DNA of 36,231 nt from a bacterium (GTDB taxonomy: Bacteria > Bacteroidota > Ignavibacteria > Kapaibacteriales > Kapaibacteriaceae). Shown here in pieces: positions 1 to 36,231 of this stretch (position 1 is its first letter; each line of letters starts with the position of its first letter). Made by a program: the position numbers and the translations under genes. The notes beneath the pieces are model-generated. The model had not been told where the DNA came from. It did not search any database and saw only the letters and a program-made list of their open reading frames with translations. The DNA is taken from the NCBI GenBank assembly GCA_024711065.1, contig JANJTN010000202.1, positions 1 to 36,231 on the forward strand. The letters are read 5' to 3'.

Positions 1-1260
1 TACCACAAGCCGATCGACGTGTTGTCGCAATGGCTGGTGACCCTGGCCTGCGGCGACGGCTTCGATGCCGACGTCCTGCGCAAGGAGGTGGCGCGCACCC
101 ATGCCTTTGCCGATCTGACCGACGATGAATGGGGGTGGACGCTGGACTTCATCATGCGGGGCGGCAGTTCGCTCACAGCCTATCCCGAGTTCCGCAAGGT
201 GATCCGTTCAGGCACCGTTCATGTGGTAGCCGATCGTCGCACCGCAATGCGCCATCGCATGCAGATCGGAACCATCGACAGCGACGCTGCTCTCCATGTC
301 CAATTCCTGCGCGGCAAGCGACTGGGAACCATCGAAGAATCATTCATCAGTCGGTTGGCTCCCGGCGACGTCTTCTGGTTCGCCGGCCGCTGTCTGGAAT
401 TCGTGGAAGTCCACGAAATGACGGCCCTCGTGGTGAATGCCACCAACCAAAAGGGGGCGATCCCGCGATGGACGGGTGGACGCCTTCCCTTGAGCGCTCA
501 GATGAGCTCGGTGCTGCGCCACACACTGCATGAAGCAGCCGACGGTATCTATCGTACCGAAGAAGCGCGCCGACTTCGCCCCCTCCTCGAGCTGCAACAA
601 CAATGGTCGGCGCTACCCCACGACCATGAGTTCCTGATCGAGCGCTTCCGCTCGCGCGAGGGTTACCATCTGTTCTTCTACCCGTTCGAGGGACGCCTGG
701 CGCACGAAGGACTGGCCGCTCTCGTGGCACTTCGCCTGAGTCGCCTGCAGCCGATCACCTTCTCCATGGCCATGAACGACTATGGCTTCGAACTCCTCAG
801 CGATCAACCCATTCCGCTGGAGGAAGGGCTGGGTAAGGGGCTCTTTGACGCGCATGATCTGGCCACAGACATCCTGGCCAGTGCGAACGTAGCCCTGATG
901 GCTCGCCGCCGCTTTCGCAACATCGCCCGTGTAGCGGGTCTCGTGTTTCAGGGCTATCCGAGCAAGCAGAAGAAGCCGCGTCACCTGCAGGCTTCAGCCG
1001 AACTCTTCTTTGATGTGTTCAAGGACTATGACCCTCACAACCTGCTGCTTCGTCAGGCGATCGATGAGACACTGCAGTTCGAGCTGGACGAGTATCGTAT
1101 CCGCGAAGCCCTGGAGCGCGTTCGATTTCAACAGATCGTAATCAAAGATCTGGAGCATCCCACTCCGTTCGCCGTGCCGATCCTGGTGGACCGGCTGCGG
1201 GAGAAAGTGGGAAGTGAACGCACCGAAGACGTGCTGAGGAAGTTGCTGGGTCGTGCCTAG
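1..1260 (+). CDS. Lhr-type ligase-associated DEXH helicase, C-terminal part (5' truncated by window)
   Basis: The frame is open from base 1 to the TAG at 1258-1260, giving 419 residues, so the true start lies upstream; the GTG at 19 is only the first in-window start-like codon. The fragment lacks the RecA-like motor motifs and matches the C-terminal winged-helix and core region of Lhr-type helicases of the ligase-associated DNA damage response family. The call rests on overall resemblance and on the next gene, pdeM, its usual partner. In other bacteria this helicase clusters with an ATP-dependent DNA ligase, a beta-lactamase-fold exonuclease and a metallophosphoesterase nuclease. The ligase and exonuclease would be expected upstream, outside the window. 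An ARGGGGCT octamer lies at 835. Confidence 0.85.
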   Translation, partial: YHKPIDVLSQWLVTLACGDGFDADVLRKEVARTHAFADLTDDEWGWTLDFIMRGGSSLTAYPEFRKVIRSGTVHVVADRRTAMRHRMQIGTIDSDAALHVQFLRGKRLGTIEESFISRLAPGDVFWFAGRCLEFVEVHEMTALVVNATNQKGAIPRWTGGRLPLSAQMSSVLRHTLHEAADGIYRTEEARRLRPLLELQQQWSALPHDHEFLIERFRSREGYHLFFYPFEGRLAHEGLAALVALRLSRLQPITFSMAMNDYGFELLSDQPIPLEEGLGKGLFDAHDLATDILASANVALMARRRFRNIARVAGLVFQGYPSKQKKPRHLQASAELFFDVFKDYDPHNLLLRQAIDETLQFELDEYRIREALERVRFQQIVIKDLEHPTPFAVPILVDRLREKVGSERTEDVLRKLLGRA

Positions 1261-1277
1261 TGCCTGGTACCTGGCGG

Positions 1278-1285
1278 TAGATTTG
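1278..1285 (+). promoter_or_regulatory. -7 box TAGATTTG before pdeM
   Basis: TAGATTTG matches the Bacteroidota -7 consensus TAnnTTTG at every fixed position and ends 4 bases before the pdeM ATG. No clear -33 TTTG is seen at the usual distance. If used, the transcript would be nearly or fully leaderless. Confidence 0.5.
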
Positions 1286-1289
1286 CACC

Positions 1290-1955
1290 ATGACCCTTCA
1301 GCATGGCCGTCTTACACTTGAGCTGCTCGCAGATCTCGCAGCGTATGTGCCGTCGCACAATGCCGTGCTGATCAGCGACGTGCATCTGGGTAAGGGGGCT
1401 CACTTTCGCGCCAATGGTATTCCTGTTCCGGATGGCGCGTTTCAGGACGATCTTCTGAGGATCCGTGGGTTGACGTTGAAGTACCAGGCCGACCTCTATG
1501 TAGTTGGCGACCTGGTGCACGCCGGCCACAACGAAGAATGGAAGCACTTCGGCCGCCTGCAGGAGGAATTAGGCGTACGGGTAACGCTCATCGCCGGGAA
1601 CCACGACCGGTGGGCGGAGCATCATGCCGAGGAACTTGGTGTGCACGTTGTTCCCCATCTCCTTCTCGACGATATCCTTCTGCAGCACAACCCCGATGAT
1701 CCCGTGCCGGACAACGTCGATGGCCCGCTGAGCGGCCGCATCTGTGGACACAAGCATCCGTCCATCACGATCAACGGCCCCGCCGGTCAGTCCGTGCGGA
1801 GCCGCTGTTTTCATCTGCAAGGTTCGACGCTGATCCTGCCCGGTTTCGGCCGGTTCACCGGCACACATCGCGTGGAGCCGGGACCTGACGACCGGATCTT
1901 TGTGCCGGTGGGAAGTGAGGTCCTGGAGTATGCAGATCATTCCGGGAGTCAGTGA
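1290..1955 (+). CDS. pdeM: PdeM, ligase-associated DNA repair metallophosphoesterase
   Basis: This 221-residue calcineurin-fold phosphoesterase carries the metal-binding motifs in order: SDVHLGKG, GDLVHAG, GNHDRW and GHKHPS. They match the two-metal nuclease/phosphodiesterase of the helicase-exonuclease-ligase-MPE repair cluster, a cytoplasmic DNA end-processing enzyme. It follows the helicase gene by 29 bp on the same strand, but a good -7 box at 1278 suggests it also has its own promoter. The ATG at 1290 is well supported by that box and by full family length. Its last codons (Ser-Gly-Ser-Gln-stop) lie inside the first copy of an intergenic tandem repeat, so the C-terminus appears to have been written by repeat sequence. 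Confidence 0.9.
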   Translation: MTLQHGRLTLELLADLAAYVPSHNAVLISDVHLGKGAHFRANGIPVPDGAFQDDLLRIRGLTLKYQADLYVVGDLVHAGHNEEWKHFGRLQEELGVRVTLIAGNHDRWAEHHAEELGVHVVPHLLLDDILLQHNPDDPVPDNVDGPLSGRICGHKHPSITINGPAGQSVRSRCFHLQGSTLILPGFGRFTGTHRVEPGPDDRIFVPVGSEVLEYADHSGSQ

Positions 1956-2016
1956 TTCCGGGAGTAGTCCCGGACATGTCCCGGACTATTCCGGGAGTCA
2001 CTGATTCCGGGAGTCA
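1939..2016. repeat. 16-bp tandem repeat between pdeM and pntB
   Basis: Copies of ATTCCGGGAGTCAGTG begin at 1939, 1955 (partial), 1988 and 2004 (partial). The centre, 1968-1987, holds two direct copies of GTCCCGGAC. CCGGGA-GTAG-TCCCGG at 1957-1972 can form a 6-bp stem. The array starts inside the pdeM coding region and ends 6 bp from the pntB stop, so it fills the gap between the convergent genes. It might act as a bidirectional terminator, but no T-tract follows. Confidence 0.75.
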
Positions 2017-2022
2017 TCTGCG

Positions 2023-3414
2023 CTACAGATTCTTCACCTCGTTCACCAACTTCGTGAGCGAGTCCTTGGCGTCGCCAAACAGCATGGCGCAGTTCGGACG
2101 GTAGAAGAGTTCGTTCTCGATGCCCGCGTAGCCGGACTTCATCGAGCGCTTCAGGATGATGACCTGTTTGGAGTTCTCCACGTCGATGATCGGCATGCCA
2201 TAGATCGGCGATGAGGTATCGGTCTTGGCTGCAGGGTTCACCACGTCGTTGGCGCCCACCACGATGGAGACATCCGTATTCGGCATCTCCGGATTGATCT
2301 CTTCCATCTCCACCAGTTTGTCATACTCCACGTCGGCTTCTGCCAGGAGTACGTTCATGTGGCCCGGCATCCGACCGGCCACCGGATGGATGGCGTACTT
2401 CACGGTCACGCCTTTTTCCTGCAGTTCTTTCTCGAGCTGCTTGCAGACGTGTTGAGCCTGAGCCACGGCCAGACCGTATCCCGGAACGATCACGACCTGG
2501 CGGGCATAGGCCATCATCACGGCGGCATCAGCGGCCGAGAGTTCGCGTACAGAGCCCCCTGCCCCGCCGCCACCACCACCGGCAGCATCGCCACCGAAGT
2601 TGGTGAACAGCACGTTGGCCAGTGAACGGTTCATGGCGCGCGTCATCACGATGGTCAGGATCGTACCGGCCGAACCCACCAGGATACCGCCGATCAGCAT
2701 CACCATGTTATCGTAGAGGAAGCCACCGCAAGCAGCGGCAACACCGGTGAACGAGTTCAGCAGCGAGATCACCACGGGCATGTCGGCACCGCCGATCGGC
2801 AGCACGAACAGGATCCCGAAGAGCAGAGCTGCTGCCGTCAGCAGCAACACCATGTTCAGTCCACCCAGGTAGCTGCCAACGATGGCGCCACCCAGAGCAA
2901 GCACACCGAGCAGCAGCGCATTGTTCACGAATTGCTGTCCGCCAAAGCGAATGTCGCCCAGGCGGCCTTCCAGTTTCAGGAAAGCGATGATCGACCCCGA
3001 GAACGACACCGATCCGATCACCAGACCGGCCACCGTGGCCAGTCCGCCGCCGAACGACATCCCGGCCTCGCCAACGGCTTGGTACTCCATCACCGAGATC
3101 AGAGCGGCGCACGCGCCACCCATCCCGTTGAAGAACGACACCATCTGCGGCATGGCCGTCATTTGCACGCGCATGGCCATCACCCAGCCAATGGCGGTAC
3201 CCACCACGAGGGCGCCGGTGATCCATTCCAGGTTGTGAAGGGGCTGACCATCGTGTCCCTTGGCCAGGAACATCGTTCCGAAGATGGCCACGGTCATCCC
3301 GCCGGCGGCGATCAGGTTACCAACACGGGCCGACTTGGGCGAACCCAGCAGCTTGAGACCGGTGATAAAGGTGATCGAGGCTACGAGGTAGAGAATGGGT
3401 AGGGTTGCGTCCAT
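2023..3414 (-). CDS. pntB: NAD(P) transhydrogenase subunit beta
   Basis: A 463-residue inner-membrane protein of the proton-translocating transhydrogenase, which transfers hydride between NADH and NADP+ using the proton gradient. The N-terminal part (about residues 1-260) is a run of membrane helices. A glycine-rich linker near residue 280 leads to the NADP-binding domain III, starting near residue 305, with VPGYGLAVAQAQH and VVGANDVVNPAAKTD. The frame is open 104 codons further upstream, but that stretch overlaps pntAB in another frame. The ATG at 3414 is chosen because it overlaps the pntAB stop by one base (TAATG), indicating translational coupling. Length is normal for PntB. Confidence 0.96.
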   Translation of the reverse strand: MDATLPILYLVASITFITGLKLLGSPKSARVGNLIAAGGMTVAIFGTMFLAKGHDGQPLHNLEWITGALVVGTAIGWVMAMRVQMTAMPQMVSFFNGMGGACAALISVMEYQAVGEAGMSFGGGLATVAGLVIGSVSFSGSIIAFLKLEGRLGDIRFGGQQFVNNALLLGVLALGGAIVGSYLGGLNMVLLLTAAALLFGILFVLPIGGADMPVVISLLNSFTGVAAACGGFLYDNMVMLIGGILVGSAGTILTIVMTRAMNRSLANVLFTNFGGDAAGGGGGGAGGSVRELSAADAAVMMAYARQVVIVPGYGLAVAQAQHVCKQLEKELQEKGVTVKYAIHPVAGRMPGHMNVLLAEADVEYDKLVEMEEINPEMPNTDVSIVVGANDVVNPAAKTDTSSPIYGMPIIDVENSKQVIILKRSMKSGYAGIENELFYRPNCAMLFGDAKDSLTKLVNEVKNL

Positions 3415-3698
3415 TACGACTTCTTCTTGAACATTTCGAGCATACGGTTGGTCACCACAAAGCCTCCCACCACGTTCAGGGTGCCGAGGACGACGGCCAG
3501 GAATCCGAGGATCATCGACAGGGTATCCGTAGCCTGACCCATCACGATGATCGAGCCGATGATCACCACGCCGTGGATGGCATTGGCTCCTGACATCAGT
3601 GGAGTGTGCAGCACCGAAGGAACGTGATGAATGAGCTCGACCCCGAGAAAGATCATCAGGATCACGAGATACAGCAGACTGAGAACAGCAGGATCCAT
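3414..3698 (-). CDS. pntAB: NAD(P) transhydrogenase subunit alpha part 2 (membrane)
   Basis: A 94-residue protein with three hydrophobic segments, matching the C-terminal membrane part of PntA, encoded separately in this three-gene form of the operon. It contributes helices to the proton channel beside PntB. The start ATG at 3698 overlaps the pntAA stop by one base, and its stop overlaps the pntB start by one base. This double TAATG arrangement should keep the three subunits in fixed ratio. It ends in a lysine-rich cytoplasmic tail (FKKKS). Confidence 0.95.
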   Translation of the reverse strand: MDPAVLSLLYLVILMIFLGVELIHHVPSVLHTPLMSGANAIHGVVIIGSIIVMGQATDTLSMILGFLAVVLGTLNVVGGFVVTNRMLEMFKKKS

Positions 3699-4798
3699 TA
3701 GGCTCGTACCTCTCCGTTATGAACAACGAGTGTGGCAGCTACGATCTCGTCGGCAACATCCGTCGAGATCCCGGCCTCGGTTGCCACGTGCCCGAGGAAG
3801 GTCTGAATATTCTTGGCATAGAGCTCCGAGGCATGCGTTGGCACGCTCGAAGCCAGATTGTTGCATCCGATCACGGTCACACCATTCACGTGCACCGTAG
3901 TATCGGGCTTGGATACCGCGCAGTTACCGCCGGCATCCGTGGCCATGTCCACGATCACCGCTCCGCGCTTCATTTTCTTGACCTGGTCTTCGGTGATCAG
4001 GGTCGGCGCTTTTCCGCCGGCCACCAGCGCGGTGGTGATCACGATGTCGGCTTTTACCAGGCTCTTCTCGACGGCTTCCTTTTGCCGCGCCAGGATCTCT
4101 TCACCGGCGCCGGCTACATAGCCCCCTTCCACCTTTACCTGGTCGAGTCCTTCGACCATCACGAACTTGCCGCCGAGCGACTCGACCTGCTCCTTGGTTT
4201 CGGGCCGAATATCGGTCACCTCCACCACGGCACCCAGGCGCTTGGCCGTAGCGATCGCCTGTAGGCCCGCTACTCCGGCGCCGTAGATCAGCACCTTGGC
4301 CGGACGCAACGTGCCGGCTGCCGTACTCATCATCGGAAAGATGCTACCCAGGGCGTTGGCCGCCACCAGCACCGCCTTGTAGCCCGCCAGGTTGTTCTGC
4401 GAGCTCAGCACGTCCATACTCTGGGCGATCGTGGTGCGCGGCATGGCATCCATGGCATAGACCGACACGCCTTTGGCCGCCAGCCGCTTGAGCAGCTCGG
4501 GGTTGCGCTTGGGGTAGATGTAGGAAACGATGCTGGTACCGGATCGCAACTCGTCGATCTCGGCATCGCCGGGAACGGCCACGCGGATCAGGACGTCGCT
4601 ACCTGCGATCACCTCCCCGCGGCCCGTTACCTGGGCTCCCGCTTCCGTATAGGAAGCGTCATCGAAGCCGGCATTACTGCCCGCTCCGTGTTCAACCATC
4701 ACCGTGTGCCCTTTTCCGCAAAGGGTCTGGACCACGGACGGAACGAGACCTACGCGGTTCTCTCCCGTCTGCTGTTCTTGTACGACGCCAATTTTCAT
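3698..4798 (-). CDS. pntAA: NAD(P) transhydrogenase subunit alpha part 1 (NAD-binding)
   Basis: This 366-residue soluble subunit is the NAD(H)-binding domain I. It is related to alanine dehydrogenase, with an N-terminal NRVGLVP segment and a Rossmann glycine motif GAGVAG near residues 171-176. It binds the membrane subunits encoded just downstream with one-base overlaps. The start at 4798 gives the usual N-terminus (MKIGVVQE), and a plausible -7 box (TAGGTTCG) ends five bases upstream. The operon runs pntAA-pntAB-pntB on the minus strand and converges on pdeM. Confidence 0.96.
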   Translation of the reverse strand: MKIGVVQEQQTGENRVGLVPSVVQTLCGKGHTVMVEHGAGSNAGFDDASYTEAGAQVTGRGEVIAGSDVLIRVAVPGDAEIDELRSGTSIVSYIYPKRNPELLKRLAAKGVSVYAMDAMPRTTIAQSMDVLSSQNNLAGYKAVLVAANALGSIFPMMSTAAGTLRPAKVLIYGAGVAGLQAIATAKRLGAVVEVTDIRPETKEQVESLGGKFVMVEGLDQVKVEGGYVAGAGEEILARQKEAVEKSLVKADIVITTALVAGGKAPTLITEDQVKKMKRGAVIVDMATDAGGNCAVSKPDTTVHVNGVTVIGCNNLASSVPTHASELYAKNIQTFLGHVATEAGISTDVADEIVAATLVVHNGEVRA

Positions 4799-4803
4799 AG
4801 CAA

Positions 4804-4811
4804 CGAACCTA
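4804..4811 (-). promoter_or_regulatory. -7 box TAGGTTCG before pntAA
   Basis: Read on the minus strand, TAGGTTCG differs from TAnnTTTG at one position and ends 5 bases before the pntAA ATG. GTTG, 19 bases further upstream, is a weak -33 match (3 of 4 to TTTG). Confidence 0.4.
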
Positions 4812-4875
4812 ACACATCAGCGCAACCGAGCAACTGACATCAGTCATGTTTTTCTTTTCTCCACGCTTCCGACCC

Positions 4876-4924
4876 CCCCATTCCCCATTCCCCATTCCCC
4901 ATTCCCCATTCCCCATTCCCCATT
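4876..4924. repeat. Heptamer array CCCCATT x7
   Basis: Seven exact head-to-tail copies of CCCCATT fill 49 bp of the divergent gap between pntAA and the TonB-receptor gene, about 30 bp upstream of the receptor's -7 box. A heptameric C-rich array resembles the short tandemly repeated repetitive sequences of filamentous cyanobacteria. A copy-number change here could alter promoter spacing. Confidence 0.9.
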
Positions 4925-4957
4925 CCCCACATTTAGGTGTAACTAACTTTTCTTTTG

Positions 4958-4965
4958 TACGTTTG
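4958..4965 (+). promoter_or_regulatory. -7 box TACGTTTG before the TonB-receptor gene
   Basis: TACGTTTG matches TAnnTTTG exactly and ends 8 bases before the ATG at 4974. A TTTA at 4932-4935 could serve as a weak -33 element, with a spacing of 22 bases, slightly long. Confidence 0.5.
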
Positions 4966-4973
4966 TTGCGCCC

Positions 4974-7097
4974 ATGCTTACCATCCTCTCATTGCTGATT
5001 GCTGTCGGCAGCGCTGTCGACACCACACAGGCGGCCGAAGACACCGTGCAGGTGCACGACGTGGTGATCACGGCGTCTCGCCTGGAACAACGTCGCAGCG
5101 AAGCACCGGTCTTGGTTACCACAACGGATCAGAAGGTCTTCCAGGCCGTGCAGGCCGTATCGCTGTCCGAAGGATTGTCCTTCCAGCCTGGACTACGCCT
5201 TGAGCAGAACTGTCAGAATTGCGGCTTCACCCAGGTGCGGCTGAATGGTCTGCAGGGACCCTACACCCAGATCCTGATCGATTCGCGTCCGGTATTCTCT
5301 TCGCTGAACGGCGTGTACGGACTGGAGCAGATACCAGCCAGCATTGTGGACCGGATCGAGATCACCCGCGGTGGCGGCAGTGCGATGTACGGCGCCGGCG
5401 CCATCGCCGGCACGATCAACGTGATCACCCGTGAACCTTTTCAGAACATGGTCGAGGTCTCTGCCATGCCGGCCGTGATCGGAGGGACGGCGCGCGACTT
5501 CGTCCTGAATGCGCACGGAGCAGTGGTCTCCGCGGACTATCAACAGGGATTGACCCTGTTCGGCAGCTTTCGCGATCGCGACTGGTATGATCGCAATGCC
5601 GACGGGTTCTCTGAGCTTGTCCAGCTGCGTCTTGGTGCAGGGGGCTTTCGTGGGTTCCACTATTTCACGCCGCAGGACCGGTTGTCGATCGAAGGCCATG
5701 TGATCAGCGAATTTCGTCGCGGTGGCGAGATGACCAACGCCCTTCCGGAAGCCTCGGCGATCACGGAACAACTGGACCACCTGATCGGCGGCGGTGCGCT
5801 CACGTACGAACGCTCGATGAACAACGACCGGTCGCGTCTTTCGGCCTATGCCTCGGCACAGGTCACGCAGCGCGACAGTTACTACGGCGGCAATGGCGGC
5901 GATCCCGAACAGACCGAAGCTGCCAAGGCGTTCTATGGCACCACTCAAAACACCATAGCCGTAACAGGATTGCAATTCTCGGACGTTTCGACCATGTCCA
6001 CCGGACGCGACCTGCTGGCTGTGACCGGCGTGGAGCTGACATACGATGATGTGAACGACTCCATGCCAGGATACGGACGGGCTATTCTTCAGACCACTAC
6101 CGATCTCGGCGCGTATGCCCAACTCCAATATGCACCTGGCGAGCCCCTTTCCATGACCATTGGTGCACGAGCGGACATGTTGTGGATCGACGGCGTGTAT
6201 CGCTATGACCTGACCATGCCCACCGAGGGCACCGAACGCAGGTACTTCGTAGTGAACCCACGCGCTACGCTCCTGGCCATGCTCAGCGAGGTCACGCAAC
6301 TGCGACTGGGCTATGCCATGGGCTTTCGGGGTCCACAGGCCTTTGACGAAGACTTTCATATCTCCACGTTGCAAGGGGCTGCTCGGCTGGTCCGACTCTC
6401 CGGCGGCCTGCGTCCGGAACGCTCCCATAGCGTGACGTTGTCGATGGACATCAACGATCGAACGATCTCCAAGGCGATCGGCGGTACGGTCGAAGCCTTT
6501 GCCACCCTATTGGAGAATCCGTTCGTGATCGCGCTCACGCCATCCACCACACCGGGCGGAGGTGCCGTAGCAGTAAAGACCAATGGCGATGCTGCCTATG
6601 TAGCCGGTGTGAACTCCGAGTTCCGCATGGCTGCACTGGAATCGTTCGAAGTGCAGATCGGTGCCACCGTGCAAATGGCACGCTATGCCACGGCGCAGGT
6701 GGTGGCACAGGGCGAGCGCGATGGCATAGAACGCGTGATCAGCACCTCCAACCTGCTTCGAACACCCTCCGTGTATGGATCGATGATCGGATCCTGGACG
6801 CCATGGCACGACGGATCGGTGGATCTCTCTACCGTGCTAACCGGCCCGATGGACGCTGTGAACGAGCGCACCCTAACAATGCATCGGACGCCCTGGTTCG
6901 TAGACCTCGGCGTGCGCTATAGTCACGAGCTACATGTCTCCGAGGCCGTGACCCTGAACCTGTCCCTTGGCGTGGCGAATCTGCTGGACGTGTATCAGCG
7001 CGATATTGAGCAAGGTGTGAACAGGGACGCTGCCTACATTTACGGACCGTTTCGTCCACGCACCGTTTCACTGACCTTTCACCTGGCCTACCGATGA
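4974..7097 (+). CDS. TonB-dependent outer-membrane receptor (probable metal or metal-chelate uptake)
   Basis: The 707-residue protein starts with a signal peptide ending near the AQAA-like site at residues 18-22, then a plug domain beginning VVITASR and a large beta-barrel with many alternating strands and an aromatic-poor C-terminal Tyr-Arg. The plug has a cysteine pair (NCQNCGFTQVRLNG) and the conserved QILIDSRPVFSSL and IEITRGGGSAMYG segments. No carboxypeptidase-like N-terminal domain is present. Its stop overlaps the start of an MntR/DtxR-type gene by 4 bp (ATGA) and a ZIP transporter follows, so I infer uptake of iron, manganese or zinc, possibly chelated. The sequence alone does not identify the ligand. 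Confidence 0.92.
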   Translation: MLTILSLLIAVGSAVDTTQAAEDTVQVHDVVITASRLEQRRSEAPVLVTTTDQKVFQAVQAVSLSEGLSFQPGLRLEQNCQNCGFTQVRLNGLQGPYTQILIDSRPVFSSLNGVYGLEQIPASIVDRIEITRGGGSAMYGAGAIAGTINVITREPFQNMVEVSAMPAVIGGTARDFVLNAHGAVVSADYQQGLTLFGSFRDRDWYDRNADGFSELVQLRLGAGGFRGFHYFTPQDRLSIEGHVISEFRRGGEMTNALPEASAITEQLDHLIGGGALTYERSMNNDRSRLSAYASAQVTQRDSYYGGNGGDPEQTEAAKAFYGTTQNTIAVTGLQFSDVSTMSTGRDLLAVTGVELTYDDVNDSMPGYGRAILQTTTDLGAYAQLQYAPGEPLSMTIGARADMLWIDGVYRYDLTMPTEGTERRYFVVNPRATLLAMLSEVTQLRLGYAMGFRGPQAFDEDFHISTLQGAARLVRLSGGLRPERSHSVTLSMDINDRTISKAIGGTVEAFATLLENPFVIALTPSTTPGGGAVAVKTNGDAAYVAGVNSEFRMAALESFEVQIGATVQMARYATAQVVAQGERDGIERVISTSNLLRTPSVYGSMIGSWTPWHDGSVDLSTVLTGPMDAVNERTLTMHRTPWFVDLGVRYSHELHVSEAVTLNLSLGVANLLDVYQRDIEQGVNRDAAYIYGPFRPRTVSLTFHLAYR

Positions 7098-7750
7098 ACC
7101 TGTCCCAGAACATGGAAGACTATCTCAAGGCGATCTTCCAGATCGGTCATGGCGAGAGCGCTTCCACATCCGAGATCGCTGAGCGCCTCAGTGTGAACCC
7201 CGCCTCGGTGACCGGCATGCTGAAGAAACTGGCAGAACTGAAGCTGGTGGAATATGTCTCTTACCGTGGCGTGACCCTGACGCATGCCGGACGCAAGATC
7301 GCGCTCGAAGTCTTGCGGCATCATCGCTTGATCGAAACGTACCTGGCGGAAGCTCTTGGCTATGAGTGGGACCAGGTGCACGACGAAGCCGAGCGGCTGG
7401 AGCACCACATCAGCGAGGAATTCGAAGACCGCATCGCGAAGATGTTGGGTGATCCCTTGTATGACCCTCACGGTGATCCGATCCCCACCAAGGATGGTCG
7501 CCTCCCACCGGTGTCGAGAGAGCGTCTCGCTGACGCCAACGAAGGCGAGACCGTTACCGTGCGTCGCGTAGGCAGCGAAGACTCGACTACGCTTCGCTTT
7601 CTGAAGGAACACGGGATCAGACTTGGCGCAGCACTCCGCATCACCAAACGAGACGACCGCACTCACACCATCACCGTGCATGTTCAGCGTACCAGGGTCG
7701 ACCTGTCGAACGATGTCTGCAAGATCATCTTTGTGGAACGGGGCTCGTAG
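7094..7750 (+). CDS. DtxR/MntR-family metal-dependent transcriptional regulator
   Basis: A 218-residue regulator with an N-terminal winged helix (residues 1-65, STSEIAERLSVNPASVTG as recognition region), a dimerisation and metal-binding domain (about 66-140), and a C-terminal FeoA/SH3-like domain (about 145-218). Candidate metal ligands are Asp9, His77, Glu100, Glu103 and His104. Asp9 and Glu100 are the MntR-type residues rather than the Met and Cys of DtxR, but Lys12 replaces the second N-terminal Glu of MntR, and MntR lacks the SH3 domain. Mn or Fe sensing is therefore open. It overlaps the receptor gene by 4 bp, so the two are probably translated together. Confidence 0.93.
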   Translation: MNLSQNMEDYLKAIFQIGHGESASTSEIAERLSVNPASVTGMLKKLAELKLVEYVSYRGVTLTHAGRKIALEVLRHHRLIETYLAEALGYEWDQVHDEAERLEHHISEEFEDRIAKMLGDPLYDPHGDPIPTKDGRLPPVSRERLADANEGETVTVRRVGSEDSTTLRFLKEHGIRLGAALRITKRDDRTHTITVHVQRTRVDLSNDVCKIIFVERGS

Positions 7751-7753
7751 AGC

Positions 7754-7797
<44 letters not shown>

Positions 7798-7801
7798 TGC
7801 T

Positions 7802-7836
7802 CACTAATCGCTAGACGCTAGGCGCTAGACGCTATG
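7802..7836. repeat. Heptamer array CGCTAGA ending in the ZIP start codon
   Basis: Five consecutive heptamers: CACTAAT, CGCTAGA, CGCTAGG, CGCTAGA, CGCTATG. The last three bases of the final unit are the ATG of the ZIP gene. The same heptamer, on the opposite strand (TAGCGTC), forms the array starting at 24260. Confidence 0.85.
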
Positions 7837-8655
7837 GACTCCATCCTCTCCTTTTTCGAACAAACGGATCCGATCCTGGGTGCGCTTATTGCCACGACGT
7901 TTACGTGGTTGGTCACGGCAGCGGGAGCATCGCTCGTCTTTCTGTTCAAGAACCTCTCGCGGTCATGGCTGGATGGCATGTTGGGGTTCACTGGTGGCGT
8001 GATGATCGCTGCATCGTATTGGTCCCTGCTAGCCCCTTCCATCGAGATGTCGGAAAGCATGGGGCTGCCGGGTTGGCTGCCTCCGGCCATCGGATTTGGT
8101 GCTGGGGCACTATTCATTTATATGCTGGACCAGTTCGTTCCTCACCTGCACATCAATTTCGATCCCAAGCAAGGCGAGGGCGTCCAAACGCAGTGGCGTC
8201 GGACAACGCTGTTGATCCTGGCCATTACGCTGCACAACATTCCGGAGGGTCTGGCCGTAGGCGTGTTGTTTGGTGGCGTTGCCGCCGGCATCCCGGAAGC
8301 CACGATTGGCGGCGCAGTTGCCTTGGCGATCGGCATCGGCCTGCAGAATTTTCCTGAGGGCATCGCCGTGTCGTTCCCCTTGCGACGCCAAGGCGTTAGC
8401 CGACGTCGCAGCTTCTGGTACGGCCAGCTCTCGGCCATCGTCGAACCCATTGCCGGTGTGATCGGTGCTGCCGCCGTGCTCTGGATGCAACCAGTACTCC
8501 CCTACGCCCTAGCCTTCGCCGCCGGCGCCATGATCTATGTGGTGATCGAAGAAGTGGTACCCGAAACACAGCAGGATCGATTCACCGATGTGGCTACGCT
8601 GGGCTTCATCGGCGGCTTCATCGTGATGATGATTTTGGATGTTGCTTTGGGATAA
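7834..8655 (+). CDS. ZIP-family divalent metal transporter
   Basis: A 273-residue inner-membrane protein with about eight hydrophobic segments. Helix 4 has the ZIP signature HNIPEGLAVG (His134, Asn135, Glu138) and helix 5 has QNFPEGIAVS (Asn172, Glu175), the metal-coordinating residues of the family. A cytoplasmic loop between helices 3 and 4 is short. The likely role is import of zinc, iron or manganese from the periplasm, completing a set with the TonB receptor and the metal-sensing regulator. No promoter box is visible in the 83-bp gap, which is all tandem repeat, so it is probably cotranscribed with the regulator. Confidence 0.94.
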   Translation: MDSILSFFEQTDPILGALIATTFTWLVTAAGASLVFLFKNLSRSWLDGMLGFTGGVMIAASYWSLLAPSIEMSESMGLPGWLPPAIGFGAGALFIYMLDQFVPHLHINFDPKQGEGVQTQWRRTTLLILAITLHNIPEGLAVGVLFGGVAAGIPEATIGGAVALAIGIGLQNFPEGIAVSFPLRRQGVSRRRSFWYGQLSAIVEPIAGVIGAAAVLWMQPVLPYALAFAAGAMIYVVIEEVVPETQQDRFTDVATLGFIGGFIVMMILDVALG

Positions 8656-8674
8656 TGGCGCAGGCGCCGCGCCA
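8656..8674. other. GC-rich hairpin after the ZIP gene
   Basis: TGGCGC at 8656-8661 and GCGCCA at 8669-8674 form a perfect 6-bp stem with a 7-base loop, starting immediately after the TAA stop. There is no T-tract, so it is not a standard intrinsic terminator; it could protect the 3' end of the mRNA. Confidence 0.45.
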
Positions 8675-8713
8675 ATAGCGGATGCCCGAGAGTCCGAGAA
8701 TGCCCGAGAGGGA

Positions 8714-8781
8714 CACGCCATTGGCGTGCCCGTGAGGCGTGAGGCGTGCCCGTGAGGCGTGCCCGCGAGGCGTGCCCGTGA
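8714..8781. repeat. Small hairpin plus 13-bp repeats GGCGTGCCCGTGA upstream of the RAYT gene
   Basis: CACGCC-ATT-GGCGTG (8714-8728) is a perfect 6-bp stem. It runs into repeats of GGCGTGCCCGTGA at 8723, 8743, 8756 (one change) and 8769, with a 7-bp partial copy at 8736. Upstream, ATGCCCGAGAG occurs twice (near 8682 and 8700). RAYT transposases act on REP-type hairpins next to their genes, so this is a candidate substrate region, but it also resembles the other word-like arrays of the window. Confidence 0.6.
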
Positions 8782-8838
8782 GGCGGATGGCGTGCGAGGG
8801 ATGTGTCACACCGCAGCGTGATATCCGCACGTGAATGA

Positions 8839-9378
8839 ATGATCCGTCAATATCCCAATCGAAAGAGTGTCCGCAATCGATTCCATCATTATGGACCAGG
8901 CACGACGCTCTTTGTCACATTCAATATTTCCCAGCGAGAGCATCTGCTCGGAAAGATTGTAAACGGCCGTATGCGCCTTTCTGATGCTGGTCTGATCGTA
9001 AACAAACAGATCGTGGCCATGGGCGAGCTTTCGTACATCAGGATACATGCCCATGTTGTGATGCCCGATCATGTACACGTGTTATTCACCATCCTTCACG
9101 AAGAGTCAGATAGCCGGTCAAATGCTCCTTCGTCTCAAAGAGTGTTCGGCCAGACACAGAGTCGTACGTGCTGGTCGGTGATGTCACAATTGAAGTCATG
9201 CTGTACAAAGGAAGTCTGGAAATCGATTCCGGCACTGCGGGGCCGCAAGATCTGGCATCGTGGCTTCCATGTTCGCATCGTCCGCGGAAGCATTCACCGC
9301 ATTGTGCAGTACATCCTCAACAACCCCCAGAACTGGGGTAAGAAGAAACGCCGGCGTAGGTCACGGGCAGGGGGTTAG
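8839..9378 (+). CDS. REP-associated tyrosine transposase (RAYT, IS200/IS605-like Y1 HUH enzyme)
   Basis: A 179-residue single-strand DNA transposase relative. The HUH metal site is visible as PDHVHVLF (His78 and His80). The nucleophile candidate is Tyr158 in the C-terminal helix VQYILNNP, typical of RAYTs. The C-terminus is strongly basic (KKKRRRRSR). The gene is more AT-rich than its neighbours, stands alone, and is preceded by hairpins and repeats that could be its REP targets. RAYTs are usually single-copy, domesticated and not flanked by IS ends; no terminal repeats are seen here. The middle segment (about residues 90-130) is less typical, so some decay is possible. Confidence 0.85.
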   Translation: MIRQYPNRKSVRNRFHHYGPGTTLFVTFNISQREHLLGKIVNGRMRLSDAGLIVNKQIVAMGELSYIRIHAHVVMPDHVHVLFTILHEESDSRSNAPSSQRVFGQTQSRTCWSVMSQLKSCCTKEVWKSIPALRGRKIWHRGFHVRIVRGSIHRIVQYILNNPQNWGKKKRRRRSRAGG

Positions 9379-9382
9379 ACCC

Positions 9383-9390
9383 TACCTTTG
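9383..9390 (+). promoter_or_regulatory. -7 box TACCTTTG before rnr
   Basis: TACCTTTG is an exact TAnnTTTG match ending three bases before the ATG at 9394. The position favours a leaderless rnr transcript. No -33 TTTG is seen. Confidence 0.5.
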
Positions 9391-9393
9391 TAC

Positions 9394-11805
9394 ATGCCCA
9401 AACTTCATGACCTGACCTCGCTCCGCGAGGATATTCTCGAGATCCTGAAACGCAGCGCTGCGCCGATGCAGATGCTGGACATTTCCAAACGGTTGCGCAT
9501 CCGATCCGGGACCGATGAATACGAATACCTGCGGGACGTCCTGACCAAGATGGCCGAAGAAGGCCTGATCAATCGGCATAGCCGCAGACGCTACTCCATC
9601 GGCCAGCGTGAGTCGGCCGGCTTCACCGGCACACTCTCCCTCTATCACGAAAGCGCAACGGTCGAAACAGGCGATGCCGACATCCCCACGATCCACATTC
9701 GGCGCCAACACCTGAATACGGCGCTGGACGGAGACGTGGTCACGGTAAAACCACATGCTCTTCGCGACGGAAAGAAGGTACGTGGCGAGGTGGTGGCGAT
9801 CGTCGAACGCTCCCCCCACCCGATCGCCGGGACCATCGAGTACGACGGCAGCTTCTTCTATCTGATCCCCGACGAGAGCAAGTACTACGTCGACTTCCTC
9901 GTATCCGAAAAGCGCTTGAACGGTGCCAAGCCCGGGGACAAGGTCGCCGCCCGGTTCGTGCGCTGGGAGCACGCCAATGCCTCACCCGAAGCCGAAGTCA
10001 CCGAGGTCCTCGGTCAATCCGGTCGAGCGATCGTGGAGTTCAACGCCATCATCCGCGAGTTCGGCCTGCCCGTCGAGTTCCCGAAGGCCGTCGAAGCCGA
10101 AGCGGCGCTCGGCAAGCCCCCTTCCAACAAGATCCCGGCCGGACGCACCGATCTGCGCGAAGAACTGATCATCACGATCGACCCGGATGATGCGCGCGAC
10201 TTCGACGACGCCTTGTCGCTCCGCAAACTCAAGAATGGCAACGTCGAGCTCGGCGTGCACATCGCCGACGTGTCCCACTACGTGCTTCCGGACACCGCAC
10301 TGGATACCGAAGCCCTCCGCCGCGGTAACAGCACCTACTTGGTGGACCGCGTAGTACCCATGCTTCCAGAGCATCTCTCCAACGATGTCTGCTCGCTGGT
10401 CCCGAACAAGCCACGCTTTGCCTTCTCGGTCTTCATGGAGTTCACCAAGGCCGGCGTCCGCAAACGCCATCGTATCGAAGAGACGGTGATCAAGAGCAAG
10501 CAGCGCTTTACGTATGATCAGGTCCAGAAGATCATCGAGGGGGCTAACCACGAGCACAAACCGCTGGTGATGGACCTGCATGCCCTGGCCCGCTCACTGT
10601 ATCAAAAGCGCATGAAGACCGGCGGGATCGATTTCGAGACCCAAGAGATCAAGTTCCTTCTGGACGAGAACAAGATGCCCATCGGCTCGGTGGTCAAAAC
10701 GCGGACGGATGCAACATCGTTGGTCGAAGAATGCATGCTGGCTGCCAACCAGGCTGTTGCGGAGCACTTGATCGAACTCAAAAAGCAGTGGAAGACCAAG
10801 GATACCCCACCACTGGTGTACCGCATTCACGAGCCGCCGGATCAGGATAAGATCAAGACCGCCGTTGATGTGGTTCGCGCTATGGGTGTGAATGCTCCGA
10901 GTGGCAAGCTGACCCCGCAACAGATCAACGCCATCCTCTCTGAAGTGGCCGACCGCCCCGAAAAGCAGGTCGTGCACACGCTCTTTCTGCGGTCGCAAAG
11001 CAAGGCCGTGTACGCGGAAACCAATGCGGGACACTTCGGTCTGGGATTCCCGGCCTATGCCCACTTTACGTCGCCGATCCGCCGCTATCCGGATCTCTTC
11101 GTACATCGCGCACTCAAAGAATACGCGAAGGGGGCTCCGTCGGCAAAACGCTGGAAGGAGCTCTACGGCAAGGCGGCCGACGTCAGCGACCATACCTCCG
11201 TTACCGAACGTGCCGCGGTGGATGCCGAGCGCGCATCGGTCAAACTGGCACAGACCATTCTTGCCCGCGAACACGTTGGCGAGACCTTTATCGGTTACGT
11301 GAATGGCGTTACATCGTTCGGTCTGTTCGTGATGCTGCGTGGACTGAACGTTGAAGGCCTGCTGCATATCAAGGATCTGGGCGACGATTACTATCTCTTC
11401 GATGAGTCGCGTTTCCGCCTGGTGGGCCGACGCACGAGACGCGTCTTGCAGTTCGGCACTGAGCTGACCGTGAAGATCGCCCGTGCCGATGTAGAGAAAC
11501 GTCAGATCGATCTCGGGCTCGTGCCCGAGGAACGCGCTGCCGGTAGCGAACAGCGAGGCGAGCAACGTAGCGAGCAGCGAGGGGATCGGCGTGGAAGAAC
11601 GCAGGGTGGCCGTAAGCGGTCCGCGCCGCAGGAGGCCCCGGCAACCGGCACCAAACGCAAGAAGCAGGGCGCAAAGGCACAGGACACCAAGGCACCAGGC
11701 ACCAAGGCACCAGGCACCAAGGCGCCAAGCGCCAAGGCACAAGGCACCAAGACCGCGGCCAAGAAGTCTGGCGGACGTTCCAAACGTCGATCCCGGGAGT
11801 CGTGA
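9394..11805 (+). CDS. rnr: Ribonuclease R (3'-5' exoribonuclease)
   Basis: The protein has an N-terminal winged-helix region, cold-shock-type OB folds (about 65-220), the RNB catalytic domain with the aspartate cluster Asp263, Asp269, Asp271 and Asp272 (DPDDARDFDD), and an S1 RNA-binding domain (about 629-715). It degrades structured RNA and takes part in RNA quality control. I chose the ATG at 9394, giving 803 residues, over the TTG two codons earlier, because the TTG lies within the -7 box. The C-terminal tail is low-complexity and basic: Glu/Gln/Arg repeats followed by five 15-bp units encoding variants of KAPGT. Its stop overlaps the next ATG by one base (TGATG). Confidence 0.95.
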   Translation: MPKLHDLTSLREDILEILKRSAAPMQMLDISKRLRIRSGTDEYEYLRDVLTKMAEEGLINRHSRRRYSIGQRESAGFTGTLSLYHESATVETGDADIPTIHIRRQHLNTALDGDVVTVKPHALRDGKKVRGEVVAIVERSPHPIAGTIEYDGSFFYLIPDESKYYVDFLVSEKRLNGAKPGDKVAARFVRWEHANASPEAEVTEVLGQSGRAIVEFNAIIREFGLPVEFPKAVEAEAALGKPPSNKIPAGRTDLREELIITIDPDDARDFDDALSLRKLKNGNVELGVHIADVSHYVLPDTALDTEALRRGNSTYLVDRVVPMLPEHLSNDVCSLVPNKPRFAFSVFMEFTKAGVRKRHRIEETVIKSKQRFTYDQVQKIIEGANHEHKPLVMDLHALARSLYQKRMKTGGIDFETQEIKFLLDENKMPIGSVVKTRTDATSLVEECMLAANQAVAEHLIELKKQWKTKDTPPLVYRIHEPPDQDKIKTAVDVVRAMGVNAPSGKLTPQQINAILSEVADRPEKQVVHTLFLRSQSKAVYAETNAGHFGLGFPAYAHFTSPIRRYPDLFVHRALKEYAKGAPSAKRWKELYGKAADVSDHTSVTERAAVDAERASVKLAQTILAREHVGETFIGYVNGVTSFGLFVMLRGLNVEGLLHIKDLGDDYYLFDESRFRLVGRRTRRVLQFGTELTVKIARADVEKRQIDLGLVPEERAAGSEQRGEQRSEQRGDRRGRTQGGRKRSAPQEAPATGTKRKKQGAKAQDTKAPGTKAPGTKAPSAKAQGTKTAAKKSGGRSKRRSRES
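11674..11748. repeat. 15-bp in-frame tandem repeat in the rnr tail
   Basis: Five units of the type AAGGCACCAGGCACC start at 11674, 11689, 11704, 11719 and 11734, the second and third identical. In frame they encode KAQDT, KAPGT, KAPGT, KAPSA and KAQGT. The DNA words resemble the intergenic arrays of this genome. Confidence 0.88.
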
Positions 11806-12329
11806 TGCGCGTGGTGTACTACGTTGCCGCCTCACTGGATGGCCGCATTGCAGATGCCGATCACAAGGTGGACTGGCTGAATCCATATGCAGCGGAAGAG
11901 CTCGGATTTCACGAGTTCATCCGCAACGTTGGCGTAGTGGTGATGGGTCGCAAGAGCTTCGATTTCGTACACGCCTACGGCTCATGGCCCTACGGAAGCA
12001 TCCCGGGCGTGGTGCTCACCCATCGCCCCCTTCCGGACTTTGACGCACCCATTCGCACCTACGATGCCGACCTCACACAACTGATCACGGAGCTCAAGCA
12101 CCAGACCGATCAGGACATCTGGATCGTGGGCGGCGGAGATGTGGCTGCTCAGTTCCTGGGTAAGGGGCTCATCGACGAAGTAGAGGTCTACACCATGCCC
12201 GTGATCCTTGGCGATGGACCACTACTCTTTGGGGACCAACCGCCAGAAGTCGAGCTGGTGATTGCCGAGTCAAAGACCTTTACGAATGGTGTGGTGATGA
12301 CCCTTTACCATCCAACGGTAAAGGCATAG
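11805..12329 (+). CDS. Dihydrofolate reductase family protein (RibD C-terminal-like)
   Basis: A 174-residue cytoplasmic protein of the DHFR-like/RibD C-terminal fold, seen in VVYYVAASLDGRIAD at the N-terminus, GRKSFDFV near the middle, and DIWIVGGGDVAAQFL, the nucleotide-binding glycine segment. The substrate is unknown; relatives such as YyaP and YwjB are uncharacterised NADPH-binding reductases. The ATG at 11805 overlaps the rnr stop by one base, so it is preferred to the GTG one codon upstream. The 3' end overlaps the convergent gene on the other strand by 25 bp. Confidence 0.87.
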   Translation: MRVVYYVAASLDGRIADADHKVDWLNPYAAEELGFHEFIRNVGVVVMGRKSFDFVHAYGSWPYGSIPGVVLTHRPLPDFDAPIRTYDADLTQLITELKHQTDQDIWIVGGGDVAAQFLGKGLIDEVEVYTMPVILGDGPLLFGDQPPEVELVIAESKTFTNGVVMTLYHPTVKA

Positions 12330-13636
12330 CCATCGTAAGAGTCCACATCGACTCCTGTAGACCATACGACAGCCGTCACGGGCCCATCGGCACGAAGATC
12401 AAGCCGTCCCGGTTCCGCCCACGTCGTAACCAGTCCCCATCCGTTGCCAACAAGACGCACGCTCTCCTGCGCCGGTATCCCGTTCACCGCGAGACCCGTT
12501 AACGCATCAACAGAACCCATGATGGCCACTTGATAGTTTGCCTTGAAAGGATTGGTGATGGATAGGGTGGATCGAGGGCGACCCGCGCCTACCGGTGGTA
12601 CGATCACCATGCTGGGATCCGGCAACTGCAGTGAATCCTCCGGCCGGCTGCTTTTGAAGCCCTGTGTATACAATGCCACGAGGAACGGCACATCTCCCAC
12701 CGCAAGCAGCGGAGCCGTCGAAACGGCGATCTCCTCGAAGCTACCGGGCTTGATCACATATGATGCGTCACCCACGGTGACCCGCACCTCTTGGCCGGCA
12801 GCGATCAACCGACATCGCATGGGTGCGAGGTCCGGACGGATCGGGATCACGTAGGCCCGGCCAAGTGTATTCACCGGCGGCAGGTGTTCCAGCAACACAT
12901 TGCAGGCTTCTACCTTCGCGGGAACATAGGCACAGCGGTGACCCGTGATCACAGACACCGGAGCTGAACTCCTGATCTCGACTCCTGTGAGATCGTTGAT
13001 GCTTGCAGTTGCCTCCAGCAGGTACGATGAGTGTGGTGGGATCGCCAGTTCCTGCAGTATCGCATCATCCTTGACGATCATCACCTGCGCAGGCTGATCG
13101 ATGGTGGTGATCGACGCTTGCGACATCAAGTCGGGCCCAAGGCGATCGTAGGACGCAAGAACGTATCTGGTGCCATACATTTCGGCAGGCAGAACGGAAA
13201 AGGCTTCCGTTGTCTGAAAGCGATGCGAGACCACCAGTAGTCGAATCTCTTCGGTCGACGCCACCCTGATCGGCGTCTGGAGATGTGTTGCAGCATCAAC
13301 GGTCTCTAGTTGCTCCGGCAGAAGGATCTCGACCGTCGACTCGGCCGGCACCTCTACCGTAGTATCAAGCAGCTCACCAGCGGTTATGGAAACGGTGCAC
13401 GGCTGGAATCCGGTGATGGTCAACCCGATCCGTACACTCTTGCGACTTGAGCCAAGGGGCTTGGTATTGCTGAGATCTGAGGAGTCGCTGTCAGCTGAGC
13501 GCAGACGACTTCGGGTCTCCTGCGGTGACGGCCTGAAGTTCGGCGGGATCGAGAACTCGAATCGTGTGCCCAGGTCCGTTGCGGCAGCTGATGCCGCTAG
13601 GAAGACATTGAACCAAAGGAGTAGGATCGTTCGCAT
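12305..13636 (-). CDS. Secreted IgGFc-binding-like protein of unknown function
   Basis: A 443-residue exported protein with a signal peptide ending near the ASAAA segment (residues 15-19). The remainder resembles the IgGFc-binding N-terminal domain found in many Bacteroidota surface proteins, with segments such as VLPAEMYGTRYVLASY, VISVITGHRCAYVP-like (VSVITGHRCAYVP) and LEHLPPVNTLGRAYVIP. No T9SS sorting domain is present at the C-terminus, so it may stay in the periplasm or use another route. Adhesion is a guess from family naming only. The best promoter of the window lies directly upstream, within an inverted repeat that includes the start codon. Confidence 0.75.
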   Translation of the reverse strand: MRTILLLWFNVFLAASAAATDLGTRFEFSIPPNFRPSPQETRSRLRSADSDSSDLSNTKPLGSSRKSVRIGLTITGFQPCTVSITAGELLDTTVEVPAESTVEILLPEQLETVDAATHLQTPIRVASTEEIRLLVVSHRFQTTEAFSVLPAEMYGTRYVLASYDRLGPDLMSQASITTIDQPAQVMIVKDDAILQELAIPPHSSYLLEATASINDLTGVEIRSSAPVSVITGHRCAYVPAKVEACNVLLEHLPPVNTLGRAYVIPIRPDLAPMRCRLIAAGQEVRVTVGDASYVIKPGSFEEIAVSTAPLLAVGDVPFLVALYTQGFKSSRPEDSLQLPDPSMVIVPPVGAGRPRSTLSITNPFKANYQVAIMGSVDALTGLAVNGIPAQESVRLVGNGWGLVTTWAEPGRLDLRADGPVTAVVWSTGVDVDSYDGYAFTVGW

Positions 13637-13660
13637 CGCAAACCTCTCGTGGTTGCGATG
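13634..13660. promoter_or_regulatory. Inverted repeat spanning start codon and -7 box of the IgGFc-like gene
   Basis: CATCGCAA(A)CC at 13634-13644 and GGTTGCGATG at 13651-13660 pair over 10 bp with one unpaired A and a 6-base loop. The left arm contains the complement of the start ATG, and the repeat covers the -7 box. It could be an operator; if transcription starts at the ATG the hairpin would not be in the mRNA. Confidence 0.5.
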
Positions 13661-13670
13661 AATCTACAAA
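13639..13670 (-). promoter_or_regulatory. Promoter TTTG-N20-GAGGTTTG for the IgGFc-like gene
   Basis: On the minus strand TTTG (13670-13667) is followed after exactly 20 bases by GAGGTTTG (13646-13639), which differs from TAnnTTTG at one position. The ATG comes two bases later. Both elements and the spacing agree with Bacteroidota housekeeping promoters. Confidence 0.6.
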
Positions 13671-13696
13671 ACATCTACCTCTGTGCTCGTTACCCG

Positions 13697-14629
13697 TCAG
13701 TGCCCAACGGTGGCCGCAGCGGACTCTAGCTGCGACATGTCGCGATCGGTAAGGCGGCTGCCACCTTCGAACCGGCGCGAATAATAGTCGGACTCGAGCG
13801 ATGAGATCGTAACGCCGTAGCGCGACGAAGCGTGGGCGAACAGGTTGTCGCCCAGGTACATGCCCACGTGCGTGATGCGGGCATAGCGGCGCGTCTTGAA
13901 GAACACCAGATCGCCGAACTGCAGTTCGGCAACATCCTTGATGCGCTGCCCCACGTCGTACTGCGTAGCCGCCGTACGCGGCAGCTCGATCTCGGCCGTG
14001 GAAGCATAGAGCATGCGGGTAAAGGCCGAACAATCGATACCGGTGCGTGCCGAACCGCCAAAGCGGTACTTGGTACCCAGCCAGTCCAGGATCACGTTCA
14101 TCAGCTGCTGCTTCTCCACCCCGGCCGCCGTCATGTCGTCGCCGTCGGCATCAACGTAATTCAGCCAGAGCGACTTGAACGTGCCGATATCAATGGGTTG
14201 CTCCTCGGGATTCTCCAACGCCAGCTCTTCCGGGTCCTCGCCTTCATCGCCGATCACGTTCCCGTTCTCATCCAGCTCGGGCGTGTCCACCAGCACATCG
14301 CCGATCTCTTCGGTCAGATCCTCGCCATCGGCTTCGATCTGGGCAGCCGCTTCACTCTGGATCATCGTGTCGGCAGCGAACTCCATGCCGGTCAGGCGGC
14401 ACAGCTCCGGCGATTGGGTGCGCATCAGGTTGAGCGCCTGGTTAGCCCCTTGCCGACGTCGCCCAGGGAGACGTTGCACGCGTTCGGTGGCTTCCTTGAG
14501 GGTCTTTTCCACGGTTTCCTTCGATGCCGGGGTCGCCGTCGAAGCACCCTTGGCCGCATCGGCGGTGAAGGGGGCTGCGGTGAAGGCCACCAGCATCAGG
14601 ATCAGGAGAAGTGCAGTTCTAACAGTCAT
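13697..14629 (-). CDS. NlpC/P60-family cell-wall peptidase
   Basis: A 310-residue exported protein with a signal peptide (hydrophobic 5-22), a charged, acidic middle region (about 95-150), and a C-terminal NlpC/P60 domain. The catalytic residues are Cys200 (GIDCSAF), His254 (ITHVGMYLG) and His266 (FAHASS). Such enzymes cleave peptide cross-links of peptidoglycan in the periplasm. The start overlaps the stop of the upstream solute-binding protein gene by 4 bp (ATGA), so the two are coupled. The pairing with a family 5 binding protein suggests cell-wall peptide release and recovery, but no permease genes are adjacent. Confidence 0.9.
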   Translation of the reverse strand: MTVRTALLLILMLVAFTAAPFTADAAKGASTATPASKETVEKTLKEATERVQRLPGRRRQGANQALNLMRTQSPELCRLTGMEFAADTMIQSEAAAQIEADGEDLTEEIGDVLVDTPELDENGNVIGDEGEDPEELALENPEEQPIDIGTFKSLWLNYVDADGDDMTAAGVEKQQLMNVILDWLGTKYRFGGSARTGIDCSAFTRMLYASTAEIELPRTAATQYDVGQRIKDVAELQFGDLVFFKTRRYARITHVGMYLGDNLFAHASSRYGVTISSLESDYYSRRFEGGSRLTDRDMSQLESAAATVGH

Positions 14630-16428
14630 GTATCCGAGCCATCAGTGTTCGAAGTCTGTGTCCGTTCATTGGACGACGTCTTGGTCACACGTTCTAGCAG
14701 CAGTCTGCCGGAACCATCCAGGTGGAATCCGTGGATCGTAGGCTGGGTGAGCCGTACGAGTACATCGTGGTACAAAAAGATCCATGGAGCCTCTTCGATG
14801 ATCCGCCGCTCCATGCGGTGATATCGGTCGGAACGTTCGGCAAAGGATAGCTTGGGCGACAGCGCCTCGCTGTACCATTGATCCAGTTCCGGGTCCGAGA
14901 TCTGCGTCGTGTTCGGTCCGTTCGGCGCGCGATTGGACGTCACGAATAACGCCAGAAAATTCTCGGGATCGGGGTAATCGCCGATCCAGCTGGTGCGCCA
15001 CATGGCCAGGTCTCCGTTGCGCACCATGGCCAGGTGCTGCGGGAAGTCCACCTGACGCAGTTCGACGTGAATGCCGATCTCGCGCCACTGCTGCTGAATG
15101 GCTTCGGCCACGCTGGCCGTACGAGGGTTGTTGCCCAGCTGCAGGAGCAGCGGTGGACATCCCTTGCCGTTCGGGAAGCCGGCCTGGGCCAGCAGCTCTC
15201 GGGCACGATCGGGATCGTAGCGGTAGCCCACGATCGTGGAATCGAAGCCCGGCATCGACGGAGGAAGCACGCCATGATGGGCGGGAATGCCGCGGCCGTA
15301 CAGAACGTAGGTCACGATCCGATGGCGATCGATGGCATAGTTCAGTGCCTGACGCAGCAAGCGCTGTGTTGCCAGCGGGACGGCCTTGGCTGCGGCGAAC
15401 GAGGTGTCCAACAGGATGCCGTAGTATTCCACGGACTGCGCTGCGGCACGATGCAGATGGAATCGTGTGTAGGGCTCTTTGAGTCCTCCACCGATCTCAT
15501 ACACCGACGGAGCAAAACTCGGATCGATGGACGTGACCACGTCATAGGTACCGCGAGTGAACTCGAGAAACTCGTTCTTCACATCGCGCAGGAACGTGAT
15601 CCGCACCGCGTTCAGATACGGAAGTCGCCGGCCAGTGGTATCGATCTTGTGAAAGCGAGCGTGGCGCTTGAGTACAAGCTCCACATCCTGCGTCCAGTGA
15701 TCGAAGGCGAACGGACCGGTACCGATCGGATGTTGTCCGAAGTCGGCACCATAGGTTTCGACCGCTTCACGTGGTACCACGTAGCCGTAGGGCATGGTCA
15801 ATACCACCAGGAAGGGGGCGAAGGGTTGCGTCAACCGGATCGTCAGCGTGGTGTCGTTCAGGGCGTTGATGCCAGAGATGTGGCTCGTTGCTCGTGGCTC
15901 GTGGCTCGTGGCTCGCTGCTCTCGTGTAGCGTCGTGGAAGTCTTGTGCGCCCTCGATACGCGTGCGGAAAGCCCAGAGGCCGGTAGACTTGGTGCGGGCA
16001 TCGCAGATGCGTTCCAGACTGTACTGCACGTCGTGCGCCGTTACGCGCCGCGAACGCTGGGAACCGAAGCAGGGATCCTCGTGGAACCACACGTCGCTCC
16101 GCAGGTGGAACGTCCACACCAGCCCCTTGTCATCAACCTCCCAGGATCGTGCGATCCCCGGAGCAACCTGCAGAGCCGAGTCCAGCTCGACCAGACCTGT
16201 GAACAGGTGGCCGGTGGCCCACACCGCCGATTGGTACGAAGCCAGAGCGGGATCCAGACTGCCAATTCCATCAGGCTCGTTATAACAGAACGTGTCTGAT
16301 GGCGAACGGTCCGTCGTTTCCGACGAACAGGCGCTGATCAGACCACTGAGAAGTGTGATCAAGACTGTCAAGGAACGGCGCGCAGCGGTGCCGCTTACCA
16401 ACAGGGTGAAGGGGTTCCACGTACGCAT
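14626..16428 (-). CDS. Family 5 (OppA/DppA-like) peptide-binding lipoprotein
   Basis: A 600-residue extracytoplasmic solute-binding protein. The N-terminus has a hydrophobic segment and lipobox ending LISAC, making Cys34 the lipidation site. Family features include TFHLRSDVWFHE, TAHDVQYSLERI and GTGPFAFDHW near the N-terminal half and YRYDPDRARELLAQAGFP in the C-terminal half. It would deliver oligopeptides or similar solutes to an ABC transporter; no permease or ATPase genes are in the window, so it is an orphan or serves a distant transporter. About residues 169-182 (EQRATSHEPRATSH) are encoded by a heptamer array, an insertion that looks foreign to the fold. Confidence 0.9.
   Translation of the reverse strand: MRTWNPFTLLVSGTAARRSLTVLITLLSGLISACSSETTDRSPSDTFCYNEPDGIGSLDPALASYQSAVWATGHLFTGLVELDSALQVAPGIARSWEVDDKGLVWTFHLRSDVWFHEDPCFGSQRSRRVTAHDVQYSLERICDARTKSTGLWAFRTRIEGAQDFHDATREQRATSHEPRATSHISGINALNDTTLTIRLTQPFAPFLVVLTMPYGYVVPREAVETYGADFGQHPIGTGPFAFDHWTQDVELVLKRHARFHKIDTTGRRLPYLNAVRITFLRDVKNEFLEFTRGTYDVVTSIDPSFAPSVYEIGGGLKEPYTRFHLHRAAAQSVEYYGILLDTSFAAAKAVPLATQRLLRQALNYAIDRHRIVTYVLYGRGIPAHHGVLPPSMPGFDSTIVGYRYDPDRARELLAQAGFPNGKGCPPLLLQLGNNPRTASVAEAIQQQWREIGIHVELRQVDFPQHLAMVRNGDLAMWRTSWIGDYPDPENFLALFVTSNRAPNGPNTTQISDPELDQWYSEALSPKLSFAERSDRYHRMERRIIEEAPWIFLYHDVLVRLTQPTIHGFHLDGSGRLLLERVTKTSSNERTQTSNTDGSDT
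15881..15922. repeat. In-frame heptamer array TGGCTCG within the solute-binding protein gene
   Basis: Six consecutive heptamers, TGGCTCG x4 with TTGCTCG and a final CTGCTCT, total 42 bp, which is exactly two turns of a 21-bp (7-residue) coding period. On the minus strand it is read as RATSHEP-type repeats, so the frame is kept. Confidence 0.88.
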
Positions 16429-16505
16429 GTAACGTGGCGAAAATCGGGAGCTTAGCGTGGATAGCCAATTAATTGATGTTCATGCTTGTGGAAGGTTCTC
16501 CACAG

Positions 16506-16513
16506 TATATTGC
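16506..16513 (+). promoter_or_regulatory. Possible -7 box TATATTGC before the efflux operon
   Basis: TATATTGC resembles the -7 box in the shorter form TAnnTTG, also seen at 23801 and 23826, and ends 7 bases before the ATG at 16521. It lies in the gap between divergent operons (16429-16520). Confidence 0.35.
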
Positions 16514-16520
16514 ACCCCTG

Positions 16521-16892
16521 ATGCTCCGAAACCTCATGATCTCCCTGGCGGCCTTGTTGATCGCCTTTGGTCCGGCTCTGCACGAACTGCAGAAGTTGCC
16601 GGCTATCCTGAGCCATTACGAGCATCACGTGCAAGTGCATGGAGAACAAGATCTTACGTTCTTCGAGTATCTGGTCTCGCACTTTGGCGAGCGCAGTCAT
16701 GCCGATGGCGACCACGCTTCGCTCCCCTTTCACGGAGATTCGGCCTGCCACGGCCACCTCTCGGTGGTCCCCACACCCGATGAGCCCCTTACCCTGACGG
16801 TACAGGTGGTTCACACCATCACGGTAGAGCCGTCCAGCGGACAGCCCTGTACCAGGGCGAACGGCATCTTCCAGCCCCCGCGTGTGAGCTGA
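16521..16892 (+). CDS. Small His-rich exported protein of the metal-efflux operon
   Basis: With the start at 16521 the protein has 123 residues: an N-terminal signal-like helix (MLRNLMISLAALLIAFG), a conserved-looking HELQKLPAILSHYEHH stretch, and many histidines across the middle (HVQVHGEQD, HADGDHA, HGDSACHGH). The frame is open back to 16473, but the ATG at 16521 puts the hydrophobic segment right at the N-terminus and follows a -7-like box. The gene lies 40 bp upstream of a CzcA-type pump on the same strand. A periplasmic metal-binding accessory is the natural inference; I know no characterised family for it. Confidence 0.7.
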   Translation: MLRNLMISLAALLIAFGPALHELQKLPAILSHYEHHVQVHGEQDLTFFEYLVSHFGERSHADGDHASLPFHGDSACHGHLSVVPTPDEPLTLTVQVVHTITVEPSSGQPCTRANGIFQPPRVS

Positions 16893-16932
16893 CGTTTCCG
16901 CGTCAGTTTTTCACCACCATAGGGGTTCGTTC

Positions 16933-19900
16933 ATGTTCTCTCGGATCATCGGATTCTCGATCCGGAATCCGCTCATCATCGGTATCGGCGTCCTTGCCCT
17001 GATCATCTGGGGCGTGGTCTCCTTCCGCAGCCTGCCGATCGATGCGGTTCCGGATATCACCAACAATCAAGTGCAGGTGGTCACGCTCACGCCGGCGCTC
17101 GCTCCGCAGGAAGTGGAGCGCCTGATCACCATACCCGTCGAACAAACGATGGCCACCATTGCAGGCATCGTGGAGCGGCGTTCCATTTCGCGCTTCGGCC
17201 TGAGCGTGGTAACGCTGGTCTTCGAAGACGATGTGGACGTCTACTGGGCCCGCGCCCAGGTAGACCAACGCCTTTCCGAAGCCGCCGAAGTGATCCCGCC
17301 AGGTGCCGGTACACCCATGATGATGCCTATCACCACGGGCCTGGGCGAGATCTTTCAATATCGGCTGGAAGTTGCAAAGGGGCTCGATCAACGCTACGAT
17401 GCCATGGAGCTACGTACGATCCACGACTGGATGGTGCGCCGCCGCCTGCTGGGCACCGAAGGCGTGGCCGATGTTGCTTCCTTCGGCGGCTTCCTCCGTC
17501 AGGTCGAGATCGCTGTCACCCCGGAACGCCTGCGCTCCTTCGGCTTGTCCATCTCGGACGTGCTCGAACACGTGGAACGCAACAACGGCAACTCCGGCGG
17601 TGCCTACATCGAACGTGGTCCCAACGTAGCCTACATCCGCACGGAAGGCATTGCCACCACGCTGGACGACATTGCCAACATCATCGTTGGCCAGACCGAG
17701 GCCGGTCTGCCGATCCTGGTCAAGGACGTGGCTACGGTCCGCAACGGATCGGCCGTTCGCTACGGCGCGCTTACGCACAACGACGCCGGCGAATCTGTGG
17801 GCGGGATCGTCTACATGTTGAAGGGGGCGAATTCCTCGCAGGTGATCGACAACGTCAAGAAGCGCATCGCCGAGATCGAACGTACGCTGCCCGAGGGCAT
17901 CACCGTAGCCCCCTACCTGGATCGGAGTCACCTGGTGGACCGCACGATCCGCACCGTAGCTACCAACCTGATCGAAGGCGCGCTGATCGTGATCTTCGTG
18001 CTGGTGCTGATGCTGGGCAACCTGCGCGCCGGCTTTATCGTGGCATCGGTGATCCCGTTGTCCATGCTCTTTGCTATCGGCATGATGCGCACCTTCGGCG
18101 TCAGCGGCAACCTGATGTCGCTCGGCGCGATCGACTTCGGTCTGATCGTCGATGGTGCCGTGATCATCGTGGAGCATGTCTTGCACCGGCTTTCCGGTCA
18201 AGGGTTGAAAGGGGCTCCGACCGGCGCCACGCGCAACGTGATCGAACATGCTGCCGTGGAGATCCGCCGCAGTGCGGCATTCGGCGAGTTCATCATCCTG
18301 ATCGTCTATGTGCCGATCCTGACGCTGGTAGGCATCGAGGGCAAAATGTTCAAGCCGATGGCGCAGACCGTGATGTTCGCCATCCTGGGTGCGTTCCTGC
18401 TTTCTACCACCTACGTGCCGATGATGAGTGCGCTGCTGCTCAGGAATGTCAAGCAGAACACCGTCACCCTCGCCGATCGGATCATGCGATTCATGCATCG
18501 CCAGTACACGCCGGTGCGCCACTTTGCGCTGCGGCATCCGGCCAGTCTGATCTCGCTCTCGGCGGCCGGCCTGGTGCTGTCAGCCGCGGCGTTCTTCTTC
18601 ATGGGGGCCGAGTTCATTCCCTCGCTCAGCGAGGGCGACTTTGCCGTGGAGACGCGACTGAAGACCGGATCATCGCTCAACGAGTCGATCAAGGTTACCC
18701 AGCAAGCTTCACGCATCCTGCTCGATCAGTTCCCCGAGGTCAAGGAATGCGTGGGCAAGATCGGTACCACCGAGATCCCGCTGGACCCCATGCCCATCGA
18801 GGCGTGCGACCTGATGGTGATCCTCAAGCCGCGCTCGGAGTGGACGTCGGCATCATCGCGCGAAGAACTGGCCGACAAGATGCAGCAGGCCCTCGAAGCC
18901 ATCCCCGGCGTGGAGTTCGGCTTTCAGCAACCGATCCAGATGCGCTTTAATGAACTGATGACGGGAGCCCGGCAGGACGTGGTGATCAAGGTGTTTGGCG
19001 ACGATCTCTCGACACTCGTTCGCCTGTCCCGGAAGATCGGTGCCATTGTTGCTTCGGTGGACGGCGCTGCTGATATCTATGAAGAGCCCGTCGACGGGCT
19101 CCCGCAGATCGTGGTCCGCGTAGACCGCCGCGCCGCTGCTCTGATGGGAGTGAACGTCGAAGACGTGAACACCACGGTCCGCGCCGCCTTTGCCGGCGAG
19201 GCCGCCGGATCGCTCTACGAACAGGAACGCCGATTCGATGTGGTGGTCCGGCTCGATCCGAGCGACCGCACCAGCATCACCACGCTCGAGCGCTTGAGCG
19301 TGCCCACGCACGACGGACGCCTGGTGCCGCTGCCACAGGTAGCCAGCATCGATCTCCTCGAAGGGCCCAACCAGATCCAGCGCGAAGAAGGACGCCGCCG
19401 CATCTACGTGGGACTGAACGTGCGCGACCGCGATGTGCAGAGTCTGGTGGACGAGATCCACGCGCGTATCTCACGCGAGGTTCCCATGCCGCCGGGATAC
19501 GAGATCACGTATGGCGGACAGTTCGAGAATCTCCAGGCCGCCACCAATCGCCTGATGATCGCCGTCCCGGCGGCTCTGCTGCTGATCCTGTTCCTGTTGT
19601 ACATGACCTTCGGTCGCATCGCCGAAACGCTCCTCGTGTTCACGGCCATTCCCCTGTCGGCCATCGGCGGCGTTGCCGCCCTTGCGCTGCGCGGCCTGCC
19701 CTTTAGTATCTCCGCCGGTGTGGGCTTTATCGCGCTGTTCGGCGTGGCCGTGCTCAATGGTATCGTGCTGATGGCGGCCTTCATCAAACACGAAGACCTG
19801 GGTCCGCTGCGCACGGTGCTGCGCGGCACCAACGACCGTCTGCGTCCGGTTGCCATGACGGCCCTGGTGGCATCGCTTGGCTTTCTGCCCATGGCCATCA

Positions 19901-21273
19901 GTACCAGCGACGGAGCCGAGGTGCAACGTCCACTGGCCACGGTGGTGATCGGTGGACTGATCTCTTCCACGCTGCTTACGCTCGTGGTACTTCCGGCCTT
20001 GTACTTTGTGGTCAAGAGGCGGATGAAGGCCACGCGACGCATGGTGCACACCGGAACGTCCGTTGTGTCCCTTGTTCTGCTGCTGTTTCTGACCAGTGTC
20101 GTTCCCGCCGTTGGCCAGCAGCCCACAGCGCTCAGCCGCGAGGCTATCCGCTCGCTGGTGTTGCAGCGCAACATCTCCATCGAGCAGGCCCGCAACCGCA
20201 CGCAACAGGCCGATGTGTTGAAGGGGGCTGCGGTAGATCTTGGACCCACGCGCGTGATGTGGACGGGTGGACAGTACAATGCCGATGCCTTCGACAACGC
20301 TCTGGCCATCGAACAGTCCATTCCCTTCCCCACGCGGCTGGCAGCTTCGGCGTCCCTGGCCGGCTCGGAGTGGGACCATGCGCGCACGCAGGAAGCGCTG
20401 GTGCAGCGAAATGTGCTGATGCGTGTCGAACAGGCCTTTGACCGCATCGCGTACGCTCGCGAGATGCTGCGCCTGCTGGACAGACTAGACAGCGTTCTGA
20501 GCCGTGCCGTGCGCGCTTCCGAGCGCGGACAACGCGCCGGTGCCGTTCCCACGGTCACCGTACTCACGGCTCAAAGTCAGCGCTCAGAGATCGGCGTTCG
20601 CCGACTAACGGTACAAACGCAGCTGCACAGTGCCGAGACGGAGCTCCGCATCCTGTGTCGCGATAGTGCCGTGACCATTGCCGACACGTCGCTTGTTCGC
20701 CGCAACCGTCCACCCCGCGCTGCGCTCGCGCCCGTGATCACCGCCGAAGCTGAACAACGGATCCGTGTGGCCGAAGAACGATCGGATTATGCCGCGTCGG
20801 CCTGGTGGCCGGAGATCAATCTGATGTACACCAACCAGACCATGATCGGTGTGCCGCTGTCAGGTGGTGGCGACGCCACGTCCGGCAACCGATTCCAATA
20901 CTTCGGTGTCGGCCTCAACCTGCCGCTCTGGTTCGGTCCCACGCGCGCGCGTGCGCAGCAAGCCGAACTCGAACACTCGATCACGTCGGCCAGCACCACG
21001 GCAGACCTTGATGCCCTGCAGCGACGGTCCGAACAACTCGAACGAGAGCTCGAGACCCTGGAGCGGACGATGGACCATTATGATGGTCCATCCGCCGAAC
21101 AGGTACGACTGCTGGTAGACCATGCCGAGCGCGCCTACGACGCCGGCGAGATCGGCTGGTCGCAATACCAGCAAGCCATCGAGACCGCGGTAGAGATCCG
21201 CGTGAACCGTCTCGATGCCCTCCTTCGCCACAACGATGTGGTGATCACCCTTGAACAGCTCACGAAAGAATGA
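16933..21273 (+). CDS. czcA: CzcA-type heavy-metal RND pump fused to a CzcC/TolC-type outer-membrane domain
   Basis: 1446 residues in one frame. Residues 1 to about 1036 are a complete heavy-metal RND transporter: PDITNNQVQV after helix 1, two large periplasmic loops, and helix 4 with DFGLIVDGAVIIVEH. Asp401, Asp407 and Glu414 are the proton-relay residues typical of CzcA-like exporters of divalent metals rather than CusA-like Cu/Ag pumps. After a basic stretch a second signal-like helix follows (about 1037-1060, ending AVGQQ), then an outer-membrane efflux domain with long coiled helices (to 1446). The product may be cleaved at the second signal. Such fusions occur in Bacteroidota. It overlaps czcB by 4 bp. 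Confidence 0.92.
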   Translation: MFSRIIGFSIRNPLIIGIGVLALIIWGVVSFRSLPIDAVPDITNNQVQVVTLTPALAPQEVERLITIPVEQTMATIAGIVERRSISRFGLSVVTLVFEDDVDVYWARAQVDQRLSEAAEVIPPGAGTPMMMPITTGLGEIFQYRLEVAKGLDQRYDAMELRTIHDWMVRRRLLGTEGVADVASFGGFLRQVEIAVTPERLRSFGLSISDVLEHVERNNGNSGGAYIERGPNVAYIRTEGIATTLDDIANIIVGQTEAGLPILVKDVATVRNGSAVRYGALTHNDAGESVGGIVYMLKGANSSQVIDNVKKRIAEIERTLPEGITVAPYLDRSHLVDRTIRTVATNLIEGALIVIFVLVLMLGNLRAGFIVASVIPLSMLFAIGMMRTFGVSGNLMSLGAIDFGLIVDGAVIIVEHVLHRLSGQGLKGAPTGATRNVIEHAAVEIRRSAAFGEFIILIVYVPILTLVGIEGKMFKPMAQTVMFAILGAFLLSTTYVPMMSALLLRNVKQNTVTLADRIMRFMHRQYTPVRHFALRHPASLISLSAAGLVLSAAAFFFMGAEFIPSLSEGDFAVETRLKTGSSLNESIKVTQQASRILLDQFPEVKECVGKIGTTEIPLDPMPIEACDLMVILKPRSEWTSASSREELADKMQQALEAIPGVEFGFQQPIQMRFNELMTGARQDVVIKVFGDDLSTLVRLSRKIGAIVASVDGAADIYEEPVDGLPQIVVRVDRRAAALMGVNVEDVNTTVRAAFAGEAAGSLYEQERRFDVVVRLDPSDRTSITTLERLSVPTHDGRLVPLPQVASIDLLEGPNQIQREEGRRRIYVGLNVRDRDVQSLVDEIHARISREVPMPPGYEITYGGQFENLQAATNRLMIAVPAALLLILFLLYMTFGRIAETLLVFTAIPLSAIGGVAALALRGLPFSISAGVGFIALFGVAVLNGIVLMAAFIKHEDLGPLRTVLRGTNDRLRPVAMTALVASLGFLPMAISTSDGAEVQRPLATVVIGGLISSTLLTLVVLPALYFVVKRRMKATRRMVHTGTSVVSLVLLLFLTSVVPAVGQQPTALSREAIRSLVLQRNISIEQARNRTQQADVLKGAAVDLGPTRVMWTGGQYNADAFDNALAIEQSIPFPTRLAASASLAGSEWDHARTQEALVQRNVLMRVEQAFDRIAYAREMLRLLDRLDSVLSRAVRASERGQRAGAVPTVTVLTAQSQRSEIGVRRLTVQTQLHSAETELRILCRDSAVTIADTSLVRRNRPPRAALAPVITAEAEQRIRVAEERSDYAASAWWPEINLMYTNQTMIGVPLSGGGDATSGNRFQYFGVGLNLPLWFGPTRARAQQAELEHSITSASTTADLDALQRRSEQLERELETLERTMDHYDGPSAEQVRLLVDHAERAYDAGEIGWSQYQQAIETAVEIRVNRLDALLRHNDVVITLEQLTKE

Positions 21274-22400
21274 TCATGAACACCCTTCACTTCCGACCGC
21301 TCGCCGCTCTGATGCTGGTGCTTGGGGCCGCGGCTTGTACCAGCAGCAACGACCAGCCGGCCACCGAGCCCCCTTCCACCGCCATCACGCTGACGGCGGA
21401 TCAGGAAACGGCGATCGATCTTCGGGTGCGACCAACCACCCAACTGATGATGGGCGCTTCGATCCGTGTAAATGGCATCCTCGAAGTGCCGCCGCAATAT
21501 CTGATGAGCATCACCGCGCCCTTCGGTGGACGCGTGGTAAAGACCACCATTCTGCCCGGAACACAGGTTCGGCAAGGGGCTACCCTGATCGTGCTCGAAG
21601 ATGCCGAATTCATCACCATGCAGCAGGAGTATCTGACCGTGTCGGCCGAACTCACGTATGCCGAGCAGGAACTGGCCCGACAGCAGGATCTGGCAACCGA
21701 CAACGTGAATGCGCGGCGTCACCTGGAAAAGGCCGAGTCCGATGCCAGGGTGATGCGCGTTCGCAAACGCGCCCTGGCTGAACAACTGGCCATGATCGGC
21801 ATCGACGCGGCAAAACTGACCGCCGAGAATCTGTCTCGACGCATCACGCTCACAGCGCCGTTCAACGGCTATGTGACGCAAGTGTATGTGAACACCGGAT
21901 CGGCCGTGGAGCCCAATGGCAAGCTGCTGGAGCTGGTGGATCCCACGCACCTGCACGTCGAGCTGGCCGTGTTCGAGAGCGACGCCGCCCGTGTGCGCGA
22001 AGGTCAGTCCATGTCCGTACGGATCAGTGGCGAGAACCAACCCCGCGACGGCCATGTGCACCTTGTGGGCACCAAGATCAAGAGCGACCGCACCGTGGAC
22101 GTGCATGGACATCTTGATGTGGCCGATCCAACCTTACGTCCCGGTACCACCGTCACCGCGTCCATCCATATCGAGGACTCGGTCCGCACTGCCGTTGCCT
22201 CGGAAGCGATCGTTACCGCCGACGGTGCCACGTGGGTGTACGTAAAGACCGCGCCGCACACCTATGAGCGTCGCAGGGTCACCACCGGCGTCGAAGAGGA
22301 CGGCTACACCGAGATCCTCAACCATGCCGATCTGCAAGAGCTACCCGTTGTTTCCAAAGGAGCACATCGGCTCTCGACTCCCAGCGGCTCCGACCATTGA
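21270..22400 (+). CDS. czcB: RND efflux periplasmic adaptor (CzcB/CusB-like) lipoprotein
   Basis: A 376-residue membrane-fusion protein: lipobox LGAAAC with Cys23, a lipoyl-like/barrel-sandwich segment (SITAPFGGRVVKTTILPG and ITLTAPFNGYVTQVYVNTG), an alpha-helical hairpin between them (about 105-170), then beta-barrel and membrane-proximal domains. It links the inner-membrane pump to the outer-membrane channel. Start ATG at 21270 overlaps the stop of the pump gene (ATGA); a second ATG two codons later is possible. With the fused CzcA-CzcC upstream, two open reading frames encode the whole tripartite system. Confidence 0.93.
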   Translation: MIMNTLHFRPLAALMLVLGAAACTSSNDQPATEPPSTAITLTADQETAIDLRVRPTTQLMMGASIRVNGILEVPPQYLMSITAPFGGRVVKTTILPGTQVRQGATLIVLEDAEFITMQQEYLTVSAELTYAEQELARQQDLATDNVNARRHLEKAESDARVMRVRKRALAEQLAMIGIDAAKLTAENLSRRITLTAPFNGYVTQVYVNTGSAVEPNGKLLELVDPTHLHVELAVFESDAARVREGQSMSVRISGENQPRDGHVHLVGTKIKSDRTVDVHGHLDVADPTLRPGTTVTASIHIEDSVRTAVASEAIVTADGATWVYVKTAPHTYERRRVTTGVEEDGYTEILNHADLQELPVVSKGAHRLSTPSGSDH

Positions 22401-22414
22401 CCAATGAGCGCATC

Positions 22415-22486
22415 AGTGCATTCGCACATTAGCACATGAGTGCATTCGCACATGAGTGCATTCGTGCATTCGTGCATGAGTGCATT
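22415..22486. repeat. 8-bp array of AGTGCATT/CGCACATG words
   Basis: Nine consecutive octamers, with AGTGCATT at 22415, 22439, 22455 and 22479 and variants CGCACATT, AGCACATG, CGCACATG, CGTGCATT and CGTGCATG between. It fills most of the 116-bp gap between the convergent czcB and AsnB-labelled genes. GTGCA and TGCAC words allow local pairing. Confidence 0.85.
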
Positions 22487-22516
22487 AATATCCTGGCACC
22501 GCGTTCAGCGGATCGT

Positions 22517-23794
22517 TTAGGTCTTCTGCTTCTTTTTTTTTGCGGCCGGGAAGAGGATGTTGTTCAGGATCAGGCGGTATCCCGGCGAGGTGGGGTGTAG
22601 ATTCAGGTCGGTGGGCGGATCGCCCACGGCGTGGCGGTAGTCTTCGGGGTCGTGGCCGGCGTACCAGGTAAAGGTGCCGCGACCCACGTTGCCGTGAATG
22701 TAGCGTACCTGGTCGGTACCGTCGCGTTCAGCCAGCACGGTCACGGACTTCTTGATCACGGATTTCCGGAAGCCGGTGGTCTGTCCGAGAAATCCGCGCA
22801 CCACGTTCACATGGCATTGCGTAAGCATCGTGGGCACCGGATCGTACTTGGCTGAGAAATCGAACAGCGTAAAGTAGTCGCTGGCCTCAGTGGCCAGCAC
22901 CTGGTTCACATCCACGTCAATGTTCGAGTATTCATACTCGTACGGATTCAGCGACACCTGGAACTCCTCAAAGGCAAAGCATCGGGAGAAGTCCAGCTTG
23001 TTGTTGGCTTCGGGATCGAACGGGTCGCCATCAAAGACGGCGTCGGCGATATCCGTTTGTGTGGTAGCCAGGGCAATGTCGTACGTATCCGTAGCGCTGC
23101 ACATGGCGAACATAAAGCCCCCTGCCGCCACAAAGTCGCGAATGCGCTCCACCACGGCATGCTTCAGGTCGCTCACCTTGCCAAAGCCCAGCTTGCGCGC
23201 AGTGCTTTCGAGCAGGGAGACCTGCTGGATGTACCAGGCCTGACCCGACGCCGAGGCAAAGAACTTGCCGTACTGTCCCGTAAAGTCTTCATGGTGCAGG
23301 TGCAGCCAGTCGTATTCCGAGAGCTTGCCTTGCAGGACCTCTTCGTCCCAGAGTTTCTCGTATTTGACCTCGGCATACTCCATGGCCATCGTTACGGCGT
23401 CGTCCCACGGGCGGAAACCCGGAGGGGCATAGACGGCGATGCGGGGAGCTTTTTCGAGGCGGACGACTTCGGTGTTGGAACCTTCGGCCTGTACCTGGGA
23501 GTAGATGGCTGCGGCCGGAGCGCCGCCGATCTCTTCGAACATCACTCCGCGAATGCGGCACTCGGTGGCGATCTCGCTGTTGGCGTCCATCATGAACGAC
23601 CCGCCGCGGTAGTTCAGCAGCCAGTCCACCGGCAGATCCTTGGTCAGCGCCATGAACGTGATCCCATAGGCCTTGAGGTGATTGGTCTGACTCAAGTCCA
23701 TGGGGATCAATAACTTCTGTGCAACGGACACCGTCGAGGTCGCCCCCATCAGCAGGAGCGTCATTCCGAGCAATGCGAGGAATCGTGGATTCAT
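22517..23794 (-). CDS. Secreted Bacteroidota-type protein often labelled asparagine synthetase B
   Basis: The 425-residue protein starts with a signal peptide (about residues 1-25, ending VSVAQ). The mature N-terminus LLIPMDLSQTNHLKAYGI and the following DWLLNYRGGSF are hallmarks of a conserved Bacteroidota family that databases call asparagine synthetase B. I see no glutaminase Cys-2 and no ATP-pyrophosphatase motif, and the protein is exported, so that name is not supported. Segments YDWLHLHHEDFTGQ and VAAGGFMFAMCSATD suggest a glutamine-amidotransferase-like fold. I chose the ATG at 23794, not the long upstream extension to 24151, because it precedes the signal peptide and a -7-like box, and the extension lies opposite another gene. 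The C-terminus is KKKKQKT. Confidence 0.8.
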   Translation of the reverse strand: MNPRFLALLGMTLLLMGATSTVSVAQKLLIPMDLSQTNHLKAYGITFMALTKDLPVDWLLNYRGGSFMMDANSEIATECRIRGVMFEEIGGAPAAAIYSQVQAEGSNTEVVRLEKAPRIAVYAPPGFRPWDDAVTMAMEYAEVKYEKLWDEEVLQGKLSEYDWLHLHHEDFTGQYGKFFASASGQAWYIQQVSLLESTARKLGFGKVSDLKHAVVERIRDFVAAGGFMFAMCSATDTYDIALATTQTDIADAVFDGDPFDPEANNKLDFSRCFAFEEFQVSLNPYEYEYSNIDVDVNQVLATEASDYFTLFDFSAKYDPVPTMLTQCHVNVVRGFLGQTTGFRKSVIKKSVTVLAERDGTDQVRYIHGNVGRGTFTWYAGHDPEDYRHAVGDPPTDLNLHPTSPGYRLILNNILFPAAKKKKQKT

Positions 23795-23800
23795 AGAACG

Positions 23801-23808
23801 GCAATGTA
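23801..23808 (-). promoter_or_regulatory. Possible -7 box TACATTGC for the AsnB-labelled gene
   Basis: On the minus strand TACATTGC ends 6 bases before the ATG at 23794. It fits the shortened form TAnnTTG. The divergent gene's box is only 17 bp away, so the two promoters would overlap. Confidence 0.35.
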
Positions 23809-23825
23809 CGGATACGGAAGGTTCG

Positions 23826-23833
23826 TATTTTGC
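23826..23833 (+). promoter_or_regulatory. Possible -7 box TATTTTGC for the hypothetical gene at 23837
   Basis: TATTTTGC ends three bases before the ATG at 23837, in the same position as the boxes before pdeM and rnr. Confidence 0.35.
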
Positions 23834-23836
23834 GGC

Positions 23837-24262
23837 ATGACCTTGACCCCGCAGGACATTGCCGCCATTGAGACGGTCCTGGGCGCTTCGGAGCGTCCGG
23901 ACGACCGTACCTGGTTCTGGAACCTCCGCGACGACGCCACGAACCGCGTGCTGGCCCTTACCATTTCGGTGGCGGACCTGGGCAACGAACAGCCCTCGAC
24001 CATCGTTTCGGCCCAGACCTATCAGGGCTACGTGGAGTTGCACGACGTGAGCGCCTACTTGTGTATCGAGCCCGACGAAGTGATGTTCATTGCCAAGCAG
24101 CAGGACCGCTTCAGCAGCCTTGTGGTGGGCAGAACCTGCACGTGTTCCCAATTCGGCAACATCCGCGCATCGCTGATCGGCAAGGACCTCACCGAGATCG
24201 ACCCTGCCCTGCTGATGGCCGCCATGCAGCTGTCGTTGGCTGAAGCGATCGTTCTTTCGTAG
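23837..24262 (+). CDS. Hypothetical protein, 141 residues
   Basis: I do not recognise this family. The frame opens at 23804, but the ATG at 23837 directly follows a -7-like box and removes an unlikely N-terminus, so it is preferred. The protein is soluble, acidic, without signal peptide or membrane segment, and has a CTCSQFG pair of cysteines near residue 103. Codon use and base composition match the neighbours, so I believe it is real. It is divergent from the AsnB-labelled gene and upstream of ybeY on the same strand. Its stop codon TAG is the first three bases of a heptamer array. Confidence 0.65.
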   Translation: MTLTPQDIAAIETVLGASERPDDRTWFWNLRDDATNRVLALTISVADLGNEQPSTIVSAQTYQGYVELHDVSAYLCIEPDEVMFIAKQQDRFSSLVVGRTCTCSQFGNIRASLIGKDLTEIDPALLMAAMQLSLAEAIVLS

Positions 24263-24315
24263 CGTCTAGCGTCTAGCGTCTAGCGTCTGGCGTCTGGCGT
24301 CTAGCCGTTAGTGTC
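24260..24315. repeat. Heptamer array TAGCGTC x8 starting in a stop codon
   Basis: Units: TAGCGTC x4, TGGCGTC x2, TAGCCGT, TAGTGTC. The first TAG is the stop codon of the preceding gene. TAGCGTC is the reverse complement of GACGCTA, a rotation of the CGCTAGA unit before the ZIP gene. Confidence 0.9.
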
Positions 24316-24326
24316 CAACCAATAGA

Positions 24327-24424
24327 GACTAAACGCTGAACGCTAAACGCTAAACGCTAAGCCCTAACCGCTAAGCACTAACCGCTAAACGCTATACGCT
24401 AATCGCTAGCCGCTAAACGCTATG
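24327..24424. repeat. Heptamer array CGCTAAA x14 ending in the ybeY start codon
   Basis: Fourteen consecutive heptamers from GACTAAA to CGCTATG, mostly CGCTAAA, CGCTAAG or CGCTAAT, with variants CCCTAAC, CACTAAC and CGCTAGC. The last unit supplies the ATG of ybeY. The unit is nearly the reverse complement of the array at 24260, with an 11-base spacer, so the two arms could fold into a long imperfect hairpin, five or six pairs per seven bases. Confidence 0.9.
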
Positions 24425-24835
24425 CTACGACTGTCTTTGACCAACGCATCCGGGTCGCGCTACCGCGGCAAGGACCTGATCTTGAAGGGGGCTCGTACAG
24501 CTCTTCTCAAGGAAGGTGTGAAGCACGGCGTGATCGACATTGTGCTGGTAGACGACCAGCGGATCAAGAAGCTGCACAAGGAGTGGTTCAACGACGGGAC
24601 CACGACCGACGTGATCACGTTTCCGCTCACGGACGAGCCCCCTATCGAAGCCGAGATCTACATCTCGGTGGACACGGCGAGGAAGAATGCCGAGCGATTC
24701 GGGGTAACGCTGACAAACGAATTGTGCCGATTAGCCGTCCACGGGGCGTTGCACATCGCCGGGTACGACGACGCCACCGATGCGCAGCGGCAACGCATGC
24801 ACGAACTCGAGAATCGGTATCTTAGCAGCCTATGA
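24422..24835 (+). CDS. ybeY: YbeY endoribonuclease, rRNA maturation and ribosome quality control
   Basis: A 137-residue UPF0054 metallo-RNase. The zinc-site motif reads HGALHIAGYDD: His107 and His111 are present, but the third ligand, normally His, is Asp117, a substitution I associate with some Bacteroidota-like sequences. Upstream TDVITFPL is the other conserved block. The enzyme acts in 16S rRNA 3' end processing and 70S quality control. The ATG is supplied by the last unit of a 98-bp heptamer array and no Shine-Dalgarno site or promoter box is visible. Its stop overlaps the smg start by 4 bp. Confidence 0.93.
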   Translation: MLRLSLTNASGSRYRGKDLILKGARTALLKEGVKHGVIDIVLVDDQRIKKLHKEWFNDGTTTDVITFPLTDEPPIEAEIYISVDTARKNAERFGVTLTNELCRLAVHGALHIAGYDDATDAQRQRMHELENRYLSSL

Positions 24836-25299
24836 ACGATCGGTACACCGTCGAACGCATCATGGAGATCATCGCCTACGTGATCGGCGCCCGCGCCGAG
24901 GGTACGCCGTTGGCGAAGATCGACGTCAAGGAGCTTGCCCGCCGTGGCTATACCGATGGCGAGATCTCGGCAGCTCTGAACTGGATCATGGAGCGTGGCA
25001 ACGAAGCCGACGCGGCAGACCAGGACCAATCAGACCGGCAGTCCTTCCGGATCCTGCATGGTCTGGAGGCCGACACCATCTCCCCCGAAGCGTGGGGACT
25101 TCTGCTCTCCTATCACAATCTGGGTTTCCTCAGCAACGAGGACATTGAGCAGATCATCGAGCGCGCCATGGTGATGGGCGGCGACATGCTGGTGGATCTC
25201 GAAGAGATCCGCGCCATTGTAGCCGTCTACGTTTCCCATCTTGCCGAGCGCACCTCCGGAAACCGGCACCTGCTGTCCGGCACCGAAAGCGTGAACTAA
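24832..25299 (+). CDS. smg: Smg/DUF494 family protein
   Basis: A 155-residue acidic protein resembling the DUF494 (Smg) family, all-helical, with ERIMEIIAYVIGARAEG at the N-terminus and the characteristic LEEIRAIVAVYVSHL segment near the C-terminus. Function is unknown; in proteobacteria smg lies near fmt/def and DNA-processing genes. ATG at 24832 overlaps the ybeY stop (ATGA). The tRNA-Arg gene begins 5 bp after its stop, so the tRNA may be cotranscribed. Confidence 0.8.
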   Translation: MNDRYTVERIMEIIAYVIGARAEGTPLAKIDVKELARRGYTDGEISAALNWIMERGNEADAADQDQSDRQSFRILHGLEADTISPEAWGLLLSYHNLGFLSNEDIEQIIERAMVMGGDMLVDLEEIRAIVAVYVSHLAERTSGNRHLLSGTESVN

Positions 25300-25304
25300 C
25301 ACAC

Positions 25305-25378
25305 GGCCTCGTAGCTCAGCTGGACAGAGCGACGCTTTCCTAAAGCGTGGGTCGGAGGTTCGAGTCCTCTCGAGGCCG
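25305..25378 (+). tRNA. tRNA-Arg (anticodon CCU)
   Basis: A 74-base cloverleaf: acceptor GGCCTCG with CGAGGCC, D-stem GCTC/GAGC, anticodon stem ACGCT/AGCGT with loop TTCCTAA (anticodon CCT), and T-arm GGAGG-TTCGAGT-CCTCT closed by one G-U pair. CCA is not encoded. The 3' end is the left attachment site of an integrated element and stays intact. Confidence 0.95.
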
Positions 25379-25380
25379 CA
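25361..25380 (+). repeat. attL: 20-bp tRNA 3' end
   Basis: CGAGTCCTCTCGAGGCCGCA covers the T-arm 3' side, the acceptor 3' strand and two bases beyond. It matches 34730-34749 at 19 of 20 positions. Confidence 0.88.
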
Positions 25381-25417
25381 GACGCTGAAACTGCCTGAAA
25401 CACCCAGAAGTGCAGAT

Positions 25418-25454
25418 TTCCTCTAAGTCATTGATTTAGGTCGCATTAGAGGAA
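25418..25454. other. 9-bp inverted repeat TTCCTCTAA/TTAGAGGAA
   Basis: TTCCTCTAA (25418-25426) and TTAGAGGAA (25446-25454) are exact inverted copies separated by 19 bases, between attL and the integrase gene. No T-tract follows. It could be a binding site for the recombinase or an accessory protein. Confidence 0.6.
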
Positions 25455-25502
25455 TCGGACGGGACGCTGTTGTATCACCTGGTTTCGCGTTGTTTCAGAA
25501 AA

Positions 25503-25523
25503 TCGTCAGCAATTTCGTCAGCA
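25503..25523 (+). repeat. Left arm-type site pair, TCGTCAGCA twice at 12-bp spacing
   Basis: TCGTCAGCA occurs at 25503-25511 and 25515-25523. The same pair, with the same spacing and orientation, lies inside the right edge at 34653-34673. Paired direct repeats near both att sites are typical of the arm sites of lambda-type integrases. Confidence 0.7.
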
Positions 25524-25552
25524 GTTCTTGTATCTTGGGTCGAAGTCCTCTA

Positions 25553-25562
25553 CTGCTGACGG
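25553..25562 (-). repeat. Third, inverted copy CCGTCAGCAG upstream of the integrase start
   Basis: CTGCTGACGG on the plus strand is the exact reverse complement of CCGTCAGCAG at 34665-34674. It lies 7 bp before the integrase ATG and could allow the recombinase to repress its own gene. A TATCTTGG -7-like box lies at 25531-25538. Confidence 0.55.
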
Positions 25563-25569
25563 TTTTCGC

Positions 25570-26835
25570 ATGCGCCTGTCGTTCTACCTGGATCGACCCA
25601 AATCTCCCCGCACTGTCGTGATGTTGAACGTTGCCCTTCGCGGCAAACGGTTCCGCTTTTCTACGGGCATTTCTCTTGAACCACGGATGTGGGACGATGC
25701 TCGTCAGACCCCTCGGTCATCCGACCCCCACCGGAATCTCCATCGGCGTAAACTGAACGCCATTACGTCGTTCGTCGACGAAGCTTACCACGACTTGCAG
25801 TTCGACGACAAGGCGCGGCTTGTGTCGGACGCTATGCTGACAGACTTTCGCTCTCGCATTCAATCCTTCCTTGATGCTGACGGCAAGGCTGAAGCTCCGC
25901 AGGGATTGCCGGAGCACTTTCAGGAGTTTATCGACACCTACACCTTGCGGACGGTTGGCGGTCAGATCACTGCCAAGCGACCCAGCGACTATTCTCTCAC
26001 GCGCTATCGCAACACCTTGAAAGCGCTCGTGGAATGGTCGAAGGCAGCACGAAAGCCCCTTGACTACGATATCATCAACGAAGACTTCTACACGAGCTTC
26101 TGCACCTGGCTGGGTTCGAGCCGTGGGATCTATGATGCTACGATTTCGAACTACATCAAGACCCTCAAGACCTTCATGAAATGGGCGCGTAAAAAGGGCT
26201 ATCACCAGACCACTGCCTATGAGCAGTTCTTTCGCGATAACCGTAATGGCAAGACGATTGCACTTACATTGGACGAACTGCGTTCCATCCGCGCTTTGGA
26301 CCTGAGCGACAATCCCCGTCTGGCACGAACCCGTGACCACTTTCTGATCCAGTGCTATACCGGTATGCGGTATGGAGACCTTCAGAAACTCGAACCACAC
26401 CACATTGACCTCAAGAACGGCTTAATCCGGTACACCTCACAGAAAACAAGTACTCAGTGTATCGTCCCCATTACGCGACCGCTCCGTAAGATCCTCGCTT
26501 CCTACCCATCCCACATCTTCGAGTTCGCAAGCAGCGTGAAACAGAATGCCTATCTCAAGGAGATCGGCGAACGGATCGACATGGACCAGACCGTATCCAT
26601 CGTGCGGTACCGCACCGGGGACCGTGTTGAAGAATTGAAAAAGCGCAGCGAGTTGCTCACAACGCACGTAGCCCGAAGATCCTTTGTGAGCATCAGCGTG
26701 CGGTTCGGTATTCCCGAGTCCGTGATCCGACTCGTGACCGGCCACTCAGCCAGTACCATGCTGCAGCAGCACTATATCGACCTGGATGAGTCCGCGATCC
26801 ATGACATCGTCGTTTCCGCGTGGGAGCAGTTGTGA
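25570..26835 (+). CDS. Tyrosine recombinase (integrase) of the tRNA-Arg island
   Basis: A 421-residue site-specific recombinase of the Bacteroidota mobile-element type: an arm-binding N-terminal domain (about 1-90), a SAM-like core-binding domain (about 110-215) and the catalytic domain (about 225-421). Catalytic residues are Arg267 (TGMRYGDL), Lys292, His366 and Arg369 (THVARRSF), His392 (TGHSASTM) and Tyr402 (QHYI). The ATG at 25570 is preferred over an upstream start at 25528, because it opens the family-typical N-terminus RLSFYLDRPKSPRTVV. It lies 190 bp from attL and overlaps the next gene by 4 bp (GTGA). Confidence 0.95.
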   Translation: MRLSFYLDRPKSPRTVVMLNVALRGKRFRFSTGISLEPRMWDDARQTPRSSDPHRNLHRRKLNAITSFVDEAYHDLQFDDKARLVSDAMLTDFRSRIQSFLDADGKAEAPQGLPEHFQEFIDTYTLRTVGGQITAKRPSDYSLTRYRNTLKALVEWSKAARKPLDYDIINEDFYTSFCTWLGSSRGIYDATISNYIKTLKTFMKWARKKGYHQTTAYEQFFRDNRNGKTIALTLDELRSIRALDLSDNPRLARTRDHFLIQCYTGMRYGDLQKLEPHHIDLKNGLIRYTSQKTSTQCIVPITRPLRKILASYPSHIFEFASSVKQNAYLKEIGERIDMDQTVSIVRYRTGDRVEELKKRSELLTTHVARRSFVSISVRFGIPESVIRLVTGHSASTMLQQHYIDLDESAIHDIVVSAWEQL

Positions 26836-27842
26836 CACCCACCGACCACTACCTGCTCCACCCTGTCGCTTGGGCTGTATGCCAGGAAGTACTTGATCAA
26901 GACTCCGCCATGATCGCCTCCGGGCGGACGGAGGAACAACGCATCGCCTACCTGTCTGGCGAGATGGAGCGGATCACCTCAGCAGCGGAGATCACCCTAC
27001 GCGAGGCCGCAGCCGACCTCTTCTCTGACTGGGGACTGGCGAATGCCAGCGTAGACACTGCCGAGGTCAGGCGTCGATTCCTAGCGCACGGCGCTAGTCT
27101 CACCTTCCGGGAGTCACGGAATCGAATGCGTCAAATAGGTCTCGAGGACCACACGCTAGCGACTCCCATTCTCGGCCTTGCGTTGTTCGCCATCAGCAAC
27201 CGACCGGACCTAGCTGAGCCCATGCGTCGTCTCTTCGAGCCACGCATCAACACCCTGCTTGCACATCCGAAGGTGGTGCAGGCTGAAGATGGATACACGG
27301 ACATCATGCAGCGCACCGACCTGTTGCCATCCCAGCGAGAGCAACATGCGGTTGCACTCGCACAGCAGGTTCTGTCTGGCATGGTGGGCGATGTGGTCTC
27401 CGCCTTCGCCTTTGCTACCACGGAGTATCGTGATCTTGCCTTGGTTCGGGGAGCACTCCTCGACCTGAGCCTGCTGGACCTTGTGGATGTGGCTGTTGTG
27501 AATGGCCTCCTGGCCGAGCTGCGTCAGCTTCTCCTGGAATCCACCAGCTCTGGCATCATGCTGTACAAGCACATCGTTACCGACATCCTCTCTGGACGCA
27601 TCTCTGCACTCCGTTCACCTGCCTGCGTCCCTCCCGATTCGTCACCGCGGTCCGCACGTGAGGAGCAGACCACCGAGTCCGCGCTGCTCAGTGTCCGGCA
27701 GGTCCTGGAACTCCTCCATATCTCACGGACGACATTGTATCGGTTGGAACAGGATGGCATTCTTATCCCTATCCGAATCGGCCGATCGGTCAGGTACGAC
27801 CCCGAAACGCTCAATCGATACCTGTCTCGTGACCGGAGCTGA
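26832..27842 (+). CDS. Unknown helical protein with C-terminal excisionase-like HTH
   Basis: With the GTG at 26832 (overlapping the integrase stop) it has 336 residues. Residues about 285-332 form a MerR/excisionase-type helix-turn-helix (LSVRQVLELLHISRTTLYRL, then ILIPIRIGRSVRYDPETLNR), the fold of many recombination directionality factors. Residues 1-250 look all-helical and match no family I recognise; a proline/serine-rich linker (near 265-280) joins the two. Translational coupling to the integrase suggests it controls excision or the element's transcription. Excisionases are normally 60-120 residues, so the large N-terminal part is unusual. Confidence 0.75.
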   Translation: MTPTDHYLLHPVAWAVCQEVLDQDSAMIASGRTEEQRIAYLSGEMERITSAAEITLREAAADLFSDWGLANASVDTAEVRRRFLAHGASLTFRESRNRMRQIGLEDHTLATPILGLALFAISNRPDLAEPMRRLFEPRINTLLAHPKVVQAEDGYTDIMQRTDLLPSQREQHAVALAQQVLSGMVGDVVSAFAFATTEYRDLALVRGALLDLSLLDLVDVAVVNGLLAELRQLLLESTSSGIMLYKHIVTDILSGRISALRSPACVPPDSSPRSAREEQTTESALLSVRQVLELLHISRTTLYRLEQDGILIPIRIGRSVRYDPETLNRYLSRDRS

Positions 27843-28240
27843 TCGAACAAGGCAACTTGAAACCGGAAATTCTGCTGTCACCTTCGCCCGCAACCCCAAC
27901 GGAGCCCTCTCGCAAGCCCGACAGATGGTGAGAATCAGCTCCTTGATGCTTCCATTCTGCTCACGATTACGCATAGAATGGTACAGAATAGCTCCTCTAT
28001 AGTCAGATGGAAGAGAGTTTCTGTACGGTATCAGTCTGATGCTGCACACGCTCTTCGACGTTCACAGCCATTCCAATGCATTCGTGACCGTTCGATCGGT
28101 AAACATGAGGTGTGCGTGAAAGTCTGACACCGTGAACGTGCGGAAGTCCGCATCACTGTTGTGTCATGATACCCGATTTGTGACGGAATGGTCGGGCCCC
28201 TTGCGTCTTTCTTCGCCATTCTTGCTTCGTTCGTCTGGGT
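27843..28240. other. 398-bp gap without a recognised gene
   Basis: Between the HTH gene and the IS3 left end I find no convincing coding frame. A perfect short palindrome, TGCGGAAGTCCGCA, lies at 28139-28152. The region may be the remains of cargo lost when the IS3 element inserted. Confidence 0.5.
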
Positions 28241-28296
28241 GGTAGCGAGAATTTCGGACCAGTCCTAAGTAGAGGGATGACCCTCAAGGAGGACTG

Positions 28297-28560
28297 ATGA
28301 GGAAGAGCCGATTCAGCGACGAGCAGATCGTCGCGATAGTCCGCGAGTCGCACGCGCATGGCGTGGCAGCGACGGCGAAGAAGCACAAGGTTTCCGAGCA
28401 CACGATCTACATCTGGCGGCGGAAGTTCGGGGAGATGGATCCGAACCAGGTCGCCGAGCTCAAGCGGATCACGCAGGAGAACGCACGGCTGAAGAAGCTG
28501 TTGGCGGAGTGTGATCTGGAGATCGAGGTGATGAAGGAGATCACGGCAAAAAAGTGGTAG
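28297..28560 (+). CDS. IS3-family OrfA (HTH protein)
   Basis: An 87-residue protein with the transposase_8 helix-turn-helix (FSDEQIVAIVRESHAHGVAA, then VSEHTIYIWRRKFG) and a leucine-zipper-like coil (ITQENARLKKLLAECDLEIE). It binds the IS ends. An unusually good Shine-Dalgarno site, AAGGAGG, sits four bases before the ATG, unlike the host genes in this window. The end of the frame carries the frameshift heptamer. Confidence 0.93.
   Translation: MRKSRFSDEQIVAIVRESHAHGVAATAKKHKVSEHTIYIWRRKFGEMDPNQVAELKRITQENARLKKLLAECDLEIEVMKEITAKKW
28548..28554 (+). promoter_or_regulatory. Programmed -1 frameshift heptamer A AAA AAG
   Basis: In the OrfA frame the bases read A-AAA-AAG, a strong slippery heptamer, immediately before the OrfA stop at 28558-28560. 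A one-base backward slip continues into OrfB with GTG at 28554, giving the OrfAB transposase. Confidence 0.85.
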
Positions 28561-29381
28561 GCGTCCCACAGCGCGTCCAGGCCGTGGAGTACGCCCAGAA
28601 GCGTGGACTTGGACAGCGTCGAGCCTGTGCTCTGCTTGGGGTATCACGCTCGATGCTCACCTATCAGCACAGACAGCCGGCCAAGGATGCTCAGGTGCTG
28701 GCGGTGATCAACGATGTGATCGAGAAGCATCCTGCCTGGGGCGTCCGCCTGATCCATGGCTGGGTGCGTGAGAACGACCATCCGTACACCGAGGGCTGCA
28801 TTCGACGGGTCTACCGGCAGGCAGGCCACGCCGCACAGTGGCGAAAGCGTCGGCGGAAGGTGCGGACCGGTGAGCGTGTTCGTCCGGTTGCCGAGGTGGT
28901 ACACGATGTCTGGTGCATGGACTTTGCCGAGGATCGACTCATGAACGGACGGAAGATCTACGCCCTGGTCGTCAAGGACGAGGCAACAGCCTACGGCCTG
29001 GACATCCGCGTGGCACGGTCCTTTAAAGGCGTTGATGTCGAGGACGTTCTCGACGAATTGGTGGAACGCTACGGCGCTCCGCGGTACATCCGCAGTGACA
29101 ATGGAGGACAGTTCATCGCCTACGTCGTTCAGAGCTGGGCCCGTCGCCGGGAGATCAACCTGGCGTACATTGAACCAGGCAAGCCGTGGCAGAACGGCCA
29201 TGCCGAGAGCTTTGTCGGCACCTACAAGCTGGAGGTCCTCAATGCCGAGGTATTCGCCTCCTTGCATGAAGCCGCGGTCATCACCCGCCAGTGGCTACAC
29301 ATGTACAATACCGAACGACCACACAGCAGGCACAACTACCGTCCACCAGCAACAGCCTACACTCCGAAAAAGACTGCCTGA
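28554..29381 (+). CDS. IS3-family OrfB / OrfAB transposase (DDE)
   Basis: The 275-residue frame carries an HTH_21-like segment and the rve integrase core. The DDE triad is Asp123 (WCMDFAED), Asp182 (SDNGGQF) and Glu218 (NGHAESF), with 35 residues between the second Asp and Glu, as in IS3. It is expressed as a fusion with OrfA through the -1 slip. The frame looks intact, so the element may be active. Confidence 0.93.
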   Translation: MVGVPQRVQAVEYAQKRGLGQRRACALLGVSRSMLTYQHRQPAKDAQVLAVINDVIEKHPAWGVRLIHGWVRENDHPYTEGCIRRVYRQAGHAAQWRKRRRKVRTGERVRPVAEVVHDVWCMDFAEDRLMNGRKIYALVVKDEATAYGLDIRVARSFKGVDVEDVLDELVERYGAPRYIRSDNGGQFIAYVVQSWARRREINLAYIEPGKPWQNGHAESFVGTYKLEVLNAEVFASLHEAAVITRQWLHMYNTERPHSRHNYRPPATAYTPKKTA

Positions 29382-29475
29382 TGGACACATTTCATACACA
29401 AAGACTGGTCTGATTTTTCGACCCTACTCAGCTGTAGCTCCTTACAGAGATCTATAAAGAACGATCAAGGATTCA

Positions 29476-30765
29476 CTATCGAACAATAGACAGCATACGA
29501 CTCTGAGTTCCTTGCCTTGATCGCACCACAAGAATGTATGGACCAGACATTAGATCGCTGACACCAAGCTGTGTCTGCGTCCTCTGAGACCTACCATCGA
29601 ATGCAACCGATAGCTGATGTGAGCCATTGATAGAGTACACATCAATCCTGTCGATAGGCTGGCTCGTACCTACCGTCAACCTGTCACTTGCAGGATTGGG
29701 AGAAAGCGACAGTTGCACCGGGAATTCTCTAGCGCCTTCATACACGCTCACTCCCGTTGTTAGGTAGTTCACATAGTAGTTGAAGCCTCCGAACACCATG
29801 ATGGAGTCATCCCCGACAAACGATGCGGAAAACACAACATCCTCTTCAGTGTTGACCTGAAAGACACTGTCCCAAGAAACTCCACGATCCGTTGAAGCCA
29901 AGACCATGCCCTGATCTGAAAGCAGCGTATAGGCCCCGCTATTCTGGTATGAAATGTGGGATACTAGTGTCAAGTCTAAGGATGGTGGGACGCTGGCTTC
30001 CTCAAATGTCTCCGCATCATCATGCGAATACACCATGCCCGTACTCTTGAGACCGATAACACTGCCATCGGTGCCAGCAGAAAGTCTCAGAAATCTCCAC
30101 ATTGACTCCTCGCGACGCCAGGTGTTGCAACCGTCATCTGAGCGGAACCCCCTAAAAGATGCAAGAACGAGATAAGTACTGTCTCTTCCTCGACGAATCA
30201 TGAACGGTGTCTCGCTTTCTTCAATCACCTGATATGACCAATCGATCTCAGGCCCATCTGCCTTCATGAAGCCATTACAAGCTAGACCGAGATATCCACC
30301 ATCGGGGAATGCGCTCACATCCACGAACTGCGTCCCACCGCAGTCAGAACTGTCATTGCTGACGGTTCTCATTGGAGTCACTTCTCTTGTCTCCATGTTA
30401 ACTACTACTGCTGGCGGAAGAGACAAATGCGTCGATATGATGGCATGGTGCGGCTTTGTGAACTCGATTGAATACCCTCTAACGTCGTTGGGGTTCATCG
30501 GTCGATCAGCCATCCACAACAAATCCCACGAAGCACCACCATCTGATGTCATAAACACTCTCGGCCTATTGTTTAACGACAGGGCAGACATCAAACCTGT
30601 GTGCTTGGTGTAGAACCTGACCTGCTTCACCTGATGAAGTTCGCCGTTGGAGTATGTGTATGGATGAGCGTGCCACTGAGCACCTGCCTCATTTGATGTA
30701 ATCACCCAAGTGGCAACAAGGAAGCCAAGCCATACTGATCTCTTAAGGGGATTCATAATGTTCAT
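29476..30765 (-). CDS. T9SS-exported Asp-box (sialidase/YCF48-like) repeat protein
   Basis: A 429-residue secreted protein: a signal peptide (about 10-29, ending AGAQ), a beta-propeller-like body with several Asp-box motifs (TSDGGASWD, RSDDGCNTW, SHDDAETF, STDRGVSWD), and a C-terminal type IX secretion sorting domain (about 352-429, starting LSLSPNPASDRLTV and ending SGPYILVVRSRQG). It would be moved across the outer membrane by T9SS and anchored or released. The base composition is clearly more AT-rich than the backbone. It follows the truncated gene at 30783 by 17 bp on the same strand, probably one operon. Substrate unknown. Confidence 0.85.
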   Translation of the reverse strand: MNIMNPLKRSVWLGFLVATWVITSNEAGAQWHAHPYTYSNGELHQVKQVRFYTKHTGLMSALSLNNRPRVFMTSDGGASWDLLWMADRPMNPNDVRGYSIEFTKPHHAIISTHLSLPPAVVVNMETREVTPMRTVSNDSSDCGGTQFVDVSAFPDGGYLGLACNGFMKADGPEIDWSYQVIEESETPFMIRRGRDSTYLVLASFRGFRSDDGCNTWRREESMWRFLRLSAGTDGSVIGLKSTGMVYSHDDAETFEEASVPPSLDLTLVSHISYQNSGAYTLLSDQGMVLASTDRGVSWDSVFQVNTEEDVVFSASFVGDDSIMVFGGFNYYVNYLTTGVSVYEGAREFPVQLSLSPNPASDRLTVGTSQPIDRIDVYSINGSHQLSVAFDGRSQRTQTQLGVSDLMSGPYILVVRSRQGTQSRMLSIVR

Positions 30766-30782
30766 GATGTGCCTCGTTGTTT

Positions 30783-31805
30783 CTATGGGTGGCAGTTGGA
30801 GTCTATCACACGGATGCCATTGTGAGTGCCAGCCGTATAGCTGTTGAATGGAAGAGCGTTGTCAGGACAAGTGTCATTTAGCGTGATTGGTTCTATCTCT
30901 AACGTGTGGTACTGCACAAATCTGCAGGGGTCGGGAATTGGGTGGTGGTCAAGGTCCACGTCGCTACCGCTTGTACTGTGCTTAGACACAACAGAAGGAT
31001 GACTTGTGAACGGTCCTGTCTGAAACTCGCGGAGATATGTACTCACCGGTACTACTCCCACGTTAACCGCACTAAACTGATCAGGAAGGCACTCGTATGA
31101 CAGTGCAAATGAGTTTCCTTCTCTTCTGACATTCTGACACGAGCCGGATGTTCCTGCAGCATTCGTAAGTGGAGATTCATACGCGAATGAAGTGCCTGCA
31201 ATAAAAGAGCCAGCAGTACTTGAGGCGATCTGCTCTACATGAGTATCTAGAAGACCGGATGGCAATGGCCCGCGATCGCAAGTATTGTTCTCCTTCAGAA
31301 GAACTGTTGCGTCGACAATCTCGCCAGTCGTTGTCAGGCGAACAATCGTAGGATAGGATCTGTCGTCAGTAGAGGCAAGGTAGTTGTTTGACTCACCTAC
31401 GGCCTGTATGTACCCATCGCTCTCAACTACAACCGATCTGAGAAGTGCATATGAGTTATCAGGGTCGTTGTTCTCAATGTCTAGAATACGGCTCCACACC
31501 ACCTCATATTCTGAGTCCAGGAACACGACTAACATGTACTCATTGTGCTCTCGTTGAAGGCTCATTTCTGGATCTGGAAGGAATACACCGCCAACCGCAA
31601 CAAATCCGTCCGTCATAGAGTCCCCGTCAAGGTCCACCGACTCAATGTCAAAGAGCCGAATGAAACCGGGAGGTGACGTAAGGTGATCGTAGTCAGAGCA
31701 GTGTTCGCTCGACATTGTCAAGCGGCAGTACATTTCGACAGCACCTGTTCTAGAATACTCGACGATGACTCCAGTGCCATGTTTGTCCTTTGCCCCTTCC
31801 CACGC
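30783..31805 (-). pseudogene. Exported-type protein gene, 5' end removed at the IS21 insertion
   Basis: The first ATG is at 31733, but the frame stays open for 24 more codons up to the IS21 end at 31806. That stretch is clearly coding in character, with GTGVIVEYSRTGAVEMYC resembling the internal TIVRLTTTGEIVD, so the gene was cut by the IS. No signal peptide or start remains. The remaining 340 residues are acidic, with a DLDGDSMTDGFVAVGG segment and cysteine pairs late in the protein, and look like a beta-propeller-type extracellular protein. No T9SS domain is seen. Composition is AT-rich, like the gene downstream. The missing 5' part is not recognisable right of IS21. Confidence 0.7.
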
Positions 31806-31903
31806 TGGAAATTCCGCGTAATGTGACCACCTCTTTCCGCGCCAAACTGACCACCTGATTCCGCGGCAAATTGACCACCAGATTCCGCGGCAAACTGACC
31901 ACC
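31806..31903. repeat. IS21 left terminal repeats, period 24 bp
   Basis: TGACCACC occurs at 31824, 31848, 31872 and 31896, each within a 24-bp unit that also has TTCCGCG. These are the probable transposase-binding sites. Confidence 0.85.
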
Positions 31904-31986
31904 TGAAACGTGCCCCAAAGTAGGTAGATCGGGCGCTTGTTCAGCACCTTCTATGACTTCACAAATCATAGAATCACCAGCTGAGC

Positions 31987-33570
31987 ATGGCGAACACACC
32001 GATCCCTATGAGCAAACTCAAACACCTGCTGAAACTGCACCATCTGGGCAGGAGTAAGCTCGAGATCAGCACCATCACCGGTGTTTCTCGCAACACCATC
32101 AAGAAGTACCTGGCCGTCCTCTCCGAGCTGGATCTGACCTGGGAAGAGCTCTCGGCCAAGACCGACCATGAACTGGATGTGCTCTTCTGTCAGGAGCCTC
32201 CGTCGGCACCGGACAAACGCCTGGTTGCGCTCCACGCGTTCTTCGAGACGCACGACAAGCGTCTACGGCAGCGCGGCATGACGCTGACGCGTCTCTACGA
32301 GATCTACCGTCGAGACACGGCCGATTGCTTCGGCAAGACCGCCTACTACAAGCACTACCGCATCTGGAAGCAGCGCACGCGGCCATCGATGCGCATTGAG
32401 CACAAGGCGGGAGACAAGGTCTTCGTCGACTATGCCGGAGAACGGCTGGAGTACATCGACCCGACCTCTGGAGAGGTCTGCCGCGCCGAGGTCTTCGTTG
32501 CTATTCTGGGCGCGAGTCAGCTGACCTACGTCGAGGCTACGGCGTCGCAGAAGGTCGAGGACTTCATCTCCAGCTGCCAGAATGCCCTGCACTTCTTTGG
32601 CGGGGCACCGACGGCCATCGTTACGGACAACCTGAAGTCGGCGGTGATCAAGTCGCATCGCTACGAGCCGAAGCTCAATGAGAACTTCGAGGCCTTCGCC
32701 GACCACTACGGGATGGCTGTGCTGCCGGCCCGCGCCTACAAACCCAAGGACAAGGCGCTGGTGGAGGGAGCCGTCAAGATCACCTACACCAAGATCTATG
32801 CAGCTCTACCGCGTCGGCTCCCCGTGGGCCTGGAGATGCTCAACGACCGCATCGCCGAGCTGCTGAAGACCTACAACACGGGCCAGTTCTCCGGTCGGGA
32901 CTACTCCCGCCTGGAGCAGTTCCGCGAGCTGGAAGAAGCCTGTCTGCAGCCGCTGCCGCAGAACCGCTTTGAACTCCGACGCTCCCTGCAGGCTTCCGTT
33001 GCCAAGAACGGCCACATCAACCTGGGGCCGGACAAGCACTACTACTCGGTGCCGTATGCCTACATCGGCAAGAAGGTCCGCGTCTTCTACAACAACGAGC
33101 AGGTGGAGATCTTCTACCGCCACCAGCCCATTGCCAGTCACAAACGGGTCCGGACGCCCTATCAGTACACCACCGATCAGGACCACCTGGCCAGTCACCA
33201 CCAGGTGATCAGCGAGTGGTCGCCGGAGTACTTCCGGGAGCGTGCCCGCGCCATCAGCCCCGAGGTCGAACACTACATCAGCATGGTCCTGCTGCGCAAG
33301 CAGCATCCGGAGCAGGCGTTCAAGTCGTGTCAAGGCATCCTGGCCTTTGCACGCCGCCTCGGACCGCAGCGCTTGATCAAGGCATGCCGCCGGGCTGACT
33401 CCTTTGGCCTGTACCACTACAAAGCGATCGAGGAGATCCTCAAGAAGGGTCTCGACCTGCAGGAGGACGCCTCCGAGCCGCGGTCAATGCCTGCCCACAA
33501 CAACATCCGAGGCAAGGACTACTACGCCTCGGTGGATTCTTCACTATCACAGGAGCAGTCCCATGACTGA
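31987..33570 (+). CDS. istA: IS21 transposase IstA
   Basis: A 527-residue transposase: N-terminal helix-turn-helix region (residues 8-45, LGRSKLEISTITGVSRNTIK), rve integrase core with Asp148 (KVFVDYAGE), Asp214 (IVTDNLKSAV) and Glu260 (KDKALVEGAVK), and a Mu-like beta-barrel region followed by a basic C-terminus. The DDE spacing (45 residues between the second Asp and Glu) fits IS21. It acts with the IstB ATPase at the terminal repeats. The frame is intact and overlaps istB by 8 bp. Confidence 0.96.
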   Translation: MANTPIPMSKLKHLLKLHHLGRSKLEISTITGVSRNTIKKYLAVLSELDLTWEELSAKTDHELDVLFCQEPPSAPDKRLVALHAFFETHDKRLRQRGMTLTRLYEIYRRDTADCFGKTAYYKHYRIWKQRTRPSMRIEHKAGDKVFVDYAGERLEYIDPTSGEVCRAEVFVAILGASQLTYVEATASQKVEDFISSCQNALHFFGGAPTAIVTDNLKSAVIKSHRYEPKLNENFEAFADHYGMAVLPARAYKPKDKALVEGAVKITYTKIYAALPRRLPVGLEMLNDRIAELLKTYNTGQFSGRDYSRLEQFRELEEACLQPLPQNRFELRRSLQASVAKNGHINLGPDKHYYSVPYAYIGKKVRVFYNNEQVEIFYRHQPIASHKRVRTPYQYTTDQDHLASHHQVISEWSPEYFRERARAISPEVEHYISMVLLRKQHPEQAFKSCQGILAFARRLGPQRLIKACRRADSFGLYHYKAIEEILKKGLDLQEDASEPRSMPAHNNIRGKDYYASVDSSLSQEQSHD

Positions 33571-34333
33571 ACCACCAATCGAGACAACCCTTGAACGCCT
33601 CAAGCAGATGAAGCTCACCGGCATGGCCCGAGCGCTGCAGGCCAGCCAGGCTGCCACGGCCGACCAGCATTTGAGTGCCGATGAACTCGTCGAAGCGCTC
33701 GTCACCGCCGAGTGGGATGAGCGCACCAACCGGCGCCAGTCGCGCTTCATCAAGAACGCCCGGTTCCGCTACCGTGCCATGGTCGAGGAGATCAGCTTTG
33801 ACGGCCAGCGCGAGGTCTTCCGCAATCAGATCCTGCGTCTGGCGGCGTGCCACTTCATTACCAAGCGCGAGAACGTCCTGATCACCGGCAGCACTGGCCT
33901 GGGCAAGAGCTACATCGCCTCAGCGATCGGCCACCAGGCCTGTATCCTCGGCTACAAGGTGCTCTACGAGCACAGCAACAAGCTCTTTGCCCGGTTGAAA
34001 ATGGCTAAGGCCGACGGCTCCTACCTCCGCGAACTCCGAAAGATGGAGCGGCAAGACCTGTTGATCATCGACGACTTCGGCATTCAGCCGCTCGACTCAC
34101 AGAGCCGGGCGATCCTCATGGAGATCATCGAAGACCGCCACGGCAAGACCTCAACCATGTTCACCGCCCAGGCCCCCGTCGAGGTATGGCACGAAGTGAT
34201 CGGTGAACAGACCATTGCTGATGCTATCTTGGACCGCATCATACACGATGCGCACCGGCTTGAACTCGTCGGTGACTCGTTGAGGAAACGTAGAATGGCC
34301 AAGGGCAAGAAGACTGACGATACCACGAACTAA
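33563..34333 (+). CDS. istB: IS21 helper ATPase IstB
   Basis: A 256-residue AAA+ ATPase related to DnaC. Walker A is GSTGLGKS (109-116) and Walker B LLIIDDFG with Asp170 and Asp171. It helps IstA assemble and choose the target. I chose the ATG at 33563, preceded by AGGAG seven bases away and overlapping the istA stop, rather than the longer frame from 33404, which only shadows istA. Confidence 0.96.
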   Translation: MTEPPIETTLERLKQMKLTGMARALQASQAATADQHLSADELVEALVTAEWDERTNRRQSRFIKNARFRYRAMVEEISFDGQREVFRNQILRLAACHFITKRENVLITGSTGLGKSYIASAIGHQACILGYKVLYEHSNKLFARLKMAKADGSYLRELRKMERQDLLIIDDFGIQPLDSQSRAILMEIIEDRHGKTSTMFTAQAPVEVWHEVIGEQTIADAILDRIIHDAHRLELVGDSLRKRRMAKGKKTDDTTN

Positions 34334-34393
34334 TTCACTCACTTCATGACCGATCTACCTGCATTGACGAGCACGTTTTCGGGAGGCCATTTT

Positions 34394-34443
34394 GGTGGTC
34401 AGTTTGACGCGGAATCAGGTGGTCAGTTTGTGCGGAATATCCA
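34394..34443. repeat. IS21 right terminal repeats
   Basis: GGTGGTCA occurs at 34394 and 34418, again 24 bp apart and inverted relative to the left boxes, followed by the terminal GCGGAATATCCA. Confidence 0.85.
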
Positions 34444-34729
34444 CCATGACCTACACGATTCACGCTGTCTCCTTCACAATAACACCGCTGTTCTTAGTGG
34501 CTTCTGGGTATGAACTGACCGGCTGGATACTACCTGGTTCATCGGACTGGTCTTCCCCCCCGGTTGATTGACAGCCCAAAGGTACAGACCGGCTGAACAG
34601 CGACATAGAGTTGTCGGCGCAGATGCAATGACGCTCGGCAGAGACACATTGCTCGTCAGCAGTACCGTCAGCAGCAGTATTCACATCGCCGTAGTGCCTT
34701 TGCACTGCTGATACTTACTTTACGGCTTC
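34444..34729. other. Gap between IS21 and attR
   Basis: No convincing gene. It contains the right arm-type sites and a partial inverted TCAGCAG word near 34706. It is probably the original right end of the element. Confidence 0.5.
34653..34673 (+). repeat. Right arm-type site pair
   Basis: TCGTCAGCA at 34653-34661 and CCGTCAGCA at 34665-34673 repeat the left pair with the same 12-bp spacing and orientation. Over 22 bp the two pairs agree at 19 positions. Confidence 0.7.
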
Positions 34730-34749
34730 CGAATCCTCTCGAGGCCGCA
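34730..34749 (+). repeat. attR: partial duplicate of the tRNA-Arg 3' end
   Basis: CGAATCCTCTCGAGGCCGCA differs from the tRNA copy at one base (A for G). There is no tRNA body on its left, so it is the distal attachment site. Confidence 0.88.
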
Positions 34750-34802
34750 CTTTTCCTCTCTCCCAACCCGCCGTATCGGGCCCTCTGCGCGAACACCGCC
34801 GA

Positions 34803-34834
34803 ACCGTGGTACCGTGGTACCGTTGCACCATTGC
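34803..34834. repeat. 8-bp array ACCGTGGT
   Basis: Units ACCGTGGT, ACCGTGGT, ACCGTTGC, ACCATTGC, just right of attR. Confidence 0.75.
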
Positions 34835-34914
34835 ACCACCCGTGGGGTCCCTCCTCGCATCGCTCGTTCGGGATGACGCAGCGGAGTGTCTCGCTCTAGT
34901 AGAGAACTCTCCCC

Positions 34915-34951
34915 GCCGCTTCGCGGCTTCCCCTCTCCTTGGCGGAGAGGG
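34915..34951. other. Two adjacent hairpins
   Basis: A 5-bp stem with TTC loop (34915-34927) is followed by a perfect 8-bp stem with TTGGC loop (34931-34951). No T-tract follows. It could be part of a dispersed intergenic repeat rather than a terminator. Confidence 0.5.
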
Positions 34952-35155
34952 AGCGGGAACAAGGTCAGAAACCCGGCGTTGTGTGGTGATCTCTGAGTTC
35001 GCGGCAGATGTTACTGTTGGAATTCTTCAGCGATCTAGCTCTTCCATATCAATTCTCCGCGAGGGTAATCCCTCAACGTAGGACTGGCACGATATTCTTG
35101 CCACCAGCCAGGTGGACTAGTTTTTGAGGTGCAAATCAATTCATACGAACAATTA

Positions 35156-35734
35156 TTATTCCCTAAATGCAATCCACACGCCGCCTAAAAAGCGACTCGA
35201 GCCGGTACTATCCACTATTCCATACATGCATCGCTGTCGACGAGACTGAAAAGGAGCAATGCTCCCAGAAAAGAATAAATCTATGGACTGACTACTTTGA
35301 TTAGGTTCAATGTTAAAGGTGATTCTACTGCCATCTGTTGAACCGAACACACGAAAACTGCCAGCAGGGACACTATTATGGGCAATCCATGAGGATACAG
35401 AAGCGTCGCCTACAACAGAATCTCCAGACTGAGCGAGACTAAACAAGATGTCATACACTGCACCAGTCGCATCTCGATATCTTGCATGCCACCTCCCACT
35501 CAGACTCTCATCTATCACGTCATCGCCGGGAACAGGTACGGAATACTTTGGAAAGTCCTCCAGTATTGGCGGGAGAAAGTAAACACTATCTTGTGCAATA
35601 GAGAGCGCATTCTCCTTGTTTGTACTCTGCCTACCACTGCAGCTAGTCAGAAACATCAACGACGTTGTCAGTAATAAGAATGCACTCGCCCATGACGACA
35701 AACATCTATTTCTGATACTTGATACATTTAACAT
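35156..35734 (-). CDS. Hypothetical lipoprotein, 192 residues
   Basis: The N-terminus has a hydrophobic segment (18-30) and a lipobox LTSC with Cys32, so it is a lipoprotein. The mature part is a small beta-rich domain (RWHARYRDATGAVYDILFSL near the middle). I do not recognise the family. It is AT-rich, like the cargo inside the island, yet lies outside attR, and beside an IS21 relic. It may belong to an older insertion or to a variable region at this tRNA. Start at 35734 fits the signal; no promoter box is clear. Confidence 0.65.
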   Translation of the reverse strand: MLNVSSIRNRCLSSWASAFLLLTTSLMFLTSCSGRQSTNKENALSIAQDSVYFLPPILEDFPKYSVPVPGDDVIDESLSGRWHARYRDATGAVYDILFSLAQSGDSVVGDASVSSWIAHNSVPAGSFRVFGSTDGSRITFNIEPNQSSQSIDLFFSGSIAPFQSRRQRCMYGIVDSTGSSRFLGGVWIAFRE

Positions 35735-35784
35735 AACTTTTCTCGTTTTAAAGAACCGCTAGATAGTCCATCGAAACCGACCAC

Positions 35785-36150
35785 CGTATTCCGCATAAAC
35801 TGACCACCTCGTAGTAGTCCTTCAAACGTAGCGAGATAGGATGACCTGTGCCACCGGAGTCATCCCAACGAACGCAGGTCCTTGATCTCGGCTGCACGTA
35901 TTCCATCGGTCGACGCCTGACTAGTGGTCATCGGCGAACAATCTATTGCTGATACTTTCTTGGACCGCATCGCTAATAACGCTCACCGGCTGGAAGTCAA
36001 CTGAGACTCTCTCGGCAGACGCAAGCCCAAGACGTCAGATAGCGAACCACTTTCTACCGCCTACCTGACTCCTCACATCGCCGATCTCCGATCCTGTTTG
36101 TAGACCGTTTCCGGGAGCTGTTTGTGGTGGTCAGTTTCACGCGGAAAACA
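35785..36150 (+). mobile_element. Deleted IS21 relic
   Basis: Left-end-like sequence TATTCCGCATAAACTGACC (from about 35788) and right-end-like GGTGGTCAGTTTCACGCGG (36126-36144) flank about 310 bp that include a decayed copy of the istB 3' end: 35925-35990 resembles 34188-34260, with ATTGCTGAT and TCTTGGACCGCATC shared. istA and most of istB are gone. The sequence differs from the intact element at many positions, so it is an older or different copy. Confidence 0.75.
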
Positions 36151-36168
36151 GTGGTACCGTTAGGCGGT

Positions 36169-36204
36169 GATCCAGCACCGGATCCAGCACCGGATCCAGC
36201 CCCG
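36169..36204. repeat. 12-bp array GATCCAGCACCG x3
   Basis: Two exact copies and a third with one change (GATCCAGCCCCG), near the window end. Confidence 0.8.
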
Positions 36205-36231
36205 CCCAGCGTCCGGTGCGGCCATCATACA

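Follow-up and report, generated by a model that had tools for sequence, protein, structure and literature searches.

The stop-to-start heptamer arrays before ybeY in a Kapaibacteriaceae genome: probably the gene-less form of paired inverted arrays that are dispersed in this lineage and akin to those around 23S rRNA IVP genes

Heptanucleotide STRR repeats are classically a feature of cyanobacteria, and Mazel et al. are said to have described in 1990 such tandem heptanucleotides dispersed in the intergenic DNA of Calothrix, Nostoc and Anabaena. As generally understood, STRR differ in their units from the arrays treated here, and pairing is not among their defining features. In Xanthomonas, according to a 2015 report (PMC4692102), GGGAATC heptamer arrays are dispersed in intergenic DNA with 70 and 75 paired convergent (inverted) cases per genome, lie near the 3′ end of the upstream ORF and are scarce between divergent genes, while some positions of the unit are conserved and others variable and the array lengths vary among close species. 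The TAACTGA heptamers of Beggiatoaceae, Cyanobacteria and some Bacteroidetes are intergenic and tandem, often beside start codons (MacGregor 2015, PMC4679880); the stop codon in their unit limits gene overlap, and close relatives can be without the repeats in the same gene order. Moreover, in the IVS of the Coxiella 23S rRNA the S23p ORF lies within an inverted-repeat hairpin, and two or three tandem heptamers, in a strain-dependent copy number, stand just before this ORF (PMC4990558).

The window, that is the whole 36,231-nt stretch of DNA analysed here, belongs to contig C9 of a Kapaibacteriaceae genome (G000; 2.56 Mb in 216 contigs) and has a gap before ybeY that consists of heptamer repeats. 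The features concerned are as follows.

7809-7838, + strand: second member of the CGCTARN family within the window; its terminal CGCTATG likewise coincides with a gene start (7834)
23804-24262, + strand: upstream gene, 152 amino acids, no Pfam or NCBIfam match, adjoining ybeY in relatives too
24257-24426, + strand: RNA hairpin predicted by folding, the stop region paired with the start region
24260-24315, + strand: left arm, eight TAGCGTC-type heptamers (sequence reading, TRF)
24316-24328, no strand: spacer of 13 nt, the loop region of the hairpin (sequence reading, RNA folding)
24329-24424, + strand: right arm, 13.7 CTAAACG/CGCTAAA-type heptamers, nearly the left arm in reverse complement
24422-24835, + strand: ybeY (rRNA maturation RNase; PF02130, E 1.2e-28; TIGR00043 above cut-off)
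24832-25299, + strand: DUF494 (smg-like) gene, overlapping the end of ybeY, with the same order in the sister genome

The TAG stop of the 152-aa ORF (24260-24262) is the first TAG of the left array, which is made up of four TAGCGTC, two TGGCGTC, one TAGCCGT and one TAGTGTC; the right arm has 13 full heptamers followed by CTATG, and its terminal CGCTATG supplies the ATG of ybeY (24422-24424). TRF detects both arrays (scores 78 and 111). The sequence-only reading that drew attention to this gap was right that the repeats extend from the stop codon to the ybeY ATG (24260-24424), and also in its other details, save that its 11-base spacer is in fact 13 nt long. It had also reserved the case of a different ybeY start, which is not borne out: an in-frame stop lies 15 nt upstream of the ATG with no intervening start codon, and the YbeY of the sister genome (MLTVTLTNASG) starts at the same place. 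Neither an intrinsic terminator (stem plus T-tract; 0 sites within 24100-24600) nor a sigma-70-type promoter was found in the ybeY gap. The protein encoded at 23804-24262, with the motif EPDEVMFI, is kept beside ybeY across the order.

Taken alone, the ybeY site adds a new case to a known kind of heptamer arrays, that of Xanthomonas and of Beggiatoaceae and Bacteroidetes. Like the Xanthomonas arrays (PMC4692102), those of G000 are tandem 7-nt repeats, dispersed and mostly intergenic, paired in convergent orientation and nearer to gene 3′ ends; unlike the G-rich, quadruplex-forming unit given there, the G000 unit is CGCTARN without G-tracts, and that source, as consulted here, describes no S23/IVP link for the GGGAATC arrays. 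With the TAACTGA repeats (PMC4679880) the arrays share intergenic tandem heptamers, a stop codon in the unit and absence from a relative with the same gene order. However, the unit TAGCGTC/CGCTARN, tandem in several copies and free of a G-tract, differs from TAACTGA, and the TAACTGA repeats have one fixed unit in mostly short arrays that are almost always direct, not paired and inverted as in G000. The ybeY arms resemble an IVS in that they are inverted and predicted to fold into a stem, whereas IVS sit in rRNA genes, carry an ORF and are excised by RNase III, and the ybeY copy is ORF-less and lies between protein genes.

The sequence-only reading had suggested that the array is special to ybeY, which is not the case, as the same family, CGCTA plus two variable bases, is dispersed across G000 and was met at 27 sites in the sampled stretches on which our array censuses rest. 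Exact three-unit matches number 177 genome-wide against 1 for a reversed-pattern control (215 against 2 controls when up to three mismatches are allowed), and the ybeY array is therefore beyond chance. In the core CGCTA the majority base holds 88-97% at each position, while at the last two adjacent positions it holds 55% and 61%. In addition, several unrelated heptamer and octamer units coexist in G000.

No exact three-unit match of the CGCTA family was found in 59 relatives drawn from the genus, family and order, five of them of the same genus, and only two others have any among 294 genomes drawn more widely from the class. In one stretch from another family of the class (L162 in G122:C88, 1500-1694) 11 exact CGCTAGA units run straight into about 16 TAACTCA-type heptamers, and no IVP gene was recognised beside them in the stretch examined. 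The closest relative, the sister genome G003 (YbeY 74% identical), has the three genes in the same order as G000, with a repeat-free gap of 12 nt, TAG-CGTGGTGATCGT-ATG, which already contains TAGCGT; thus a relative without the repeats and with unchanged gene layout, the counter-case that the sequence-only reading had named, does exist. Eight other gaps with arrays in G000, four of them with CGCTA-family arrays, could be matched in G003, where they are shorter and free of such arrays. Because the sister gap is repeat-free, the array is not needed for the gene order, and the comparison is most simply read as a recent gain at ybeY in the G000 lineage. We counted 19 arrays of period 7 in 242 kb of G000 (window included), as well as 17 in 275 kb of G006 and 2 in 363 kb of G002; in 799 kb of G003 and 400 kb of G004 there are none. 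In the array-rich G006 the ybeY gap holds an octamer-like repeat, and since this is unrelated to the G000 arrays, the gap has apparently been filled twice independently, in G000 and in G006.

The arrays follow rules of layout. Paired arms are present at 7 of the 27 sampled sites, ybeY included, and in all seven the CGCTA arm comes after the TAGCG arm; locus L110 is an eighth pair in this order. According to a simple codon-usage gene caller, whose individual starts may be wrong, array edges lie within 20 nt of the gene in 24 of 32 cases facing a 3′ end but in 3 of 17 facing a start (p 0.0002), and the close 3′-end edges read TAGCGTY in the sense of the gene in 20 of 24 cases (20 versus 4, p 0.0015). 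Arrays are also enriched between convergent genes by the same calls (9/22 gaps versus 14/120, p 0.002). Edge distances of −3, −10 and −17, where the stop codon is the TAG of the first, second or third unit, were seen 8, 2 and 6 times, respectively. With TAG in the unit and a unit length of 7, which 3 does not divide, any gene that extends into an array meets an in-frame stop in the first, second or third unit, so the fit to the stop codon at ybeY is unsurprising, and we rejected a meaning of the coincidence of array start and stop codon because stops occur in any of these three units. The order of unit variants is not mirrored between the two arms (shared runs sum to 17; null mean 16.8), so neither arm is a recent copy of the other, and mirror copying of one arm by foldback synthesis was rejected as well, the order being shared no more than by chance. 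Among IMG/VR contigs, TAGCGTY arrays are short and stand in varied contexts; in one of them (L155) TTTAGCG units are followed about 120 nt on by CGCTAAA units, which is the usual order.

Inverted arrays of this type also surround a particular gene family, PF05635 (23S_rRNA_IVP, alias S23 protein or four helix bundle protein). On contig C6 (779-1251) inverted CTCGTAG and CTACGAG arrays enclose a PF05635 gene, and the sister genome has neither the arrays nor the gene in this gap. All four PF05635 matches of G000 (contigs C6, C174, C183 and C211) are enclosed by inverted 7-8-mer arrays whose unit differs from gene to gene, and several PF05635 genes in G002 and G006 are likewise enclosed, while 0 of 57 other short genes of G000 have inverted array flanks. 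We then compared the two 250-nt flanks of each IVP locus and counted inverted matches that reached 32 bits, with blocks displaced by 700-1000 nt as controls. Such a match is present at 15 of 39 loci in genomes of the class, 13 of 16 on plasmids and 31 of 44 on IMG/VR contigs, compared with 0/148, 1/64 and 0/155 displaced controls, respectively; pooled, this gives 59/99 IVP loci versus 1/367 controls, where the IVP counts are not all independent owing to near-duplicates in the viral collection (e.g. L272, L275 and L276) and the displaced blocks often fall in coding sequence. Under a stricter control on plasmids with annotated gene ends, 9 of 16 IVP genes and 1 of 25 neighbouring genes have the match (p 0.0003). 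Period 7 was found in 48 of the 59 matched arms, and left arms have TAG over CTA (23 versus 4), the same polarity as in the ybeY pair. The plasmid PF05635 matches are mostly from cyanobacteria (Calothrix, Nostoc and Anabaena dominate), plus Riemerella, Azospirillum and Gemmatirosa. Some four-helix-bundle genes with heptamer-like repeats in their flanks lie inside cas operons of cyanobacterial plasmids (L329 1483-1851, L331 1489-1848 and L339 1483-1839), in the arrangements cas6/gene/cas4 and cas10/gene/cmr3. Our literature search, mainly of non-subscription papers, found nothing on an IVP-heptamer link beyond Coxiella (PMC4990558), though one may be reported elsewhere, and nothing on repeats in Kapabacteria. 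The association of PF05635 genes with inverted heptamer arrays thus seems to be new.

Considering these results together, we think it probable that the repeats before ybeY are one of many dispersed members of a family of paired inverted heptamer arrays specific to this lineage, and that the paired arrays and the IVP genes form one kind of element, of which the ybeY copy is a gene-less form. Such an element would be a selfish or tolerated hairpin, comparable to the rRNA IVS with the S23p ORF in the hairpin loop, and its arrays would then drift in length in 7-nt steps by slippage or recombination. The insertion could be tolerated before ybeY, as the array offers stop codons in every frame, the transcript would remain continuous and ybeY would need no Shine-Dalgarno site. 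The occurrence at many intergenic sites, the absence from relatives, the repeat-free sister gap, the fixed arm order, the edges hugging gene 3′ ends, the predicted hairpins and the inverted flanks of IVP loci favour this explanation, as do the tandem heptamers before the S23p ORF of the Coxiella IVS (PMC4990558). Against it, there is no PF05635 gene at ybeY, whose spacer is only 13 nt, or elsewhere on contig C9, so the link there is by analogy, and by this analogy the site is probably the form without an IVP gene. Across five genomes the number of IVP genes follows array density only roughly: in G004 and G002 a single IVP gene goes with no or few arrays. The plasmid result is weaker when annotated gene ends are used (9/16), no enzyme of mobility was identified, and the unmirrored order of unit variants also counts against it. 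The arrays might, instead, be a landing site of IVP genes and not part of one element.

As a more tentative extension, to which we give less credence than doubt, S23/IVP genes and inverted heptamer arrays could constitute one widespread class of selfish hairpin elements in bacteria, in which the protein or its RNA would drive the formation or spread of the arrays and gene-less arrays such as that at ybeY would be non-autonomous offspring. If true, this would explain some of the bias towards heptamers that has long been known for simple repeats of bacteria. Both the heptamer repeats and the S23/IVP family have been without explanation for decades, and the statistical link makes both of them testable.

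The strongest competitor, which we regard as a serious if rather unlikely alternative, is that these are plain simple-sequence repeats: polymerase slippage favouring 7-nt units would expand local seeds in tolerated intergenic sites, with no element and no role for IVP. In many bacteria the long simple repeats are most often heptamers, and slippage has been proposed for these (Mrazek 2007, as related in PMC4679880 and in PMC4692102); the TAGCGT at the ybeY site of the sister genome is a possible seed; the coexistence of unrelated heptamer and octamer units in G000, the unrelated repeat in the ybeY gap of G006 and the fact that the arms are not mirrored copies would fit slippage as well. However, one and the same CGCTA core stands at 27 unrelated sites of the sample and is lacking in relatives, and variation confined to two adjacent unit positions (55/61% against 88-97%) is unlike random decay. 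Moreover, neither paired inverted arms in a fixed order nor the excess around PF05635 genes would follow from slippage alone.

By prediction, the ybeY gap forms a far stronger hairpin than shuffled sequences do. Its RNA is predicted to fold with −71.0 kcal/mol (z −6.6), 0 of 200 shuffles being equally good, so the hairpin potential claimed from the sequence is borne out as a prediction; folded as DNA the gap gives z −3.0, and four other array pairs give hairpin z from −4.8 to −11.5. A regulatory hairpin specific to ybeY, which would hide the start codon and couple ybeY to the upstream gene, is nevertheless very improbable. The predicted fold does pair the stop-codon region with the start-codon region, but the sister and other relatives have this gene order without the array, the family also stands beside unrelated genes and between convergent genes, where there is no start codon to act on, and the other start-abutting array of the window shows no hairpin excess (z +1.6). 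The earlier remark that the ribosome-binding region of ybeY is pure repeat is true and carries little weight, as SD-like motifs precede 20% of G000 genes, hardly above an in-gene control of 16%. Because G000 hardly uses such motifs, no Shine-Dalgarno site is lost at ybeY, and we rejected SD loss as an effect on this gene. In a gene-less copy of a dispersed element, too, the modelled hairpin might tie ybeY translation to the arrival of ribosomes at the stop codon of the 152-aa gene. The ybeY case teaches that a striking stop-to-start array can be a recent, probably tolerated insertion.

REP sequences are single palindromes of 20-40 nt, and that the arrays are REP-like sequences mobilised by a REP-associated (Y1) transposase is hardly credible, the units being 7-nt tandem arrays and not single palindromes. 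PF01797 (Y1 transposase) has only two matches in G000, L068 (G000:C8, 2047-2271) and L346 (G000:C119), and both contigs also have CGCTA arrays; yet the match lies about 1.6 kb from the array on C8 and about 6 kb on C119, and PF01797 has a match in every genome searched, including the array-free sister. An origin by reverse transcriptase (retroelement or DGR) was rejected, no PF00078 (RVT_1) match being found in G000. Least believable is a metagenome assembly artefact, since, though several contigs end in such arrays and assembly there must be difficult, the ybeY array lies inside a 36-kb contig between conserved flanking genes in the sister's order, and the units are degenerate and distinct in arrays at many independent sites.

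Several further repeats occur in the window. At 7752-7838 a GCTGTT array gives way to CGCTAGA units, whose last letters, CGCTATGG, reach the start of a ZupT-like gene (7834), which lies behind an MntR-like regulator, and here a second start codon is formed at an array end. A second heptamer family, CCCCATT (GGGGAAT on the other strand), is present in 7.7 copies at 4876-4929 and can be likened to the G-rich heptamers known from Xanthomonas and Nostoc; an inverted pair of this family, GAATGGG..CCCCATT, with an 18-nt spacer, lies on contig C18 (L077, 484-572). The repeat at 22404-22487 (ATGAGCGCATTAGTGCATTCGCAC), with periods of 24 and 8 nt, resembles the octamer arrays around the PF05635 gene of contig C183 (L180). 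Directly after ybeY and the DUF494 gene, a gene for a tyrosine integrase with Arm-DNA-bind_5 and a helix-turn-helix gene occupy 25528-27842, and the G+C content drops in parts of the window from about 29 kb on, which may together point to an integrated element. Finally, a 24-nt repeat (TGACCACCTGATTCCGCGGCAAAC) in 3.5 copies at 31824-31906 and an inverted version of it in 1.9 copies at 34394-34438, about 2.5 kb away, enclose two ORFs (31987-33570 and 33404-34333).
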